From Thermococcus sp. (GTDB taxonomy: Archaea; Methanobacteriota_B; Thermococci; Thermococcales; Thermococcaceae): a stretch of 64,000 bases of DNA. Where the stretch lies: contig NZ_JALUFF010000063.1 in NCBI RefSeq assembly GCF_027052235.1, forward strand, positions 1-64,000, in the 5' to 3' direction. The notes beneath the pieces were generated by a model. That model worked only from the letters and a program-made list of their open reading frames with translations, was not told the origin of the DNA and did not search any database. Positions 1 through 64,000 of this stretch are shown piece by piece. A program made the position numbers and the translations under genes. How positions within the stretch are numbered: the stretch's first letter is position 1; the number at the start of each line of letters is the position of its first letter.

Positions 1-1037
1 CCGCGTCAACGCTGATCGGCATAATGGAGAACGTGAGCGTTGACGGCCAGAAGGTATTCCGCATAACCAGGTATCCAGACGAGAGCGCCGGACTGGAGGC
101 GGTAAAGGCAGGCAGGATTGACGTTCTGTTGGTTTTCCCAAGGGGATTCGGCAGAAACGTGAGCAGTGGTTTACAAGGGAAGGTCTACGCCTACTTTGAC
201 AGGAGCGACCCCCAGAAGTACCAGATAGTAAGCGGTGTCGTTAAGGGCTTCTTCTCGGAGTTCGAGAGGGAGATGACATACAGAAAGCTCAACATCACCC
301 TCAGATACGTTGAAGTTTATCTGCCAAAGAACATTTCCGCAAACTTCTCGCCTTTCATGGTAAGGGCCTACCTTGTGGGGATGATGGACCCAATAGACCT
401 CAGGGAGGAGGCCGTTACGGGTGAGAGGCCCTCACCGATAAAGTTCTACGTGACGAGCTTCATAGGCATCCAGTTCCTCTTCGCCACGATGCTGACGGTT
501 TCGAACCTGCTCTTCGAGGAGATCGAGAAGGGAACGCTGAGGAGGATCGCCGCCTCACCTGCCACCGCCTGGGACTTTCTGATTGGAAAGATGCTCTCGA
601 CCTTCATTGTGATAACGGCGAGCATACTGATAGGGATAGGCTACTCCAAGGCAGTATTTAAGGAGACTGTCTTCCCGGGCCCCACGGGATGGCTCATAAT
701 AGCTCTTTCAGCGGTCTTCTCGATGAGCCTTGGGCTGGCAATAGCGATGGGAACGAGGAGCATGAAGGCAACGAACGCCCTCGTGAACCTGATCTCGATG
801 CCCCTGCTTTTCTTAGCTGCCATAGTCATTCCCGAAAGCATACTGCCCGGGTGGGCGAGGCCGATAGCGGACTACTTCCCGCTCGGCACAGCAGTCAAGG
901 ACCTAAGACTCTTGGAAATCTACCACAGGGCTCCCGCAGAAATCCTGCCAGATATCGTGTGGCTGTCCGTAAGCTCTCTAGCAATGTTCCTGATAGCGGT
1001 GCTCCTCTACAACTGGGCAGTCAAGAGGCTCCAGTAA
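1..1037 (+). CDS. ABC-2 type transporter permease, 5' partial
   Basis: Membrane subunit of an ABC exporter of the ABC-2 family, expected to pair with an ATPase encoded outside the window. The reading frame is open from base 3 with no stop before the first ATG at 24, so the gene starts upstream of the window. The first about 130 visible residues are soluble and probably extracellular, as in ABC2_membrane_3 proteins. The last 200 residues hold five or six hydrophobic segments, and the stretch EEIEKGTLRRI between the first two is the typical cytoplasmic coupling segment. The substrate cannot be read from the sequence. The stop lies one base before the tRNA-Arg gene on the other strand. Confidence 0.85.
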   Translation, partial: ASTLIGIMENVSVDGQKVFRITRYPDESAGLEAVKAGRIDVLLVFPRGFGRNVSSGLQGKVYAYFDRSDPQKYQIVSGVVKGFFSEFEREMTYRKLNITLRYVEVYLPKNISANFSPFMVRAYLVGMMDPIDLREEAVTGERPSPIKFYVTSFIGIQFLFATMLTVSNLLFEEIEKGTLRRIAASPATAWDFLIGKMLSTFIVITASILIGIGYSKAVFKETVFPGPTGWLIIALSAVFSMSLGLAIAMGTRSMKATNALVNLISMPLLFLAAIVIPESILPGWARPIADYFPLGTAVKDLRLLEIYHRAPAEILPDIVWLSVSSLAMFLIAVLLYNWAVKRLQ

Positions 1038-1038
1038 A

Positions 1039-1114
1039 TGGCGGGCCGGGCGGGATTCGAACCCGCGACCTTCGGCTCCGAAGGCCGACGCCCTATCCAC
1101 TAGGCCACCGGCCC
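1039..1114 (-). tRNA. tRNA-Arg (anticodon TCG)
   Basis: Cloverleaf on the minus strand with acceptor GGGCCGG/CCGGCCC, D arm GCCT/GGGC, anticodon stem TCGGC/GCCGA, loop CTTCGGA (anticodon TCG, reads CGA) and T arm GCGGG/CCCGC around TTCGAAT. The discriminator is G and CCA is encoded (1039-1041). No intron. Confidence 0.97.
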
Positions 1115-1206
1115 GCGATGCCTCAGGAGTGGTGGCCTTCAGCACAGCCCATCACAGGCCAGTGGGTTTTTATTTACCCGGATTATAGCTCTTTCGGTGG
1201 TGCTAA

Positions 1207-1680
1207 ATGATACTGCCGGACTGGAAAATAAGGAAGGGAATACTGATAGAGCCGTTCTCGGAGGAGTCGCTACAGCCGGCCGGCTACGACCTCCGCGTTG
1301 GCGATGAAGCCTACGTGGAAGGAAAGCTCGTGGACGTTAAGGGGGAAGGGAAGGTCACCATACCGCCGGGTTCATACGCTCTCATCCTCACCCTTGAGAG
1401 GGTAAAGCTTCCCGATGGCGTCATGGGGGACATGAAACTGAGGAGCAGTTTGGCCCGGGAAGGTTTGCTGGGCTCCTTCGCGTGGGTTGACCCGGGCTGG
1501 GACGGGAAGCTAACCTTGGGCATTTACAATGCCTCCCACGAGGCCGTTGATCTGGAATACGGGGAGAGGTTTGTGCAGATTGCCTTCGTGAGACTTGAGG
1601 GGCCGGCCCGCAATCCCTACAGGGGAAACTATCAGGGAAGTGCTCATATTGCGTTTTCTAGGAGGAAATCGCGCCGGTAG
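1207..1680 (+). CDS. dUTPase/dCTP deaminase family protein, probable dUTPase
   Basis: Trimeric all-beta enzyme of the dCTP deaminase/dUTPase superfamily, acting in pyrimidine deoxynucleotide supply and removal of dUTP. The 157-residue length and the motifs RSSLAR (79-84) and VDPGWDG (94-100) are those of the family. In E. coli Dcd the catalytic Glu138 lies in VLEFYN; the aligned position here is Gly105 (TLGIYN), so deamination by the known mechanism looks unlikely and hydrolysis of dUTP more likely. That is inference from memory of the family. Starts at ATG 1207; it stands alone after tRNA-Arg on the opposite strand. Confidence 0.85.
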   Translation: MILPDWKIRKGILIEPFSEESLQPAGYDLRVGDEAYVEGKLVDVKGEGKVTIPPGSYALILTLERVKLPDGVMGDMKLRSSLAREGLLGSFAWVDPGWDGKLTLGIYNASHEAVDLEYGERFVQIAFVRLEGPARNPYRGNYQGSAHIAFSRRKSRR

Positions 1681-1962
1681 TGAATTACCAGCCAATACTC
1701 CAAGCTAGGAACAACATCCACAACGGCAACCCGGCTGAACCTCCTAGAAGAGCCCATCTAGGTGGGGCCTCCTTTTGAGATTTAAACAATTGTCGAGAAC
1801 TTTGCTGGTGTATCCGGTTGGGTGGACCTCTTCCGGGGCAAACGGAATGTACTTTAAGGTTCACTGGCAGTTTGGACGGTTGAGAGGGCTTAGTTACCGA
1901 AAGTTTTATATACCTCCGTTCATCTAAAGAATACCGAAGAAAACCTTAAGGAGGTGTTGTGA
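1681..1962. other. Intergenic region upstream of histone gene
   Basis: 282 bases without a supportable gene. A short hairpin (arms CCTAGA and TCTAGG, 1744-1763) followed by TTTTG could end the upstream transcript. The histone promoter lies at its right end. Confidence 0.5.
1899..1912 (+). promoter_or_regulatory. BRE/TATA promoter of histone gene
   Basis: CGAAAG followed by TTTATATA, a near-ideal archaeal BRE and TATA box. It lies about 50 bases upstream of the ATG and leaves a leader of about 25 bases that contains the strong ribosome site AAGGAGGTG. Confidence 0.8.
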
Positions 1963-2166
1963 ATGGCCGAGCTCCCGATTGCCCCGGTTGACAGGCTTAT
2001 AAGGAAGGCCGGCGCCGAGAGGGTCAGCGAGGAGGCAGCCAAGGTCCTCGCCGAGTACCTTGAGGAGTACGCCATCGAGCTCAGCAAGAAGGCCGTTGAG
2101 TTCGCCAGGCACGCCGGCAGGAAGACCGTCAAGGCCGAGGACATAAAGCTTGCCATCAAGGCCTGA
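1963..2166 (+). CDS. hpkA: Archaeal histone
   Basis: 67-residue histone-fold protein that dimerises and wraps chromosomal DNA into archaeal nucleosome-like polymers. It is a minimal three-helix fold without tails. It starts with [20 protein letters not shown], has the helix 2 region [20 protein letters not shown] and ends in the DNA-binding loop [11 protein letters not shown], all hallmarks of HMf/HpkA histones. A strong AAGGAGGTG ribosome site lies eight bases ahead of the ATG, as expected for an abundant protein. The symbol follows my memory of HpkA versus HpkB in T. kodakarensis and is less certain than the family. Confidence 0.97.
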
Positions 2167-2233
2167 TGGCCTTTGGCTTTTCTCCCCGTTTTTGTCCCGT
2201 TACGGTTTTAAAGTTCTTCTTCAAGTGCCGACC

Positions 2234-3505
2234 ATGCCCGAGATAGCGGTCAGAATGACAAAGCGCAACCACAACGCATTCGTCCACCTCCTCGGTGCCC
2301 TTGAGAGCCAGGGCTTTGACCTCGGTGAACTGCTGATAACAAAGGACTTCAACGAGATTTTGAAGGCGAGGCCAAAGGTTGTCCTATACTCCTTCTTCAC
2401 GGAGGAGATATGGGGGAACCTGCCACGGGAAGTAAAGCTCCTGAAGGAGAGGGGGGCGCTCTTGATAGCGGGTGGCTACCACGCGATAGCGATGCCGAAG
2501 CACACGCTAAAGCTCGGCTTCGATATAGCGGTCATCGGCGAGGGTGAGGAAGTTCTCTACCAGCTTCTGACCGCTCTCAAGAAAAAGGACTACAAAATAA
2601 CAAAAGAGCTGGCGAGCATAAGGGGGCTCGCCTTCTACCTCAACGGCGAGTTCACCTTTACCGGCTTCGCCAAAGTCGAGGACTTCTGGAGGTTTCCGCC
2701 CTACCCGGAAAGCGTCCGCCTGATTTCCCCAATCGAGATAAGCAGGGGCTGTCCCTTCCGCTGTTACTACTGCCAGACACCCTACATCAAGGGCTTCCGC
2801 ATGAGGCACAGGCCGATAGACCAGATAGTGAGGTATTCGCGCAGGATGAAAGATATGCGCTACATAACTCCAAACGCCTTCGCCTACGGCTCGCCGGGGG
2901 CAATACTCAGGCTGGACAAGCTTGAGGCCCTCCTCAAGGCCCTTCAACCCCTCAGAAAAGAGGGGAGGAGGCTCTTCTACGGCACCTTCCCGAGTGAAGT
3001 GAGGCCCGAGTTCGCCCTTCCAGAGACGCTGGAGTTGCTTATCGACTACGCCGACAACAGGCGCTTGGCCATAGGTGCCCAGAGCGGGGACGATGAGATG
3101 CTCAAGGCCATGCACAGGCTTCACAAAGTTGAACACGTCATGAGGGCAGTGGAATACATGGTCGAATACGGCTTCGAGCCTGTGGTTGACTTCATAGTCG
3201 GCCTGCCCAACGAGAGCGTTGAAAGCCAGAGGAAGAGCATCGAGCTCATGAAGTGGATTATGAGGAAGGGCGGGAAGGTGAGGGCGCACTACTTCATGCC
3301 CCTGCCAGGGACTCCCTGGGCGAGGTGTAAGCCCTCACCCCTGAGCGACGAGATGAAGAAGTTCCTCGGCAGGATGGCTGCAAAGGGGAAGATTGAAGGT
3401 TCATGGGGAAAACAGATTGAGCTCTCAACGAGACTCCAGAAGCTCATCGAGGAGTTCTACGAGGAGCCTATGAGCTACCACGGAAAGATAAGAGAGACCT
3501 GCTGA
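2234..3505 (+). CDS. B12-binding/radical SAM domain protein
   Basis: 423-residue enzyme with an N-terminal cobalamin-binding-like Rossmann half (about 1-140) followed by a radical SAM barrel. The 4Fe-4S motif is CPFRCYYC, with Cys173, Cys177 and Cys180. The preceding ISRG and the later sequences AIGAQSG and DFIVGLPNE are typical of the radical SAM barrel. It looks like the archaeal MJ1487-type family whose substrate is not known to me. ATG 2234 was chosen over the upstream in-frame codon at 2150, which lies inside the histone gene. The TATA-like TTTTAAAG at 2206-2213 puts transcription start almost at the ATG, so the mRNA is probably leaderless. Confidence 0.85.
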   Translation: MPEIAVRMTKRNHNAFVHLLGALESQGFDLGELLITKDFNEILKARPKVVLYSFFTEEIWGNLPREVKLLKERGALLIAGGYHAIAMPKHTLKLGFDIAVIGEGEEVLYQLLTALKKKDYKITKELASIRGLAFYLNGEFTFTGFAKVEDFWRFPPYPESVRLISPIEISRGCPFRCYYCQTPYIKGFRMRHRPIDQIVRYSRRMKDMRYITPNAFAYGSPGAILRLDKLEALLKALQPLRKEGRRLFYGTFPSEVRPEFALPETLELLIDYADNRRLAIGAQSGDDEMLKAMHRLHKVEHVMRAVEYMVEYGFEPVVDFIVGLPNESVESQRKSIELMKWIMRKGGKVRAHYFMPLPGTPWARCKPSPLSDEMKKFLGRMAAKGKIEGSWGKQIELSTRLQKLIEEFYEEPMSYHGKIRETC

Positions 3506-3549
3506 GCAAAGGTTTTAACGCCCTTCACCTTACTGAATCCGGTGGTCGT

Positions 3550-3879
3550 ATGAGGGATGTTGCAGTTATCGCCCTCATCCTGATTACCGCCGGAGCGTAT
3601 TACGTTCTGAAAGGGGACGCAGTGGGTGCGCTTTCTCTGGCTGCAGTCTTCCTCGGGGTTTACGCCCTGAGCTTTAAGCCAAGGCTTGGGGCTCTCATGC
3701 TCTACGCCTTCATAGGCTTCCTCCTCGGCTTCGCCCTTGCAATAGCCATAGGCGTCAAAACGAACGCTACCGGCTGGAAGTCGGTAATACTCTGGGCGTT
3801 GCCCATTCTGGGAACTCTTCTGGCAGTATACGCTGGAAAGAGGAGTAACTACAGGCTCTGGTGGAGCCTCAGGCCATGA
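3550..3879 (+). CDS. Small integral membrane protein, unknown function
   Basis: 109 residues, nearly all hydrophobic, with about four predicted membrane helices (roughly 3-20, 25-43, 47-70 and 76-95) and a basic C-terminal tail. A TATA-like GGTTTTAACG lies at about 3511-3520, and GGTGGT precedes the ATG. I do not recognise a family. It sits between two unrelated plus-strand genes and probably has its own promoter. Confidence 0.7.
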   Translation: MRDVAVIALILITAGAYYVLKGDAVGALSLAAVFLGVYALSFKPRLGALMLYAFIGFLLGFALAIAIGVKTNATGWKSVILWALPILGTLLAVYAGKRSNYRLWWSLRP

Positions 3880-3887
3880 CCCAAAGA

Positions 3888-3896
3888 CTTATAATC
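3888..3896 (+). promoter_or_regulatory. TATA box for toprim gene/dnaG pair
   Basis: CTTATAATC preceded by purines, about 30 bases upstream of ATG 3925. It would drive the coupled Toprim protein and dnaG genes. Confidence 0.6.
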
Positions 3897-3924
3897 CGGT
3901 TCATTACTTCAGCATGAAAGTGAA

Positions 3925-4323
3925 ATGTACGCCGAAAACTATAAAAGATTCCTGCAGATTATAGACGAACTGCGAGAGTTTGAAGGTGCCCTCATCGTGG
4001 AGGGCATGCGAGACGAGGTGGCCCTGAGAAACCTGGGGGTCAGGGCGGAGATAATAAGGCTCTCACGCCTGCCCTTGGCCGAGGTGGCGCTCATTGCCTC
4101 ATCACATCGGGACGTCATGATACTCACGGACTTCGACAGGAAGGGCGAGGAGCTTGCAAAAAAGCTCCTCAGGTACCTTGAGGGCTACCCCTGCAGGGTG
4201 GACGTAAAGACATGGAAGGAGCTCAGAAGGCTCGTAAAGAAGGACGTCAAGGGTGTGGAAGACCTTTACGAACTCTACCTTAAGGTCTCCGTTTCTGACC
4301 CCCGGAGGGAGGGGATTCAATGA
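3925..4323 (+). CDS. Toprim domain protein, UPF0292 family
   Basis: 132-residue stand-alone Toprim domain. The conserved Glu lies in ALIVEGMRDE (about residues 22-31) and the acidic DFDRKGEE about 45 residues later, the two metal-binding elements shared with primases and topoisomerases. Members of UPF0292 are widespread in archaea, with a presumed nucleic-acid role but no firm function that I know of. Its stop overlaps the start of dnaG (ATGA at 4320-4323), so translation is coupled to another Toprim protein, the primase-like DnaG. Confidence 0.85.
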   Translation: MYAENYKRFLQIIDELREFEGALIVEGMRDEVALRNLGVRAEIIRLSRLPLAEVALIASSHRDVMILTDFDRKGEELAKKLLRYLEGYPCRVDVKTWKELRRLVKKDVKGVEDLYELYLKVSVSDPRREGIQ

Positions 4324-5678
4324 AGAGGAAAAAGGCAGTGCTTCAGCACGTTTTGGCTGAAAAGCGAAAAAAGGCTAAAGAGGGTGGTTTCATGTCTGGA
4401 AAGGACGAATTCGGAACGACCAAATACGTTATCTACGCAGAGTTTGAGGCTAACGGTGTTGTGGAAAGGCCCGACGTCGTCGGGGCCATCTTCGGCCAGA
4501 CCGAGGGTCTTCTCGGGGACGACCTCGACCTGAGGGAGCTCCAGAAGACCGGAAGGATTGGTAGGATAAGGGTTGAGGTTCACAACAAGGCCGGGAAGAC
4601 CTACGGAACCATTACAGTCCCGTCAAGCCTCGACAGGGTCGAGACGGCAATACTCGCGGCGGCTCTGGAAACTATTGACCGCGTTGGGCCGGCCGAGGCG
4701 AAGATAAGGGTTCTCCGCATCGAAGATGTGAGGGCAACTAAGAGGAAGTACATAATCGAGAGGGCCAAGGAGATACTTGAGACCCTTATGGAGCAGGAGA
4801 TACCCGAGACCCAGGAGCTCACGGAGGAGGTCAAGAAGGCCGTTAGAGCTAAGGAACTCATCGAATACGGGCCAGAAAAGCTTCCAGCCGGGCCTCACGT
4901 GCCGTTCTCCGACTCAATCATAGTCGTTGAGGGCAGGGCGGATGTCCTCAACCTGCTCAAGCACGGCATAAAGAACGCCATTGCCGTCGAGGGAACCTCG
5001 ATTCCAGAGACCATAATCAAACTCAGCAAGGAGAGGATTGTTACAGCGTTCACCGACGGCGACCGCGGCGGGGAGCTGATCCTAAAGGAGCTCCTCCAAG
5101 TTGCCGATGTGGACTACGTTGCAAGGGCACCAGAGGGGAAAGAGGTCGAAGAACTGACCAAGAAGGAGATAGTGAAGGCCTTAAGGAGCAAGGTTCCGGC
5201 AGAGCAGGTCATTAACGAGATGTTCAACAAGGGGAAGAGCTTCTACGAGCTCATAAAGGAGCGCTCGGAGGAGAAAAGCGAGAAGCCCCAGCCTCAGGTT
5301 CAGCCCCAGAGGATGGAGCACAGGGTCAAGCCCGAGGTAAAGCCCGAGCCGAAGGTCGAGAAAATCGTTAAGCCCATAGAGAAGTCGGCGAGCCCGGAGC
5401 TTGAGGAGTTCTCGGAGTTCATAGAGCGCGTCAAGAAGGACGGCGTTGCTCTGCTCCTCGACGAGAACAAGAACGTCGTAGCGGAGATACCGGTGAGGGA
5501 ACTTACCAACCAGCTCAAGGAGCGCAAGGACGTCTACGCAGTCGTCTTCAACGGCGTGATAACCCAGAGGCTCATAGACACGGTCAGCGAGACCGGCGTC
5601 CGCTACCTCGTCGGCGCGAGGAAGTACAACGTTGTTAGAAGGCCCGTCCACCTCAAGATAATCACCTTCGCGGAGTGA
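4320..5678 (+). CDS. dnaG: DnaG-type Toprim protein (archaeal DnaG)
   Basis: Archaeal DnaG has a bacterial-primase Toprim core but is known mainly as a core subunit of the archaeal RNA exosome, where it helps bind poly(A). The Toprim Glu is Glu204 (IIVVEGRAD) and the acidic pair is Asp246/Asp248 (FTDGDRGGE). A charged linker rich in K, E, P and V (about 320-360) separates it from a C-terminal domain. The bacterial N-terminal zinc finger is absent, as expected. The ATG at 4320 overlaps the upstream stop; a second in-frame ATG at 4392 would give a shorter form. The 452-residue length suits the family. Confidence 0.93.
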   Translation: MKRKKAVLQHVLAEKRKKAKEGGFMSGKDEFGTTKYVIYAEFEANGVVERPDVVGAIFGQTEGLLGDDLDLRELQKTGRIGRIRVEVHNKAGKTYGTITVPSSLDRVETAILAAALETIDRVGPAEAKIRVLRIEDVRATKRKYIIERAKEILETLMEQEIPETQELTEEVKKAVRAKELIEYGPEKLPAGPHVPFSDSIIVVEGRADVLNLLKHGIKNAIAVEGTSIPETIIKLSKERIVTAFTDGDRGGELILKELLQVADVDYVARAPEGKEVEELTKKEIVKALRSKVPAEQVINEMFNKGKSFYELIKERSEEKSEKPQPQVQPQRMEHRVKPEVKPEPKVEKIVKPIEKSASPELEEFSEFIERVKKDGVALLLDENKNVVAEIPVRELTNQLKERKDVYAVVFNGVITQRLIDTVSETGVRYLVGARKYNVVRRPVHLKIITFAE

Positions 5679-5759
5679 CTTCCTTCTTTTCCTTCATGAT
5701 TTTCTTGTGGTTCTGGGTTATGGGGTGTCCGTGAGGAGGGAGCAATTCCCAGGGACTAA

Positions 5760-5769
5760 CCTTTATAAC
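5760..5769 (+). promoter_or_regulatory. TATA box of gltX
   Basis: CCTTTATAAC, about 25-30 bases upstream of the GGTGGTGG ribosome site, so the leader would be very short. Confidence 0.65.
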
Positions 5770-5800
5770 TTTCCCGCCTCTTCTTTTCCCGGTGGTGGAA

Positions 5801-7519
5801 ATGGAAGTTGAGACGCTCATCTGGAAGTACGCCCTGGTTAACGCTTACACCCACAAGGGAAAGGCAAACCCGAAGGCGGTCATCGGAAAGGTTCTCGGTG
5901 AAAACCCCGAGCTGAGGCCAAAGGCCAGGGAGATAATCCCCCTCGTGAACGAGATTGTCGAGAAGGTGAACTCCCTCAGCCTTGAGGAGCAGAAGGCGAA
6001 GCTGAAGGAGCTTTATCCCGAGTTCTTTGAGGAGAAGAAGGCCAAGAAGGAGAAGAAGGGCCTCCCACCGCTTCCAAAGGCCGAGAAGGGGAAAGTCATC
6101 ACGCGCTTCGCCCCGAATCCGGATGGAGCTTTCCACCTCGGTAACGCCAGAGCGGCTATTCTAAGCCACGAGTACGCGAGACTCTACGACGGCAAGTTCA
6201 TCCTCCGCTTTGACGACACAGACCCTAAAGTCAAGAGGCCTGAGCCCATCTTCTATGACTGGATTAAGGAAGACCTGGAGTGGCTCGGCTTCAAGATTGA
6301 CGAAATCCACATAGCAAGCGACAGGCTTGAACTCTACTACTCCTACGCCGAGAAGCTGATTAAGATGGGCAAGGCCTACGTCTGCACCTGTCCGCCGGAG
6401 AAGTTCCGCGAGCTTAGGGATAAAGGAATCGCCTGTCCCCACAGGGACGAACCAGTTGAGGTTCAGCTCGAACGCTGGAGGAAGATGCTGAACGGCGAGT
6501 ACAGGGAAGGAGAAGCGGTCGTCAGGATAAAGACCGACCTCAAGCATCCGAACCCAGCGGTCAGGGACTGGCCGGCGTTGAGGATCATAGACAACCCCAA
6601 CCACCCGAGGACGGGCAACAAGTACCGCGTCTGGCCGCTGTACAACTTTGCATCAGCGATAGACGACCACGAGTTAGGGGTTACCCACATATTCCGCGGA
6701 CAGGAGCACGCCGAGAACGAAACGAAACAGCGCTACATCTACGATTACTTTGGCTGGGAATACCCGGTAACGGTGCACCACGGCAGGCTCAGCATTGAAG
6801 GGGTTATCCTCAGCAAGTCAAAGACGAGGAAAGGCATTAAGGAGGGCAAGTACCTTGGCTGGGACGACCCGAGGTTAGGAACGATTCGCGCCCTGAGAAG
6901 GCGTGGAATACAGCCAGAGGCGATAAGGGAGCTAATCATAGAAGTTGGTCTGAAGAGAAGCGACACGACGATAAGCTGGGACAACCTCGCGGCAATAAAC
7001 AGAAGGATAATCGAGCCGATAGCCAACCGCTACTTCTTCGTCGCCGACCCGGTTCCGATGTACATAGAAGGTTATGGGGAGGAGCTTGTTGCCGAGATAC
7101 CCCTCCACCCGGATTACCCCGAGAGGGGAATGAGGAAGCTCAAGTTTGTTCCCGGAAAGCCGGTCTACGTTTCCAAGGACGACATGGAGCTCTTTAAACC
7201 GGGCAACTTCGTAAGGCTCAAGGACCTCTTCAACGTCGAGATAGTTGAGGTGGGGGAGGAAGGCGTAAAGGCGCGCTTCCACAGCGTTGAGTACGAGATA
7301 GCCAAGGAAAACCGCTGGAGGATGGTGCACTGGGTAACCGAGGGAAAGCCCTGTGAAGTCTGGATCCCCAAAGGGGAGGAGCTTATCGTGAGAAATGGCC
7401 TCCTTGAGAGCGACGCCGACGTTAAGGTGGACGATGTAGTCCAGTTCGAGCGCTTCGGCTTCGTTAGAATAGACGAGGTAAAAGACGGAAAGGTGCGGGC
7501 GATATTCGCCCACAAGTAA
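5801..7519 (+). CDS. gltX: Glutamyl-tRNA synthetase
   Basis: Class I aminoacyl-tRNA synthetase that charges tRNA-Glu. Archaea of this group lack GlnRS, so it should also mischarge tRNA-Gln for the GatDE amidotransferase. The HIGH-type motif is HLGN (His112) in RFAPNPDGAFHLGNA, and the KMSKS-type motif is ILSKSKTRKG. The C-terminal half is the beta-barrel anticodon-binding domain of the archaeal/GlnRS type. ATG 5801 is chosen because GGTGGTGG just upstream acts as ribosome site; two in-frame GTG codons (5792, 5795) fall inside that site. It converges with the transporter gene, one base apart. Confidence 0.96.
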   Translation: MEVETLIWKYALVNAYTHKGKANPKAVIGKVLGENPELRPKAREIIPLVNEIVEKVNSLSLEEQKAKLKELYPEFFEEKKAKKEKKGLPPLPKAEKGKVITRFAPNPDGAFHLGNARAAILSHEYARLYDGKFILRFDDTDPKVKRPEPIFYDWIKEDLEWLGFKIDEIHIASDRLELYYSYAEKLIKMGKAYVCTCPPEKFRELRDKGIACPHRDEPVEVQLERWRKMLNGEYREGEAVVRIKTDLKHPNPAVRDWPALRIIDNPNHPRTGNKYRVWPLYNFASAIDDHELGVTHIFRGQEHAENETKQRYIYDYFGWEYPVTVHHGRLSIEGVILSKSKTRKGIKEGKYLGWDDPRLGTIRALRRRGIQPEAIRELIIEVGLKRSDTTISWDNLAAINRRIIEPIANRYFFVADPVPMYIEGYGEELVAEIPLHPDYPERGMRKLKFVPGKPVYVSKDDMELFKPGNFVRLKDLFNVEIVEVGEEGVKARFHSVEYEIAKENRWRMVHWVTEGKPCEVWIPKGEELIVRNGLLESDADVKVDDVVQFERFGFVRIDEVKDGKVRAIFAHK

Positions 7520-7520
7520 A

Positions 7521-8813
7521 TCATGTCCCTTCTTCTGTCCCTTTCTTTACAAGGCTGTCTCCGAAGAGCCCAAAGAGCACCACTATCGCGGCCAGTATTG
7601 CTGAGAGTATGTAAACACCGCCCATCTTGCCGTAGAGGTAGAAAGCTCCTAGGCCGGCTATTGCAAAGATAAGGGATGCAAACACCGCCACACCTTTCTC
7701 AACACCGGAAGCCTTGCCGGCTATGATTGGATACGCCTCGTAAATTGCTGTAAAGAACGTTGATATCGTCACTGCTTTGAGCATCATGTCCGCTATGCTC
7801 GGAGGTGAGTCGAGGATTCCAAGGCCGAGGGCGATGGCCGTGAGGTATGTTGCCGCCTTACCCCTTGAGACCTTCATTGTGGACTCGACAATCTGGAGGC
7901 CCACCTCCGCCGTGGGCAGTATACTTGTAAGCCCGGCGAAGAAGATGGATGTAGCTATAAGGGCGAGCAGCAGGGGGTGGTGAGAGAGTATGGTGGGCAG
8001 GTCACCCATGAATTTTATAGCACCTTCCTCTCCGCCATAGGCGTACTCAGCCAGTCTCTGAACGGTCGCGAGGGATACCGAATAGACCACTATAAAAGTT
8101 GAGAAGATGCTTATCAGGAACTCAATGAAGATACCGGAACCGATTATGAGCTTTGCATTGAAGCGCTCGTTGAGGAAGCTTCCGAGCATGAGATAGAAGG
8201 CGAAGCCAAGCCCCACTCCGTATATTGCCCTCACGGCGGCGTCCTTTATCATGTTGAAGGTAATCCCCGGCCAAGAAAAAACCATACTTTTGGCTGTGTT
8301 GAGATAAGCAGGGTTCTCTGGTATAACAACCTTGAATGCTATTGTCGTGACGATAACGGCTATGACGAACAGCAGCGAGCCACCGGCCATTATCACGAAG
8401 GTCTTTTCCTTGGCACGGGTGATTATGACGAAGACAATGGCAAACATTAGGAGCTTTGCTATTAGCCTCCCAACCGTTCCCGTTCCCAGAACAGGTGACA
8501 GCAAGCTCAGCATGACGTTGGCTGTGTAGTATGAGAGAAACATGACGATTACTATGAAGAACGTCAGGACTATGGCCGGCTTCTTGAGAACCTTCTGAAA
8601 CAGCTCGACGAAGTAGTAACCGGACTTCATGACGGTCTCAGTTTCAAGGATGGCCAGATATGCGAACAAAGCCAGGAAAATCACGTGGACTATCAGCCCT
8701 GTCATACCGTACTCCAGCCAGAACTGAGGGAATAAACCGATGCTCCCGATTCCCGTGGCAAATCCCGCCACGAGAAACGTTATGTACAGCGTCCACTTTT
8801 TCATTTCATCCAT
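7521..8813 (-). CDS. Sodium:neurotransmitter symporter family (SNF/NSS) transporter
   Basis: Multi-pass membrane protein of about 430 residues with 11-12 hydrophobic segments. The N-terminal signature GFATGIGSIGLFPQF corresponds to the unwound first helix of NSS transporters (GxxxGLGNxxRFP in the family), which binds Na+ and an amino-acid-like substrate. Several family residues are altered there, including the Arg-Phe-Pro gate, so substrate and coupling may differ. Start ATG 8813 follows GGTGAT; a GTG and an ATG a few codons upstream are possible. No partner gene identifies the substrate. Confidence 0.8.
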   Translation of the reverse strand: MDEMKKWTLYITFLVAGFATGIGSIGLFPQFWLEYGMTGLIVHVIFLALFAYLAILETETVMKSGYYFVELFQKVLKKPAIVLTFFIVIVMFLSYYTANVMLSLLSPVLGTGTVGRLIAKLLMFAIVFVIITRAKEKTFVIMAGGSLLFVIAVIVTTIAFKVVIPENPAYLNTAKSMVFSWPGITFNMIKDAAVRAIYGVGLGFAFYLMLGSFLNERFNAKLIIGSGIFIEFLISIFSTFIVVYSVSLATVQRLAEYAYGGEEGAIKFMGDLPTILSHHPLLLALIATSIFFAGLTSILPTAEVGLQIVESTMKVSRGKAATYLTAIALGLGILDSPPSIADMMLKAVTISTFFTAIYEAYPIIAGKASGVEKGVAVFASLIFAIAGLGAFYLYGKMGGVYILSAILAAIVVLFGLFGDSLVKKGTEEGT

Positions 8814-8892
8814 ATCCATCACCCAATTTGATTTTTCATGGGGGTCTAGGGTTCAAAGTAAAAAAATTTAACTGTGCAAAAGTCACACTACC

Positions 8893-8899
8893 AAAAAAA
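8893..8899 (-). terminator. Oligo-T terminator after phosphorylase
   Basis: A run of seven T on the minus strand about 40 bases past the phosphorylase stop. Oligo-T runs end transcription in Thermococcales. Confidence 0.5.
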
Positions 8900-8937
8900 G
8901 TCTGATACATATAGGAACAAGTAGAAAATTAAAGGGC

Positions 8938-11430
8938 CTAATCGAGACCAAGCCACTTGACAAGTCCTAAGAGGAACTTGTGCGGGAGCTTCTCGTGGTG
9001 CGGATGAATCCTCACCGCGTAGTGCCAGCATGGGTCGCCGAGGTGCTTGAGGGCACTGCCCTCGTATGTGTAGAGCCATTCGTTCTCCCCGGCCTGCTCC
9101 GGATGCCTAAGCTCAACTATGTGGGGCTTCTCTATCTCGTATCCCCGAGCACGGACGCCGTAGTAGAGCTCCACCTTCACGTCATCGGGCCTGAGGCTGT
9201 CCAGGTAAACCCTGACCTCAAGCTTGCCGTCCTTGACGCTTGCCCCCCTAAGTTCGACCTTCGGCCACGCTGAGGTAACGCGGTCCTTCCATGCGGCGAT
9301 TTCCCTAGCCCCGCTGTAGTCGTCCCTGGTGAGCCAGATGTGGTTGCTCATTGCCTTTGAATAGAACTTGTCCATGTATTCCTTGACCATCCTGTGTGTG
9401 CTGAAGCGCGGGGCTATGCTCTTTATGCTCTCCTTCATCATGTAAATCCAGCGACTCCTGTTTTCATAGTAGGTTGGGATTACCTCCTCCTCAAGGAGTC
9501 TGTAAAGGCTTTCTGCGTCCTTTGCATCGTCCGCCTCGGTTTCGGGCTCGGTCGTTTCTTCACCGATAACCCAGCCGTTCTTGCCGTTGTAGCCCTCAAC
9601 CCACCAGCCGTCGTAGATGCTGACGTTTAGAACACCGTTCAATCCAGCTTTCATACCGCTCGTTCCACTCGCTTCAAGTGGCCTGCGCGGGTTGTTGAGC
9701 CAGACGTCAACGCCGGCAACCATCAGCCTTGCGCTACCCATGTCGTAGTTCTCCATGACGAATATCTTGCCCCTGAACTCCGGCATAAGGCTGACTTCAT
9801 AAACCCTCCGGAGGAACTCCTTACCGGCCTCATCCATCGGGTGCGCCTTTCCTCCGAAGACTATGTAGACAGGTCTCTCCGGGTTGTTGAGTATCTTCTT
9901 CAGCCTTTCGAGGTCGCTCAGGATGAGAGTTGCCCTCTTGTAGGTTGCGAAACGCCTGGCGAAGCCTATTATGAGGGCGTTCTCGTCCATAGCGGGTATC
10001 GGGTCGTCTATTCCTAACCTCTCGTTCCTCTCTATTGCCTTCCTCCTGAGGAGTTCAATGAACTGTCTCTTGGCCTCTAGATGAGCCTCCCAGAGTTCTT
10101 CATCAGGAATTCTCTCGACGGCGTACCAGATACCCTCGATGTTGGTGTGCTCACGCCAGACCTTGCCTATGTAGCGGTCGAAGAGCTTGCGCATCTCGTT
10201 GTGCACCCAAGTCATCGTGTGGACGCCGTTGGTTATGCCCTCGATGGGTATCTCGTTGAGCGGAACCCCCGGCCAGAGGTCCTTCCACATTTTCTTGCTT
10301 ACCTCGGCGTGGAGCTTGCTGACACCGTTGACGTAGCTCGAAGTTCTTATAGCCAAGAGAGTCATGTTGAGCTGATCTCCTTCGCGACCGAGTTCGAGGA
10401 GTTCTTCTCTCCCCTCAAGGAACTTTGAGAGCCTCTTCCTCACTTCCTCAATCGGAAACCTGTCGTGGCCAGCGGGAACGGGTGTATGAGTTGTGAATAC
10501 AGTTGTCCCCCTCACCAGACTTAGGGCTTCGGTGAAGTTGAGACCATCATCCATGTGCCAGGCTATCCTCTGGAGATTCGCAAAGGCAGGGTGCCCCTCA
10601 TTGAGATGAACGACACCGGGCTCAATTCCAAGGGCCTTGAGAAGCCTCATTCCACCTATTCCGAGAAGTATCTCCTGCTTTATCCTCTTGTCCATCTCGG
10701 CGTTGTAAAGGTAGTCGCAGATAGTCCTGTCGTCGGGGCCGTTCTCGGGAACGTCGGTGTCGAGGAGGTATATCCTCACGCGCCCCACCTTGACCTCGAA
10801 GGCTCTCGCGTAGACAATCCTGTCCTCTATTGGAACCTCAATCAGGAGTCTGTTGCCGTTCCTGTCGAGGACGGGCTTGAGGGGCATCTCCTCGGGTCTG
10901 TACTCGGGGAATATCTCCCTCTGCCTTCCGTTCCTGTCTATCTCCTGCCTGAAGTAGCCGTGCTTGTAGAGGAGGCCTATCGCTATAAACGGAAGACCGA
11001 GGTCGCTCGCGGTCTTGACGTGATCTCCTGCGAGGATTCCAAGGCCACCGGAGTAAATCGGGAGGCTCTTGCTTATGCCGTACTCCATGCAGAGGTAGAC
11101 TATCGGCTTGTCCCACTTGGGATAGTTGGTGGAGAACCACGTTGATTGGGGGTTCATATAGCTCTCGAACTGCTCCATAACGAGCTCGTAGAGGTTCATG
11201 AAGTCATCGTCCCTGAGGAGCTCCTTAAACCTCTCCCCGGGCGTGTCCAAGAGGAGCTTAACCGGGTTCTTGTACTCCCTCCAGTGCTCCGGGTCAATGC
11301 GCTCCCAGAGCTTCGTGGCCCTTCTGTTCCAGCTCCACCAGTAGTTGTAGGCCAAATCCGCAAGTCCTTTCAGGGAATACGGAAGCTTCTTTCTTATTTC
11401 ATCCTGAGTGCAACGGAGGCTCTCGGCCAT
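8938..11430 (-). CDS. malP: Alpha-glucan (maltodextrin) phosphorylase
   Basis: Glycogen phosphorylase family enzyme that phosphorolyses alpha-1,4-glucans to glucose 1-phosphate, feeding glycolysis from starch or maltodextrin. The 830-residue length and the motif EASGTSGMKAGLNG, whose Lys594 should hold pyridoxal phosphate, place it in the archaeal/short bacterial group. N-terminal sequences LAYNYWWSWNR and YGISKSLPIYSGGLG fit that group. Start ATG 11430 follows GGTGATCG; the upstream GTG at 11439 is part of that site. A TGM-like operator at 11444-11460 lies between TATA box and ATG, suggesting repression when sugar is absent. Next to PEP carboxykinase on the same strand. Confidence 0.95.
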   Translation of the reverse strand: MAESLRCTQDEIRKKLPYSLKGLADLAYNYWWSWNRRATKLWERIDPEHWREYKNPVKLLLDTPGERFKELLRDDDFMNLYELVMEQFESYMNPQSTWFSTNYPKWDKPIVYLCMEYGISKSLPIYSGGLGILAGDHVKTASDLGLPFIAIGLLYKHGYFRQEIDRNGRQREIFPEYRPEEMPLKPVLDRNGNRLLIEVPIEDRIVYARAFEVKVGRVRIYLLDTDVPENGPDDRTICDYLYNAEMDKRIKQEILLGIGGMRLLKALGIEPGVVHLNEGHPAFANLQRIAWHMDDGLNFTEALSLVRGTTVFTTHTPVPAGHDRFPIEEVRKRLSKFLEGREELLELGREGDQLNMTLLAIRTSSYVNGVSKLHAEVSKKMWKDLWPGVPLNEIPIEGITNGVHTMTWVHNEMRKLFDRYIGKVWREHTNIEGIWYAVERIPDEELWEAHLEAKRQFIELLRRKAIERNERLGIDDPIPAMDENALIIGFARRFATYKRATLILSDLERLKKILNNPERPVYIVFGGKAHPMDEAGKEFLRRVYEVSLMPEFRGKIFVMENYDMGSARLMVAGVDVWLNNPRRPLEASGTSGMKAGLNGVLNVSIYDGWWVEGYNGKNGWVIGEETTEPETEADDAKDAESLYRLLEEEVIPTYYENRSRWIYMMKESIKSIAPRFSTHRMVKEYMDKFYSKAMSNHIWLTRDDYSGAREIAAWKDRVTSAWPKVELRGASVKDGKLEVRVYLDSLRPDDVKVELYYGVRARGYEIEKPHIVELRHPEQAGENEWLYTYEGSALKHLGDPCWHYAVRIHPHHEKLPHKFLLGLVKWLGLD

Positions 11431-11443
11431 CTCGATCACCCTG

Positions 11444-11460
11444 TATCATTGGTAGTGATA
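11444..11460 (-). promoter_or_regulatory. TGM-like operator for glycolytic regulator Tgr/TrmBL1
   Basis: On the minus strand TATCAC, five bases, ATGATA, one mismatch from the published Thermococcales glycolytic motif TATCAC-N5-GTGATA. It overlaps the predicted transcription start of the phosphorylase, downstream of the TATA box, the position at which the regulator represses. Confidence 0.75.
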
Positions 11461-11473
11461 CTAATGTTTTCGT

Positions 11474-11486
11474 CCTTTAAAAATTC
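11474..11486 (-). promoter_or_regulatory. TATA box of phosphorylase gene
   Basis: Minus strand GAATTTTTAAAGG, about 20-25 bases upstream of the TGM-like site and 45-50 upstream of the ATG. Confidence 0.65.
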
Positions 11487-11520
11487 TCCCATCGTTGAGT
11501 GACGAAAAGGAAAGAGAAGG

Positions 11521-13395
11521 TTAGGAGCCCTCAAGGGCAAAAGGACTGATGTAGTCGCCGTACTTCTCCTTGGCCTCAAGCAGACGCTTCCGCTCTTCCT
11601 CCAGAACTCTGAAGAGCTCCTCCGGGACATCTCCAACCTTCTCGCGGTAAATCCCCTCAATCCTCTCTATCTTGGCCAGCAACTCGGGAACCCTTATCAT
11701 AAACTGCTTCTCGTAGTCCTCCCTGGTGTAGTCCTTGCCAAGGACATCCTTGAAGAGCTTCACGAGGTCGCGGTACCTCGGAATGTAACCTATCGGGGTC
11801 TCTATTGCATCGACGTCGTTGTGAACCCTGAGCTCCATCCACTTGAGCCACACCGCCTTGTCCAGCTTGTGGTTAAGCCACTGTCCGTTGTCGCGGAGGA
11901 AGTAGTTGACGGCGAATATCTTGGGGGCCTTCTTCAGCTTTCTGCCGAACTCAAGGTAGTTCCGGAGGTAGTCACCGAGGTGGACGCTCATGAAGTCGAG
12001 GATGGCCATCGGGTTGAAGGCCCTAACCCCTTCCTTTCCGAGCGTTGCCGCGGTCGTCTCGCTCTCAAGGGAAGCCCCCATCGTTATGACTCCGTGCTCC
12101 CAGTTGAAGGCCTCCCTAACCGGTGGCCATGTGTCGGCATCCCTTCCTCCGAATATCATTCCGCCAATTTCAACACCGCAGGGGTTCTCCAGAGCCTCCA
12201 AATCGGCGTTGGGGAAGTGCTCAAGAGAAACGGTGAAGCGGGCGTTCTTGTGGCTGGGCGGTATCTCGTTGCCCTCTTCATCTTTCTTGCCTCTCCACCA
12301 CTTTCCGCTGTGGTTTTCGCCCTCGTCTGGAATCTCAATCCCCATGTCGTTCCAGTAGGGCTTTCCGTCCTTCACCAGAACGTTCGAGAAGATTATCTCA
12401 ACCGGCGAGTGGAGAACCTGCCAGATTATAGGGTCGTCCTCCGGGTTTACTCCCTGGATTATGCCGAAGACACCCTTCTCTACGTTCGCTCCTCTGGCCA
12501 CTCCGTTGACCGGAAGGATGAAGCTCAGGTCATCGCCGACTATGTTCTCCCACGGTATCATGGCAGTTGAGGTCTTTCCGCACATGCTCGGGTATGCCCC
12601 TGTGAAGTAGGTCTTCCTGCCGTGTGGACCGTTCACTCTCATTAGAAACATGTGCTCGCTGAGCCAGCCCTCCTCGACGGCCCTCTTGATCGTAAGGCGG
12701 AAGGCGAGCTTTTTGAGGCCTATCGTGTTCCCGCCGTACTGGGTGTTAACTGAATAAACAGTCTCATCCTGAAGGTCGATGTATATCCTCCTCTTATCGA
12801 GGTTCTTGCTCGTCTTCCTCTCGTCCAGCTCTCCGGCGGAGTGAACGAAGCGGAAGAACCTAGCCTGTCTCCCCAATCTCTTGAACTCCTCGTAGCCCTT
12901 CCTGTAAAGGATGAACTCGGAGTGGGCAACGTAAGCGGAATCGGTGAGCTGAACGGCAGGAATCGTGAAGATTGAGTTTTTAGGCCCTAAAACGAAGAAG
13001 CAGACGAAGAGCTCCTTGCCCTTCATGATACCCTTCATGAGCTCGCGTATCTCCTTCAGGCCTTCGTCCCTGTCCTTGGTGTTGATGTAGGGGAGCTTCT
13101 TTCCGCCCGGCAAAAGGGTTGCGGTGTTGGCCTTGTCCCGAGCTTGGTCGTAGTAGTTGTCGTAGTGGACGGTGTGGTTCGGCGTTTCGAGCATCTTCTC
13201 TTCTCCATAGTAGAGGGCCTTCCAGCGGACATACTGCTCGTCCTCCTCGCTGTCGGTGCAGACGAAGACCCTCTCGGGTTCAAGCCATCCAATCCACTCC
13301 GCCAGAAAAGCATGCAACTCGGGGTTGTCTATGGCCTTTATCTTCTCGAACTGCTCTTTGTCGAGGAGCTTCTCAAGCCTTTCGAGGGGTTCCAT
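11521..13395 (-). CDS. pckG: Phosphoenolpyruvate carboxykinase (GTP)
   Basis: Converts oxaloacetate and GTP to phosphoenolpyruvate, CO2 and GDP, linking C4 acids to gluconeogenesis; in Thermococcales it may also run toward oxaloacetate. The 624-residue length suits the GTP-dependent family. The active-site P-loop is SMCGKTSTAM (Lys274, with the family's reactive Cys two residues before it), followed by the metal-binding GDDLSFI. GRDADTWPPVREAFNW is another family block. Start ATG 13395 follows GGAGGCGAT. Its promoter faces the divergent sugar nucleotidyltransferase gene. Confidence 0.97.
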   Translation of the reverse strand: MEPLERLEKLLDKEQFEKIKAIDNPELHAFLAEWIGWLEPERVFVCTDSEEDEQYVRWKALYYGEEKMLETPNHTVHYDNYYDQARDKANTATLLPGGKKLPYINTKDRDEGLKEIRELMKGIMKGKELFVCFFVLGPKNSIFTIPAVQLTDSAYVAHSEFILYRKGYEEFKRLGRQARFFRFVHSAGELDERKTSKNLDKRRIYIDLQDETVYSVNTQYGGNTIGLKKLAFRLTIKRAVEEGWLSEHMFLMRVNGPHGRKTYFTGAYPSMCGKTSTAMIPWENIVGDDLSFILPVNGVARGANVEKGVFGIIQGVNPEDDPIIWQVLHSPVEIIFSNVLVKDGKPYWNDMGIEIPDEGENHSGKWWRGKKDEEGNEIPPSHKNARFTVSLEHFPNADLEALENPCGVEIGGMIFGGRDADTWPPVREAFNWEHGVITMGASLESETTAATLGKEGVRAFNPMAILDFMSVHLGDYLRNYLEFGRKLKKAPKIFAVNYFLRDNGQWLNHKLDKAVWLKWMELRVHNDVDAIETPIGYIPRYRDLVKLFKDVLGKDYTREDYEKQFMIRVPELLAKIERIEGIYREKVGDVPEELFRVLEEERKRLLEAKEKYGDYISPFALEGS

Positions 13396-13426
13396 TGTAT
13401 CGCCTCCGAGACCAGTTGACCGATGC

Positions 13427-13436
13427 CTTAAAATAG
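13427..13436 (-). promoter_or_regulatory. TATA box of PEP carboxykinase gene
   Basis: Minus strand CTATTTTAAGG, about 35 bases before the ATG. I see only a half match to the TGM further upstream (see rejected items). Confidence 0.6.
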
Positions 13437-13496
13437 TTGCTGGAGCTGATATAGTCCACCGCTGTCTCCAATAGGGGAGCGATGAACAGGGTAAAG

Positions 13497-13505
13497 TATT
13501 TTAAC
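13497..13505 (+). promoter_or_regulatory. TATA box of sugar nucleotidyltransferase gene
   Basis: TATTTTAAC preceded by GTAAAG, about 30 bases upstream of the coding start, divergent from the PEP carboxykinase promoter. Confidence 0.55.
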
Positions 13506-13536
13506 GCCGTTCCATACAATTTAGATGGTGCACTGT

Positions 13537-14622
13537 ATGAAGGCAGTGATTCTGGCCGGGGGAAGGGGAACGAGGTTACTTCCGCTCACTGTCTATAGAC
13601 CCAAACCAATGATACCCTTCTTCAACAGACCCCTCATGGAGTACGCCCTTGAGAACCTGATAAAGGCGGGAGTTGACGAGGTTTACGTTCTGGTCGGCTA
13701 TTTGAAGGAGCGCATAATTGACTACTTCGGGGACGGGAGCAGGTGGGGAATTGAAATCCACTACTCCAACGGGGACAACATAAAGCTGGGAACTGCCGGG
13801 GCAACAAGGAAGGTTGTAAAGCACATGGATGATTCTTTCTTCGTGGTTTCGAGCGATGTCCTCACGAACCTCGACCTCAGGGCCCTCTACGAGTACCACA
13901 GGGAAAAGGGTGCCCTGGCGACAATAGCGCTGTCGAGGGTTGATGACCCAACCCAGTACGGAATAGCGATAATCGACGGTGAGGGAAGGATACTCCGTTT
14001 TAAGGAGAAGCCCAAGCCGGAGGAGGCATTCAGCAACCTCGTAAACGCCGGCATCTACGTCTTTGAGCCAGAGACCTTCGACCTCGTCCCGGAGGGGAAA
14101 AACTTCGACTTCTCAAAGGACCTCTTTCCCCTAATGCTGGAGAACAGCCTGCCCCTGTACGGCTTTCCTTTCAGCGAGTACTGGAACGACGTTGGAAGGC
14201 CCTCCAGCTACCTTCAAGCAACGGAGGACGTCTTCCTCGGAAGACTCATCTTACCACAGATAAAAACCGAAACCCTCAAGGGCAACCTCGAATACGGAGG
14301 GGCGCTCTTCACGGGAAGGAGATGCATTCTGAGAAGGCCTGAGATCAGGGGGTTTGCGGTGATAGGAGACGATGTGAAGATAGGGAGAAACGTTAAAATT
14401 GAGCGCTCCGTTATCTTCTCAGGGGCGACCATAGAGGAAGGAAGCGAAATCAGGGAGGCGATAATAGGAGAAAACGTCCACATAGGCAAGGGCGTCATAA
14501 TACAGCCCGGAAGCGTTATAGGGGATAACACCCTGATAGAGGATTTCAGCAAGATTGGCTCGAACGTCAAAATCTGGGTTGAATCAAGGATTGGAAGGGA
14601 AAGTATAGTACTCCCTGACTGA
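13537..14622 (+). CDS. NDP-sugar pyrophosphorylase (mannose/glucose-1-P nucleotidyltransferase)
   Basis: Transfers a nucleotide to a sugar 1-phosphate to make an activated sugar. The N-terminal nucleotidyltransferase fold shows MKAVILAGGRGTRLLPLT, then PKPMIPFFNRP and EKP. From about residue 245 the protein turns into hexapeptide repeats (for example IGDDVKIGRNVKIERSVI), a left-handed beta-helix. Specificity (GDP-mannose or UDP/dTDP-glucose) is not decided by what I see. ATG 13537 gives the canonical MKAVILAGG start; an in-frame ATG at 13525 would add four residues. The downstream gene starts five bases after the stop and encodes a degenerate phosphomannomutase, suggesting a functional pair. 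Confidence 0.9.
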   Translation: MKAVILAGGRGTRLLPLTVYRPKPMIPFFNRPLMEYALENLIKAGVDEVYVLVGYLKERIIDYFGDGSRWGIEIHYSNGDNIKLGTAGATRKVVKHMDDSFFVVSSDVLTNLDLRALYEYHREKGALATIALSRVDDPTQYGIAIIDGEGRILRFKEKPKPEEAFSNLVNAGIYVFEPETFDLVPEGKNFDFSKDLFPLMLENSLPLYGFPFSEYWNDVGRPSSYLQATEDVFLGRLILPQIKTETLKGNLEYGGALFTGRRCILRRPEIRGFAVIGDDVKIGRNVKIERSVIFSGATIEEGSEIREAIIGENVHIGKGVIIQPGSVIGDNTLIEDFSKIGSNVKIWVESRIGRESIVLPD

Positions 14623-14626
14623 GGTG

Positions 14627-15340
14627 ATGAAGGTGGAGGTGTACTACTCCCAGAGGTTTAACCCCGAGGAGCTTGCCCTTCTCGGAAGGGCCATAGGAAC
14701 GGTCTCCCACGGCACGATAGTGGTCGGAAGGGACGGAAGGGCCATATCAAGGTACGGAAAGAGGGCAATGGTAGTGGGCATAGTGAGCACGGGCTCCACA
14801 ATAATGGACGTCCGCCTAATTCCGCTGATAGCCCTGAAAGACTTCGCCCACAGAAAGGGCCTCCCGCTGGCCTACGTCTATTACTACAACGGCGTCCGCG
14901 TCTACGTCAGCGGGATAGACGTTGAGGAGATAGAGACAATCCTAGAAAGCAGGAGCTTCATAGAGGCCCATCCCAACGACATAGGTGCGACGGTCTATTA
15001 TCCCAACGCGCTGGACGACTTCCTCCACGAAGTCTTCAAGCACTACAACTTCAAGGTCGGGGGTAAGGCCCTCGTCGATGCCATGAACACGCCGGCGGTG
15101 CTCTTCTTCCCGCGCATGAGCGACCACTTCGGCTTCGAGGTCGAGCTGATGAACGACATGATGACAAGCTACCTCCCGCCCAAGCCCAAGGAGGTATTCC
15201 TCCACAAGCTGGCCAAGGGGGACTACACCTTCGGCCTCAGGTTCCGGCCGGAGGGAATCGTCGAGTTCCACCACAGGGGCGAGGAGAAGGAATTTGGAAG
15301 CATCTGGAAGCTCCTCGACCATATGAAGAGCGTCCTCTGA
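14627..15340 (+). CDS. Degenerate phosphomannomutase-like protein
   Basis: 237 residues that follow the first domains of the alpha-D-phosphohexomutase fold. [13 protein letters not shown] and the block [18 protein letters not shown] match domain I, and [14 protein letters not shown] with [19 protein letters not shown] matches the start of domain II. The active-site serine loop (TASHNP in the family) is missing between them, and so are the metal loop DGDADR and the later domains. It is about half the usual 450 residues. It should therefore not be a mutase on its own. Close coupling to the nucleotidyltransferase gene recalls fused bacterial proteins that carry both domains. Start could also be GTG 14633. 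Confidence 0.75.
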
Positions 15341-15342
15341 CC

Positions 15343-15353
15343 TTTTTTGTTTT
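15343..15353 (+). terminator. T-rich terminator after the nucleotidyltransferase pair
   Basis: TTTTTTGTTTT begins two bases after the stop of the PMM-like gene. Confidence 0.5.
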
Positions 15354-15417
15354 CAACAACCTTATAAACAATGGTTCGGTGGATAGCTGTCATCACTCTA
15401 CTCGGGAGGTGTCATCG

Positions 15418-16038
15418 GTGGGAACGTTCATAGTGCTTGAGGGCATCGACGGTGCCGGCAAGTCAACGCAGGCCAGACTTCTGGCGGAGTGGTTTGAGGA
15501 GAGGGGATACGAGGTCGTCCTTACGAAGGAGCCGACGGATACGGCCTTTGGAAAGCTCATAAGGAGGCTCGTTCTCACCGGCGGGAGGGAAGGCATAATA
15601 GACGGTGCTAAAATAAGCCACGAGGCCGAGGCTCTCCTCTTCGCGGCCGACAGGGCGGAGCACGTTGACAAGCTGATAAGACCGGCTCTGCAGGCAGGAA
15701 AGGTCGTGATATCTGACAGGTACTTCTACTCCTCGCTGGCCTATCAGTGGGCCAGGGGGCTCGACTTGGAGTGGCTCATAGACCTGAACCGCTTCGCCGT
15801 GAGGCCCGATCTGGTGGTGCTCCTTGATTTACCCGTGAGGGAGAGCATGAAAAGGCTCAGGAGCAGGAGGATAAAGAGCGAGTTCGACAAGATATTCGAG
15901 CTCCAGAAGAGGGTCAGAGAAAACTACCTGAAGCTCGCCGAGATGTTCCCGGAGATTAAAATAGTGAACGCCCTCGACGACGTTGAAACCGTCCACCAGC
16001 AGGTTGTCGCCCTCGTGGAAACCTTGCTGGGAGAATAG
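15418..16038 (+). CDS. tmk: Thymidylate kinase
   Basis: Phosphorylates dTMP to dTDP with ATP. The P-loop is GIDGAGKST (residues 9-17), followed by [11 protein letters not shown] for substrate binding, [12 protein letters not shown] (DRY motif) and a lid region RLRSRR. The 206-residue length fits. GTG 15418 is chosen because GGAGGTG lies seven bases upstream; the open frame to 15379 would run through the TATA-to-ribosome-site region (TATA CTTATAAAC at 15361). It ends three bases before the tRNA-Thr gene on the other strand. Confidence 0.95.
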
Positions 16039-16040
16039 AC

Positions 16041-16117
16041 TGGAGCCCCGGGCGGGATTTGAACCCGCGACCGGCGGATTACAAGTCCGCCGCCCCGCCA
16101 GGCTAGGCTACCGGGGC
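16041..16117 (-). tRNA. tRNA-Thr (anticodon TGT)
   Basis: Minus-strand cloverleaf, acceptor GCCCCGG/CCGGGGC, anticodon stem GCGGA/TCCGC with loop CTTGTAA (anticodon TGT), T arm GCGGG/CCCGC. CCA is encoded (16041-16043). A minus-strand TATA box GATTTATAACT lies at about 16141-16151. Confidence 0.97.
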
Positions 16118-16171
16118 ATCGCTTTATTGAAGGATAGTGCAGTTATAAATCTTTCCGCGGGCTTTACCGCA

Positions 16172-16182
16172 AAATTTATAAA
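16172..16182 (+). promoter_or_regulatory. TATA box of tRNA-Asn/tRNA-CAT pair
   Basis: AAATTTATAAA, about 30 bases upstream of tRNA-Asn, back to back with the tRNA-Thr promoter. Confidence 0.65.
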
Positions 16183-16211
16183 TTCCCCCAACCCCCCATT
16201 CATTGGGTCGA

Positions 16212-16287
16212 GCCGCCGTAGCTTAGCTGGTAGAGCGCCGGACTGTTAATCCGGCGGTCCCCGGTTCGAATCCGGGCGGCGGCGCCA
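16212..16287 (+). tRNA. tRNA-Asn (anticodon GTT)
   Basis: Acceptor GCCGCCG/CGGCGGC, anticodon stem CCGGA/TCCGG with loop CTGTTAA (anticodon GTT), T arm CCCGG/CCGGG, discriminator G and encoded CCA. Followed after six bases by another tRNA on the same strand, so the two are probably cotranscribed. Confidence 0.97.
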
Positions 16288-16293
16288 GAGGGC

Positions 16294-16371
16294 GGGCCCG
16301 TAGCTCAGCCTGGTCAGAGCGCGCGGCTCATAACCGCGTGGTCGGGGGTTCAAAGCCCCCCGGGCCCACCA
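16294..16371 (+). tRNA. tRNA with CAT anticodon (elongator Met or Ile2)
   Basis: Acceptor GGGCCCG/CGGGCCC, anticodon stem GCGGC... with loop CTCATAA (anticodon CAT), T arm GGGGG/CCCCC, discriminator A and encoded CCA. The three consecutive G-C pairs next to the anticodon loop that mark archaeal initiator tRNA-Met are absent. It is either elongator tRNA-Met or the tRNA-Ile2 whose C34 becomes agmatidine. I cannot decide from this copy alone. Confidence 0.93.
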
Positions 16372-17492
16372 TTGAAACTTTGCCTGCGCAAAGTTTCATC
16401 AAAGTTCGTGGTTCCTTTTAGTGATGCCAAAGCGCGAGGAGATTTCTTTTTACGAGCTGTTTTGGGTTTGAATTCCTTAATTATGGCCCTCTCTCAAGGA
16501 GTTCCTTCGCTTTGACGCCCTCCGGGCGTCGATTAAAGTTGAACTCCAAATAAAAAGCTAATTAACAAGGAGAATTCAAGATTCATTCCAGCGTTTTTGA
16601 CATGGAATCCCCCTTAAACTGGCAGTTTAAGAAGAACCACGAACTTTTGGTGAAGCTTTTTCTAAAAGCTTCAGTGTTGACGGAAAGATTGCGTGCTATT
16701 CTGGAAATACTAATTTCCAAAGGGGTTTACTCATTAATCGCTATCTCTCGAGTGTTTGCTCTCCTCAAGGCGTCCTTTGGACGCTAGAGTAAACTGCAAA
16801 CTTGCTTGAAGGGATTCTTTTGGGAACAAACCCCCTTGCTAATGAGTCGCAAAGAGAGTGCACGCTTGGTGTTCGGCATTCTCACGAGAAAGGAACTCTT
16901 TAATCAAACTTTGCAGAGCAAAGTTTGTTTGCCTGCGCGAAGTTTGATCAAGGTTCGTGATTCTTCTCTAGAGCTCATTATAGCCGGATTTTCCTTTAAA
17001 GCACCCTTCAGGAGTGAATTCTTTATCGGGAGCGTTTTTCAAGCCGGTTCAGCTTTTTAGCGCCCCGAAGGAGCGGAGTGAGAGTGAACCCCTCAAGAAA
17101 AAGCCCCTCCCAAGAATCCACTCATTAACACTGTGAACTTAACTTGAAATCCTTGAAAGGGTAACATTAACGAGGAATCACAAACTTTTGATGAAACTTT
17201 GCCCTGCAAAGTTTCGCGCTGGCGGAAATGAGATGCCCTTTTCTATAATGTCCGGATTTTGAAGGGGTTTTACTCGCCTGCTCCTTTGGTGAGTGTTTCA
17301 CTGCCAAAGCGCCCTTCGGGTGCCAAAAACAAAGCTGAAACTACTAAGAAGGCTTTGTTTGGTGTTAAATCCCCCGTTAAAGTTGCACTTGATTAGTGCA
17401 CGACTAATCTGTGCCCCTTTTTGAGTGACAAGGGTTATTTTTGGCCAAGCTTTTTTCCAAAAGCTTCAGCGCAGGTAAAGTGAAAAGAAAAA
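16372..17492. repeat. Gene-free island of nested palindromes after tRNA
   Basis: About 1.1 kb with no convincing gene. It contains perfect AT-rich hairpins at 16374-16397, 16652-16672, 16905-16927, 17193-17215 and 17447-17466. Most share the flank GAAYCACRAACTTT or its reverse complement. It also has four longer nested palindromes at 16498-16547, 16754-16794, 17046-17090 and 17293-17345, each with outer arms of six to nine pairs around a GC-rich core hairpin such as GACGCCC/GGGCGTC. The short open frames at 16602-16787 and 16806-17060 run through these hairpins and lack ribosome sites. Related copies occur at 25.6 kb and 36.3-36.7 kb. Confidence 0.75.
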
Positions 17493-18836
17493 TCAGGGGC
17501 CGGCTCTAAGCTTCGCCAGTGCGTCTTCAGCAGCCTGAAGTATCTGGTAGCCGACAGGGGAAGCCGTCAGGAGCGGATGGGTCGCTATCTGCAACGTGTA
17601 CAGCTCGCTCGCGGTGAGCCTCTTCTGTATGGCAAGGGCAAGGATGTTTATCATCTCGCCAACGCTCTTTCCGCCGGCTATCTGAGCACCAAGTATAGCA
17701 CCCCTGTCGCGGGAGAATATGAGCTTCACCGTAACCATAGAAGTATCCGGGAACTTCGCCGGATGCCTGTCGGGCCCCTTTCCGTAGCCGACTATTACCT
17801 CAAAGCCCTCCTCCCTAGCCTTTTCCTCGGTAAGTCCGGCCGCCGCTAAAGTCAGCCCGGCCACGTGGGTTGAGTAGGCACCTATGGTTCTCCTGTTCTC
17901 CCTCACGATTTGGAGCTTGAAGAGGTTCGCGCCGGCAATCCTCGCCTCAAATGTCGCCGTTGATGCCAGCATGAGGGGGTAGGGCTTACCCGTGAAGAAG
18001 TCGCGGTGCTCAACGCAGTCGCCGACGGCAAAGATGTCCGGGCAGGAGGTTCTCATGTATTCATCCGTCCAGATGCCGTAGCGAGTGACCCTCAAACCCG
18101 CCTTAACAGCCAGCTCGACGTTGGGACGGTAGCCGATGGAGAATATCACGAGGTCGGCGGGAAGCTCCCTGCCGTCTATGAGTTTTACGCCTTCAACCTT
18201 TCCATCACCGAGGACGCGCTCAAGCTGGCCCTTAACGACCTTTACCCCCTCCTCCTTAAGCCTCTCCTCGACCATCTCACTGAACTCGGGGTCAAAGGAG
18301 CTCCTCAGGAGCCTGCTCCTGACCACTATGGTAACATCCTTACCAAGCTTCCTTATCTCGTCCCCGACTTCGAGGGCTATGAAGCCACCGCCGATTATGA
18401 CTATCCTCTCAGCATCATCAACCCTCTCGCGGAGCTCCTTGAGGTAGTGGTAGTCCTTGGGAACCGTGTAAACACCTTCAAGGTCGCTCCCCGGAAACTC
18501 GGGCTTTACCGGCTTTGAGCCAGTTGCAATGACAAGCTTCTCCCAGCCAATCTCCTTTCTCGAGCTAGTCTTAATGACCTTCCTCTTCGGGTCTACCTCC
18601 ACCACCTCGTCCGTGAGGATGTCCACCCCGAGGGGCTCCAGAAACCTCTCAAGAGGCAGGACGTCGTCCTCAACACTCCCAAGGGTTCCGAAGACGTAGG
18701 GAATTCCGCAGGGTATCATGCCAATTTCTTCCTTCTTAACAACGAGGACGCTCTTGTCGGGGTAAAAGCGCCTTGCAGCTATTGCGGTCGTTATTCCCCC
18801 GGCACTCGCGCCTATTATCACGACGTCGTACTTCAT
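17493..18836 (-). CDS. CoA-disulfide reductase / NAD(P)H oxidase family flavoprotein
   Basis: FAD-dependent pyridine nucleotide-disulfide oxidoreductase of the single-cysteine CoADR/NOX group. Members in Thermococcales reduce CoA disulfide, polysulfide or oxygen with NAD(P)H and take part in sulfur metabolism and redox defence. FAD-binding GASAGG lies at 9-14, the single active cysteine is Cys43 (MIPCGIPY), a second dinucleotide motif is IIGGGFIALEVG, and the FAD-binding FAVGDC follows. There is no C-terminal rhodanese domain. ATG 18836 was chosen over GTG 18848, which belongs to the ribosome site. Which electron acceptor it prefers cannot be told from sequence. Confidence 0.9.
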   Translation of the reverse strand: MKYDVVIIGASAGGITTAIAARRFYPDKSVLVVKKEEIGMIPCGIPYVFGTLGSVEDDVLPLERFLEPLGVDILTDEVVEVDPKRKVIKTSSRKEIGWEKLVIATGSKPVKPEFPGSDLEGVYTVPKDYHYLKELRERVDDAERIVIIGGGFIALEVGDEIRKLGKDVTIVVRSRLLRSSFDPEFSEMVEERLKEEGVKVVKGQLERVLGDGKVEGVKLIDGRELPADLVIFSIGYRPNVELAVKAGLRVTRYGIWTDEYMRTSCPDIFAVGDCVEHRDFFTGKPYPLMLASTATFEARIAGANLFKLQIVRENRRTIGAYSTHVAGLTLAAAGLTEEKAREEGFEVIVGYGKGPDRHPAKFPDTSMVTVKLIFSRDRGAILGAQIAGGKSVGEMINILALAIQKRLTASELYTLQIATHPLLTASPVGYQILQAAEDALAKLRAGP

Positions 18837-18925
18837 CCTCCATACCACCGTAGGGACTATGCCAGGGGGTATTAAACGCTTTCTTTAACCTCTGGTTCAG
18901 AACGTAAGCAAATTAAAGGAAAGGC

Positions 18926-19729
18926 TCATTCGCCCGTTGCACCCTTAAGGGCGTCCTTGCAGGGACAGCGTCTTTCCCTCGGAATGTACTTGATGGCCTT
19001 CATGAGGAGGAGCTTGATTTCCTCGCCCTTCCGGGCCATGAGTTCGACGACCTCTCTGTGGGTTAGCTTCTCCCTGCTTATTCCAGCCGCGAAGTTGGTC
19101 ACTATCGCAACGCTGGCGTAACACATCTCAAGCTCCCTCGCGAGAACCGCCTCCGGACACTGGGTCATTCCCACGACGTCGGCACCGAGTATCTTTAAGG
19201 CCCTTATCTCTGCCCTCGTCTCGAAGCGCGGACCCTCCATGCAGGCGTAGGTTCCAGCTGGATGATACCTGAAGCCCAGCTCCCTCGCCGAACTGATGAG
19301 GGCCTTCCTGAGCTCGGGACAGTACGGCTCCGTGAAGTCAACATGAGCCACGAACTTCCTGTCGTGGGGGCTTTCCTCGCCGTCGTAGAATGTGTAGTGC
19401 CTGGTTTTTGTGAAGTCCATGAGCTGGTCAAGGACTACAAAGTCGCCAGGCTTCATGTCCAGATTGAGGGAGCCGACAGCTGAGGTTGAGAGAATTCTCT
19501 CGACGCCGAGTTCATATAGCGCCCAGATGTTGGCGCGGTAGTTTATCTTATGGGGCGGAACCGCGTGCTTTTCGCCGTGTCTGGCAAGAAAGACCACTTC
19601 CTCGCCTTCGTATTCCCCAACCTTGACCCTGACCTTTCCGTAGGGTGTGCTCACGAACTCTTCCCTAACGTTCTGGAGAAGCTTTGGGTCGTAGACACCG
19701 GAGCCTCCAATTATGGCTATCCTAGGCAT
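18926..19729 (-). CDS. mtnP: S-methyl-5'-thioadenosine phosphorylase
   Basis: Cleaves methylthioadenosine with phosphate to adenine and methylthioribose 1-phosphate, recycling the by-product of polyamine synthesis. Family motifs are IIGGSGVYDP, the phosphate-binding RHGEKHAVPPH, the purine-site ACMEGPRFETRAE and VGMTQCPEAVLA. The C-terminal RRCPCK is the CXC disulfide motif known from hyperthermophilic members. A role on inosine derivatives is possible in this family. Start ATG 19729 follows GAGGTGATAAA. 267 residues is a normal length. Confidence 0.94.
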   Translation of the reverse strand: MPRIAIIGGSGVYDPKLLQNVREEFVSTPYGKVRVKVGEYEGEEVVFLARHGEKHAVPPHKINYRANIWALYELGVERILSTSAVGSLNLDMKPGDFVVLDQLMDFTKTRHYTFYDGEESPHDRKFVAHVDFTEPYCPELRKALISSARELGFRYHPAGTYACMEGPRFETRAEIRALKILGADVVGMTQCPEAVLARELEMCYASVAIVTNFAAGISREKLTHREVVELMARKGEEIKLLLMKAIKYIPRERRCPCKDALKGATGE

Positions 19730-19770
19730 TTTATCACCTCAAGAGAAGAGGGAGCGGAGGCTTAATAACG

Positions 19771-21066
19771 TTAGCCCCTCTCCCAGAGTGCCCTGTGTTC
19801 CTTTGCCCTGTTCTCAAGGTCTTCGCTTAGGGCCTCACCCGTCTGGAGTTCGAGGATTTTGGCGAGTATCTCACTGAGGAGCCATGAACCCCAGCGCTTG
19901 TCCCTCACCTCAAGGGCCGCGTCTATTGCCCCGTCTATGTCGTTGCCCTTCAGCTTTTCAACGGCTATTCCACCAAAGGCCAAGGAGCGCAGATACGGGT
20001 CTTCTATCTTGGATGCCAGCTCCCAGGCCTTCTCGAACTCGCCGAGCTTGGAGAGATATCTCACGACCTTTACAAGGGTTCTCTCACTCCTCGTTTTGTC
20101 ACCGATGAACTTTACAACCTCAAGGTACTCCCTATCCGGCTCCTTCCCAAGGAGCTCGTCCATAACCTTGGCGTAAAGGTCCTCCCTCCCGGGGCCCTTT
20201 TTGAGGAACTCAAGGAGGACTTCCGGGCGATCGGCTATCGCCACAACTATTGCCTCCAGCAGGTTCCGTCTGGTCTCTTCACCAAGTCTCCTGAGGACGC
20301 TCAGTATGAAGTCAACCTCTCCCTGAACCGCAAGGCCAACGAGGAGTGATTTCAGAACTTCCTCCTGCCTTTCAGGCGGCATCCCGAGGGCCATATCAAC
20401 GAACTTCTCGTAGGTTCCCGGAGGCACGTCCGACCTCTTCAGGTAGCTAGCCACGGTTTTCATGGCCTCCCCAAGCCAGTAGTCACTTTCAAGCTCCGAG
20501 AGAACCCTGATGGCACTGCCGAACTCTTCCCTCCTGAGGTGCTCCTTAAGGACTTCAAAAGATGCTATGGAGCGCCAGGGTTCCTCTGTTATAGAGTTGA
20601 GCAGTGCCTTGGCCTTTCTGAGGTTGCCCGCCTGAAGGTAGGCGTACAGAACCTTCAGAAGGACGTCGTTCCTCTTAACTGGGTTGCTTATTTCGGTCGC
20701 GTAGAACTGGGCATCGACGACCTTTCCAAGCTCCACAAGCCTGAGCGAAAGCTCTCCTAGGAGTTCATCCTTCAGGGGCTGGGGAAACGCCCTTATAGAC
20801 TCATAGGCCTGATGGAAGATTTTGTCAGCGGTTTTTGATCCAGTCCTCGCGAAGAACGTTCCCACTTCAATAAGAGCTTTGACCAGAAAAAGGGGATTCT
20901 CAATGGAAGCAACGGCTTTCAGAGCCCGCGCGAAGGCCTCCCTATAGGAGGGCTCCCTAGCGCGGTAGAGGTAATAACCGATCCTCGCGTAGGTTACCGC
21001 GCGGAGATAAGGGTCTTCTATGCTCCCAGCTAAACGGAGCACTTCCCGGTAAATGTTCGGGGCCAT
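19771..21066 (-). CDS. Helical-repeat protein (TPR/HEAT-like), unknown function
   Basis: 431 residues, almost wholly alpha-helical, built from degenerate repeats spaced about 35-40 residues. Repeat starts include SIEDPYLRAVTYARIGYYL, SIENPLFLVKALIEVG, EISNPVKRNDVLLKVL and KIEDPYLRSLAFGGIAV, giving a loose consensus I-x-[DN]-P-x-x-R-x-x-x-L/A-x-x-I. No catalytic motif, signal peptide or membrane helix is seen, so a cytoplasmic scaffold is the natural guess. Start ATG 21066 follows GGTGGGAT. The neighbours (MTA phosphorylase, small ORF) do not suggest a function. Confidence 0.75.
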   Translation of the reverse strand: MAPNIYREVLRLAGSIEDPYLRAVTYARIGYYLYRAREPSYREAFARALKAVASIENPLFLVKALIEVGTFFARTGSKTADKIFHQAYESIRAFPQPLKDELLGELSLRLVELGKVVDAQFYATEISNPVKRNDVLLKVLYAYLQAGNLRKAKALLNSITEEPWRSIASFEVLKEHLRREEFGSAIRVLSELESDYWLGEAMKTVASYLKRSDVPPGTYEKFVDMALGMPPERQEEVLKSLLVGLAVQGEVDFILSVLRRLGEETRRNLLEAIVVAIADRPEVLLEFLKKGPGREDLYAKVMDELLGKEPDREYLEVVKFIGDKTRSERTLVKVVRYLSKLGEFEKAWELASKIEDPYLRSLAFGGIAVEKLKGNDIDGAIDAALEVRDKRWGSWLLSEILAKILELQTGEALSEDLENRAKEHRALWERG

Positions 21067-21145
21067 AATCCCACCACTTCAGGTAAGAAGAGGCGGTATT
21101 TATGGTTTCCGGCAAAAGACAGAAGGGATAAGGCAAAAGACGAAA

Positions 21146-21355
21146 TCAGCCGAGGGTGTCGTAAACGACCCCCACAACCTCCCCATCGTCGAGGGAGACG
21201 AAGCTGACCTTTGTCTTTTTCCCGGTTTTGGGGTCAACAACGACAAAATCGGGCTTCAGAAGGTATTTACTGGCTGGAACTCTCCAGACATCACCGTAAT
21301 GGACGCGCAGTTCCCTCAAAAACTTCTCGGGGTCACGCTTAAGTATAGTTGACAT
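21146..21355 (-). CDS. Small conserved-looking protein, unknown function
   Basis: 69 residues starting MSTILKRDPEKFLREL, with a charged N-terminal helix and a C-terminal beta-rich part (PDFVVVDPKTGKKTKVSFVSLDDGEVVGVVYD). ATG 21355 is chosen because GGTGAT lies four bases before it; the upstream ATG at 21367 overlaps that site. A minus-strand TATA (TTTTTATAC, about 21389-21398) supports expression. No family recognised. Confidence 0.65.
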   Translation of the reverse strand: MSTILKRDPEKFLRELRVHYGDVWRVPASKYLLKPDFVVVDPKTGKKTKVSFVSLDDGEVVGVVYDTLG

Positions 21356-21458
21356 AGGCATCACCATTTAGATATACAACTTCATTGTATAAAAACCTTT
21401 CTGATAGACATTCGTTAAACATTATATCGTCGATTGACGAGAAAAAATTGAAAGGAGC

Positions 21459-21560
21459 TCACTCAAGCATCTCGACGTACTCAAGCTCCTCGGGGATCGC
21501 CCTCCTCCTCTTCTTCTCGCGTGTGAGTGCATACTCATAAACTGCGATAGGCCAGATCAT
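21459..21560 (-). CDS. Microprotein with Y-x-[YM]-A-L-x-R-E-[KR]-K motif (copy 1)
   Basis: 33-residue open frame, starting MIWPIAVYEYALTREKKRRR and continuing with an acidic tail (EELEYVEMLE). It has a strong GGGGGTGAGAG ribosome site just before ATG 21560 and AT-rich TATA-like sequence 40-60 bases upstream (about 21598-21618). It shares the segment Y-x-[YM]-A-L-[TN]-R-E-[KR]-K-[RK]-R with the 25-residue frame at 25846-25923, and both start Met-Ile. The shared motif and strong ribosome sites suggest real microproteins. Function unknown; the basic helix could bind RNA, DNA or a partner protein. Confidence 0.6.
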   Translation of the reverse strand: MIWPIAVYEYALTREKKRRRAIPEELEYVEMLE

Positions 21561-21790
21561 CTCTCTCACCCCCTTTCATTCTCTCCAACCCAAGTATAAG
21601 CCATAAAATGCTTAAAAAGGTTTGTAGCTCCGACTTTATCGTTCATGAACCTTTCAGAGCTCCAATCTCACAAAAAGAGCCCGCAGGATGGCTTTGGCCT
21701 TTGATGAACATTTATGGCATGTAATAGGAGATTAGAGGGGAATTTAGTGGAAAAATAAGTACATTGACTTTTCAGAGCCACCACCCAACC

Positions 21791-21800
21791 GTTTATAAAC
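21791..21800 (+). promoter_or_regulatory. TATA box of srp54
   Basis: GTTTATAAAC, about 30 bases upstream of the coding start, preceded by the purine-poor CCACCCAACC rather than a clear BRE. Confidence 0.65.
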
Positions 21801-21829
21801 TTCCCACCGCTCATAATAGGGGTGGTGAG

Positions 21830-23176
21830 ATGGCACTTGAAAGGTTAGGGAAGGCCCTCAACAACGCCCTCAGGAAGCTCGCCCGCTCAAGCACCGTTGA
21901 CGAGGCGACGATAAAGGAAGTCGTGAGGGACATCCAGAGGGCCCTTTTACAAGCGGATGTTAACGTCAGGCTCGTTCTTCAGCTCACGAAGACGATTCAG
22001 AAGAGGGCCCTTGAGGAAGAGCCTCCCGCCGGAGTCTCGAAGAAGGAGCACATAATAAAGATAGTTTACGAGGAGCTGACTAAGTTCCTTGGAACCGAGG
22101 CGAAGCCCCTTGAGATAAAGGAAAAGCCCACGGTTATCCTCACGGTAGGCATTCAGGGCTCAGGAAAGACCACGAGCGTCGCCAAGCTCGCCCGCTACCT
22201 GCAGAAGAGGGGCTACAAAGTTGGCGTTGTCTGCTCCGACACGTGGCGCCCGGGTGCCTACCAGCAGTTGAAACAGCTCCTCGACCCCTATGGAATAGAG
22301 GTCTTCGGTGACCCGCAGGAGAAGGATGCAGTCAAGCTTGCCAGGGAGGGCGTGGAGTACTTCAGGAAGAAGGGAGTTGACGTCATCATCGTTGACTCCG
22401 CCGGAAGGCACAAGGAGGAGAAGGGCCTCATAGAGGAGATGAGGCAGATAAGTGAGGCCATAAAACCCCATGAGGTCATACTCGTCATAGACGGCACGAT
22501 AGGCCAGCAGGCCTACAACCAAGCAATGGCCTTCAAAGAGGCAACGCCAATAGGCTCGATAATAGTCACGAAACTCGACGGTTCTGCGAAGGGTGGGGGT
22601 GCTCTCTCCGCTGTCGCGGCTACCGGGGCACCTATAAAGTTCATAGGAACGGGCGAGAGAATAGATGACCTTGAACCATTTGACCCGAAGCGCTTTGTCT
22701 CAAGGCTTCTCGGTCTCGGGGACATTCAAGGACTCCTTGAGAAGATAGAGGAGCTCCAGAAACAGCAGGAGTTCAGGGAGGAAGATCTGGAGAAGTTCCT
22801 CCGGGGTAAGTTCAACCTCAAGGACATGTACGCCCAGCTGGAGGCAATGCAGAAGATGGGGCCGTTGAAGCAGATACTCCAAATGATACCCGGCCTGGGT
22901 TACTCCCTGCCCGAGGATGCCGTCAGGGTCGGCGAGGAGAAGCTCAAGAGGTACAGGGTGATAATGGATTCAATGACCGAGGAGGAGCTTGAGAACCCGT
23001 CTATAATCAACTATTCGAGGATAAAGCGCATAGCCCGGGGTTCGGGTACGAGCACGGCTGAAGTAAGGGAGCTTTTGAACCAGTACAACCAGATGAAGAA
23101 GATGTTTAAAGGCATGAACAAGAGGAAACTGGCCAGACTGGCCAAGAACTTCAACTTCGGGGGGTTTGGGGTATGA
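21830..23176 (+). CDS. srp54: Signal recognition particle 54 kDa protein
   Basis: GTPase of the signal recognition particle; binds 7S RNA and signal peptides and delivers ribosomes to the SecYEG channel. An N-terminal helical bundle (1-90) precedes the G domain, with GIQGSGKTT (107-115), [18 protein letters not shown] and [12 protein letters not shown] methionine-rich M domain (about 300-440) follows. ATG 21830 follows GGGGTGGTGAG; the frame to 21764 would run through the TATA box. The stop overlaps the start of the RAM-domain gene (ATGA at 23173-23176). SecY and SecE genes lie elsewhere in this window. Confidence 0.97.
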
Positions 23177-23412
23177 TGGAGGCCTTTGTCCTTATAGTTG
23201 TTAAACCCGGGAACGAAGAGAAGGTCTTCGAGCGGGTCAGGGAAGACCCCCGCGTCAAGGAGGCCTACAGGGTGTATGGGGAGTACGACATAGTGATTCG
23301 CGTCGAGGTTCCCGACATAGGAGAGCTCGACAGATTCCACGATGACGTCCTCAGGCGCATACAGGACATTGAGATGACGGAGACGCTAATAGCAAGCACC
23401 TACCGGGGGTGA
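23173..23412 (+). CDS. Stand-alone Lrp/AsnC ligand-binding (RAM) domain protein
   Basis: 79 residues matching the C-terminal effector-binding and oligomerisation domain of Lrp/AsnC regulators ([16 protein letters not shown]..., ...[14 protein letters not shown], ...IEMTETLIA), without a DNA-binding domain. Such proteins form rings and may sense amino acids or modulate full-length Lrp proteins. It is translationally coupled to srp54, and a cysteine-cluster gene follows within five bases, so the three form one operon. ATG 23176 is an equally possible start. Confidence 0.88.
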
Positions 23413-23416
23413 TGGG

Positions 23417-23911
23417 TTGGAAAAGCGCTGGATGGCCACTATAGACCTCGAAACCCTTGAGGTCAGAGCCGACCCGGAGTTCAGGTTCAAGTGCCTCGAC
23501 AACTGCGGTAAGTGCTGTGAGGTGCTTGAGATACCCCTGCGCGACGAGGACATAGCCCGGATAGAAGAGCTGGGCTACAACGCCTGGGAGTTTGTGGACT
23601 ACGAGAAGCTCTTCTACAGGGGGGACAAGTTCCTCGGCTATGCCCTCAAGAAGAGACCCTTTGACGACGCCTGCGTCTTTCTTGACCCCGATACTAAGAG
23701 GTGCAGGATATACTCCCACCGTCCCCTGGCCTGCAGGCTTTACCCCTTCATCTTCGTGAGAAACGGAAAGAAGATGGAAGTCTACGTCAGAATGGACTCA
23801 TTCTGTCCCGGAATAAACCATCCCAATGGAGAGCCCGTGACGAGGGAGTTTCTCCTGAAAGAGTACGGGGATGTGATCAAAGAGTACCGGGCCAAAGTTT
23901 TAAACGAGTGA
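23417..23911 (+). CDS. YkgJ-family cysteine cluster protein (UPF0153)
   Basis: 164-residue protein with the metal-binding cysteine cluster of the YkgJ/UPF0153 family: CLDNCGKCCEV near residue 32, CVFLDPDTKRC and PLACRLYPF around 90-115 and a further Cys near 135. The clusters are thought to bind Fe-S or zinc; the role is unknown. Start TTG 23417 was chosen because GGGGGTGAT lies a few bases upstream; ATG 23432 is the alternative. It is the third gene of the srp54 operon. Confidence 0.85.
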   Translation: MEKRWMATIDLETLEVRADPEFRFKCLDNCGKCCEVLEIPLRDEDIARIEELGYNAWEFVDYEKLFYRGDKFLGYALKKRPFDDACVFLDPDTKRCRIYSHRPLACRLYPFIFVRNGKKMEVYVRMDSFCPGINHPNGEPVTREFLLKEYGDVIKEYRAKVLNE

Positions 23912-23918
23912 AGCGACC

Positions 23919-23933
23919 GAAACGTATTTATAC
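23919..23933 (+). promoter_or_regulatory. BRE/TATA of gfcR-like gene
   Basis: CGAAACG followed by TATTTATAC, about 40 bases upstream of the GTG start. A T-run follows at 23935-23941. Confidence 0.7.
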
Positions 23934-23971
23934 ATTTTTTTGTTAATCAATCGCCACGCGGAGGTGATAAC

Positions 23972-24688
23972 GTGAGCCAGCTAAAGTCCGTCCAAGAGAA
24001 GCTCCGTCTCATAAGGATTCTCCGATTACTCAAAAAGAGCTACACCTACGAGGAGCTCTCAAGGATAACGGGACTGCCGATAACTGTCTTGAACAGATAC
24101 GTCAGGGGAAAGGTTCTCCCCAGTGCTGAGAGGACGAGGGAGCTCCTGAACCTCCTGCTCCCCTACATAAACATCGAGGAAGAGGTCAGGAAGAGGATAA
24201 AGTTCGACGAGAGGGGCTTCTTCGACAACATGCCCGTGCTGAGCGATACGGCTCTGATGAGCCTCATAGCGGAAGAGGTTGCAGGGAGATACCTCGACAG
24301 GGACGTGGACAAGGTTCTCACCGCCGAAACCGACGGCATCGTTCTCGGGACGCACATAGCGAGGGAACTAGGGGTTGACATCGTCTACGCCAAGAAGAAA
24401 AAGGAAGTTGGAGTCGAGAAGTTCTACGAGGCCAGCTATGTTCCCAGCGCCTCGGGAAGCGTCATGACGCTATACCTCCCATACTGGGCCCTGCGGAAAG
24501 GTGAAAAAGTCCTGATAGTTGACGACGTCATAAGGAGCGGGGAAACCCAGAAGGCCCTCGTAGAACTGACGAGACAGGCCGGGGCAAAGCCGGTGGGCAT
24601 GTTCTTCCTTGTCAGCGTCGGAGACATCCTTGAGTACCTGAAGGACGAATACGACTTCCCAGTTGAAAGCCTGATAAGGTTGGATTGA
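23972..24688 (+). CDS. gfcR: HTH-phosphoribosyltransferase regulator, GfcR/PyrE-like
   Basis: Transcription regulator with an N-terminal helix-turn-helix (YTYEELSRITGLPITVLNRY, about residues 24-43) and a type I phosphoribosyltransferase domain whose PRPP loop is VLIVDDVIRSGET (near 180). Halophilic GfcR and the PurR-like proteins of methanogens share this layout and sense PRPP or a sugar phosphate rather than acting as enzymes. The target here is unknown; gene symbol is by family. GTG 23972 follows GGAGGTGAT. The next gene begins one base after the stop. Confidence 0.85.
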   Translation: MSQLKSVQEKLRLIRILRLLKKSYTYEELSRITGLPITVLNRYVRGKVLPSAERTRELLNLLLPYINIEEEVRKRIKFDERGFFDNMPVLSDTALMSLIAEEVAGRYLDRDVDKVLTAETDGIVLGTHIARELGVDIVYAKKKKEVGVEKFYEASYVPSASGSVMTLYLPYWALRKGEKVLIVDDVIRSGETQKALVELTRQAGAKPVGMFFLVSVGDILEYLKDEYDFPVESLIRLD

Positions 24689-24689
24689 C

Positions 24690-25019
24690 ATGAAGGGCTT
24701 CATATACAACGCCGGGGGACTGAGCATACCACTAGAGTTCACCCCCGGTGTTCCCTTCAGGTTTGAGTGCAGTGAGGAGGAGTGCGGCAAAAGGGTTGTC
24801 ATCGAAGGGGTTATTGTAGAGGTAAGCAGCAGTGAGTTCACGGAAGTCCTTGAGAGAGTCGTAAGGGAGAACCCGGACTTTAGGCGGATTCTGGAGATAA
24901 ACGCCCGGAGGTTTATCTTCAGGGGAAAGGTGAACGGAAAGGATGAAACGCTCCCCGTTGAGAGCCTCGATGACTTCGCGGAGCGCTTTCTGGATGAGGT
25001 GTTAGTCCTCAAGCCTTAG
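24690..25019 (+). CDS. Hypothetical protein in gfcR operon
   Basis: 109 residues, start ATG 24690, one base after the gfcR-like stop. No known domain recognised. The pair CSEEEC near residue 27 could bind a metal, and the rest is mixed alpha/beta with many acidic residues. The 3' end overlaps the 3' end of the convergent Lrp-type gene by 18 bases. Confidence 0.7.
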   Translation: MKGFIYNAGGLSIPLEFTPGVPFRFECSEEECGKRVVIEGVIVEVSSSEFTEVLERVVRENPDFRRILEINARRFIFRGKVNGKDETLPVESLDDFAERFLDEVLVLKP

Positions 25020-25451
25020 CCTTGGCTCCTCCTTGACAACTTCCATAGCGACGCTCGTGTTCGTTTTTTCTACTCCGTCCAGAGAGAGTAGCCACTTAAC
25101 GAAGCGGTTCATCTCCTCCCTGTTTCTGAACTTAGCTATGACGAAAATGTCGAACTCCCCAGTTATGTCGTAGACCATCATGGCGTTGTTCTTCTCGGCT
25201 ATCCTGCCTTCTATCTCCGTTATCTTCCTTCCCTTGGCCTTTATCCCTATTAGCGCAGTTAAGCCAAAGCCGAGCTTTTCGTAGTCGAGAATAGGAGAGT
25301 ATCCCTTAATGACTCCCTCCTCCTCAAGGCGCTTTATCCTGTTGTAGACGGTTCCAACGGCTACATTGAGCTCCCTTGCAATCTCGCGGTACGAGAGACG
25401 GGCGTTCTTCTGGAGCAGTGAGATTATTTTTCTGTCGAGTTCATCCACCAT
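25002..25451 (-). CDS. Lrp/AsnC family transcriptional regulator
   Basis: 149-residue feast/famine regulator. The helix-turn-helix is LSYREIARELNVAVGTVYNRIKRL interrupted here at residues about 20-43, followed by a linker and the RAM effector domain (ALIGIKAKG..., ITGEFDIFVIAKF). It probably forms octamers that bind promoters in response to amino acids. ATG 25451 with GGTGAAA in front was chosen over ATG 25481, which lies within the promoter. Its TATA box is palindromic and shared with tRNA-Arg(CCT). Confidence 0.92.
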   Translation of the reverse strand: MVDELDRKIISLLQKNARLSYREIARELNVAVGTVYNRIKRLEEEGVIKGYSPILDYEKLGFGLTALIGIKAKGRKITEIEGRIAEKNNAMMVYDITGEFDIFVIAKFRNREEMNRFVKWLLSLDGVEKTNTSVAMEVVKEEPRLRLED

Positions 25452-25482
25452 TTTCACCTCACCGCTTTCAGTAAACCGCAAA

Positions 25483-25492
25483 CTTTAAATAC
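25483..25492. promoter_or_regulatory. Shared palindromic TATA box, Lrp gene and tRNA-Arg
   Basis: CTTTAAATAC reads as a TATA box on both strands. It lies about 30 bases from the tRNA-Arg start on the plus strand and about 32 bases from ATG 25451 on the minus strand. Confidence 0.6.
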
Positions 25493-25520
25493 CCTTCCCT
25501 GTGAGGGAATAGCGGGCAGT

Positions 25521-25598
25521 GGACCGGTAGCCTAGCCAGGATAGGGCGGCGGCCTCCTAAGCCGCAGGTCCGGGGTTCGAAGCCCCGCCGGTCCGCCA
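25521..25598 (+). tRNA. tRNA-Arg (anticodon CCT)
   Basis: Acceptor GGACCGG/CCGGTCC, anticodon stem GCGGC/GCCGC with loop CTCCTAA (anticodon CCT), T arm CGGGG/CCCCG, discriminator G and encoded CCA. Confidence 0.97.
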
Positions 25599-25845
25599 TC
25601 GGCTTGTTTGTGTAAACGCTGGCGGAAGATGAGCCACATTCTTGAGCGTGCTCTCGTGTTTCAATCTATTGCTTCCTCACCAGTGTTTTCCTCAAAATGT
25701 GCTCTTCGGCTCAGATAAGAAGCGAAACTACTTGAGAGGTTCTGCTTAGCGTTTAAAACCCAGCATCCCGCCAAAGCCGTACTCAGTTAGTGCATTATCA
25801 TGCCCACTTCATTAACTTGAACAAAACCAGAGGAGGTGAGGAAAG
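25599..25845. repeat. Decayed copy of the palindromic repeat family after tRNA-Arg
   Basis: The sequence CGCTGGCGGAAGATGAG at about 25617 matches a stretch after the hairpin at 17193-17215. A nested palindrome at 25682-25732 (arms AGTGTTTTC and GAAACTACT, core TGCTCTTCGGCTCA) aligns with the copy at 17293-17345. The next 200 bases hold nothing else I can name up to the ribosome site of the microprotein gene. Confidence 0.6.
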
Positions 25846-25923
25846 ATGATAGAGGACGCTCTCCTCGCCTATCTTATGGCACTCAACCGCGAAAGGAAAA
25901 AGCGCGGAAAGCGAAAGGCTTAA
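25846..25923 (+). CDS. Microprotein with Y-x-[YM]-A-L-x-R-E-[KR]-K motif (copy 2)
   Basis: 25-residue frame, starting MIEDALLAYLMALNRERKKR and ending in a basic tail, with the very strong ribosome site AGGAGGTGAGG eight bases before ATG 25846. It aligns with the 33-residue frame at 21459-21560 through the A-L-[TN]-R-E-[KR]-K segment. Its last codons overlap the BRE/TATA promoter of the next gene (GCGAAAG then CTTAAATAC), so expression of the two may interfere. Function unknown. Confidence 0.6.
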   Translation: MIEDALLAYLMALNRERKKRGKRKA

Positions 25924-25927
25924 ATAC
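25911..25927 (+). promoter_or_regulatory. BRE/TATA promoter of phosphoesterase-like gene
   Basis: GCGAAAGG then CTTAAATAC, about 55 bases upstream of the ATG and overlapping the microprotein stop codon. Confidence 0.65.
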
Positions 25928-25977
25928 CTCCCACTTTTTAGTTTCTTTGGGTAAGAAAAATATGGAGGTGGTAAGGG

Positions 25978-26739
25978 ATGGTCTACGTGGCTGTTCTGGC
26001 GAACATCAACGGGAACTTCCCGGCCCTGGCAAAGGCCCTGGAGAAGATAGAGGCACTGAAAGAGGAAGGATATGAGATTGAAAAATACTACGTTCTCGGG
26101 AACATCGTCGGCCTGTTCCCATATCCAAGGGAGGTTATAGACGCACTTGACGACCTAATAAGGAACAACACCGTCAAGGTCATCCGTGGCGAGTTCGACC
26201 AGGTTATAGCGGCGAGTGACCCCCACGCAGAAGGACCGGAGTACATAGACGAGACAGACTACCCAAAGTACGTCAAAAAAGCTCTCAAATACACCTGGGA
26301 AAAGCTGGGACACGAGGGAAGGGAATTCATAAGGGACCTGCCGATATACCTAGTTGACAAGATTGGAAAGAACGACATCTTTGGCGTCTACGGAAGCCCG
26401 CTCAATCCCTTCGAGGGTAAGGTCCTCCCCGACCAGCCGACCAGCTACTACGAGGCCATAATGAGACCGGTCAAGGACTACGAGATACTGTTCGTTGCAT
26501 CACCGAAGTATCCCGTTAACGCAATGACCCGCTACGGAAGGGTCATATGCCCCGGAAGCATAGGCTATCCGCCGGGGAAGAACCACAAAGCAACCTTCGC
26601 TCTGGTTGACGTTGACACACTCCACGCAAAGTTCATTGAGGTTGACTACGATGACGAAAAGAAGCTGGTCGAGGAGAAAATCAAGAGGGAAGGGCTTCCC
26701 GAGGAGCTCATAAAGGTGCTTTACAGGGGTAAAGTCTGA
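25978..26739 (+). CDS. Metallophosphoesterase-fold protein lacking metal ligands
   Basis: 253 residues that follow the YfcE/MJ0936-type phosphodiesterase fold, but each metal-binding motif is altered. The family's DIHGN reads NINGN (about 9-13), GDIVG reads GNIVG, GNHD reads GEFD, and the GHTH region reads SPKYP; the family PGS is kept as CPGSIGYPPG. Catalysis by the usual two-metal mechanism is therefore improbable. The intact frame, promoter and GGAGGTGG ribosome site argue that it is a maintained pseudoenzyme, perhaps a ligand sensor or protein-binding module, rather than a pseudogene. Confidence 0.8.
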   Translation: MVYVAVLANINGNFPALAKALEKIEALKEEGYEIEKYYVLGNIVGLFPYPREVIDALDDLIRNNTVKVIRGEFDQVIAASDPHAEGPEYIDETDYPKYVKKALKYTWEKLGHEGREFIRDLPIYLVDKIGKNDIFGVYGSPLNPFEGKVLPDQPTSYYEAIMRPVKDYEILFVASPKYPVNAMTRYGRVICPGSIGYPPGKNHKATFALVDVDTLHAKFIEVDYDDEKKLVEEKIKREGLPEELIKVLYRGKV

Positions 26740-26744
26740 TTTCC

Positions 26745-27044
26745 TCAACCTTTTTTGAAGCCGATGTAAAAACCGGCAACGAAGCTTCCTGTCCCAGGAA
26801 GAATGCCCAGCACCTTCTGACCCAGACCCATAACCTGCTGGGTTATGTTATTCGCCAGATTAAAGAGTTTGTCAGTGTTTATTGTGATTACTCCCTTCTG
26901 CTGAAGGTAGAAGAGGCTGAGGATATAGGCACCTATGAGGGCCATTGTAAGTTTCAAGAGTTTTTTGAGGGCGTAGCCAGTTATAAATCCCACAACACCC
27001 CAGACTCCAACGTCACCAACAATACCATTGAGATTCAGGTCCAT
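26745..27044 (-). CDS. FUN14-family small membrane protein
   Basis: 99 residues with the FUN14-like pattern GFITGYALKKLLKLTMALIGAYILSL interrupted by no stop, that is, a glycine-rich helix, the ALKK basic pair and a second helix, then an amphipathic middle and a C-terminal glycine-rich helix. Archaeal FUN14 proteins have no known role. ATG 27044 follows GGTGGTTTG; the longer frame to 27239 would cover the promoter of the divergent PadR gene. Convergent with the phosphoesterase-like gene. Confidence 0.8.
   Translation of the reverse strand: MDLNLNGIVGDVGVWGVVGFITGYALKKLLKLTMALIGAYILSLFYLQQKGVITINTDKLFNLANNITQQVMGLGQKVLGILPGTGSFVAGFYIGFKKG
26751..26756 (+). terminator. Oligo-T terminator after phosphoesterase-like gene
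   Basis: Six T starting 12 bases after the stop, lying inside the 3' end of the convergent FUN14 gene. Confidence 0.4.
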
Positions 27045-27150
27045 CAAACCACCCATTTTCCTGTAAGGTTCCCAACTAAAAAACCTTTTGCCAAAACGCT
27101 TAAAATTACATGCTTCCAAAATATTTACAGGATATAAAACAGGTGAGAAC

Positions 27151-27480
27151 ATGACGGCTCCCATAGAGAGGTTGAAAAACAAGATAACGAAGGAGGTTCT
27201 CTGGATATACATCCTGAGGCTCCTGAAGGAGAGGCCCATGTACGCTTACGAGCTTAAGAGCAAGATCAAAGAGAGCTTTGAATTTGAACCCGCGACGGTA
27301 AGCTCTTACGTCGTTCTCTACAAGCTGGAGAAAGAAGGATACGTAACTGCCGAGTGGCAGGAGAGCGAAACAGGAAAACCTGCGAGGAAGTACTACAGGC
27401 TCACTCCCAAAGGGGAAGAACTTCTAAAAGAGGGCCTCGCCTTTCTGGAGGAGACCGTAAAAAAACTGAAGGGGGAGTGA
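27151..27480 (+). CDS. PadR-family transcriptional regulator
   Basis: 109-residue winged-helix repressor of the PadR family. MYAYELKSKIKE, the recognition region PATVSSYVVLYKLEKEGYV and the wing ARKYYRLTPKGEELLKE are characteristic. ATG 27151 follows CAGGTGAG; the frame back to 27088 crosses a TATA-like GATATAAAAC (27131-27140). It may regulate itself or the divergent FUN14 gene. It ends directly against the convergent L40e gene. Confidence 0.9.
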   Translation: MTAPIERLKNKITKEVLWIYILRLLKERPMYAYELKSKIKESFEFEPATVSSYVVLYKLEKEGYVTAEWQESETGKPARKYYRLTPKGEELLKEGLAFLEETVKKLKGE

Positions 27481-27786
<306 letters not shown>

Positions 27787-27815
27787 CTAAAGGGAAGGGA
27801 TTAAAAACCTTCCCC

Positions 27816-28421
27816 TCAGGTTCGTATAATCCTCATCTCGAAGTCCTCAACGGGTATCTTAAAGTCCTCCCTGCTCTCAATCTCCTTTCTGTTATAGAGT
27901 ATCTCCCTCGCGAGGATCCAGTAGATGAGAGCCAAAGCTTTTCTTCCCTTGTTGTTGGTTGGAATAGCGAGATCAACGTAGCTGAGGAAGTTCTCGGTGT
28001 CGACAAGCGCAACTATTGGGATGCCGATCTCAACCGCCTCTTTCATAGCTTGGTGGTCGGCCCTTGGGTCGGTGACGATGAGCACGTCGGGCTCAAAGAA
28101 GTTCTTGACCTGGGGGTTCGTCATCGTTCCCGGGAGGAAACGGCCGGGGATTGCCCTGGCACCGGTAACCTCACCGAACTTCTTAACGGGCTTCTGACCG
28201 TAGAGCCTAACGCTCACAGCGAGAATGCTCTCCGGGTCAAACCTTGCAAGGAACTTACCAGCGACCCTAAGTCTTTCGTCCGTCTTCCTGACGTCAAGGA
28301 CGTAGAGACCGTCTTGCCTAACCCTGTAGATGAACTTCTTCATGTCCTGCGTCTTCTGCTGGGTTCCGATGTGGACGCCCGCAGCGAGGTACTGGTCAAG
28401 CGGAACGAGATATTCCTCCAT
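27816..28421 (-). CDS. rps2: Ribosomal protein S2 (uS2)
   Basis: 201-residue small-subunit protein on the platform side. Starts [20 protein letters not shown] after GGAGGTGATAAG and contains [15 protein letters not shown], all typical of archaeal S2. It begins 13 bases after the enolase-like stop and so is cotranscribed with it. Confidence 0.97.
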
Positions 28422-28434
28422 TCTTATCACCTCC

Positions 28435-29460
28435 TCATCCTTCAAAGGTTATCACTCTACCCCTTTCACCCAAATCTTCGGCTATCCTTATCAGCTCGTT
28501 CAGCTTGGCGATGGAGTCCGATTGGAGCACCATCGCCGGGAAGCGCAGGCCCACGGCTAAGTGGGCCAGTGCCTCGTCGGAGGACTCGTAGCGAGCCTCC
28601 GCGAGGATTGGGGTTATCCTCTCAGACCTCGCATCGTTCACGAGATTATAGAGGTCTGTGAGAGTGCCAAGGTTTATGGGCTTGATTGAGAGCGCGTTGT
28701 AATAGCGCCTGTCAAGTATGCCCTTCTCACGAAAGAGATTCTCCCCATCTATAAAAACACCGTGCGTGCCAGCTATAAGCTCAAGGAAGAGCTCCTCCCC
28801 CCCGACCGGCTTTATGTATGAGACGTTATTGTCTTCAACGAGAGATAGGACTTCTTCGATCTCAAGGGGCCGTCTCTGGACGATGCCAAGAGCAACGTCA
28901 AGGCCCAGTTCATCGCTCGCCTTCTCTGTTGCCTTTGAGTAATCACCTATGTCCCTACCCTCAAGGTTCTTGAGGACGCTGTTGCGGGCATCAACGACGT
29001 CTGTAATCTCCATCAAATCCCTGACCATCACGTAGTACTCGAAGAGCTCCTCCCCCGAGAGCCTGAGTACGGGAACAGGGAGCTCTGTAGTGAAGGTTCC
29101 CCCGAGATAGCTGTAGAGGGACATCCCCTTAACGTTGGCGGCGGCCTTGGCCGTGGCAACAGAAACTGCCAGAGCGGTGTTTGCCCCGATGTGGCTGAAA
29201 TCGTCGGTTCCGTCTATCTCCCACAGGTAACTGTCTATAAGCTCCTGCTCCGTTGCGTCAAAGCCTATTAGCTCGGGCCCAATTATCTCATCTACCTCGC
29301 TGACCGCCCTGTGGGCTTCGGCTATGTAGAGGTCGGGGTTCTCGTCTATCGGGGAGGCGAAGCGACCAAAGCCAGAGCTGGTTATAACGTCTACCTCGAC
29401 GGAGTATTTACCTCCCCTGAGCACTGCAACCCTGCCTATTACGTTTTCTATGACCGTCAT
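28435..29460 (-). CDS. Enolase-like protein with degenerate active site
   Basis: 341 residues that follow the enolase fold (family about 430). [20 protein letters not shown] and the end [15 protein letters not shown]...AKLNELIRI align with enolase. The flexible loop SGAST is replaced by SPIDENP, SHRSGE by ARYESSD and the metal region GDDLF by IDGENLF; only the lysine of IKPINLGT is kept. It probably does not dehydrate 2-phosphoglycerate, for which a full-length enolase elsewhere would be needed. It lies between rpoK and rps2, six bases from rpoK, in a highly expressed operon; a regulatory or structural role is possible. Confidence 0.8.
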
Positions 29461-29466
29461 CTTTCA

Positions 29467-29640
29467 TCAGCTCGGCCTTATCACAGTGATTGGTATGATA
29501 CCCTTCTCAAACTCAAGCAGGGCAGCCTCCAGTGGCGTTGCCCCCTCGGGGACGTCTATGAGCACGGGAGCTCCCATAGCTATCTGCAGGGCCCTTGCTC
29601 CGATGATGCGGGCCTTTTCAAAGCGGGTGTACTTAAACAC
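29467..29640 (-). CDS. rpoK: RNA polymerase subunit K (Rpo6)
   Basis: 57-residue subunit homologous to eukaryotic Rpb6 and bacterial omega, which clamps the largest subunit. Contains [19 protein letters not shown] and ends PITVIRPS, the family core. GTG 29640 with GGGGGGA upstream gives the usual length; an in-frame ATG at 29685 would add 15 residues and is less likely. tRNA-Pro lies directly upstream. Confidence 0.93.
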
Positions 29641-29696
29641 GGCTATTCCCCCCTTCCTTCCGCCTCCAAGAGCCGTTTTTCCCATTCAGAGAGTTT

Positions 29697-29774
29697 TGGT
29701 GGGGCCGCCGGGATTTGAACCCGGGTCTCCGGCACCCCAAGCCGGGAGGATAGACCAAGCTACCCCACGGCCCC
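29697..29774 (-). tRNA. tRNA-Pro (anticodon GGG)
   Basis: Acceptor GGGGCCG/CGGCCCC, anticodon stem CCGGC/GCCGG with loop TTGGGGT (anticodon GGG), T arm CCGGG/CCCGG, discriminator A, encoded CCA. It lies between rpoN and rpoK on the same strand. Confidence 0.96.
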
Positions 29775-29789
29775 CCAAGAATTGTGGTT

Positions 29790-29987
29790 TTAGTACACCT
29801 TGTAAACCATTACCTGGTCGATGAGCTCGACGTGGCTGAGGAGGGTTCTCCTGCAGCAGTACCTCTCAACCCCGAGGTCGTCGAGCACCTTGCCCGGGTC
29901 TTCCCCGGCCTCAACCCTCTTCTTGAACTCATAATACTTATCTGCCAGCACCCTTCCGCAGGTAAAGCACCTGACGGGAACTATCAT
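29790..29987 (-). CDS. rpoN: RNA polymerase subunit N (Rpo10)
   Basis: 65-residue zinc-binding subunit equivalent to eukaryotic Rpb10, part of the assembly platform with subunits D, L and P. Zinc ligands are in [10 protein letters not shown] and RYCCRRTLL. It lies between rps9 and tRNA-Pro. Confidence 0.97.
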
Positions 29988-30020
29988 TTCTCAACACCTC
30001 AAATTTTTAAAGGAAGGGCA

Positions 30021-30428
30021 TCAGCGGTAGGACTTCTGCCTCTTGGCCCTCGGACCCTTGGTTGAGCGGTTGGGCTTGTGGGGCTCGGTTCTCCTGCTGT
30101 CCCCAACGAGCATGGTTCTGTCGTACTTCATAAACTTTTCCTTGAGGTTCATGTCATTCGTCCACTCAACCAAAGCCCTCGCTATGGCGACGCGCGCTGC
30201 CTCGGCCTGTCCCATGAAACCCCCGCCCTCAACCTTGACGTCAATGTCAACCTTGCTCACAATCTCTTCCCCTGCCAGAATGAGGGGCTCCATAATGGTG
30301 AATCGCGCTATCTCCGGCTCGATAATCTCGACCGGCTTGTGGTTGATCCTAACGCGACCCTTCCCTTCCCTTATGGTCGCCCTCGCTATGGCGGTCTTCC
30401 TCTTTCCAGCAGTCTGGATGACCTTCAT
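30021..30428 (-). CDS. rps9: Ribosomal protein S9 (uS9)
   Basis: 135-residue small-subunit head protein. The C-terminal tail ending RAKRQKSYR reaches the P-site tRNA in this family. Twelve bases downstream of rpl13, in the conserved L18e-L13-S9-rpoN-rpoK order. Confidence 0.97.
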
Positions 30429-30439
30429 CTTCTCTCACC

Positions 30440-30868
30440 TCAGAACTTTCCACCGAGGAACCTGGCAACCTCACCAACTGTAACGTACTTCGGGGTTGCG
30501 AGCCTCGACATGTGGGCCTCGCTTATGGTCTCAAGCTCCTTGCCCTCGAACTCCTTCGGAATTCCAGCGTAGACCCTGAGCCTCTTGAAGGCCTTCCTTC
30601 CCCGGTCGGTCTTCCACGGGAGCATTCCCCTGATGGTTCTCCTGACGATCTCATCGCTCCTCTTCGGGTAGAAGGGGCCTCTTCTCGGGTTGGTTCTGGT
30701 TCTGAGCTCGGTTCTCTGCTTGTACTTGGCGAAGATGTCCTCACGGTTTCCTGTGATGATGGCCTTCTCGGCGTTGACTATGATAACCTCCTCGCCTTCG
30801 AGGAGCATCTTGGCAACCTTCGAGGCGAGCCTTCCAAGGATAAGTCCTTCAGCGTTAATAATCCTCAT
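30440..30868 (-). CDS. rpl13: Ribosomal protein L13 (uL13)
   Basis: 142-residue large-subunit protein. Starts [20 protein letters not shown] and carries [20 protein letters not shown], the family signature. Six bases separate it from rpl18e. Confidence 0.97.
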
Positions 30869-30874
30869 GGCCCA

Positions 30875-31240
30875 TCACTCCATTATGATTACTCCACTAC
30901 CCTTGGGGTTTCTCTCCATAAGCTCCTCTATCGTGATGGCCTCTCCGCCTGCCTCAACTATCTTCCTCCTTGCAGTCTCGCTGAACTTCCATGCGGCAAC
31001 GATTACCCTGTGCTCAAGCTTTCCCGCTCCAAGAACGCTTCCCGGGACAACGACGGTATCGCCTTCCTTGGTGTAGCGGTTTATCTTGCTGACGTTTACC
31101 TCTGCCCTCTGCCTTCTGGGCCTCTCAAGGCGCCAGGCTAGGTCCTTCCATATCTTAACTCCTTCCTCGTTCGACTTCTTTCTGAGGGAGCGAATGAGCC
31201 TCCTCAGGTTGATGTCGGTTGGACCGGTTCTCTTAACCAT
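30875..31240 (-). CDS. rpl18e: Ribosomal protein L18e (eL18)
   Basis: 121-residue archaeal/eukaryotic large-subunit protein with the L15-like fold ([19 protein letters not shown]). ATG 31240 follows GGAGGT at proper spacing; ATG 31246 sits directly on that site. tRNA-Leu(CAG) lies 58 bases upstream. Confidence 0.96.
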
Positions 31241-31298
31241 GAACATACCTCCCCAACGCTCTCGCAGGGAAACCGACAGGTGGACGGGGTGAGCGTTA

Positions 31299-31386
31299 TG
31301 GTGCGGGGGCGGGGATTTGAACCCCGGAACCCCTACGGGACGGGACCCTGAATCCCGCGCCTTTGACCAGGCTCGGCAACCCCCGC
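31299..31386 (-). tRNA. tRNA-Leu (anticodon CAG)
   Basis: Type II tRNA. Acceptor GCGGGGG/CCCCCGC, anticodon stem CGGGA/TCCCG with loop TTCAGGG (anticodon CAG), long variable arm, T arm CGGGG/CCCCG, discriminator A, encoded CCA. It begins one base after the rpoD stop. Confidence 0.96.
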
Positions 31387-31387
31387 G

Positions 31388-32167
31388 TCAGTCGGCTAAT
31401 TTATGGAGCTCGTTTATAAATCTATCGCTCTTTCTCATGAGTATCTTGAGCGCTATGCTCACCATTTCCTCAACGGGGAGTTCTCCGTTCGTTTCCACCG
31501 TAAAGACGAACGTATTGGGAAGGACTTCCTCCCGTATCTTGTCACCCCAGTAGGCCTCGAACTTCCGGGGGAGGTAGAAAGCCTTGGTCGTTGTTACGAT
31601 GAGCTCGTTTTCAGTTTCTTCAACGGGCAGACCGCGCCTCTTGGCGAGCTCTCCAAGCTCTTTCCAGTCGGGGACTTCTTTACTCACGTGAATCTTCGTG
31701 AGGTATTTGTAGTAGACGAAGCCGGGTTGCCACTTGGCGTGGTCCTTACCGCGACCGAGCTTCGCGTAGGCGTTGAAGACCAGCCTCTGGCCCTCTGCAA
31801 GTTTGACTATCGGGATGTTTGGGTTAGCGGGTTTTATGCCCTCGTCGTCCGTCTTAAGGTCGCCGGAGTAAACCATCCCCGGCCCCTCCGCTTCCAGGGA
31901 GAGCGTAACGGTGTAGTCATCAAGTTCCAGAGAGTCAAGTGAGAACCTCTCGTGGGGGGTTGTCAGGGGTATCATTGCAAGCCTGTGGGCGATTATCTCA
32001 TCGAAGAGGGCGGAGTCGTTTTCGAAAAACTCAACTTCGTCGACAGCAAAGGTGGGAACTTCCGCCAGGATTGTCCGCCTTAGGGCGTTGGCAAATGGTA
32101 CTTCAACGCCCCTGAGGATGAACTTTATCGAGTCCTCCTTCTTTTCAAGAATCTCAAACTCCACCAT
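31388..32167 (-). CDS. rpoD: RNA polymerase subunit D (Rpo3)
   Basis: 259-residue subunit equivalent to Rpb3 and the bacterial alpha N-terminal domain; pairs with subunit L to nucleate polymerase assembly. [23 protein letters not shown] is the alpha-motif region. No cysteine cluster is seen in the middle domain, so the Fe-S cluster found in some archaeal RpoD is absent here. ATG 32167 follows GGTGATG. Confidence 0.96.
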
Positions 32168-32194
32168 GGGCATCACCAAAAAAAGAAGTTGTGG

Positions 32195-32617
32195 TCAGAC
32201 GCGCCTTCCGCGCCTTCCGCCCTTGGGCCTCGTTCCGTCGTGCGGGATTGGGGTGACGTCCTCAACGCGACCAATCCTGAGACCGGCCCTTGCCAGAGCA
32301 CGGATAGCAGCTTGGGCACCCGGACCAGGGGTCTTGCTCTTGCTCCCTCCAGGGGCGCGAACCTTGATGTGGACGCCGACGAAGCCCTTCTCCATTGCCT
32401 CTTCGGCCGCCCTTCTCGCAGCTATCATGGCCGCGTATGGGGATGGCTCGTCCCTGTCGGCCTTGACGACCATACCACCGCTCCATCTGCTGACAGTCTC
32501 GGCTCCGGTGATGTCGGTGATGTGTATTATCGTGTTGTTATAGGAGGAGTAGATGTGTGCCACTCCCCACTTCTCCTTCTTCTTCAGACTAACCTGCTGG
32601 GTCTGCTCCTCGCTCAT
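32195..32617 (-). CDS. rps11: Ribosomal protein S11 (uS11)
   Basis: 140-residue small-subunit platform protein. [19 protein letters not shown] and the C-terminal [17 protein letters not shown]-like tail (here [15 protein letters not shown]) mark the family. Its start overlaps the rps4 stop by four bases. Confidence 0.97.
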
Positions 32618-33156
32618 GCCTCACCACCTTGCTTAGCCTGTTCAATAACAATCCTCTCGGGATGGCTCTCCTTGGCGAAAGGTGAGCCCTTGGCGTAGGT
32701 TATTGAGTTTTCCTCCTCACGGAGAACGAGGTAGCCGGGTGAGCGGATGACCTGTCCGTTGACCTCTATGTGGCCGTGAACTATGAGCTGTCTGGCCTGC
32801 CTAATTGTCCTGGCGAGGCCCTTCTTGTAGACGATGGTCTGCAACCTTCTGTCGAGAACGTCCTCAACGGTCAGGGATAGGACATCATCGAGAACCGCAT
32901 CGGCCGGGAGAAGGCCGAGCCTGTTGAGCCTCTGGAGGAGCTGTGCCCTCTCGATCTCCGCCTGCTTGCCACGGGCTGCGAGGAGCCTTCTTGCCCTCCT
33001 CCTGAACTCCTTGAGCTGAGTCTCATGCCTCCAGAGTTCCTTCTTGTTCTTAAGGGCGTACTTCCTCATTAGGACTCTCTCGCGGTCGAGCCTCTCCTTA
33101 ATCCAGGGGTGAGAGGGAGTCTCGTACTTCTTCCTCTGCCTCTTCGGGTCTCCCAT
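32614..33156 (-). CDS. rps4: Ribosomal protein S4 (uS4)
   Basis: 180-residue primary 16S rRNA-binding protein with an S4 domain ([19 protein letters not shown]). Ten bases after rps13; overlaps rps11. Confidence 0.97.
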
Positions 33157-33166
33157 TTACACCACC

Positions 33167-33616
33167 TCACTTCTTCCTCCTGCTCACACCAACGGTAGTG
33201 CCATGCCTGAAGTTCGACCTCGTTCTCTGACCGCGAAGTGGCAGGCCAAGCTCGTGCCTTATACCGCGGTAGGCCCTAATCCTCCTTAGCCTGTTGATGT
33301 CCTCGCGCCAAGCCATGACGAGCTTGGCGGTGACAAGGTGCATATCCTTGCCGGTCTCGTAGTCCTTCGGCCTGTTGACGGCCCATGAGGGGATGCCGTG
33401 CTTCACCGGATTCGCTATAATCTCCTCAAGCTTCTTGACCTGCTCGTTCGTCAGGTAACCTGCCTTCATGTAGGGGTCTATGCCCGCTACTCTGAGCACC
33501 ATAGTGGCGAAGTTTATTCCAATGCCCTTTATTCCAGTAAGGGCCCATCTCAGTTGCTTGTGTCCGTCGAGATCAACACCCGCAACACGAACGATATGCC
33601 TGAAGTTGTCTGACAT
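33167..33616 (-). CDS. rps13: Ribosomal protein S13 (uS13)
   Basis: 149-residue head protein contacting the P-site tRNA and the large subunit. [20 protein letters not shown] and the tail [19 protein letters not shown] are typical. ATG 33616 follows GGTGTGGTGAT. It heads the S13-S4-S11-rpoD unit, directly after tRNA-Ser. Confidence 0.97.
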
Positions 33617-33661
33617 TATCACCACACCTCCACTTTGGGTTTCAAACGATTACAGTGATTT

Positions 33662-33748
33662 TGGCGCCGGGACGGGGATTTGAACCCCGGTGGGCTAACG
33701 CCCACGGGCTCTCAAGGCCCGCGCCATCCCAGGCTAGGCGATCCCGGC
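33662..33748 (-). tRNA. tRNA-Ser (anticodon TGA)
   Basis: Type II tRNA. Acceptor GCCGGGA/TCCCGGC, anticodon stem CGGGC/GCCCG with loop CTTGAGA (anticodon TGA), long variable arm, T arm CGGGG/CCCCG, discriminator G, encoded CCA. Its first 15 bases are also the last codons of the upstream methyltransferase gene. Confidence 0.96.
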
Positions 33749-34321
33749 GTATACGCGGTACCCGCTTCCCTTGGCGAGCTCCCTCACCTCGCTGAAGGTC
33801 TCCTCCATCAGGGACCTTATGAACCTTGCCCCCTGCTTCGTCTTGATGACGAGCTGGAGCAAGCCACCATCGTTGAGATGCCGGGGAGCGTTTATAACTA
33901 TTTCCCTCAGGACATCCTTTCCCGCGTGCACCGGGGGGTTAGTTATGATTGAATCGAATTTCTCGCCTTTAACGGGCTCGTAGAGGTTCCCCCATCTGAC
34001 TTCGGCGTTTTTAACGCCGTTGATTTTTAAGTTTTTCCTCGCTATGCTAACCGCTCTCCTGTTCACGTCGGTCATAATAACATGGTCAACGAAGCGGGAG
34101 GCGACAATGCCGATGGCGCCGTAGCCGCAGCCGAGATCGAGGACGCGCCAGTTATCATCGAGCACCATGCTCTCTATGAGAAGTTCGGTCCCCCTGTCGA
34201 GCTTCCCGAAGGAGAAGACTCCACTGGCAGTTATGAACTTGAAGCACTGCCCCCTAAGGCAGACCTCTATAGTCTTGGTCTTCAACGGTGTGCTCGGCTC
34301 CTCTGAGTAGTAGTGGGTCAT
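33734..34321 (-). CDS. RsmC-like class I methyltransferase
   Basis: 195-residue SAM-dependent methyltransferase of the MTS/RsmC family, which methylates guanine N2 in small-subunit rRNA in bacteria; the archaeal target is unproven. SAM-binding VLDLGCGYGAIGI and catalytic TNPPVH (an NPPY-type motif) are clear. ATG 34321 has a TATA box 25-30 bases upstream (TTTATAAACC), so the mRNA is nearly leaderless; the longer frame to 34432 crosses that box. The stop codon TAG lies in the D arm of tRNA-Ser, a 15-base overlap of gene and tRNA. Confidence 0.9.
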   Translation of the reverse strand: MTHYYSEEPSTPLKTKTIEVCLRGQCFKFITASGVFSFGKLDRGTELLIESMVLDDNWRVLDLGCGYGAIGIVASRFVDHVIMTDVNRRAVSIARKNLKINGVKNAEVRWGNLYEPVKGEKFDSIITNPPVHAGKDVLREIVINAPRHLNDGGLLQLVIKTKQGARFIRSLMEETFSEVRELAKGSGYRVYAGIA

Positions 34322-34598
34322 AGTGGAGGGTAAGAGATGGGGTTTATAAAGATGGGGGAAAGGGATTCGTTGGTTAATGCCGCCTAAAGCTAATAAGAAC
34401 TGTTGAGTATAATCACTGTGAACCATATTCACACAGTTGCATCCAAGTACACAGAAGAACCACCAAGTTGGGTTTTTAGGCTCCTATCCGCACAAGGAGC
34501 ATCTAAACGCAAAAAGTAGAAAAGAGTATAAGGATTCCCGCAATTATCGTGCGTATGCATCAACTCTATCCACGACATAAGTTTTACCTCCATTGACT
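34322..34598. other. AT-rich intergenic segment of the accessory island
   Basis: 277 bases. It holds the methyltransferase TATA box (34342-34352), an inverted repeat ACTGTG...CACAGT (34415-34437) and a minus-strand open stretch of 23 codons ending at 34544 that reads like the end of a lost gene. No complete gene seen. Confidence 0.5.
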
Positions 34599-34922
34599 TT
34601 AAAGCCTAGTTTTGCTTAGTGGAATTAATATCCAGACAAAAAACCCGAAGAGTAACAGTTCGGTTAGGTTCTCCTTAGTAGCAGTTCCGTGGTAAAGGGA
34701 GCCAATAAGGGTAAGGAAAATTAGGAGAGTTACAAACGAGGCGAACTTTTTGGCATCCTTGAGTTCATTAAGGTTGTCAACGAACAGGAAAGTCATGAGC
34801 GTGACTGGGATAATACTCAGGATAAAGAGAACTGTCCTCCAGAGTGGACTGTTCAAGTAAGAGCCCGCTACCCCAAGGAGTGCATAAAGGACGAGGCCAA
34901 GAATGCCAAATGCAAGTCTCAC
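34599..34922 (-). CDS. Small membrane protein, candidate archaeocin immunity protein (B)
   Basis: 107 residues with four hydrophobic segments (about 3-22, 27-48, 59-78 and 86-103) and short charged loops. No family recognised. GTG 34922 follows GGGGGTGGTGAT and lies one base after the stop of the 63-residue gene, so the two are cotranscribed. Third gene of the row headed by the secreted eight-cysteine protein. Small polytopic proteins beside cysteine-rich antimicrobial precursors are often immunity or export factors; that role here is inference. Confidence 0.7.
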   Translation of the reverse strand: MRLAFGILGLVLYALLGVAGSYLNSPLWRTVLFILSIIPVTLMTFLFVDNLNELKDAKKFASFVTLLIFLTLIGSLYHGTATKENLTELLLFGFFVWILIPLSKTRL

Positions 34923-34923
34923 A

Positions 34924-35115
34924 TCACCACCCCCTCCTGTGCCGGTACCAGATACGTAAGGGAGTGATGATGGCTGTAACCACCAATGAGATCACCGGCG
35001 CCCAAACAGCAGGTATCTTCTGACCAGTTGCATTCCACACAAACGCATATGTCATAAAAACTAAAATAAACAACGGTACAGCCCTTAGAAGTTCCTCCCT
35101 CGTGATATCATCCAT
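34924..35115 (-). CDS. Small membrane protein, candidate archaeocin immunity protein (A)
   Basis: 63 residues with two membrane helices (about 9-27 and 35-53), an acidic N-terminus and the basic tail RIWYRHRRGW, predicting both ends in the cytoplasm. ATG 35115 follows AGAGGTGAT. A TATA box CCTTATACTT (minus strand, 35160-35169) just past the stop of the secreted protein gene could drive this gene and the next one separately. No family recognised. Confidence 0.7.
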   Translation of the reverse strand: MDDITREELLRAVPLFILVFMTYAFVWNATGQKIPAVWAPVISLVVTAIITPLRIWYRHRRGW

Positions 35116-35159
35116 TGGGATCACCTCTGAGTTTGTGCACAGAGTTTGTACAAAATAAA

Positions 35160-35169
35160 AAGTATAAGG
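35160..35169 (-). promoter_or_regulatory. Internal TATA box for the two small membrane protein genes
   Basis: Minus strand ACCTTATACT, 45-55 bases before ATG 35115. It would allow the small genes to be expressed without the secreted protein, as expected for immunity genes. Confidence 0.5.
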
Positions 35170-35171
35170 TT

Positions 35172-36071
35172 TTATCCCTCTAATTTGCACTGTACGAGAC
35201 AAGGAAGTGCAAATGCTAAACCAACACATGCCACGCATAATCCCACACTGTAGGGATTGGGCATTACAAAAGCAGTCCAACAGGTCCAATAGCATAATTT
35301 AGCTAAGTCGCTATCTCCGACAAGTTTTTCTAGTATACAACCTACAACACATGCCCCATATCCATCTATGATCACTGCCACTCCCACTGCTTTCTGTTGG
35401 TTGTATTCTGGAAGTGTGAGTCTTACTAAGTGCGATAAGTGTCTCAGCTCGTAAGCACTTCTGCCCCAGATCCAAGCTGTCTCATCATGCCTCCTAAGCT
35501 TCATAAGAACCTTGTTAAGAGTCCAGTAATACTCCGAGAGAGTCAAGTTGTTTCTGACAATAATACTGTCAGCAACAGGAACTACTCTATTTTCGTCCTT
35601 TGGAGCAATGTTCATCCCAGTTAGATAAGCCCTGTACTCGCCAGTCTTAGGGTCAGTAAATATCCTCGTGACGAGAGTAAAGTTGTACTGGCTCCTCTCG
35701 GCACGATAAACGAGCGCGTACATCGTATAGTTAAACGTGCTGTTGTAGAAGTTCAGCCTGAAGAACAGCAACTGCTCATGCCTTTCACTCATGTTGTAAA
35801 GCGTGACTACTGAAACGTTAACTTTGGGAGTAACGTTGGACTTGTAGAGCGGACAGCCCTTAGTCAGGTTAGTGAAGTTAACGACCTTATTCACCCATGT
35901 AACGTTCATCTGGAGCCTGCCCTTATCGTCATACCAGGCAACAACCGCCCTGCGGAATGTTATACTGGCGTTGTTAGTGCTCATTGCCATTGCTTGGGGA
36001 GCCGCAATCAATTGAAGACTCAGCACCATGGCCACGAGAAACGTTCCGAAAGCAGTCTTTCTCCAATTCAT
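35172..36071 (-). CDS. Secreted protein with C-terminal eight-cysteine domain, halocin C8-like archaeocin candidate
   Basis: 299 residues. A Sec signal peptide (1-29, hydrophobic core LVAMVLSLQLIAA, cleavage after AMA) precedes an N-terminal domain with eleven N-glycosylation sequons (Asn34 to Asn175). The last 60 residues are hydrophobic and carry eight cysteines: CX3C (241, 245), CX3C (260, 264), CX2C (279, 282) and CX3C (291, 295). One further Cys (73) lies in the N-domain. The halocin C8 precursor of haloarchaea has the same plan: a secreted N-terminal immunity part and a C-terminal cysteine-rich toxin of about 76 residues. Two small membrane protein genes follow. A strong TATA box lies upstream. 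Other readings, such as a surface protein with a disulfide-rich anchor, remain open. Confidence 0.7.
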   Translation of the reverse strand: MNWRKTAFGTFLVAMVLSLQLIAAPQAMAMSTNNASITFRRAVVAWYDDKGRLQMNVTWVNKVVNFTNLTKGCPLYKSNVTPKVNVSVVTLYNMSERHEQLLFFRLNFYNSTFNYTMYALVYRAERSQYNFTLVTRIFTDPKTGEYRAYLTGMNIAPKDENRVVPVADSIIVRNNLTLSEYYWTLNKVLMKLRRHDETAWIWGRSAYELRHLSHLVRLTLPEYNQQKAVGVAVIIDGYGACVVGCILEKLVGDSDLAKLCYWTCWTAFVMPNPYSVGLCVACVGLAFALPCLVQCKLEG

Positions 36072-36114
36072 GGCCACCACCTGACCAGTTGGCCATATTC
36101 AATAACACATGAAA

Positions 36115-36124
36115 CTATATAAAC
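36115..36124 (-). promoter_or_regulatory. TATA box of the eight-cysteine protein gene
   Basis: Minus strand GTTTATATAG preceded by AAAAG, about 45 bases upstream of ATG 36071; AGGTGGTGG serves as ribosome site. Confidence 0.65.
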
Positions 36125-36827
36125 TTTTCTTTTTAAAGTTGAATTAACTAACGTTTTTTTTTCGTAGGATTTTCAATTTATAACCATGCAAAAACGAATC
36201 AATTAAGTCGAAAAAAGCCCAAGTAAAAGAACGAACAAAAGAACACAAACGATTATTTTATGCAACCAAAGCTCGGGGCGTGGGGGCATAGCCCCTCAGC
36301 AACCTTTGCTTGCACAAAGCCTGACCAAATGGCTCTGACTCAATTTAATCACCTTGGAACAGTTCGTACGTGCTTTGTAATGAGAAGGCTTGTAGTTGAC
36401 TTTCTTGGATAGAGTAGCTGATATCTGCTGGGTTTATCTCCTTCGCGCCCCTCGGGCGCTATGGAAAGTAAACCACATCCAAAAAGTTAGTTCGAGTGTG
36501 AAAGCCCATGGGAATAAAGCACACGAAAAGCACGTACAAACTTTGATGAAACTTTGCAATAGCCTTTGGGAAAGGCTGGCGAAAAAGTACCCTCTCGTTT
36601 CAAGGAGCAGAAAATCAGTTGTGCACCTGATTTAATAATTCTAAGCGGGGGTTTAATGTCAATGGAAACTTTAAAGCGGTTCCAGCTCATTATTGGCGTC
36701 CTTCGGACGCCGTTTTAAAAGTGGAACATTCACCAAAAAATAAAGTTGAGAACAAACCCACTAAAAGCTAAAAATCAAAATCAAAAAGCACTCAACCTTC
36801 CGCCGGCGCTTGCGTCAGCAAGGGCCG
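36125..36827. repeat. AT-rich spacer with palindromic repeats
   Basis: About 700 bases without a gene between the secreted protein and cbf5. Nested palindromes lie at 36431-36474 (arms GGTTTA/TAAACC, core GCGCCC/GGGCGC) and 36679-36727 (arms GTTCCA/TGGAAC, core GGCGTCC/GGACGCC). A half copy of the AT-rich hairpin (GAAACTTTGC, 36548-36557) runs into a separate perfect hairpin at 36561-36577. The flank of the second palindrome (TTTTAAAAGTGGAAC...CCAAAAAATAAAG) matches that of the copy at 16498-16547. The frame at 36396-36635 has no ribosome site and crosses these elements. Confidence 0.7.
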
Positions 36828-37832
36828 CTACCAGAGCTTTGGATACCAGTCCCTCGGCATGAAAACCTTATCAACGTCCACAGCTATTCCCCTAGTCTTT
36901 GTGAGCATCTCCTGACTAGTCATCTTGGCCTTTCCAAGGGCAACCAGCTCATCCTTCAGGGTCATTACTGCAACCAGATCGCCGGGTTTTATGCCCTTGT
37001 GCAGCTTCACTATCCCGGGAACCGCCAAGTCTGCACCATGAGTTACCGCGGAAACCGCAGAGTCCCTAATCCACACCTTGGGCAGGTGCTCCACCGCTTT
37101 CTCCATCGGCTGTATCGCCTTCCTGAAGTACTCCTCGATGCCGTCCTCCTTCCAGAAGTGGTAGTAGTCAACCAAATCGTGGAGCGTGACGAGGGTTTCA
37201 TCCTCCTTGAATGGGCCGCTTCTGGTGCGGCGCAACTCGGCCATGTGGGCACCGACGCCGAGGGCCAGGCCTATGTGATGGATAAGGGAGCGGATGTAGG
37301 TTCCTGCCTCAACCCCAACCCTAAAGAGCACATCCCTTCCTTCAATCTCAAGCACCTCGATGTAGTAGACCTTCCTCGTCCTCAACCTTCTCTTGACTGC
37401 GCTCCTAAGGGGTGGCCTTTGGATTATCTCACCCTCGAATTCCTTCATGACTGCTCTGATTTTATCCTCGGGAACGTCACCGTGGAGGTGCATTAAAGCG
37501 ACGTACTCCTTACCCGCTGGCAAAAGCGCCTGAACTACTCTTGTTGCCCTCTCAAGCGCAACAGGGAGAACTCCACTCACCTTCGGATCAAGGGTTCCGC
37601 CGTGACCTGCTTTGCTGAGGTTGAAGAGTCTTTTAATCCATGCAACCACCTCATGGCTCGTCGGGCCAGGAGGCTTGTCGAGGTTTATTATGCCGAACTG
37701 GATGTGCATTTCCATGGGCCTCTTCTCGGGCGGAAAGCCCCACTTCGGGTTCGTCTCAGCCTTCTCATCCCTAACCAGAACCTCGCGCTTTATATCAGCT
37801 GGTAGGATTCTCCTGACTTCATCCCTCGCCAT
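36828..37832 (-). CDS. cbf5: tRNA/rRNA pseudouridine synthase Cbf5 (TruB family)
   Basis: Catalytic subunit of archaeal H/ACA guide RNPs, also able to make Psi55 in tRNA. The catalytic Asp82 is in HGGTLDPKVSG, preceded by NLDKPPGPTSHE. A C-terminal PUA domain (about 255-334, with GADLAVPGIVKL and KPGDLVAVM) binds the ACA end of the guide RNA. ATG 37832 follows GGTGATGCTC, with a TATA box GTTTATAAGC at about 37876-37886. Cbf5 normally sits near L14e in archaea; here an SDR gene lies between. Confidence 0.96.
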   Translation of the reverse strand: MARDEVRRILPADIKREVLVRDEKAETNPKWGFPPEKRPMEMHIQFGIINLDKPPGPTSHEVVAWIKRLFNLSKAGHGGTLDPKVSGVLPVALERATRVVQALLPAGKEYVALMHLHGDVPEDKIRAVMKEFEGEIIQRPPLRSAVKRRLRTRKVYYIEVLEIEGRDVLFRVGVEAGTYIRSLIHHIGLALGVGAHMAELRRTRSGPFKEDETLVTLHDLVDYYHFWKEDGIEEYFRKAIQPMEKAVEHLPKVWIRDSAVSAVTHGADLAVPGIVKLHKGIKPGDLVAVMTLKDELVALGKAKMTSQEMLTKTRGIAVDVDKVFMPRDWYPKLW

Positions 37833-37890
37833 GAGCATCACCGATGAGCGTTATCGCTCTAAATTCCTGACACTGCTTATAAACCTGAGC

Positions 37891-38604
37891 TTAATACTTG
37901 AACCTGTAGGTAAATGCAGGCCAGCCCGGGAGATACTTCAGGAGTTTTAGGTAGCCCGGTACGAAGACCTCGCTTTTTCCGGCCTCAAGACCTTTGACTA
38001 TGGCCCTGGCAACTTTTTCTGGCCCTATTGAGCCCCTGGGAACTTTTCCATCCCAGAAATCGGTTTTGACCTGCTTTGGATAGACGCGCATTACGCTGAT
38101 TCCCAGCTTCCCGAGTTCTCCAGCGAGGTTCAGGGCCATACTGTGGAGGGCAGCCTTGGAGGCGCAGTAGGAGGGTAGCTCAGGGGCGTTGACAAAGGCC
38201 ACACCACTTATAACGAAAACAACAGTGGAGCCTTGGCCCATAAAGGGAAGGAGTTCCCTTGTGAGAATAACGGGAAATAGGGCATTGAGCTTGAAGACAC
38301 CCTCAAGTTCCTCCGGGGAGTGCTTGATGAGAGGCTTTCTAAGCCCATAGCCAGCGTTGTTCACGAGCACGTCGAGCCTCTCGATGCCAAGGTCCCTCAA
38401 CCCCTCGGCAACCTTCTCTGAAGAACCTTGCCTGAGGAGGTCGGCAACCAAAAACTCAAACCTCTCGCCGAGCTTATTCTTCATTTCCTTAAGCTTTTCC
38501 AGATTTCTGGCAACGCCAACAACAAAGTAACCCTCTCTGAGGAGAGCCACAGCAAGTTCCCTGCCAATGCCACCGGTGACTCCCGTAACGAGAGCAATCT
38601 TCAT
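37891..38604 (-). CDS. Short-chain dehydrogenase/reductase
   Basis: 237-residue NAD(P)-dependent oxidoreductase of the classical SDR type. The cofactor motif TGVTGGIGRE lies at 8-17, NNAG follows VLV near 85, and the catalytic Ser-Tyr-Lys set is VISGVAF with SYCASK. The substrate is unknown. Intergenic gaps of 56-58 bases on both sides separate it from rpl14e and cbf5, wider than in the rest of the cluster, which suggests an insertion into an older L14e-cbf5 neighbourhood. Confidence 0.9.
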   Translation of the reverse strand: MKIALVTGVTGGIGRELAVALLREGYFVVGVARNLEKLKEMKNKLGERFEFLVADLLRQGSSEKVAEGLRDLGIERLDVLVNNAGYGLRKPLIKHSPEELEGVFKLNALFPVILTRELLPFMGQGSTVVFVISGVAFVNAPELPSYCASKAALHSMALNLAGELGKLGISVMRVYPKQVKTDFWDGKVPRGSIGPEKVARAIVKGLEAGKSEVFVPGYLKLLKYLPGWPAFTYRFKY

Positions 38605-38660
38605 GGAACCACCTGAGAAAAAGTCCTTTCAAAACATAGGATAGAAGAGGCCAAAAGGCC

Positions 38661-38912
38661 TCACTCAAGGCTGATTCCAGCCTGCTCAAGGGCCTGCCTT
38701 ATCTCATCGTCTGAGGCGCCCCTTGGGATGTTTATCTTCTCCGGAAGGGGCTCAAGGTGCTTGATGTTCATCCTCCTGCGCTTGACCTTGTTGAGGCCAG
38801 CACCGGTAACGAGGACGAAGTTCCTGTCTATTATGTCGGCAACGACTACCTTCTGACCGGCCCTCCTTCCGGCAATAACAACGGCAATCCTTCCAACGTC
38901 TATAGCAGGCAT
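38661..38912 (-). CDS. rpl14e: Ribosomal protein L14e (eL14)
   Basis: 83-residue archaeal/eukaryotic large-subunit protein with a KOW-like barrel ([20 protein letters not shown]). Its ATG directly follows the cmk stop codon. Confidence 0.96.
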
Positions 38913-39509
38913 TCATCCCACCTCCTTCTTTTTTTCGTTGCCCGGGTATCTACCCGACCCCGCGTCGCCGTCGGGGTAAAGGTGGTCGATGGCGGCCTTC
39001 ACAATCGCGAAGACCCCATCGGGACCCCATTTCGCGGTGTTTATGATCAAATCATAAATCGACTTGTCCTCGATGTCGATGCCGTAGAGGTTTAAATACC
39101 TTTTCCTGTTCCCCTTCTCCCTCTCGGCTATCTCAATGAAGGCCCGCTCAACGGAGATGCCCTCTCTCCTCGCGACCCTCTTGGCGCGCTCCATTATTGG
39201 AGCGTCGAGCCAGATTTTTAGATCGGCGTTCTTGACCATCCAACCGGCGAGACGGCCCTCAATAACAACGTTACACTCCTTGGCTGCCTCGACCTGCCTC
39301 CTGTCAACCTCTCTGTCTATCTCCGGGTGGAGTTCCGCATATTTCTGGAACTCCTCAAGGGTCATACCCATTTCCTTGGCCATCTGGCGGAAGATTAGAC
39401 CAGCGTAGATGTGCTTGAAGCCATAGTGCCTAGCTAGGTTCCGGCAGAGGGTCGTTGTCCCGGACCCGGCAAGGCCACTGACGGTTATTACGAGGCAGCC
39501 CTTCGGCAT
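38913..39509 (-). CDS. cmk: Cytidylate kinase
   Basis: Phosphorylates CMP and dCMP. The P-loop is SGLAGSGTTT (11-20), with Thr where most kinases have Lys, as I remember for other archaeal CMKs. LNLYGIDIEDKSIYDLIINTA is a second family block. The 198 residues end in a charged tail. Lies in the ribosomal cluster between L34e and L14e, ten bases after L34e. Confidence 0.94.
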   Translation of the reverse strand: MPKGCLVITVSGLAGSGTTTLCRNLARHYGFKHIYAGLIFRQMAKEMGMTLEEFQKYAELHPEIDREVDRRQVEAAKECNVVIEGRLAGWMVKNADLKIWLDAPIMERAKRVARREGISVERAFIEIAEREKGNRKRYLNLYGIDIEDKSIYDLIINTAKWGPDGVFAIVKAAIDHLYPDGDAGSGRYPGNEKKKEVG

Positions 39510-39519
39510 GGGGACACCT

Positions 39520-39792
39520 TCAGAGGGCTATGCCGGCCCTTACCTGGGCCTTCATGACCTTTCTCATACAGCTCGGGCAGAGGTTCGGGTAGGGCCTCTC
39601 AGGCCTCTTCTTGGTTTTGGGGAGCTTCCTGAGTTCGCTCGGCCTTCCGCGCGGGACACCGTTGAGGGGCCTGCCACAGAGGGCGCAGTGGGCTATCCTC
39701 GGCTTCCTCCTCTCAAAGTGTATGACCGTCCTTCCGCCCGGAGTGCGGACGTACTTCCTCCTCCATGACCTTGACCTGTACATCGGCTTCAT
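39520..39792 (-). CDS. rpl34e: Ribosomal protein L34e (eL34)
   Basis: 90-residue zinc-binding large-subunit protein, with ligands in HCALCGRPL and [10 protein letters not shown]. Starts [20 protein letters not shown] after GAGGTGAGAGC; the upstream in-frame ATG at 39807 is not needed. Confidence 0.96.
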
Positions 39793-39833
39793 GCTCTCAC
39801 CTCGCAACCCCTTTTAGCGGAGCGTTTTTAAAT

Positions 39834-40358
39834 TTATCCCATGTCGAGGAGCTTTCTCAGTATCATACCGACCGCATAGCTCGTGAGGAAGTACCAGCCA
39901 AGGTAGCCGAGCTGATCAGGTGGCAGGTTGGAATGATACATCTTGTGGAACCAGTCGAAGAGGAAGAAGTTGAAGGGTAACTTTGCTATGCCCACTTCAA
40001 CGTACCACCGCCTGAGCCACCCGAAGAACACCCAGAACAGGGGCAGTGTGATCAGCATTGGAATCATAGTCTGCTTCATAACCTCGCTCTGCATCTTCAT
40101 AAGTTCCATCTGCTTCTGCTGAACCTTGCGGAGCTTCTTCTCGTCCCCACTCTTCTGAGCCTCACGCATTTCCTTCTGGAGCTCCTTGCTGAGCTTCTGT
40201 ATCTTCTTCTGCTTTTCCACGTCGGTGAAGAAGTAGTATATCAGCGTGTAGAAACCGCCGATTATTGCTCCCGCTACCGTTATCACCCATATCGGGTGGT
40301 ACTTCATGATAAAGGGTCCGAACAGGACGTCAAGGAAGTGGTATATCGCCTCACTCAT
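39834..40358 (-). CDS. DUF106/EMC3-type membrane insertase (Oxa1 superfamily)
   Basis: 174-residue archaeal member of the Oxa1/YidC/Get1/EMC3 superfamily, thought to help insert membrane proteins near the ribosome. Three membrane helices (about 20-45, 97-117 and 147-170) flank a long charged coiled coil ([18 protein letters not shown] and onward, about 50-95). ATG 40358 overlaps the adkA stop by eight bases. Location between adkA and L34e, near secY, agrees with a role in membrane insertion. Confidence 0.9.
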
Positions 40359-40941
40359 ACTCTCCCACCGCCAGATCAAGTACTTTTACAAGCTCATTAA
40401 CGGCCTCCTCAAGACCCTTATCCTCGTGGTTCTCGATTATCTTCACGAGGGCGTTTGAGTGCATGGCGTAGCTTATCGCCGCGGCCCTGTTGAGATCCTG
40501 ATGCCTCTCAATCTGCTCCTCAGTCTCGACATCCCTGTCCCTTTTGAGGTCACGGAGGCGTCTTCCGAGGATCTCACTTGGGGTGGCCTCGATGATGACT
40601 ATGAAGTTTGGGTTTATAACCTCGATGACCTCCCTGGGAAAGCCGAGGAGATACCCAACGGGGGTCTTTATTGTGGCGTGGGTATCGAGTAGCACGGGCT
40701 CCTTGCGGGCTATCTCCACAATCCTCTGGGCCGCTTTGAGCTGTAACTCCTTCTGGGTTCTAGGTTCGAGCTTCCTCATCTCGTCTCTGTGCTTGACGAG
40801 GCCGGCCTTAACCGCCTCCTCGAACATGAGGTCACCGAAGTTAACGAGCCTGAACTTGGCCCTCGTCCTCTTAAGGGCAATTCTGGTGATGGTGCTCTTT
40901 CCGACTCCAGGAATACCGGTGATCATCACTACGAACGGCAT
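40351..40941 (-). CDS. adkA: Archaeal adenylate kinase
   Basis: 196-residue adenylate kinase of the archaeal type (AdkA), which interconverts ATP, ADP and AMP. P-loop GIPGVGKST (9-17), [11 protein letters not shown] near 35 and [17 protein letters not shown] are diagnostic. ATG 40941 after GGTGAGGCTC; the longer frame to 41004 lacks support. Lies after secY in the conserved secY-adk order. Confidence 0.96.
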
Positions 40942-41013
40942 GAGCCTCACCCAGGGGGGGGTTCTGCAAGGATAATAAAAAAGCGGACTTAAAAGGTTTT
41001 GCAAAAAAGGAAA

Positions 41014-42465
41014 TCACTTCGTGAAGAACTTTCTCAGGGCCGGGAACATCTCGGTCGCCTGCTCCCTCGCTATTTCCTCGTAGAACCTGTAGAGTATACC
41101 GACTGTAAGCAGTATTCCCGTTCCAGTACCAAGCGCCCCGAGGAAGTCGGCTAGTACTGCCACCACTGCCAGCGTAAAGGAGCCCCAGAAGGTAACGTAG
41201 GGTATGTACCTCTGGAGAACCCTCTCAAGGATCCTCGGATCCCTCCTAAAGCCGGGTATCTGGAGGCCCGCCTGCTGGAGCTGTCTGGCTATGCTTCTGG
41301 CATCGAGACCCGTCAGCTCAACCCAGAGGAAACCGAAGATCAGCGACCAGAATATCGTCTGGAGGGCATACACAGTGGCCCTTACGGGCTCGTTGATAAC
41401 ATGGAAGATGTCCCTCGGCGGATATAGGTACGTGACGAATCCACTAGCCGGGAAGCCGTTCTTGTCAAAGGTACCGAGCCAAGTTATGCCGTAGTTGGTG
41501 AGGAGCCTGGCCCAGAGCTGTATGTTGGCGTATAAGGCCATGGTGAGGATTATCGGAATGTTGCTGACGTACATGAACCTTATTGGATACCTGCCACGGA
41601 CGGTTACACGGCCGTAGCTAAGGGGTATCTCCACGCGCATGCTTTCGAGGTAGACAACTATGAGGAACACCACTATCGTGCCGGTGAGCTTCACTATGTC
41701 CGGCAACGTTGGACCACGGTAAAGTGCACCCATTATGTCACCCTTGAGCAGGTGCTGGATGAAAGCAGGTATGGCGCCGACTATGGCCGGCTGGTTCGTG
41801 AGGGGGTCAATGTACTGGTTGCTTGGCACAGGCGCTAGGGACTTGTATATGACCGTCTGGGAAACGCCCGCCGCTATGAAGAGGCTTATACCGCTCCCTA
41901 TACCCCACTTGCTCACGAGCTCGTCAAGGAGTATCAGGAGGGTCGATGCAAAGCCAAGCTGGAGTATTATGAGGGTTGCAAGACCGAGACCTATGTAGAC
42001 CACACCGGTGGGGCTGGTAACGGTCTGGAATGCCCCGATTCCACCGTTGACCTTACCGAATGCCCCGGCGAAAACGTAGATAGCGGCCTCGAAGAAGCTC
42101 ATGAAGACTGCGAAGAGCTTCTGGGTGGCCTGGTAAAAGCGCCTGTCCTCAGGGTTGGAAAGGTCGAGCCTAACTATCTCCGAACCAACGAGGAGCTGCA
42201 TGATTATACTCGCGGTGACGATAGGGCCTATACCAAGTGTAAGAAGGGAACCGTTTCTACCGGCGAGAACGAAACGTAGCGTTGCGAAGTAATCCTGCAC
42301 CTTCGAGGGGATTCCGTAAACGGGTATCTCCGCGAGGATGAAGTAGAGGAGCAACACTATGCCCGTCCACATGAACTTTTCCTTGAGGGGAACGTGCCTC
42401 TTGGGCCTCTCGACCTCGGGGAAATACCTTTCCAGAGCATAGATTATGTCCCTAGTCTTTCCCAT
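41014..42465 (-). CDS. secY: Preprotein translocase subunit SecY
   Basis: 483-residue channel subunit (Sec61 alpha) with ten predicted membrane helices. The plug region and first external segment follow PVYGIP near residue 48, and the basic loop [20 protein letters not shown] in the C-terminal half contacts the ribosome. ATG 42465; a longer start at 42474 is possible. The partner secE lies at 63.5 kb in this window and SRP54 at 22 kb. Confidence 0.97.
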
Positions 42466-42498
42466 GATTAACACCCGCCAAAAGTTAAATTAAAGGTG

Positions 42499-42945
42499 TC
42501 AGGCGAGGATGACCTCGCCACCGGCTTCCTTGATCTTTTCCTCTGCCTTGGGGGTGACGTAGTAGGCCTTGACGACGAGAGCGCGGGTGAGCTTCCCTGT
42601 TCCAAGAACCTTGTCGATGCCGAGCTGTGTCGCGTCGAAGACGAGCTTTCCTTCCTCCTCGTAGATGACGCCCATGTCCTTAAAGAGCTCGAAGTTCTCC
42701 TCTATCTCGCTGAGGTTTATAACAGTCGGGGTGTACTGGACAGCCTTGGGCCTGTGGAAGCCCCTCTTGCCAAGGTGGTCGGGGGCGTACTTGATAAGCC
42801 AGGTGAACTTCTGGTCCTTCCTCTTGCCCGTTCCTGCCATTCCCTTACCGCCCTTGCTTCCGCCGCCGCGGTGCTTCTTCTTGCAGCCCCATCCGTGAGT
42901 GTGACTTCCGCGGAGCTTCCTAACCTTCTTCCTCCTCCTTATCAT
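42499..42945 (-). CDS. rpl15: Ribosomal protein L15 (uL15)
   Basis: 148-residue large-subunit protein. The glycine/histidine-rich N-terminus ([18 protein letters not shown]) and [16 protein letters not shown] are typical of archaeal L15. Eleven bases from rpl30, 33 from secY. Confidence 0.97.
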
Positions 42946-42956
42946 CTCTCGCCACC

Positions 42957-43424
42957 TCAGAGCATTCTCTCAATGAGTTCGTTTATCTTCTCACCGCGGT
43001 AGCCTAAAGCGCCACCCTCCTTGAAGGAGCGCTTCTTGCTCCCCTTGAGGCCACCCCTCGGCGGGTGGAGCCTGAAGACCGGCTTGAGATTTGGCAAATC
43101 TTTGAGCCTCATCTCGCCGTTAACGACTTTCTCGGCGAACTCATCGATGCCTATTCCGAGCTTCTCCCTGACGTACTCCTCGGTAACGGGTCTGTTTCCA
43201 ATGAGCCTTCCGCGCTTCCTGAGGAGCTTTGCCAGGGTTTCCTTGTCTATCTCGCCCCAGGTTATGTAGTCCTTGACCTTCTGTATCATTCCGCGGTAGC
43301 TCGGGTTGTCGTCAACGATTACGAGGTGGTTTATCCTGTGGAGGCGGAGCATAGCTAGAGTATCCCTCACTTCGCCCCTCGCCCTGATACCGCTCCTCAG
43401 CCTTATGAGCGCTAACTTGGCCAT
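42957..43424 (-). CDS. rpl30: Ribosomal protein L30 (uL30)
   Basis: 155-residue large-subunit protein of the long archaeal/eukaryotic form; starts [20 protein letters not shown] and ends with the basic [19 protein letters not shown] stretch. Confidence 0.97.
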
Positions 43425-43435
43425 CTTCTCTCACC

Positions 43436-44140
43436 TCACAGCTCAAAGCTCTGGGGCATCGCCCTGCCAACGACGATACCGTACTTCTCCTCCATGCCGG
43501 GTTGGATGGCAACGCGGTTGGTGTTGTAGAGGGCGTTGAAGACGGCCTTTGCGAAGTTTACTGTCGTTCTAGTCTCACCAAGTGTCTGAGACCAGACGTC
43601 CTGCACTCCAGCGAGGCTGAGTATCTTCTTGCCGACGTCACCTATGACGAGGCCGAGACCGCGCGGACCGGGCATGAGCTTGACCCTAACGCTTCCCTCC
43701 TTGCCCTCGACGGCGAAGGGTATCGAGTGCGGTCTTCTACAGCGGCATTCCCATGAGCCACATCCGCGCTTGATCTCGATGATGTTCATCTTGGCGTAGT
43801 TGATGGCCTTCCTGATGGCTATGCCGACTTCCCTTCCGTGGCCGATTCCGAGGCCCACGTAGCCGTCCCTGTTGCCAACTGCCGCGAGAACGCGGAAGCG
43901 AATCCTTCTACCGCTGTCGGTCATTCTCACGGTGAGGGCTATGTCGAGTACCTCTTGGTTCTCCCGGAGGTTGACCTCGGGAAGGAGGACGTCAACTATC
44001 TCGGGCTCCTTTATCTGGTAACCCTTCCTGAATATCTCGTGAATGTCCGTTATCTGGCCCTCCTTAACGAGCCTGCCGAGCTTCGTCCTCGGCTCCCACT
44101 CCTCAAGAACCCTCTGGGCTATCTCTCTCGGGTCGCTCAT
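43436..44140 (-). CDS. rps5: Ribosomal protein S5 (uS5)
   Basis: 234-residue small-subunit protein involved in decoding fidelity and mRNA entry. The double-stranded RNA-binding fold contains [20 protein letters not shown]. Its start overlaps the rpl18 stop by four bases. Confidence 0.97.
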
Positions 44141-44742
44141 TCTCTCGCCCCCTCAAACTTCTCGATTATCTTGCCCTTGACCTCTTCAAAGTGCTCGGGG
44201 AGTTTTTCAGGCTCAAGGCCCTTAACAAGGTATCCACCGAACTGCTTCCGGTACAAGCTCTCGTCCTCCTCCTTGAGGGCCCTGGCGTAGTTCGCTATGT
44301 GCTCGCCCCTTATCCTGTAGTCCTCCGGGAATATCTCCTCACTGTGCGGGACGTTTAAGCCGGCATCAACCGCTCCCTTGAGGACTGCGAAGATGCTCGA
44401 ACCCCTCGTCGGCGGGTGGAGGCCTATGTCAAGGATGGCCTCCTCGATGCCGGCCTGCCTTGCCTTGTAACCGATGAGCAGTCCGAGAAGGTAGGCACTC
44501 GGGGTGTTCCCGGTGTGTCCCTTCCAGCCGAAGTCCCTGATGAGCTCCCTCGTATGGGCGGAAACGAGTGTCCTGTCACCCTTGGGGTCGTAAACGATTA
44601 TCTGGGCGATGTGGTGGTTGAGGCTCTTCCTAACAACGAGCCTCGGCTTCTTGCTCTTGAGGAGCCTGAGCCTCTTGTGGTAGTTGGTCTTGCCCTCTCT
44701 CCTCCTCCTGAACGGAACCCTATACCTAGGTCCTCTCGCCAT
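44137..44742 (-). CDS. rpl18: Ribosomal protein L18 (uL18)
   Basis: 201-residue 5S rRNA-binding protein of the central protuberance. [19 protein letters not shown] and [18 protein letters not shown] are typical. Confidence 0.97.
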
Positions 44743-44752
44743 CTATCTCACC

Positions 44753-45199
44753 TCACTCCTTTAAGATACCGTGCTCCTGCATGAACAGGTAGAGCTGCCT
44801 CTTGTTCTTGAACTGACCGCCCTTGGCACGGATGTAGAGCCTCCTGTAGGTGTGGGCATCGAGCTTCCCTTCGGCCTTGAGCTTTCTAAGTTCTTTCCTC
44901 AGAGCCCTTATGGTCATCATCCAGCGCTCCTTCTTGCCCATCCTAGCGGTTTTCTTACCCTTCCTGCTTCCAGGACCGCGGTGACGGCCCTTCTTCCTAG
45001 CCTCGTGGAAGGCCCTGGCACGGGCCCTGCTCTGGCCCTTTATCGGCTTCTTCTTGATGACGCCCTCGTGGATGAGCCTTTTCACGTCCTCACGGGTTAT
45101 TGCCGAGGCAACATCGTCAATTCTCTCGGGGTCTATCCATATCCTGTTCTCACCGCACTTCAACAGCTCGGCGGCAATCCTTCTCTGCATCTTGAGCAT
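44753..45199 (-). CDS. rpl19e: Ribosomal protein L19e (eL19)
   Basis: 148-residue archaeal/eukaryotic large-subunit protein with a long basic helix ([20 protein letters not shown]). ATG 45199 follows GAGGTGAGGCTC; an ATG three codons upstream falls in the ribosome-site region. Confidence 0.97.
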
Positions 45200-45204
45200 G
45201 AGCC

Positions 45205-45588
45205 TCACCTCGCGTTGAGAACTTTAATCCCGAGCTCCTTAGCCCTTGCAACGATAAGCTCCCTCTTCTTTGCACCAACGGTTCTCGCTATCCTCGCTGC
45301 CTGCCTTGTGGGGTCTATGGCTTCGAGCTCCTTCACGTTGTGAACGAGGACTTCCTCGTAACCGCTCGGGTGAAGTCCCCTGACTGCCCTGGGAGAGCTC
45401 CAGCCTATGCTGGGTGAGCGGGGCTTGCCCTTCTTCTTGAGCCTCATCTTGCTGTCAATTCCCTTTGGCCTTCTCCACTTGGGGTCGTTCTTGAACTTGG
45501 GGAACCTCCACCACTCCTGGCGGAGGAACCTCGGCTTCTTCCTCTTGAGCTTGGCCCTTATCCTCAGGAGTCTCGCCTTCTCGTTCAT
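45205..45588 (-). CDS. rpl32e: Ribosomal protein L32e (eL32)
   Basis: 127-residue archaeal/eukaryotic large-subunit protein; [20 protein letters not shown] and [19 protein letters not shown] mark the family. Confidence 0.97.
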
Positions 45589-45603
45589 CCCTCACACCTC
45601 ACT

Positions 45604-46158
45604 TCAGAACTTAATCGGCTTGCCTGCCTTCTCAACTATGTAAATCCCATCCTGGAAGACGCGCCTGTCCCACTTGGTTATCCTCGTCGCCTGCTCGATG
45701 TTCGCAGCGGTCTGACCTACAGCCTCCTTGTCTATGCCCTCGACCGTTATCTCCTGACCGCGAACTTTGACTGTGACTCCCGGGAGTATCTTGGCCCTCC
45801 TCGGGTTCTTCTCGCCGAGGAAGTTCTCTATGACCACCTCGTCTCCCTGAACCTTGACGGTCATCGGGAAGTGGCTGTAAACGACCTTGAGCTTGTATGT
45901 GAAGCCCTCGGTAACGCCCTTGATCATGTTGGCTATGTGGGCCTTGAAGGTCCTGACTATGGCGACATCCTTTCTCCTCGGGAACTCCTTGTAAACTACA
46001 ACCTTACCGTCTTCGGTGAATATCTGAACGCCCGGATAGCTGAACTCCCTCTCAAGCTCTCCCTTCGGCCCCTTGACCTTGACCGTATTACCTTCAACGG
46101 TGACCTCGACTCCCTCTGGTATCTCAACTTCCTCACGAATCCACGCGTCTATCGGCAT
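45604..46158 (-). CDS. rpl6: Ribosomal protein L6 (uL6)
   Basis: 184-residue large-subunit protein near the sarcin-ricin loop and factor site. Two repeated domains, with [14 protein letters not shown] in the first and [20 protein letters not shown] in the second. ATG 46158 after GAGGTGAGAGCG. Confidence 0.97.
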
Positions 46159-46168
46159 CGCTCTCACC

Positions 46169-46561
46169 TCAGTAGACGTAGGCTATCAGCCTTCCGCCAA
46201 TGCCCTTCTCACGGGCCTCCTTGTGGGTCATAACTCCCTGGGAGGTCGAGACTATTAGGATACCGAACTCAAACGCTGGAAGGAACCTCTTTTCCCAGCT
46301 CTCGTAGTCCCTCGCCTTGACGGGGAAGCGGGGTTTTATTGCACCGGCCTTGTTTATCTTGCCTATGAGCTGAACCCTGTAGATGCCGGCCCTTCCGTCG
46401 TCGATGAACTCGAACTCGCCTATGTAGCCGTTCTCCTGCATGACTCTCAGCACTTCGCCGATGAGCTTTGAGGCGGGCTTTATGTAGACTTCCTTCTTGC
46501 CAACCCTCTCGCTGTTGGTTATGTGTGAGAGCGCGTTCGCCAGCGGATCAAGCAAAGTCAT
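46169..46561 (-). CDS. rps8: Ribosomal protein S8 (uS8)
   Basis: 130-residue protein binding the central domain of 16S rRNA; ends [17 protein letters not shown]...GGRLIAYVY as in archaeal S8. ATG 46561 was preferred to 46567 because of GGTGAGTG spacing. Confidence 0.97.
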
Positions 46562-46572
46562 CTTCACTCACC

Positions 46573-46743
46573 TCACTCATACTTCTTGAAGCCGAGTTTT
46601 GGGGCGACCTCACGGAAGCAATGCCTGCAGAGCATAAGGCCGTGTATCCTGATGACAGGGCCGTACTGACCGCAACGCATGCACCTTCTCGCGCCCTTAC
46701 CAAACTTTCTCGGCTTCCTCTTGTTGTAGTCAGCCTTCGCCAT
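46573..46743 (-). CDS. rps14: Ribosomal protein S14 (uS14), zinc type
   Basis: 56-residue small-subunit protein with a zinc site in [10 protein letters not shown] and [13 protein letters not shown] 46743 begins one base after the rpl5 stop. Confidence 0.97.
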
Positions 46744-46744
46744 C

Positions 46745-47296
46745 TCACAATCCCTCCACCTTGGCGTTGAGCTCCTCAATCGCGAATACGATACCTTCCT
46801 CCTTCGTCAGCTTGTGCCTGTTCGGTATCTTCCTCCTCTGCCTCTTCCTCTTCGCTATCCTGAAGCCCGGTCTCTCAAGGGTCACGCAGACGTCCATACC
46901 GAAGATTCCTATCTCCGGGTCGTACTCAACGCCCGGGATGTTTATGTGCTCCTGGATTCCAAAGCAGAAGTTTCCGTGCTCGTCGAAGTTGCCGACGCTG
47001 AGCTTCCTGTCAACTGCTTCCAAAAGCCTGTCGAGCATTTTGTAGGCCTTCTCACCGCGGAGGGTGACCTTCACCGCTATCGGCTCGCCGCGCCTTATGC
47101 CAAAGTCCCTGTTGGTCTGCTTTGCGCGCCTCCTTATCGGCTTCTGGCCAACGAGTCCTTCGAGCATCTTCTCGGCTTTGGTAAGCCTCTCACCGCTCTC
47201 GCCAACTCCTATGTTTATGGTGACCTTCGCTATCCTCGGCTTCCTCATCGGGTGAGCTTCCCAGTCCGCTAGGATAGCCTCTCTGTTTATCTGCAT
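46745..47296 (-). CDS. rpl5: Ribosomal protein L5 (uL5)
   Basis: 183-residue central protuberance protein that binds 5S rRNA and contacts P-site t[23 protein letters not shown] and [17 protein letters not shown] are typical. Confidence 0.97.
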
Positions 47297-47307
47297 CTCA
47301 TCTCACC

Positions 47308-48039
47308 TCACGGCAGGGAAATCTCGGGCTTCTCCTTTCCAACGACGAAGGCGTACTCCTTCAGGGTATCGAAGAGCTCACCGTTCTCGTCCTTGATGGT
47401 GACGACGTCCGGCCAGCCCATCGGGAACTGCCTGACCTCGACAATCCTGCCCTTCCTTGCAACGTTCTTACCCTGGGTAACGAAGACGTAGGCGCCGACC
47501 TCAAAGGGAAGCACCTTGATGATCTGCCTTTCGGGAACCTGCATTATGACGGTGTAGGATGTTCTGTAGGCGTCCTTCTCAACAAGGCTCACGAGGTGGT
47601 TGCTTCCGTCGTGGAGGTTGAGCTGAACCTTTGCCCCCTTGACCATGCGCTTGTTGTTTATTCTGAAGGGCTTAATCTTGGCCTCTTCCTCGCTTATCGG
47701 GTGGAGTATGAGCTTTCCTATCCTGTTCGGGAGAACCCTGTAGTGCTCGCCGGTCTCTGGTATCGAGATGACGTCCATTATGCCAACCGGGAAGCGGTAG
47801 TCCTTCCTAACGCGACCGTCAACGAGAACCTTGCCCTCATTGAGTATCTTCCTGGCCTCACGGGCGGTCTTTGCGTAGCCGAGGTAGTCCCTGACGATGT
47901 AGAGCAGAGGAATTGATGTCTTCATGTTGTGCGGTCCCGGGCTCGGGCGGACGGCCCACTTGTGGGCCTTCCTAGGGATGTACCAAGCCGTGGGAGCGGC
48001 AAGCCTCTTAAGATGCCTCTTTGGGCCCTTTCTCGCCAT
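47308..48039 (-). CDS. rps4e: Ribosomal protein S4e (eS4)
   Basis: 243-residue archaeal/eukaryotic small-subunit protein with an S4 domain ([18 protein letters not shown]) and a KOW-like C-terminal part. Its ATG shares one base with the rpl24 stop. Confidence 0.97.
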
Positions 48040-48404
48040 CACTCAGCCCTCCTCTTAATTATCTTCTCCCTTCTCTCATCCTCAAGGTTGAGCTCCACAA
48101 TCATGACGTTCGACGGGTGAACCGGGTAGAACACCTCGGTTCCGTCGGTCTTCTTCTGGGTGACGCCCTCAACGTATATCCTGTACCTCTTGAGGTCGAC
48201 CTCAGCGACCTTTCCTTCCTTCCCCCTGAAGTCACCGCGCATGATCCTGACCTTGTCCCCAACCCTGATTGGGAGGTTCCTAACTCCGTACTTCTCCCTC
48301 AGGTCCTTGCTGAGGGTTGCGCTCATTATCTTGCCCCTCAGGTGAAGGGGAGCGTTGTAGAGGAACCTCCTCTGCTTTCTCGGCTGTCTCGTGTTCAACT
48401 CCAT
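48039..48404 (-). CDS. rpl24: Ribosomal protein L24 (uL24)
   Basis: 121-residue KOW-domain protein that initiates large-subunit assembly ([20 protein letters not shown]). ATG 48404 follows GAGGTGAGAGAG. Confidence 0.97.
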
Positions 48405-48414
48405 CTCTCTCACC

Positions 48415-48840
48415 TCACAACACTATGCTCGCTATGCTTCCGAGCCTGACCCACCTTTCAGCTGCTTCTCTAGCAATGGCACCCCTGATCTCGGTTCCCC
48501 TCGGAACACCCTCGGGGGTAACTATAGCTGCCGCGTTGTCCTCAAACTTGACGCGCATGCCGTCGAGCCTCCTGTATTCTTTCCTCTGCCTGACGATGAC
48601 GGCCCTAACTACCTGATGCCTGATGTCGGGCCTTCCCTTCTTGACGGTAGCTATGACCATGTCGCCAACGCCCGCGCTTGCGAGCCTCCTCCTCGTCCCC
48701 TTGTAGCCGACGACACCTATAATCTGGATTACCTTGGCTCCGCTGTTGTCGGCAACCTTGAGGTAGGCCCCAACGGGCAAAGCACGGGTGGGCCTGACGG
48801 GGCTAATTCCCCTGGTTGCACCGGCACCCTTCTTGGCCAT
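48415..48840 (-). CDS. rpl14: Ribosomal protein L14 (uL14)
   Basis: 141-residue large-subunit protein at the subunit interface. [19 protein letters not shown] is the family signature. One base separates it from rps17. Confidence 0.97.
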
Positions 48841-48841
48841 T

Positions 48842-49186
48842 TCACACTCCCTCCCTGTGCTCGGCTCTCTTGGTTACCGCGACGACAACCCAGCTCTTGG
48901 TCTTGCTTATCGGTCTGGTCTCCGCTATGAGAACGCGGTCGCCAACCTTGGCGTTGATGCACTCGGGGTTGTGGGCGTGTATCTTGCTCCTCCTGAGCTC
49001 ATAACGCTCGTACTTTTTGAGGTAGTGGTAGTACTGTCTCTCAACGACTACGGTCTTCTTGCCCTTGTCGCTGACGACTACACCCTCAAAGTACCTGCCG
49101 TGTATCTTGAGGTTCCCGTGCCAGGGGCACCTGGGGTCGTTACAAACCTCAGAGGGAGGCTGAACCTTCAATCCTATCTCTCTCAT
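48842..49186 (-). CDS. rps17: Ribosomal protein S17 (uS17)
   Basis: 114-residue 16S rRNA-binding OB-fold protein; [19 protein letters not shown] is the core. Two cysteines in [10 protein letters not shown] are seen in archaeal forms. ATG 49186 overlaps the RNase P subunit stop (ATGA). Confidence 0.96.
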
Positions 49187-49449
49187 TTCCGCCACCTCTT
49201 TTTCAATCTCATCTCGGGCCTGCCGATTAGTTCGCGACCGTTAATCCTAATCTTCTCATCGCCGAGGTCAAACTCTATCTCGACCACATCCTTCGGGACA
49301 ATCCACACCCTCTCCCCACCTATCACGAGGGTGTTCCTAGTCTCGTCGAGGACGTAGCCCTCGATGCCGACCAGCTCTGGATGAGATGCCCTTATAATCT
49401 TTGCTTTCAGTCCAATGAGCTCGTGCCAGATTATGTTTTTTGCCGTCAC
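49183..49449 (-). CDS. rnp1: RNase P protein subunit Rpp29 (Pop4)
   Basis: 88-residue Sm-like subunit of archaeal RNase P, which matures tRNA 5' ends with RNA and other proteins. [20 protein letters not shown] and [20 protein letters not shown] form the conserved barrel. GTG 49449 overlaps the SUI1 stop (GTGA). A longer frame to 49560 exists but merely runs through the SUI1 gene. The location between SUI1 and S17 is the usual archaeal one. Confidence 0.92.
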
Positions 49450-49742
49450 TCGACCTCTATGAGCTCCTCTGAAAATCCAAGGTCTGCCAGCAACTTCTTG
49501 ATACGGTCTCTGTGGTCTCCCTGGAGCTCTATCCGTCCTTTCTTTACCGTTCCGCCGCATGCCAGCTTCGCCTTCAGTTTCTTTGCTATGTCCTCAAGGT
49601 CGAACTCTTTCTCGTCTATGCCCTCGATTATGGTCTTAAGCTTTCCGTAACGGGCCCTCTCAATGTAGACCCTAATCCTCTGCTGTTCCTTCAGCACTTC
49701 CTTAAAGAGCATCTCATCCAGAGGGTTCACAATCCTCGGCAC
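49446..49742 (-). CDS. Translation initiation factor SUI1 (aIF1)
   Basis: 98-residue homologue of eIF1, which monitors start-codon choice in the small-subunit P site. [20 protein letters not shown] and [20 protein letters not shown] are the family core. Gene overlaps rnp1 by four bases. Confidence 0.96.
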
Positions 49743-49748
49743 CTAACC

Positions 49749-49952
49749 TCACCCTTTTTTCTCCCTAAGCTTTTCATTCCTTATGGTAAGCAGGCGCGCT
49801 ATGTCGCGCCTAAGATTGCGGATGACCATGGGATTCTCCATGGAGGCCCCCATGGTGAGCACACCACGCTCCTTGGCAAGCTCAAGGCGGAGCTCCCTTA
49901 TCTTCTTGTCGATCTCCTCGATGGTCATGTCCCTAATCTCACTGGGCTTCAT
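49749..49952 (-). CDS. rpl29: Ribosomal protein L29 (uL29)
   Basis: 67-residue helical hairpin near the tunnel exit ([18 protein letters not shown]). Its first 14 bases overlap the end of rps3 in another frame. Confidence 0.97.
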
Positions 49953-50568
49953 TTCCGCTCACCTCTTCCTCGACTATCTCCTTGACCTCAATCTCATCCG
50001 GAAGCTTGGCCTCGGGCGGCATTATGGCGACCTTGACACCTATGACACCGAGCTTGAGCAGAGCTTGAGCATAGCCCTTGCTGACGAGGGTTTCGGCCGG
50101 GTTTCCGACCTTGGCGAGGTAACCCTGGTAGAAGCGGACGCTCTTGGCCCTCTCGCCGGTGAGCTTCCCGCTCAGGCGAATCTCGACACCGCGAGCACCG
50201 TTCCTCATGATGGCTCTGATCGCTGAATAGGCAGCTCTCCTGAAGTGTATACCCCTCTCAAGGGCCTGAGCCAAGCGAACCGCCTGAACCTTGGCGTTGA
50301 GGTAGGGGTTCTTGATCTCCTCGACTTCGATCTGGGGGTTCTCAAGTCCGAACTTCCTCTCAAGGGTCCTGGTAAGTTCTCTTATCCTCCTTCCGCCCCT
50401 TCCAATGACGTAGCCGGGGCTTGCAGCGAAGATTATCACCTTTGTTCCGAGGGGGGTCTTCTTTATGTCGAGCCCACCGTAGCCGGCTCTTCTGAGTTCC
50501 TTCTCAAGGTACTCGTCGATGAGCATCTCCTTAACGCCTTCCCTGATGAAGTATCTCTCGATCGCCAA
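49939..50568 (-). CDS. rps3: Ribosomal protein S3 (uS3)
   Basis: 209-residue mRNA-entry protein. A KH domain ([20 protein letters not shown]) is followed by the C-terminal S3 domain and an acidic tail. Confidence 0.97.
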
Positions 50569-50572
50569 AGTC

Positions 50573-51043
50573 TCACCTCCTAATCTCCTCGACGACTATC
50601 TCTATGTGGGTTGTTTCTTCGTTGAAGGGGGTTGCCCTACCGAATGCCCTTGGGATGTATCCCCTGAGGACAGGGCCCCTGTGGGCAGCGGCATGGATTA
50701 TCTTGAGCCTGTCAACGTCAAGGCCCTTCTGCTCCGCGTTGTTCTTGGCGTTGAGGAGTATTTTCTTGACGGCTTTTGCCACCTTGACCGGATACCTTCC
50801 GGGACCGAAGCCCTTGCCCGGCTTGTGTCCCTGGCTGTCGTTGAAGCGCCTCATTGGAACGGGCCTCTTCTTTGCTATGACGTCATCGAGGTACTTGAGG
50901 GCGTCGTTGAGCATCATTCCCCTGATTTCCCTGAGCAGTTCAACGCTGTGCTTTGGCGAAATCCTTAAGTCCCTTCCGCTCGCCCTCGCCATCCTGTCGG
51001 GGTCAAAATTTTGGAATGAGTAGGAAAACCTGCCCCTGCTCAT
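50573..51043 (-). CDS. rpl22: Ribosomal protein L22 (uL22)
   Basis: 156-residue protein lining the exit tunnel; [16 protein letters not shown] and [19 protein letters not shown] are typical. Confidence 0.97.
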
Positions 51044-51053
51044 CTAAACCACC

Positions 51054-51455
51054 TCACTTGATTGCCACGAACATCGACGACCTGGTTGCTCCAACACCCG
51101 GTGAACCGTGCTGAACGACCTTCCTCGTCATGGCGAACTCTCCGAGATAGTGACCTATCATTTCAGGCTTTATTTCCACCGGGACGAACTCCTTGCCGTT
51201 GTGGACGTGGATTGTCATGCCAACCATCTCTGGCAAGATAACCATGTCCCTGCTGTGGGTTCTTATGGGCTTCTTGTACTTGCCCTTCTTGGCGAGCCTT
51301 ATCTTCCTGAGGAGCTTCTTCTGCTCCGGGGAAAGGCCCCTCTTTAGGCTCCTCCTCTGCCTGCTCGGGAGGAGCTTGGCGAACTCCTCCAGTGACATGT
51401 TGAGAAGCTCATCGAGGGTGTAACCTCTATACCTGAACTCCTTCTTTCTCGCCAT
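51054..51455 (-). CDS. rps19: Ribosomal protein S19 (uS19)
   Basis: 133-residue head protein; [20 protein letters not shown] and [19 protein letters not shown] are the core. ATG 51455 follows AGGAAGTGAAG. Confidence 0.97.
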
Positions 51456-51457
51456 CT

Positions 51458-52177
51458 TCACTTCCTCCTACCGGTTCTTCTCGCGGCTATGTGACCGACC
51501 TTCCTTCCGGGTGGGGCTCTTCTAGAGACTGTTGAAGGCCTTCCAATGTGGTGCTCCTTACCACCGTGCGGGTGGTTGACGGCGTTCATCTTGACGCCCC
51601 TCGGCTTCGGCCAGAACCTGTTTCTGGCCTTGGCTATGTAGTAGGCCTTACCGGCCTTGACGATCGGCTTCTCAAGCCTTCCACCGCCAGCGACAACACC
51701 TATCGTTGCCCTGCACTCGGGTTTGAACTGCTTCAGCTCACCGCTCGGGAGCTGGACGATGACCTTTCCCCTCTCCCTGCTGACGACGAGGGCGTAGGTT
51801 CCTCCAGCCCTAACGTACTTTCCGCCGTCTCCAGGAATGCCCTCGATGTTGTAGACGTAGGTTCCCTCCGGTATCTTCGCCAGCGGAAGGGTGTTGCCTA
51901 TGGCTATAGGAGCCTCAGGCCCTATGTAGACCTCCTGGCCAACGAGAACCCCTTCTGGGGCTAGGATGAGCTTTTCTGTGCCGTCCTCGAACTTTACCCT
52001 TGCAACCGGGGCAGTCCTCCCCGGGTCGTGGAGTATCTCGACGACCTCACCGCGGAGGGTTTTCTCCTTCGTGACGTTAAGTGGGACGTACTTCACGGCA
52101 CCCCTGTAGCGGTGGGAGGGTGCCCTAAAGGTCGTGCTTCCCTTACCCCTCCTCTGCTGGATGAGACTCTTTCCCAT
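51458..52177 (-). CDS. rpl2: Ribosomal protein L2 (uL2)
   Basis: 239-residue protein near the peptidyl transferase centre. [19 protein letters not shown] carries the conserved histidine region. Confidence 0.97.
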
Positions 52178-52188
52178 CTCACATCACC

Positions 52189-52449
52189 TCAGAACAATCC
52201 CAACCTTGCCGCTATCTCACTCGCGTCGTATTCGGGCTTGAGCTTGACGTAGGCCTTCTTCTCACCCTTCATTGTGATCAGCGTGTTCACCTTCTCGACC
52301 TTGACGTTGAACATCTCTTCCACGGCCCTCTTGATGTCTGCCTTGGTTGCCCTCCTGTCAACTATGAAGGTGAGCTTGTTCTCCCTCTCTATCAGGGAGA
52401 CGGCCTTCTCGGTGACGAGGGGCCTTATGATGACCTTATACGGATCCAT
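52189..52449 (-). CDS. rpl23: Ribosomal protein L23 (uL23)
   Basis: 86-residue tunnel-exit protein that docks SRP and the translocon; [19 protein letters not shown] is the core. ATG 52449 after GGGTGATGGAA. Confidence 0.97.
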
Positions 52450-52454
52450 TTCCA

Positions 52455-53222
52455 TCACCCGTAAATCTCCCTAAGCCTCTCTATCGCTCCCTTTGTCCAT
52501 ATGGTCAGCCTTCCCGGGTGCGTTCCGGGGGCAAGGAGCTCAACGCCGAGGTTGTCAACGGTAACCACATCGACACCCGGGTGGTTTCTCGCTCCCTGGA
52601 CGATTCCCTCGTTCTTGGCAACGACTATGAGCGGACCCTTGGCCTTCTTGTAGCGCCTTCCGCGCATCTTACCCTTTCCGGCCCTTATCTTGGTGTTCCT
52701 CTTTGCCCTCTCGATGTCGTCCCAGACGCCGAGCTTCTTGAATATCTCCCTGGTCTGGGCGGTCTTGAAGACCTTCTCAAGGTCGTCAACTACAACGAGG
52801 GGAAACGCCGGAACGTTGTCTATAACGTGCCCCCTGGCCTTGACGAGGTCTGGATTAGCTGTTGCAGCTATGGCGCTCATTATAGCCAACCTGCGCTCCT
52901 TCTTGTTGATGTCCTCCCAGATTATCTTCTCGACCTTCGGCGGGTGGGTTCTCCTGCCTCCCCTCGCGAAGGGAACGAATGCTGCGAACCTCGGTGAGGT
53001 CTTTATCCTCTCAACCCTCGCCATGCCGTGGCCCTTTCCGATGTTCTCGGTGACGCGCCTCTTGCCGGCGTACGGGCTCCTTCCCTGAGGCTGTATTCTG
53101 TGCGTCCATGAAGCGATTACAGCCCTCCTTATGAGGTCCGGCCTGTAAGGTGTGCTGAAGACCTTGGGGAGCTCTATCTCCTCCACCGGCTCACCTTCGA
53201 GATTAAAGACCTTAACCTTCAT
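52455..53222 (-). CDS. rpl4: Ribosomal protein L4 (uL4)
   Basis: 255-residue tunnel protein of the archaeal/eukaryotic L1e/L4 type. [20 protein letters not shown] lies in the extended loop that reaches the tunnel. Confidence 0.97.
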
Positions 53223-53232
53223 TCATCTCACC

Positions 53233-54276
53233 TCACTGCTTGGACTCCCTACTGACGTAGGTTATCTGTGGCCTCTCAACGGGCGGTCTCTTCTTGGGTG
53301 GCCTTATGGCCGGCCTAACCCTGATTATTCTCTTGAAGGAACCGGGAACGCTTCCCTCAATCATAAGGAAGTCGCTCCTTACGATGCCGTAGTGCGGGAA
53401 GCCACCCTTCGGGGTGATCTCTATCTCGTGCTTCTCGTCGAGCTTGAGCTTGCCGTTCTCACCGATGGCGATGAGCCTCTTGTTGAACTCGGTCCTGTGG
53501 TGGAAGCCCATCTGACCTGCCTGCGGAACGGTCCACATAACCCTGGCCGGATGCCAGGGACCGAGGTTGCCGATGTGCCTGCCCTTTCCAGCACGCTGGG
53601 CCTTGTGGAACTGAACCTTGACGCCCCAGCGCTTAACCGGGCCCTGGGTTCCCTTGCCCTTGGTGACGGCTATGACATCGAGGAGCTCACCCTCGTGGAG
53701 AACCTCGCTAGCGCGGAGCTCCTTGCCGATCTTCTCTTTGGCGTAGGCAAACTTCGCTTTAACGTCGTCGCCACCGATGGCGTACTCCATTACCTCAGGC
53801 TTCTTCTTGAGCTTGACGAGCCAGGGCTGGGTGTGGACGAGGAGCCTTATGTCCACTATCTCGCCGTCGTTGACGAGGTCCTCAAGCTGACCGAGCTTGG
53901 CGTTGAATGCATCTTCGCCATACTCCTTGGGCAGGGTCTTTATGCGCCTCTTGACGTACTTGTTGAGGTCGTAGAACCAGACCTCGGTCGCTGTTTCGAG
54001 GCCAAGGTAGCCCTGCTTGTAGGCCCTTATCCCGTAAACGAAGAGTGGCGGAACCTCGACTATCGTAACGGGCACGAATATCTCCTTGCCCTTCGTGAGT
54101 CCGGGGCTGTCGTCTATCATGAGGATGTGGGTCATTCCGGCCTTGTAGCCTGCAAAGCCCAGCATCCTGACCTCACTGTCCTGTGGCCACTTCTTGATTC
54201 TCGGGACTATGCTCCTAGCCCTCTTCCTCGGGGAGTAGGCGAGTGAACCTCTCCTTGGTCTGTGAACCTTTCCCAT
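53233..54276 (-). CDS. rpl3: Ribosomal protein L3 (uL3)
   Basis: 347-residue protein near the peptidyl transferase centre, long archaeal/eukaryotic form. [20 protein letters not shown] and [13 protein letters not shown] are typical. Starts one base after the methyltransferase stop. Confidence 0.97.
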
Positions 54277-54277
54277 C

Positions 54278-55045
54278 TCAATCCCTCCTCATGAGATTAA
54301 ATATCGCGAGAGTTGCCAGTAGTGCCTCCTCGGTGCGGACGGTTTTGGTCCGCTGGTTCGGGATCGTGTTCAGCACGAGGTCGAACTCGTACTTCTCCTC
54401 CAGCAACTCCATAACGCCCCTCCTCGGCGAGCCGAACACGAACCCGACCTCACCCTCAAGGGGCGGGATTTTAGCGTGCCTCACATCGCGACCCTTCCTT
54501 GAGGTCGCGATGACCAAGTCCAGCTCGGCCTTTTTAAGTGTTTTTGCCAGCGGTTTCCCACTCAGGTGAACCCTGTATCCCCAGTATTCTTCCGGTTTCG
54601 CTGGTATTACCCTTAATGGCCTCACCGAGATAATCTTGAAGGTTGCGCGCCCCCTCACGTTCCCCTCCACCAGAGCGAGCTCATCGAACCCTATATCAGC
54701 GTAGATTCTCTTCCCCTTTCTGAAAGCGAAGCCCTCGCGGATTTCCCCAACCCTGGGCTTTCCCTTGAGCTTGTGGTGTGGTGTCCTCAGCGGGGGGACG
54801 ACGCCGATGTATTTGAGCTCGGGCAGGAGAGGGAACAGCCGCTTCCTGAGATACTGGGGTGTTTCCATGTATTCAAGCACGGTTTTTATGAACCTGCCGT
54901 CCCTACCGCCGGCCCGGTATATCCATACGTGCTCGACGCCGAAGATTGCACAGGCCCTAGCTATTTGTCCAACCTTGTAGGTTCTTATCTTGGGGTCATC
55001 GGTCTCCTCAAGGAGTGAATCTGGAATGAAGACGTGCCAGGCCAT
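54278..55045 (-). CDS. SPOUT-type RNA methyltransferase (DUF171, C9orf114-like)
   Basis: 255-residue member of the SPOUT family related to human C9orf114/SPOUT1. The knotted SAM site is suggested by [12 protein letters not shown] and [15 protein letters not shown], with [26 protein letters not shown] as the C-terminal block. The domain inserted at about 85-155 is OB-like. A likely target is rRNA, given that the gene heads the ribosomal operon and reads straight into rpl3; this is inference. Confidence 0.88.
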
Positions 55046-55098
55046 TTTCCTTCATCCTGCCCCCACTGTCTCCCCTAAGCTGAAGGGAGCTTGTGAGG

Positions 55099-55117
55099 AC
55101 TATTTAAAAGGCTTTCG
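55099..55117 (-). promoter_or_regulatory. Main promoter of the ribosomal supercluster
   Basis: Minus strand CGAAAG followed by CCTTTTAAATAG, a strong BRE and TATA box about 55 bases before the methyltransferase ATG. The leader of about 30 bases has no obvious ribosome site except ATGAAGGAAA near the start. Confidence 0.75.
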
Positions 55118-55259
55118 AACCTTTCCACCTTTTTTCGGACCCAGAAGTGTGAAACTTTTTTGCAAAGAAAGGTGATAAGAGACCAAAGGTAATGAACTTC
55201 CGAAAGGCAGATGAAACAAGCGCGTCAAAACAGATTCAAGTCGAAGGAGTCCGTGAGAA

Positions 55260-55336
55260 TGGAGCCCCGGGCGGGGTTTGAACCCGCGACCTGCCGCTTA
55301 CCAAGCGGCCGCTCCACCAGGCTGAGCCACCGGGGC
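55260..55336 (-). tRNA. tRNA-Thr (anticodon GGT)
   Basis: Acceptor GCCCCGG/CCGGGGC, anticodon stem GCCGC/GCGGC with loop TTGGTAA (anticodon GGT), T arm GCGGG/CCCGC, discriminator T and encoded CCA. Acceptor and T arm match tRNA-Thr(TGT) at 16041. Confidence 0.97.
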
Positions 55337-55361
55337 GCCGATGATACGATGCCCCCAGCGT

Positions 55362-55958
55362 TTATAAATTTTTCTCTCCAAGCTTTGCAACGAGTCCCTC
55401 AAGCACTTCCCTGAAGGTCGAGGCGTCTATCCACCTAATTCCCATCTTTTGAGCCCACGTGAGTATTCCCACATCCGCCGAGACTATTGTCGCGTCGAGT
55501 TCCATTGCCAGAAGGATGAGCTCGAAGTCCTCTTTGCTGTCCACTATACCCTCCCTCAACGCCTTGCGGTAGTTTCTCCTGAGCTTCTGGATTATCTTGT
55601 CAACGTTGTCCGTCTCGATGACGCTCTCGCGGACGGCCTTCTCGGCAACGCGAAGACCCTTATCAATCCTTCTCCTTATGTCGTCTATGAGCTCGTAGAC
55701 AACGAAGGCGGGAATTTTCAGCTCGTGGACGTTGGGTGGCTTCTTTATGATGTACAGCTCTATTGCCGGCCTCAAATCCTCGTCCTCGACGAAGTGCATG
55801 ACCTCCCTGTATATTCCGGGGGGCATGTAAAACTCCACCTTTCCAAAGAGCTTCTCCGCGTAGCCCAGAAAAACCCTCATCGCCTCCGTTGGGCTATCAC
55901 CGAAGTCGCGCCTTATGTCGGGGTTGACGAAGATGCTCGTGTCGAGGACGAACTTCAT
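55362..55958 (-). CDS. PIN-domain RNA ligase partner protein (UPF0278)
   Basis: 198-residue PIN-like nuclease domain of the UPF0278 family, named for its genomic link to an archaeal RNA ligase. Acidic residues are in KFVLDTSIFVNPD (near 5), DSKEDFELILLAMELDA (near 143-158) and IVSADVGILTWAQ. The ligase gene is not next to it here. ATG 55958 follows GGTGCCC; an in-frame start three codons upstream is possible. Confidence 0.9.
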   Translation of the reverse strand: MKFVLDTSIFVNPDIRRDFGDSPTEAMRVFLGYAEKLFGKVEFYMPPGIYREVMHFVEDEDLRPAIELYIIKKPPNVHELKIPAFVVYELIDDIRRRIDKGLRVAEKAVRESVIETDNVDKIIQKLRRNYRKALREGIVDSKEDFELILLAMELDATIVSADVGILTWAQKMGIRWIDASTFREVLEGLVAKLGEKNL

Positions 55959-56009
55959 GGGCACCACAACCTTATTTAGGCAGGTCTCTTTAAAACGTTA
56001 GGTGGTCTG

Positions 56010-57218
56010 ATGAAGGTCGGAGTTGTCTTCGGGATAAGCGAGCTTGCTGACGAGAGGGCCTTTGCCGGAAGGGTCTCCGAGTTCATAGAGGTTCTCTCCA
56101 GGGAGTTTGACGTCGTTGGGGGTTTCGTCCTCAAGGTCAGGGAAGACTTCAAGAGAACCAAGGAGGAGGTGAACTTCAACGAGGTCGATGCAATAGTGCT
56201 TTATCCCCTCACCGGTGGAACCGAGGGAGTTTTGAAGGAGTTCGCGGTCTTCAGGCGTCCCACCGTCGTCTTCGGCGACCCCTACAACAACTCCCTAGCT
56301 GCTGGAATAGAGATAAGGGAGTACCTCAGGGACAGGCTCGTTCCCTCAACCCTCGTGAAGGATTACGATGAGCTCAAGGCATCACTCCTCGCCTATGAAG
56401 ACATGAAGGAGACCCTCGACAAGTTCCTCAAGGCGAGGATAGGACTGATAGGCAGGGTCTCCCCCTGGCTTGTGAACGAGAGGTTTGAGATGCCCTACAC
56501 CCACATAAGCCTCAAGAAGTTCTACGAATACTATGACAACGTTGGCGATGAGGAGGGCTGGGAAGCAGTTAGAGGAGTCGTCGAGAATGCCGAGGAAATC
56601 GTGGAGCCGGAGAGAGAGGCGCTCGTCAAGGCGGGGAGAATTTACCTGGCCATAAGGAGAATTCTGGAGGACTACCGGCTGGAGGGATTCACAATAGGTT
56701 GCTTTGACCTGATAGGAAAGCTTGGAGCAACCCCCTGCCTGGCGCTGGCGATGTTCAACGCCGAGGGGATTCCAGCGGCATGTGAGGGGGAGCTCAACTC
56801 CCTGCTGGGAATGGTCGTGATCAGGAAGTTCTTCGGAAAGCCAGCCTTTATGGGAAACATCGCCGACTTTGGGGAGGACTACATAATCCTCGCCCACTGC
56901 ACCGCTCCCCTTCTGTGGAGATACCGCCTGAGGAGCCACTTCGAGAGCGGACTCGGAGTGGGCGTTGAAGCCAAGCTCCCCACGGGTAAGGGAGCTCTCT
57001 TCAAAATAAGGGGTAGAAGAGCGGTTGTTGGGGGAGTTGAAGTCCAAGACAACGAGCACTCCGAGAACAGGTGCAGGACGCAGGTAGTTCTTAGGATAGA
57101 AGACGCCCCGGATTTCATAGACGGAACTCTGGGGAACCACCACCTACTTGCTTACATCGACCCCGAGGAGCTGGCCGACCTGCTGAGCGAACTCGGCTTT
57201 GAGGTCATGCTCTACTGA
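56010..57218 (+). CDS. L-fucose/L-arabinose isomerase-like protein
   Basis: 402 residues of the FucI/AraA superfamily fold: an N-terminal Rossmann-like domain (VDAIVLYPLTGGTEGVLKE) and a C-terminal domain with possible metal ligands in TIGCFDLI, PAACEGELNSLLG and NEHSENRCRTQVVL, where the last histidine may be the isomerase His. Whether it isomerises a sugar in this organism is unknown. ATG 56010 follows TTAGGTGGTC. It stands alone, divergent from the PIN gene. Confidence 0.82.
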   Translation: MKVGVVFGISELADERAFAGRVSEFIEVLSREFDVVGGFVLKVREDFKRTKEEVNFNEVDAIVLYPLTGGTEGVLKEFAVFRRPTVVFGDPYNNSLAAGIEIREYLRDRLVPSTLVKDYDELKASLLAYEDMKETLDKFLKARIGLIGRVSPWLVNERFEMPYTHISLKKFYEYYDNVGDEEGWEAVRGVVENAEEIVEPEREALVKAGRIYLAIRRILEDYRLEGFTIGCFDLIGKLGATPCLALAMFNAEGIPAACEGELNSLLGMVVIRKFFGKPAFMGNIADFGEDYIILAHCTAPLLWRYRLRSHFESGLGVGVEAKLPTGKGALFKIRGRRAVVGGVEVQDNEHSENRCRTQVVLRIEDAPDFIDGTLGNHHLLAYIDPEELADLLSELGFEVMLY

Positions 57219-57259
57219 CCAAATGGTTATAACCCGAAACACTCATTTCATAACCGGGG

Positions 57260-57436
57260 ATGAAGATGAGGCGGGCCCAAGCCGCCGTTGAATACCTCTT
57301 TATGATAGCCCTCGCACTCGTGATGGTTCTTATTGCCATAAGACTAGTCATGAGAACCGTGAAGACCGCAACTCAAACGATAAACCAAACTAGCGAAGAA
57401 CTTATAGAAACCTTGCAAAACATGATGGAAGGGTAG
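57260..57436 (+). CDS. Class III signal peptide (pilin-like) small protein
   Basis: 58 residues. A short basic leader MKMRRA is followed by QAAVEYLFMIALALVMVLIA, the Q-x-x-x-E-Y plus hydrophobic helix of archaeal class III signal peptides, which are cut before the Gln by a FlaK/EppA-type peptidase. The rest is a short polar helix. It is likely an archaeal pilin-like or membrane-anchored subunit. A TATA box TGGTTATAACC lies at about 57224-57234. It ends directly against the convergent TRAP permease gene. Confidence 0.8.
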   Translation: MKMRRAQAAVEYLFMIALALVMVLIAIRLVMRTVKTATQTINQTSEELIETLQNMMEG

Positions 57437-59725
57437 TCAGGCGGGTGTTGCCCGCCGTCCCCCAACAAAATAGCCGGCCAAAAGAAGCACCAGCCCAAGG
57501 CCGACTATAACCACGTTCAGTGTCGCGGCCGCAAATGCCGTTACTATGAGAGCTATTCTGTACACCTTGTTCAGGTGTCCCCTGAGCCAACCGGTAAAGC
57601 CCACTGAAAGCATGTAAAGAACCAGTATCGTAGCGCCGAGGTCGTATAACACTAGGCCAGCAGTGTGGAGGTTCCAGTGCTTAACTGTTATCAGAAACAT
57701 CTCGGGATGTGTGAAGTAAATATAAGGCCCTATGTAACCAGCCACAGCATAGCGGACGGCGTTGAGGGCTGTTTTCCAGAAGTCACCCCCGGCCAAGGCT
57801 GAACCTGCGTAGCTGGCGAGTGCGACTGGTGGGGTTATATCGGCCAGTATTCCGAAGTAGAAGACGAAGAAGTGGGCTGCCAAGAGAGCGATAACGGTCC
57901 CAAAGCCCGGAACAGGCTGGTCATAGGGAGCCAAGTTGCTTACCGCCTGATAAATTGCAGGGGCCATGACAAGGGAGGTTATGATATAGTTTGCGGTTGT
58001 TGGAACCCCCATCCCAAGGATGAGGCTAAATACCATCGTCACCACTAGGAGTAACCAGAGGTTTCCTCCGGTCAGGTCAGCCAAGCGATAACCCAGGGAA
58101 TTCGCAAGTCCTGTTATCGTCAGGGAACCCTGAATCAAGCCCGCACTCGCAGCTGCCAGCATGACGGCGGTACTCGTCTTTCCTGCCTCAATCATCGATT
58201 CGTATGTTGCGGAGTACATCATTTTGCCATCCGAGGTCTTCGATATTGCCCCGACTACGAGAGAGAACACTATCCCGAATATTCCCGTCATAAAGAGCAG
58301 GTTCTCCTTGCTCACCCCTATTGCTTGGTTGAGAGCTATGAAGAGCAGGAAGAGCAGACTTATGTAGAGCTTCTCGTTGAATGCAACGCCCTTTCTGACG
58401 AGGGCCAGCGCCACGAGTATGAGGGACAGACCAACCAGGGCCTGCCAGCCGTAGCCGAGGAACATAAGTGTAGTCCCTATGAGAACCGTTGCCACGTAGA
58501 GTGCCTCATTACCACTTATCTCATCCTTTGAGACCCACGCAACCCATATTGCCACGCCAAGCGAGGATATTGCCGATATGTGGGCTGGGATTCCCCAGAC
58601 GAGGGCAACCGTTATGACGACTATTGGAAGGAGAATGTAGCTCTTCCTTATGAAGTAGCCAAGCGGTTTAAAGTGCTCCCTTGGCATTCCTTTAAGTCCA
58701 AGTCTTTTGGTTTCCCTGTCTATAAAGAGATAGACGCCGGAGTAGTAGACCAAGGCGGGTATTACCGCCGCTATTATTATTTTATTATATGGTATCCCCA
58801 AGAACTCGGCCATTATGAAGGCGGCTGCACCCATTATCGGGGGCATCAGCTGACCTCCGGTTGAGGCAACCGGTTCAACGGCACCGGCAATCTCCGGAGG
58901 ATAACCGGCCCTTTTCATGAGGGGTATCGTGAACGTTCCCGTTGTTAGGACGTTTGCCACACTCGAACCGCTGACGGTCCCCATTAAACCGCTGGCTATA
59001 ACAGCAGCCTTTGCCGGCCCCCCGGGCCTTGAGCCGAAAAGGGTTATCATGAACTCGGTTATATAGTCGCTTATACCAATCTTAAGAAGGAACGCCCCGA
59101 AGAAGATGAAAGCGAAGACGTATATCGTCATGACGTAGAGGGGCGTTGCGAAGATGCCCTCACTCGCCAGATACATATGTTCAGAGAACATCGTCCAATT
59201 AAAGCCCGTGTTCCATACAGCGTAGCCCAAAAAGACAAGAACGACAACGGGCAGAACCCAGCCAATAACCCTCCTCGTCCCCTCAAGAACGACTATTATT
59301 GCAAGAATTGCAAAGAAAACGTCCCTGGGATAGACCGTTGCATTCTCCGCGTAGCTGGGATACCTAAAGAACAAATAGAACATCGTGAGCAGGCTGAGGA
59401 AGATGAAAGTGTAGTCGAGCAGACCAACGTTCTTAAAGCGCTCGGTCTTCCTGAAGGGGTAGAGCATAAAAGCTATTATGAGGATCATGGCCAGAACAAA
59501 GGCCTCCCCCTGCTGACTCTGAAGTGTGTAAAGAAGGAAGTGGAGCTTTATTCCGAGTCTTGAGAGCATGTCATAGAGGGCACCGTTGAAATTGAAGATG
59601 AACAGGATTTCGTATATTCCAATGAGAACCGCCGCCACCGTTACTACCCTCTCAAGGCTGGGGGGCAACTTCCTCGTTCTGCTTATCACTTCCTCCAGTT
59701 TTTCAACATCCGTAGGGTTTTCCAT
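57437..59725 (-). CDS. TRAP transporter fused permease (TAXI type, DctQM)
   Basis: 762-residue membrane protein in which the small DctQ and large DctM subunits are fused, as usual in TAXI-type TRAP systems. There are about 17-19 hydrophobic segments, with GLMGTVSGSSVANVLTTGTF, TGGQLMPPIMGAAAFIMAEF and LGMGVPTTANYIITSLV as the DctM repeats. It imports a small organic acid or amino acid with Na+ or H+, using the binding protein encoded upstream. Start ATG 59725 lies just after the DUF1850 stop. Confidence 0.93.
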   Translation of the reverse strand: MENPTDVEKLEEVISRTRKLPPSLERVVTVAAVLIGIYEILFIFNFNGALYDMLSRLGIKLHFLLYTLQSQQGEAFVLAMILIIAFMLYPFRKTERFKNVGLLDYTFIFLSLLTMFYLFFRYPSYAENATVYPRDVFFAILAIIVVLEGTRRVIGWVLPVVVLVFLGYAVWNTGFNWTMFSEHMYLASEGIFATPLYVMTIYVFAFIFFGAFLLKIGISDYITEFMITLFGSRPGGPAKAAVIASGLMGTVSGSSVANVLTTGTFTIPLMKRAGYPPEIAGAVEPVASTGGQLMPPIMGAAAFIMAEFLGIPYNKIIIAAVIPALVYYSGVYLFIDRETKRLGLKGMPREHFKPLGYFIRKSYILLPIVVITVALVWGIPAHISAISSLGVAIWVAWVSKDEISGNEALYVATVLIGTTLMFLGYGWQALVGLSLILVALALVRKGVAFNEKLYISLLFLLFIALNQAIGVSKENLLFMTGIFGIVFSLVVGAISKTSDGKMMYSATYESMIEAGKTSTAVMLAAASAGLIQGSLTITGLANSLGYRLADLTGGNLWLLLVVTMVFSLILGMGVPTTANYIITSLVMAPAIYQAVSNLAPYDQPVPGFGTVIALLAAHFFVFYFGILADITPPVALASYAGSALAGGDFWKTALNAVRYAVAGYIGPYIYFTHPEMFLITVKHWNLHTAGLVLYDLGATILVLYMLSVGFTGWLRGHLNKVYRIALIVTAFAAATLNVVIVGLGLVLLLAGYFVGGRRATPA

Positions 59726-59726
59726 T

Positions 59727-60176
59727 CTAACACCTCCCAATCAGTACAAGGATTACAGGACAGGTTTTAATTTTAAGGTGAACTAAACCGGGAGTTCTGG
59801 GCACTATCACGGTCTCATTGTCCACTATAATCTCAGGCCGATTGAAGGGTATAAACCAGTAATCGAGGCTGTCACCCAGGGGCTGGTCTATTTTTTTGTA
59901 ATAATACCCGTCCTTCAGACCCTGGATGTCCTCGGGGAGACCGGCTCCGAAATCTCCCCAGAGCATCTCTCGAACGAACATTCCCCTTCTGTTAGCCTCT
60001 ATTATTTCAATCACCTCACTGTGCTCAACGCTGTGATTGTACTGGATTCTGAGCCATTTATCACCCAATATGAAGACCTGGGAATGGCCAGACTGACTTA
60101 TTACAAGTGATTTAAGGGGAAAACCCATTAGAAGCAGAAGAATGAAAAGAAAGAGGGCCTTTCTCAAGGCCTTCAC
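59727..60176 (-). CDS. DUF1850 protein of the TAXI-TRAP operon
   Basis: 149 residues with an N-terminal membrane helix (8-22) and the DUF1850 motif IQYNHSVEHSEVIEI (near 49-63). This family is found almost only beside TAXI-TRAP transporters and may assist binding-protein docking; its role is unproven. Overlaps the binding-protein stop by four bases. Confidence 0.88.
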   Translation of the reverse strand: MKALRKALFLFILLLLMGFPLKSLVISQSGHSQVFILGDKWLRIQYNHSVEHSEVIEIIEANRRGMFVREMLWGDFGAGLPEDIQGLKDGYYYKKIDQPLGDSLDYWFIPFNRPEIIVDNETVIVPRTPGLVHLKIKTCPVILVLIGRC

Positions 60177-61201
60177 CCGCTGGGTGGTTTAATCTTGTCG
60201 GGCACGCTGAGACCCTTCTCCTTGTAGTACTTGTAAGCCCCTGGGTGAAGCGGTATGCTCATACCGTCGAGGGCTGTCTTGAGGCTTATGAAGCGGGCCT
60301 TCTGGTGAACGGCCCTGAGGGCCTCAACGTTGTCGAAGAGAACCTTGGTCATCTCGTAAACCACGTCCTCCGGAAGGTCAGCGCTCGCCACGAGGATTGC
60401 CTTAACGGCAAGAGTGGGGGTGTCCTCGGTCATTCCCTTGTAGGTGTCCTTCGGGAGGACCTGGCGGACGTAGAATATGTATCCCTCGTTCTTGAGCTTA
60501 TTGAGTATGTCGTCCGGAATCGGAAGAACCCTAACTGGGGTTGTAACTGCTATCTGGGTAATTGCGGGGGTTGGGGCGCCTGAAACTATAACGGCAGCGT
60601 CAATCTGGCCGAGCTTAAGAGCCTGAGCGGCCTGGCTGAACTTCTGGTTGACCTTCTGTATCTTGTCCCATACACCGGCAGCCTTAAGTATCTGCTCGGC
60701 TGCAACGGCGGTTCCACTTCCAGGAGCACCGATGGCAACCTTCTTACCAGCAAGGTCCTGGAGGGTCTTTATATCACTGTCAGCCCTAACGACGAACTGA
60801 ACGGTCTCGGGGTAGAGAGCGGCGACACCGCGGAGCTTCTTTATCGGGCTACCCTGGAACATGTAGAGACCGTTGTAGGCGTAGTATGCAACATCGTTCT
60901 GCATTATAGCCGCCTGCGCGTTCCCATCACCGATTGCCTTGGCGTTCGAGACACTGGCACCGCTTGTAACAGCTTTGGCCTTAATTCCAGCCTTATTGAG
61001 GAGTTCCGCGTACTTTGAACCGAGCGGGTAGTAAACTCCGCTGGTACCTCCGGTGTATATTGTTATGGTTCCGGTATAGCTAACACCGGAACTGGAGCTC
61101 TTAGTGGCGGTTGAAGTCCCGCCCTGACTTCCAACACAGCCGGCCACGAAGACCGACAGGAAGAGCACCGCCACAAGGGCGATGGCACTCAGTTTCTTCA
61201 T
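60173..61201 (-). CDS. TAXI family TRAP solute-binding lipoprotein
   Basis: 342-residue periplasm-facing binding protein of the TRAP-associated extracytoplasmic immunogenic family. A signal peptide with lipobox VAGC anchors it through a lipidated cysteine at about residue 22. A Ser/Thr/Gly-rich linker follows, then the binding domain with TIYTGGTSGVYYPLGSKYAE. The ligand is unknown; glutamate and other organic acids are common in the family. First gene of the three-gene operon; ATG 61201 follows GGAGGTGTTT. Confidence 0.93.
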   Translation of the reverse strand: MKKLSAIALVAVLFLSVFVAGCVGSQGGTSTATKSSSSGVSYTGTITIYTGGTSGVYYPLGSKYAELLNKAGIKAKAVTSGASVSNAKAIGDGNAQAAIMQNDVAYYAYNGLYMFQGSPIKKLRGVAALYPETVQFVVRADSDIKTLQDLAGKKVAIGAPGSGTAVAAEQILKAAGVWDKIQKVNQKFSQAAQALKLGQIDAAVIVSGAPTPAITQIAVTTPVRVLPIPDDILNKLKNEGYIFYVRQVLPKDTYKGMTEDTPTLAVKAILVASADLPEDVVYEMTKVLFDNVEALRAVHQKARFISLKTALDGMSIPLHPGAYKYYKEKGLSVPDKIKPPSG

Positions 61202-61235
61202 ATCAAACACCTCCGCTTGATGGACAACAATGGCT

Positions 61236-61247
61236 ATATGGCCATAT
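61236..61247. promoter_or_regulatory. 12-bp palindrome in TAXI operon leader
   Basis: ATATGGCCATAT, a perfect palindrome between the TATA box and the ribosome site of the TAXI operon, with GATAT nearby. A repressor operator is plausible. Confidence 0.45.
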
Positions 61248-61270
61248 CAGGATATTAGGGAACTTTCTTT

Positions 61271-61280
61271 TTTAAATAGT
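61271..61280 (-). promoter_or_regulatory. TATA box of the TAXI-TRAP operon
   Basis: Minus strand ACTATTTAAA followed by AAAAG, about 70 bases before the ATG of the binding protein. Confidence 0.6.
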
Positions 61281-61392
61281 TTTTGTTACAAGCCTGAAAA
61301 ACTTTCTGGGATTAGCGGATCATGTTTGTGACAATTTCGATGATTATTTTACATAATTGTAACCATCTGAAAATCAATAGAGAAGCCGAATG

Positions 61393-61401
61393 CTTTATAA
61401 T
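61393..61401 (+). promoter_or_regulatory. TATA box of dtdA
   Basis: CTTTATAAT, preceded by CCGAATG as BRE, about 30-35 bases upstream of the coding start. Confidence 0.65.
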
Positions 61402-61430
61402 TCGAGCCCCAACTGGATGTGGTGCTGTTG

Positions 61431-62249
61431 ATGAAGGTGATAATGACAACCAAAGTTGACAAGGCCTCGATGAACATCATGGAAAAGCTCGTGGAGAACT
61501 TCGGCTTTACCGAGACCGAGTTAACCTTTGATGGAAACCCGGTTTACAGGAAGGCGGACACCCTAATCCTCACGACCAACGGAGAGATGATATACTACGA
61601 CGGACTTGACAAGTCAATAGAGAAACAGCTCAAGGTAAGGCCCGAGATAATAGCCTTCGCCTCAAGGCACTCAAGCAAGCAAAAGCTTCCAGCCCTAACA
61701 ACCCACGTTACCGGGAACTGGGGGAAAGCCATGTACGGAGGGAAGGATGGGAGTTTAGCCATCGCAGAGCCAAACGCGATGAAGCTGGCCCTGCTCAAGA
61801 TGAACGAGCTCAACGACCTCGGCTGGACGGTCTGCTATGAGGCAACCCACCACGGCCCGAGCGAGCTTTCTGTCCCAAGCTTTTTCATAGAGATAGGCTC
61901 AAGCGAGGAGGAATGGGTAAACGACAGGGCGGGAGAGATAATAGCAGAGACAATAATGTATGTTCTCAAAAACTACGAGAGGGCCAGCTTCAAGGTCGCG
62001 GTCGGGATAGGTGGCGGACATTACGCACCCAAGCAGACCAAGAGGGCGCTGGAGGGCGACTTCGCCTTCGGCCACATCGCGCCAAAGTACGCCCATCCAG
62101 TTTCACGGGAAATGCTCCTGAAAGCCATTGAGAGGAGCTCTAGGAGGGTTGAGGTGATATACGTTGACTGGAAGGGCAGCAGGGGGGAGACGAGACAGCT
62201 CGCGAGAAAACTTGCCGAGGAACTCGGCCTTGAGTTCATCAGAGATTGA
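61431..62249 (+). CDS. dtdA: D-aminoacyl-tRNA deacylase (DtdA/GEK1)
   Basis: 272-residue archaeal/plant-type enzyme that removes D-amino acids from mischarged t[32 protein letters not shown] and [12 protein letters not shown] are the conserved, histidine-rich blocks that bind zinc. ATG 61431 follows GTGGTG; the open frame begins a few codons earlier, near the transcription start. Confidence 0.95.
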
Positions 62250-62305
62250 AGCGAAAGCTTTAAAGAGAGAGCCCGGCATTTTAAATCAGTTTCGGGTTAG
62301 CTAAG

Positions 62306-62313
62306 TTTATATA
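62306..62313 (+). promoter_or_regulatory. TATA box of ftsZ operon
   Basis: TTTATATA preceded by CTAAG, about 55 bases upstream of the ATG; GGAGGGTG is the ribosome site. Confidence 0.7.
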
Positions 62314-62364
62314 CCACTTCCAGCAAACCACAAAGGGTGTTAAACTCCCCGGAGGGTGAAAAAG

Positions 62365-63486
62365 ATGCTGAAGCTGATTGAAGATGCCATAGAGAGGACC
62401 TCCGCTACCCCCTCCAAGGTTCCGGAGGTAGCCCCGCAGTCGGATATCGACGAGGAGCTCAGAAGGCTCCTCGAACAAATACAGGCCAAGATATACGTCG
62501 TTGGTGTTGGCGGTGCCGGCTGTAACACCGTTAACAGGATGATGCAGGTCGGAATAGAGGGGGCTAAGATAATAGCCGTGAACACCGATGCCCAAGACCT
62601 GCTCAAAATAAAGGCTCACCAGAAGATACTCATCGGCAAGGAACTCACCAGAGGACTTGGAGCAGGAAACAACCCGAAGATGGGCGAAGAGGCGGCGAGG
62701 GAAAGCGAGAGAGAGATAAGGGAGGCCCTCGAAGGGGCCGACATGGTCTTCATAACCTGCGGTCTCGGCGGTGGAACCGGAACTGGCGCCGCACCCGTTG
62801 TGGCCGAGATAGCCAAGAAGATGGGAGCACTTACCGTTGCAGTCGTGACACTTCCGTTTACGGTCGAGGGGATAAGGCGCATCAAGAACGCTGAGTACGG
62901 CCTTGAGAAACTCAGGAAGAACACGGACACCGTCATAGTCATCCCAAACGACAAGCTGATGGAAGTGGCTCCCAACCTTCCGATACACATGGCCTTTAAG
63001 GTCGCCGACGAGATACTCGTTCAGGCAGTCAAGGGCATAACAGAGCTCATCACCAAGCCCGGTCTCGTCAACCTCGACTTCAACGACGTCCGTGCGGTTA
63101 TGAAGGACGGCGGTGTTGCGATGATCGGCATAGGCGAGAGCGACAGCGAGAAGAGAGCCCTCGAAGCTGCTCAGCAGGCCCTGAACAGTCCCCTTCTCGA
63201 CGTTGACATCAGCGGTGCAAAAGGAGCACTCATAAGCATCAGCGGAAGCGACGTCAAGCTTGAGGAGGCCCAGCAGATAATAGAGCTGGTCACCAGCAAG
63301 CTCGATCCGGAGGCCCAGGTCATCTGGGGCGTCCAGCTTGATGAGGAACTCGGCAAGATGATAAGGATTCTCCTCGTCGTCACGGGCGTCAGCTCGCCCT
63401 ATGCAGTTGTTGAGGAGGAGGAAACTACCTCATACTTTGGTGAGGAGGAAAAGAAAACCATAAAGCTCGACCTCGAAGAGCTCTGA
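62365..63486 (+). CDS. ftsZ: Cell division protein FtsZ
   Basis: 373-residue tubulin-like GTPase that forms the division ring. [15 protein letters not shown] binds nucleotide, [18 protein letters not shown] is the tubulin signature and [13 protein letters not shown] the T7 loop. An N-terminal extension of about 40 residues and the C-terminal acidic tail ([14 protein letters not shown]) are as in archaeal FtsZ1. ATG 62365 was preferred over GTG 62356, which lies in the ribosome site. Order ftsZ-secE-spt5 is typical for FtsZ1. Confidence 0.97.
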
Positions 63487-63505
63487 ATCTGCAGGGGGGT
63501 AAAAA

Positions 63506-63691
63506 ATGGCCGGTACTGTAGAGAAGCTCAGAAGCTTCATGGCAGAGTCCAAGAGGGTTCTCCTCGTTACCCGAAAGCCCGGGATGAAGGAGTTTAAAAT
63601 GGCCGTTAAGATAACGGGCATAGGGATGATTCTAATAGGAACGATCGGGATGATAATCCGCATAATAGGCTACCTGGTCACCGGCTCATGA
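63506..63691 (+). CDS. secE: Preprotein translocase subunit SecE (Sec61 gamma)
   Basis: 61 residues with an amphipathic helix ([21 protein letters not shown]) interrupted at the proline and one membrane helix (about 36-57), the minimal form of SecE that clamps SecY. Its TGA overlaps a possible upstream start of spt5. Confidence 0.95.
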
Positions 63692-63702
63692 GGGGATCGG
63701 CC

Positions 63703-64000
63703 ATGGCAGAGGGCAAAATATTCACAGTCAACGTCACCGTAGGCCAGGAGATTACGACGGCAAACCTGATATACAGCAAGGTCAAGACCTACAACCTTCC
63801 CGTATACGCGATACTCGCACCGAGCAAAGTCAGGGGGTACATCTTCGTCGAGGCCCCGAACAAGAGCGCCGTTGACGAGGCCATAAGGGGGATAAGGCAC
63901 GCGAAGCGCGTCCTCCCCGGGGAGATACCCTTCAGCGAAATAGAGCACTTCCTAGAGGAGAAACCTGCCGTGAGTGGCTTCGAACCGGGCGACATCGTTG
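63703..64000 (+). CDS. spt5: Transcription elongation factor Spt5 (NusG-like), 3' partial
   Basis: NusG N-terminal domain, which bridges the RNA polymerase clamp together with Spt4 and raises processivity. Visible are [20 protein letters not shown], the segment [17 protein letters not shown] and, at the window end, FEPGDIV, where the KOW domain should begin. The gene continues beyond the window. ATG 63703 follows GAGGGGATC; ATG 63688, which overlaps the secE stop, would add five residues. Confidence 0.93.

Follow-up and report, generated by a model that had tools for sequence, protein, structure and literature searches.

The window, as we call the whole stretch of 64,000 nucleotides analyzed, carries at positions 13537..14622 of the forward strand a gene (NT) for a sugar-1-phosphate nucleotidyltransferase. 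Its frame is intact from the ATG at 13537 to the TGA at 14622 and encodes 361 aa, comprising an NTP_transferase domain and a left-handed β-helix. A family search returned PF00483 (E 2.3e-56) plus the hexapeptide β-helix, and the GGxGTRLxPLT and PKPM signature was found in all 62 intact NT orthologues read. The closest solved relative of NT by sequence is 8x7s (E 5.5e-60), named UTP-glucose-1-phosphate uridylyltransferase, whereas the best NCBIfam model, mannose-1-phosphate guanylyltransferase, scored 255.7 bits against a cut-off of 440. Given this disagreement between a uridylyltransferase structure and a sub-threshold guanylyltransferase model, we assigned NT no single substrate. NT is followed on the same strand by the gene under study, gene 2 (14633..15340), which encodes a mutase-dead phosphomannomutase (PMM)-like protein consisting of phosphohexomutase domains I and II only. 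Next comes tmk (15418..16038, forward strand), presumably a thymidylate kinase gene, judging from its P-loop. The divergent neighbor on the other side (11521..13395, reverse strand) encodes what we take to be PEP carboxykinase (PEPCK), and the gene at 8938..11439 on the reverse strand is presumably that of an α-glucan phosphorylase, a name given from sequence.

The listed start of gene 2 is a GTG at 14624 or an ATG at 14627, with the stop at 15340. We consider GTG 14633 the probable start, yielding a product of about 235 aa, because many orthologues begin at the aligned codon and because, shortly before this GTG, a Shine-Dalgarno-like sequence, GAGGTGAT (14621..14628, forward strand), overlaps the NT stop codon. 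Where NT is present, it is probably co-transcribed with gene 2.

Gene 2 resembles the phosphohexomutases over half of their length. Its only Pfam match was PF02878 (E 1.5e-6, residues 10-70), TIGR03990 (archaeal GlmM) matched residues 7-196 (E 6.8e-16), and profile alignment placed residues 8-230 on residues 12-265 of a 453-residue mutase. An AlphaFold2 model was compact and confident (pLDDT 95.0, pTM 0.90). Its structural matches were phosphohexomutases, led by 9ix8 and 9du5 with Z 22.6 over 235 residues at 2.4-2.5 Å. The profile alignment, the model, and an alignment of 93 orthologues with mutases and with the fused bacterial modules described below agree that gene 2 comprises domain I and almost the whole of domain II. 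It thus shares the domain I and II fold of the α-D-phosphohexomutases (PF02878/PF02879; T. kodakarensis PPM 9ix8 and PGM 9du5, P. horikoshii 1wqa; 235 residues, Z 22.1-22.6), but it has none of their serine loop, DGDxDR metal loop, and domains III and IV. The Pfam search found neither PF02880 nor PF00408, which represent the last two domains. The [ST]xSHNP serine loop was present in 0 of 93 orthologues, being deleted in the alignment, and the DGDxD metal loop was likewise found in 0 of 93, with [RK]P[DEN]G standing in its place. SHNP and DGDxD were kept in 18 of 18 mutase controls, which had been picked by patterns that included DGDxDR and a loosened serine-loop motif. These results confirm the description in an earlier note on this DNA of a nucleotidyltransferase gene beside a PMM-like gene that is mutase-dead and lacks the later domains. 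That note had, however, credited gene 2 with domain I and early domain II; domain I stands, but domain II is nearly complete and has lost its metal loop.

The same note had pointed to bacterial proteins in which the two modules are fused and the PMM part is degenerate, and such proteins were found. The best plasmid matches of NT with gene lengths checked (L031, L032, and L034 by annotation, L033 by open frame) were 832-845 aa long and contained a PMM-like module. In a scan of one genome per species, the fused family occupied 80 loci in Campylobacterota, Deferribacteres, Elusimicrobia, NC10, Zixibacteria, and others. The fused proteins (about 830-845 aa; e.g., Sulfuricurvum WP_013449919.1 and Streptomyces WP_331730321.1) are annotated as sugar phosphate nucleotidyltransferases, and NT is 35-41% identical to them. 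Like gene 2, their PMM part lacks the serine and metal loops, which were lost in all 59 proteins read (55 of the 80 species-scan loci plus four plasmid sequences; the other 25 of the 84 sequences had no complete open frame by our filter). The fused proteins differ in being one chain and in keeping the domain III region, whereas Thermococcaceae with NT have two genes, the second without domain III. Between them, NT and gene 2 cover residues 1 to about 629 of the fused proteins. A model of an 835-aa fused protein had a pLDDT of 88.3, a pTM of 0.64, and a weak linker at residues 371-390; because of the last two features, its modules are not confidently docked. Among the literature matches listed, none describes a fused nucleotidyltransferase with a degenerate PMM part.

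The surroundings of the fused genes point to carbohydrate metabolism for part of the family. In 33 of the 65 loci whose downstream sequence runs to 900 nt or more, the fused gene is immediately followed by a GH57 gene. At L106-L146, L153, and others, it begins within a few bases and is often backed by an α-glucanotransferase-like GH57; this α-glucan operon occurs in Campylobacterota, Hydrogenothermaceae, and Deferribacteres. A gene resembling a true phosphohexomutase lies downstream at L149, L151, L152, L155, L164, L165, L166, L176, and L183 (Elusimicrobia and NC10 included), so at those loci the dead module does not replace a mutase. Based on the GH57, α-glucanotransferase, and mutase-like neighbors, we infer that part of the fused family works in hexose-1-phosphate and α-glucan metabolism. 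On a 118-kb Sulfuricurvum plasmid (L031, NC_014754.1), the fused gene lies beside phospholipase genes.

We also asked how the archaeal pair and the fused proteins are related. In a tree of three clades, from which the mutase rows L250, L259, and L267 had been dropped for short length or long branch, gene 2 and the fused PMM modules stood together against the mutases (support 97/92) if the root is placed among the mutases; the tree is unrooted and the gene 2 branch long. The gene 2 profile scores slightly better to mutases than to the fused PMM module. NT and the fused proteins formed no clade in a free tree, yet such a clade was not rejected (p-AU 0.143), and an outgroup tree was distorted by very long branches. 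An unfused bacterial NT, L294 (39%, 239 bits), scored within the range of the fused proteins (226-272 bits). Descent of NT from a fused protein is therefore only a possibility.

Gene 2 is a hallmark of one archaeal family. Its profile matched 93 of 94 Thermococcaceae genomes, spanning six genera, and 0 of 302 genomes outside the family; the sole Thermococcaceae genome without a match, G045, is 73% complete. Plasmids yielded no match to gene 2, and none of the 23 pattern matches among viral contigs was a relative. NT is less constant. Of the 93 gene 2 loci, 63 have an intact copy, two have one truncated by a contig end, five a decayed one, and 23 none, so that NT is missing or decayed in 28. 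Wherever NT is present it lies directly upstream of gene 2 (65 of 65 loci, including the two that are cut), always as a separate gene and never in one chain with it. Genome-wide, at a threshold of E <= 1e-60, an NT orthologue was found in 66 of 94 Thermococcaceae genomes (the copy in G051 is broken) and in 56 of the 74 near-complete ones. At that threshold none was found anywhere in 28 of the 94, including 18 of the 74, which argues that NT has not simply relocated. In G101, its place is occupied by an alcohol-dehydrogenase-like gene, read by eye as a threonine dehydrogenase gene.

The presence of NT has changed many times. Parsimony required 12 state changes on a neighbor-gene tree, at least 10 of them on well-supported branches, and 10 on the gene 2 tree, at least seven of which are forced by well-supported branches; these counts alone cannot separate gain from loss. 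NT debris lies directly upstream of an intact gene 2 at five loci (L072, L091, L093, L102, and L104), and NT occurs in each of the six genera; on both grounds we read the pattern as repeated loss. The gene 2 copy at L104 is the closest relative of that in the window (97%).

If gene 2 depended on NT, its constraint might be expected to follow the presence of its neighbor. The median pairwise dN/dS of gene 2 was 0.063 in NT-containing and 0.105 in NT-lacking pairs. Since dN/dS of tmk climbed in parallel, from 0.033 to 0.083, we do not read the rise as relaxation. The ratio of amino-acid distances between gene 2 and tmk was 1.18 with NT and 1.19 without it. NT-less branches account for 41.1% of tree length and 38.9% of gene 2 substitutions. 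No internal stop was found in the 93 orthologues, and none of 106 gene 2 sites tested branch-wise showed a rate shift after NT loss that survives multiple testing. Gene 2 is therefore constrained equally with and without NT. A candidate interface patch (positions 12, 31, 40, 142, and 198), conserved with NT and variable without it, was dropped: the branch-wise count over 106 sites had a best p value of 0.0034, the side facing away from the cleft showed no enrichment (Fisher p 0.37), and the independent-pair tests had only three to five pairs. Position 141 tracks NT state in most pairings of three independent pairs, a number too small for a test. The distances of NT covary somewhat more with those of gene 2 (partial r 0.66) than with those of tmk (0.50), which could be explained by coupling or by plain linkage.

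Taken together, retention in 93 of 94 genomes and equal conservation with and without NT indicate that gene 2 is under strong selection for a function independent of NT. The pairing of the two genes is real, though not obligatory. This bears directly on the proposal of the earlier note that NT and gene 2 make up a two-subunit nucleotidyltransferase, gene 2 being the subunit for regulation or assembly; the enzyme would be a split counterpart of the fused proteins, and its dead PMM part would sense a sugar phosphate. The invariable position of NT when present, the overlap of the gene 2 Shine-Dalgarno-like sequence with the NT stop, the tiling of the fused proteins, and the α-glucan operons in which fused genes occur are what such a subunit would lead one to expect. 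The pair also resembles GMPPB/GMPPA (7d72), a nucleotidyltransferase with a possible non-catalytic companion, where GMPPA has a regulatory role; that companion is a dead transferase, whereas the one described here is a dead mutase fragment and is not obligatory. Nearly every relative keeps gene 2 even where NT is gone, however, so gene 2 is probably not merely an NT subunit. The 28 of 93 loci that retain gene 2 without a working NT, the unchanged constraint, the lack of an interface-like rate shift that withstands multiple testing, and the undocked modules of even the fused protein all argue against a two-subunit enzyme as its obligate or main role. In addition, section 12 of PMC5247666 describes the Streptomyces nucleotidyltransferase SVEN_3972, leaving unstated whether it is fused, as unresponsive to the sugar phosphates tested. 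The earlier note had itself regarded a distribution of gene 2 independent of NT as decisive against its proposal, and such a distribution is what the 28 loci and the 18 near-complete genomes show. We therefore consider this explanation unlikely in general, while a complex of the two proteins is possible in species that keep NT. An argument from the opposite direction is that an NT paralogue might act as the partner of gene 2 where NT is lacking, which would count against NT independence; genome G000 has six further NTP_transferase matches.

The conservation of gene 2 itself gives some indication of what its function might be. Between 100 and 105 of 237 positions are near-invariant across the 93 orthologues, and these are concentrated in the loops of the former active-site cleft (37 of 52 cleft-loop positions vs. 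68 of 185 elsewhere; Fisher p 1e-5, with the cleft-loop set chosen by the analyst after seeing the AlphaFold2 model). Near-invariant polar sets, GRDGRxxSRYGKRA, FxEAxPxDIGATxYYPN, DxMNTPA, NDMMTSYxPPKP, and GxRFxPxG, are predicted to face the cleft, their side being taken from the secondary structure of the model. The explanation that we prefer, and to which we give an even chance, is that gene 2 encodes a Thermococcaceae-specific pseudoenzyme with a strongly conserved former active-site cleft that probably binds a phosphorylated metabolite and that acts independently of NT. Judging from the fold, the ligand would most likely be a hexose phosphate or a sugar nucleotide. Its role would then be metabolite-dependent binding or regulation, not mutase catalysis, and ligand binding would serve to regulate or scaffold a component that all Thermococcaceae share. 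NT would be an optional companion enzyme, converting a sugar-1-phosphate and an NTP to an NDP-sugar, that has been lost repeatedly; in species keeping both, the two proteins may associate, as the fused bacterial counterparts do covalently. We tentatively extend this to a fuller history, which we find rather doubtful as a whole: a metabolite-sensing pseudoenzyme, once the PMM part of a nucleotidyltransferase, lost the two domains at its end, became indispensable to Thermococcaceae in its own right, and survived its enzyme on several occasions; it may inform central carbon metabolism about the status of hexose phosphates.

One main alternative is that the remodeled cleft has acquired a new catalytic activity, with a nucleotide or sugar phosphate as a conceivable substrate; this too would account for the many near-invariant positions, including the polar sets on the cleft side. 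We judge this to be improbable, as the serine and metal residues of the mutases are gone, the domains that shut the mutase cleft, III and IV, are missing, and the family searches suggested no other enzyme family.

Alternatively, gene 2 might serve another neighbor, PEPCK or thymidylate kinase. In all 93 loci, gene 2 is directly followed by a tmk orthologue after a gap of 14-154 nt, and a PEPCK gene was within the fetched stretch in 79 of them. Nevertheless, PEPCK is absent from the fetched flank in all nine loci of genus g28. A T run and a TATA-like box lie between gene 2 and tmk in the window, where they appear from the sequence to set the two genes apart. A role for either neighbor is in our view very unlikely. 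The loss of two domains and both catalytic loops might suggest that gene 2 is in decay, as a relic of a mutase or fused protein; this is barely credible in light of its low dN/dS, its freedom from internal stops in 93 orthologues, its near-universal retention, and its confident, compact model.

Gene 2 can be followed into a model organism. In T. kodakarensis KOD1, only a 149-nt gap, without NT, lies between gene 2 and PEPCK, and the genome as a whole contains no NT orthologue (E <= 1e-60). The counterpart of the window PEPCK there is TK1405, identified as PEPCK in PMC11921379. Excerpts of PMC11940775 place TK1404 among four COG1109 genes of T. kodakarensis and list it as an annotated phosphomannomutase. 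According to the same excerpts, TK1777 is a phosphopentomutase, only TK1108 among the other three showed PGM and PMM activity, and the TK1404 product is reported, second-hand, to have neither. Based on its position beside TK1405 and its COG1109 membership, we infer that TK1404 is gene 2, the same gene as in the window but in a genome without an NT orthologue. Among the literature matches listed, only PMC11940775 mentions TK1404 by name. The phosphomannomutase annotation of TK1404 in a model genome misleads pathway reconstruction. More generally, the retention of a pseudoenzyme across a whole archaeal family whose members repeatedly lose its apparent partner is a natural experiment in telling genes "encoded together" from genes "needed together". 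T. kodakarensis, a genetically tractable species, is already without NT and thus allows the function of the mutase remnant to be studied apart from the transferase.

Finally, we searched the loci for the Thermococcales glycolytic motif, whose consensus is given as TATCAC-N5-GTGATA in excerpts of PMC4158304 and PMC4706686. With up to two mismatches, it occurs at 16 of the 23 loci where NT is absent, at seven of 62 with NT (upstream of NT), and at none of the five with NT remnants. Upstream of gene 2 in NT-lacking loci, for example at L062 and L047-L050, the motif precedes the codon that aligns with window residue 1 by 25-31 nt. The motif may regulate gene 2 or the divergent PEPCK gene; as it may equally serve the latter, we set it aside as evidence of gene 2 function. 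In a separate comparison, gene 2 of the window was 89-91% identical to that of L105 and L078, whose tmk is less similar to the window tmk than that of the KOD1 group, and only 81-82% identical to gene 2 of the KOD1 group. Set beside the similarities of tmk, PEPCK, and the phosphorylase, these values raise the possibility that the segment containing NT and gene 2 has been exchanged between Thermococcus species.
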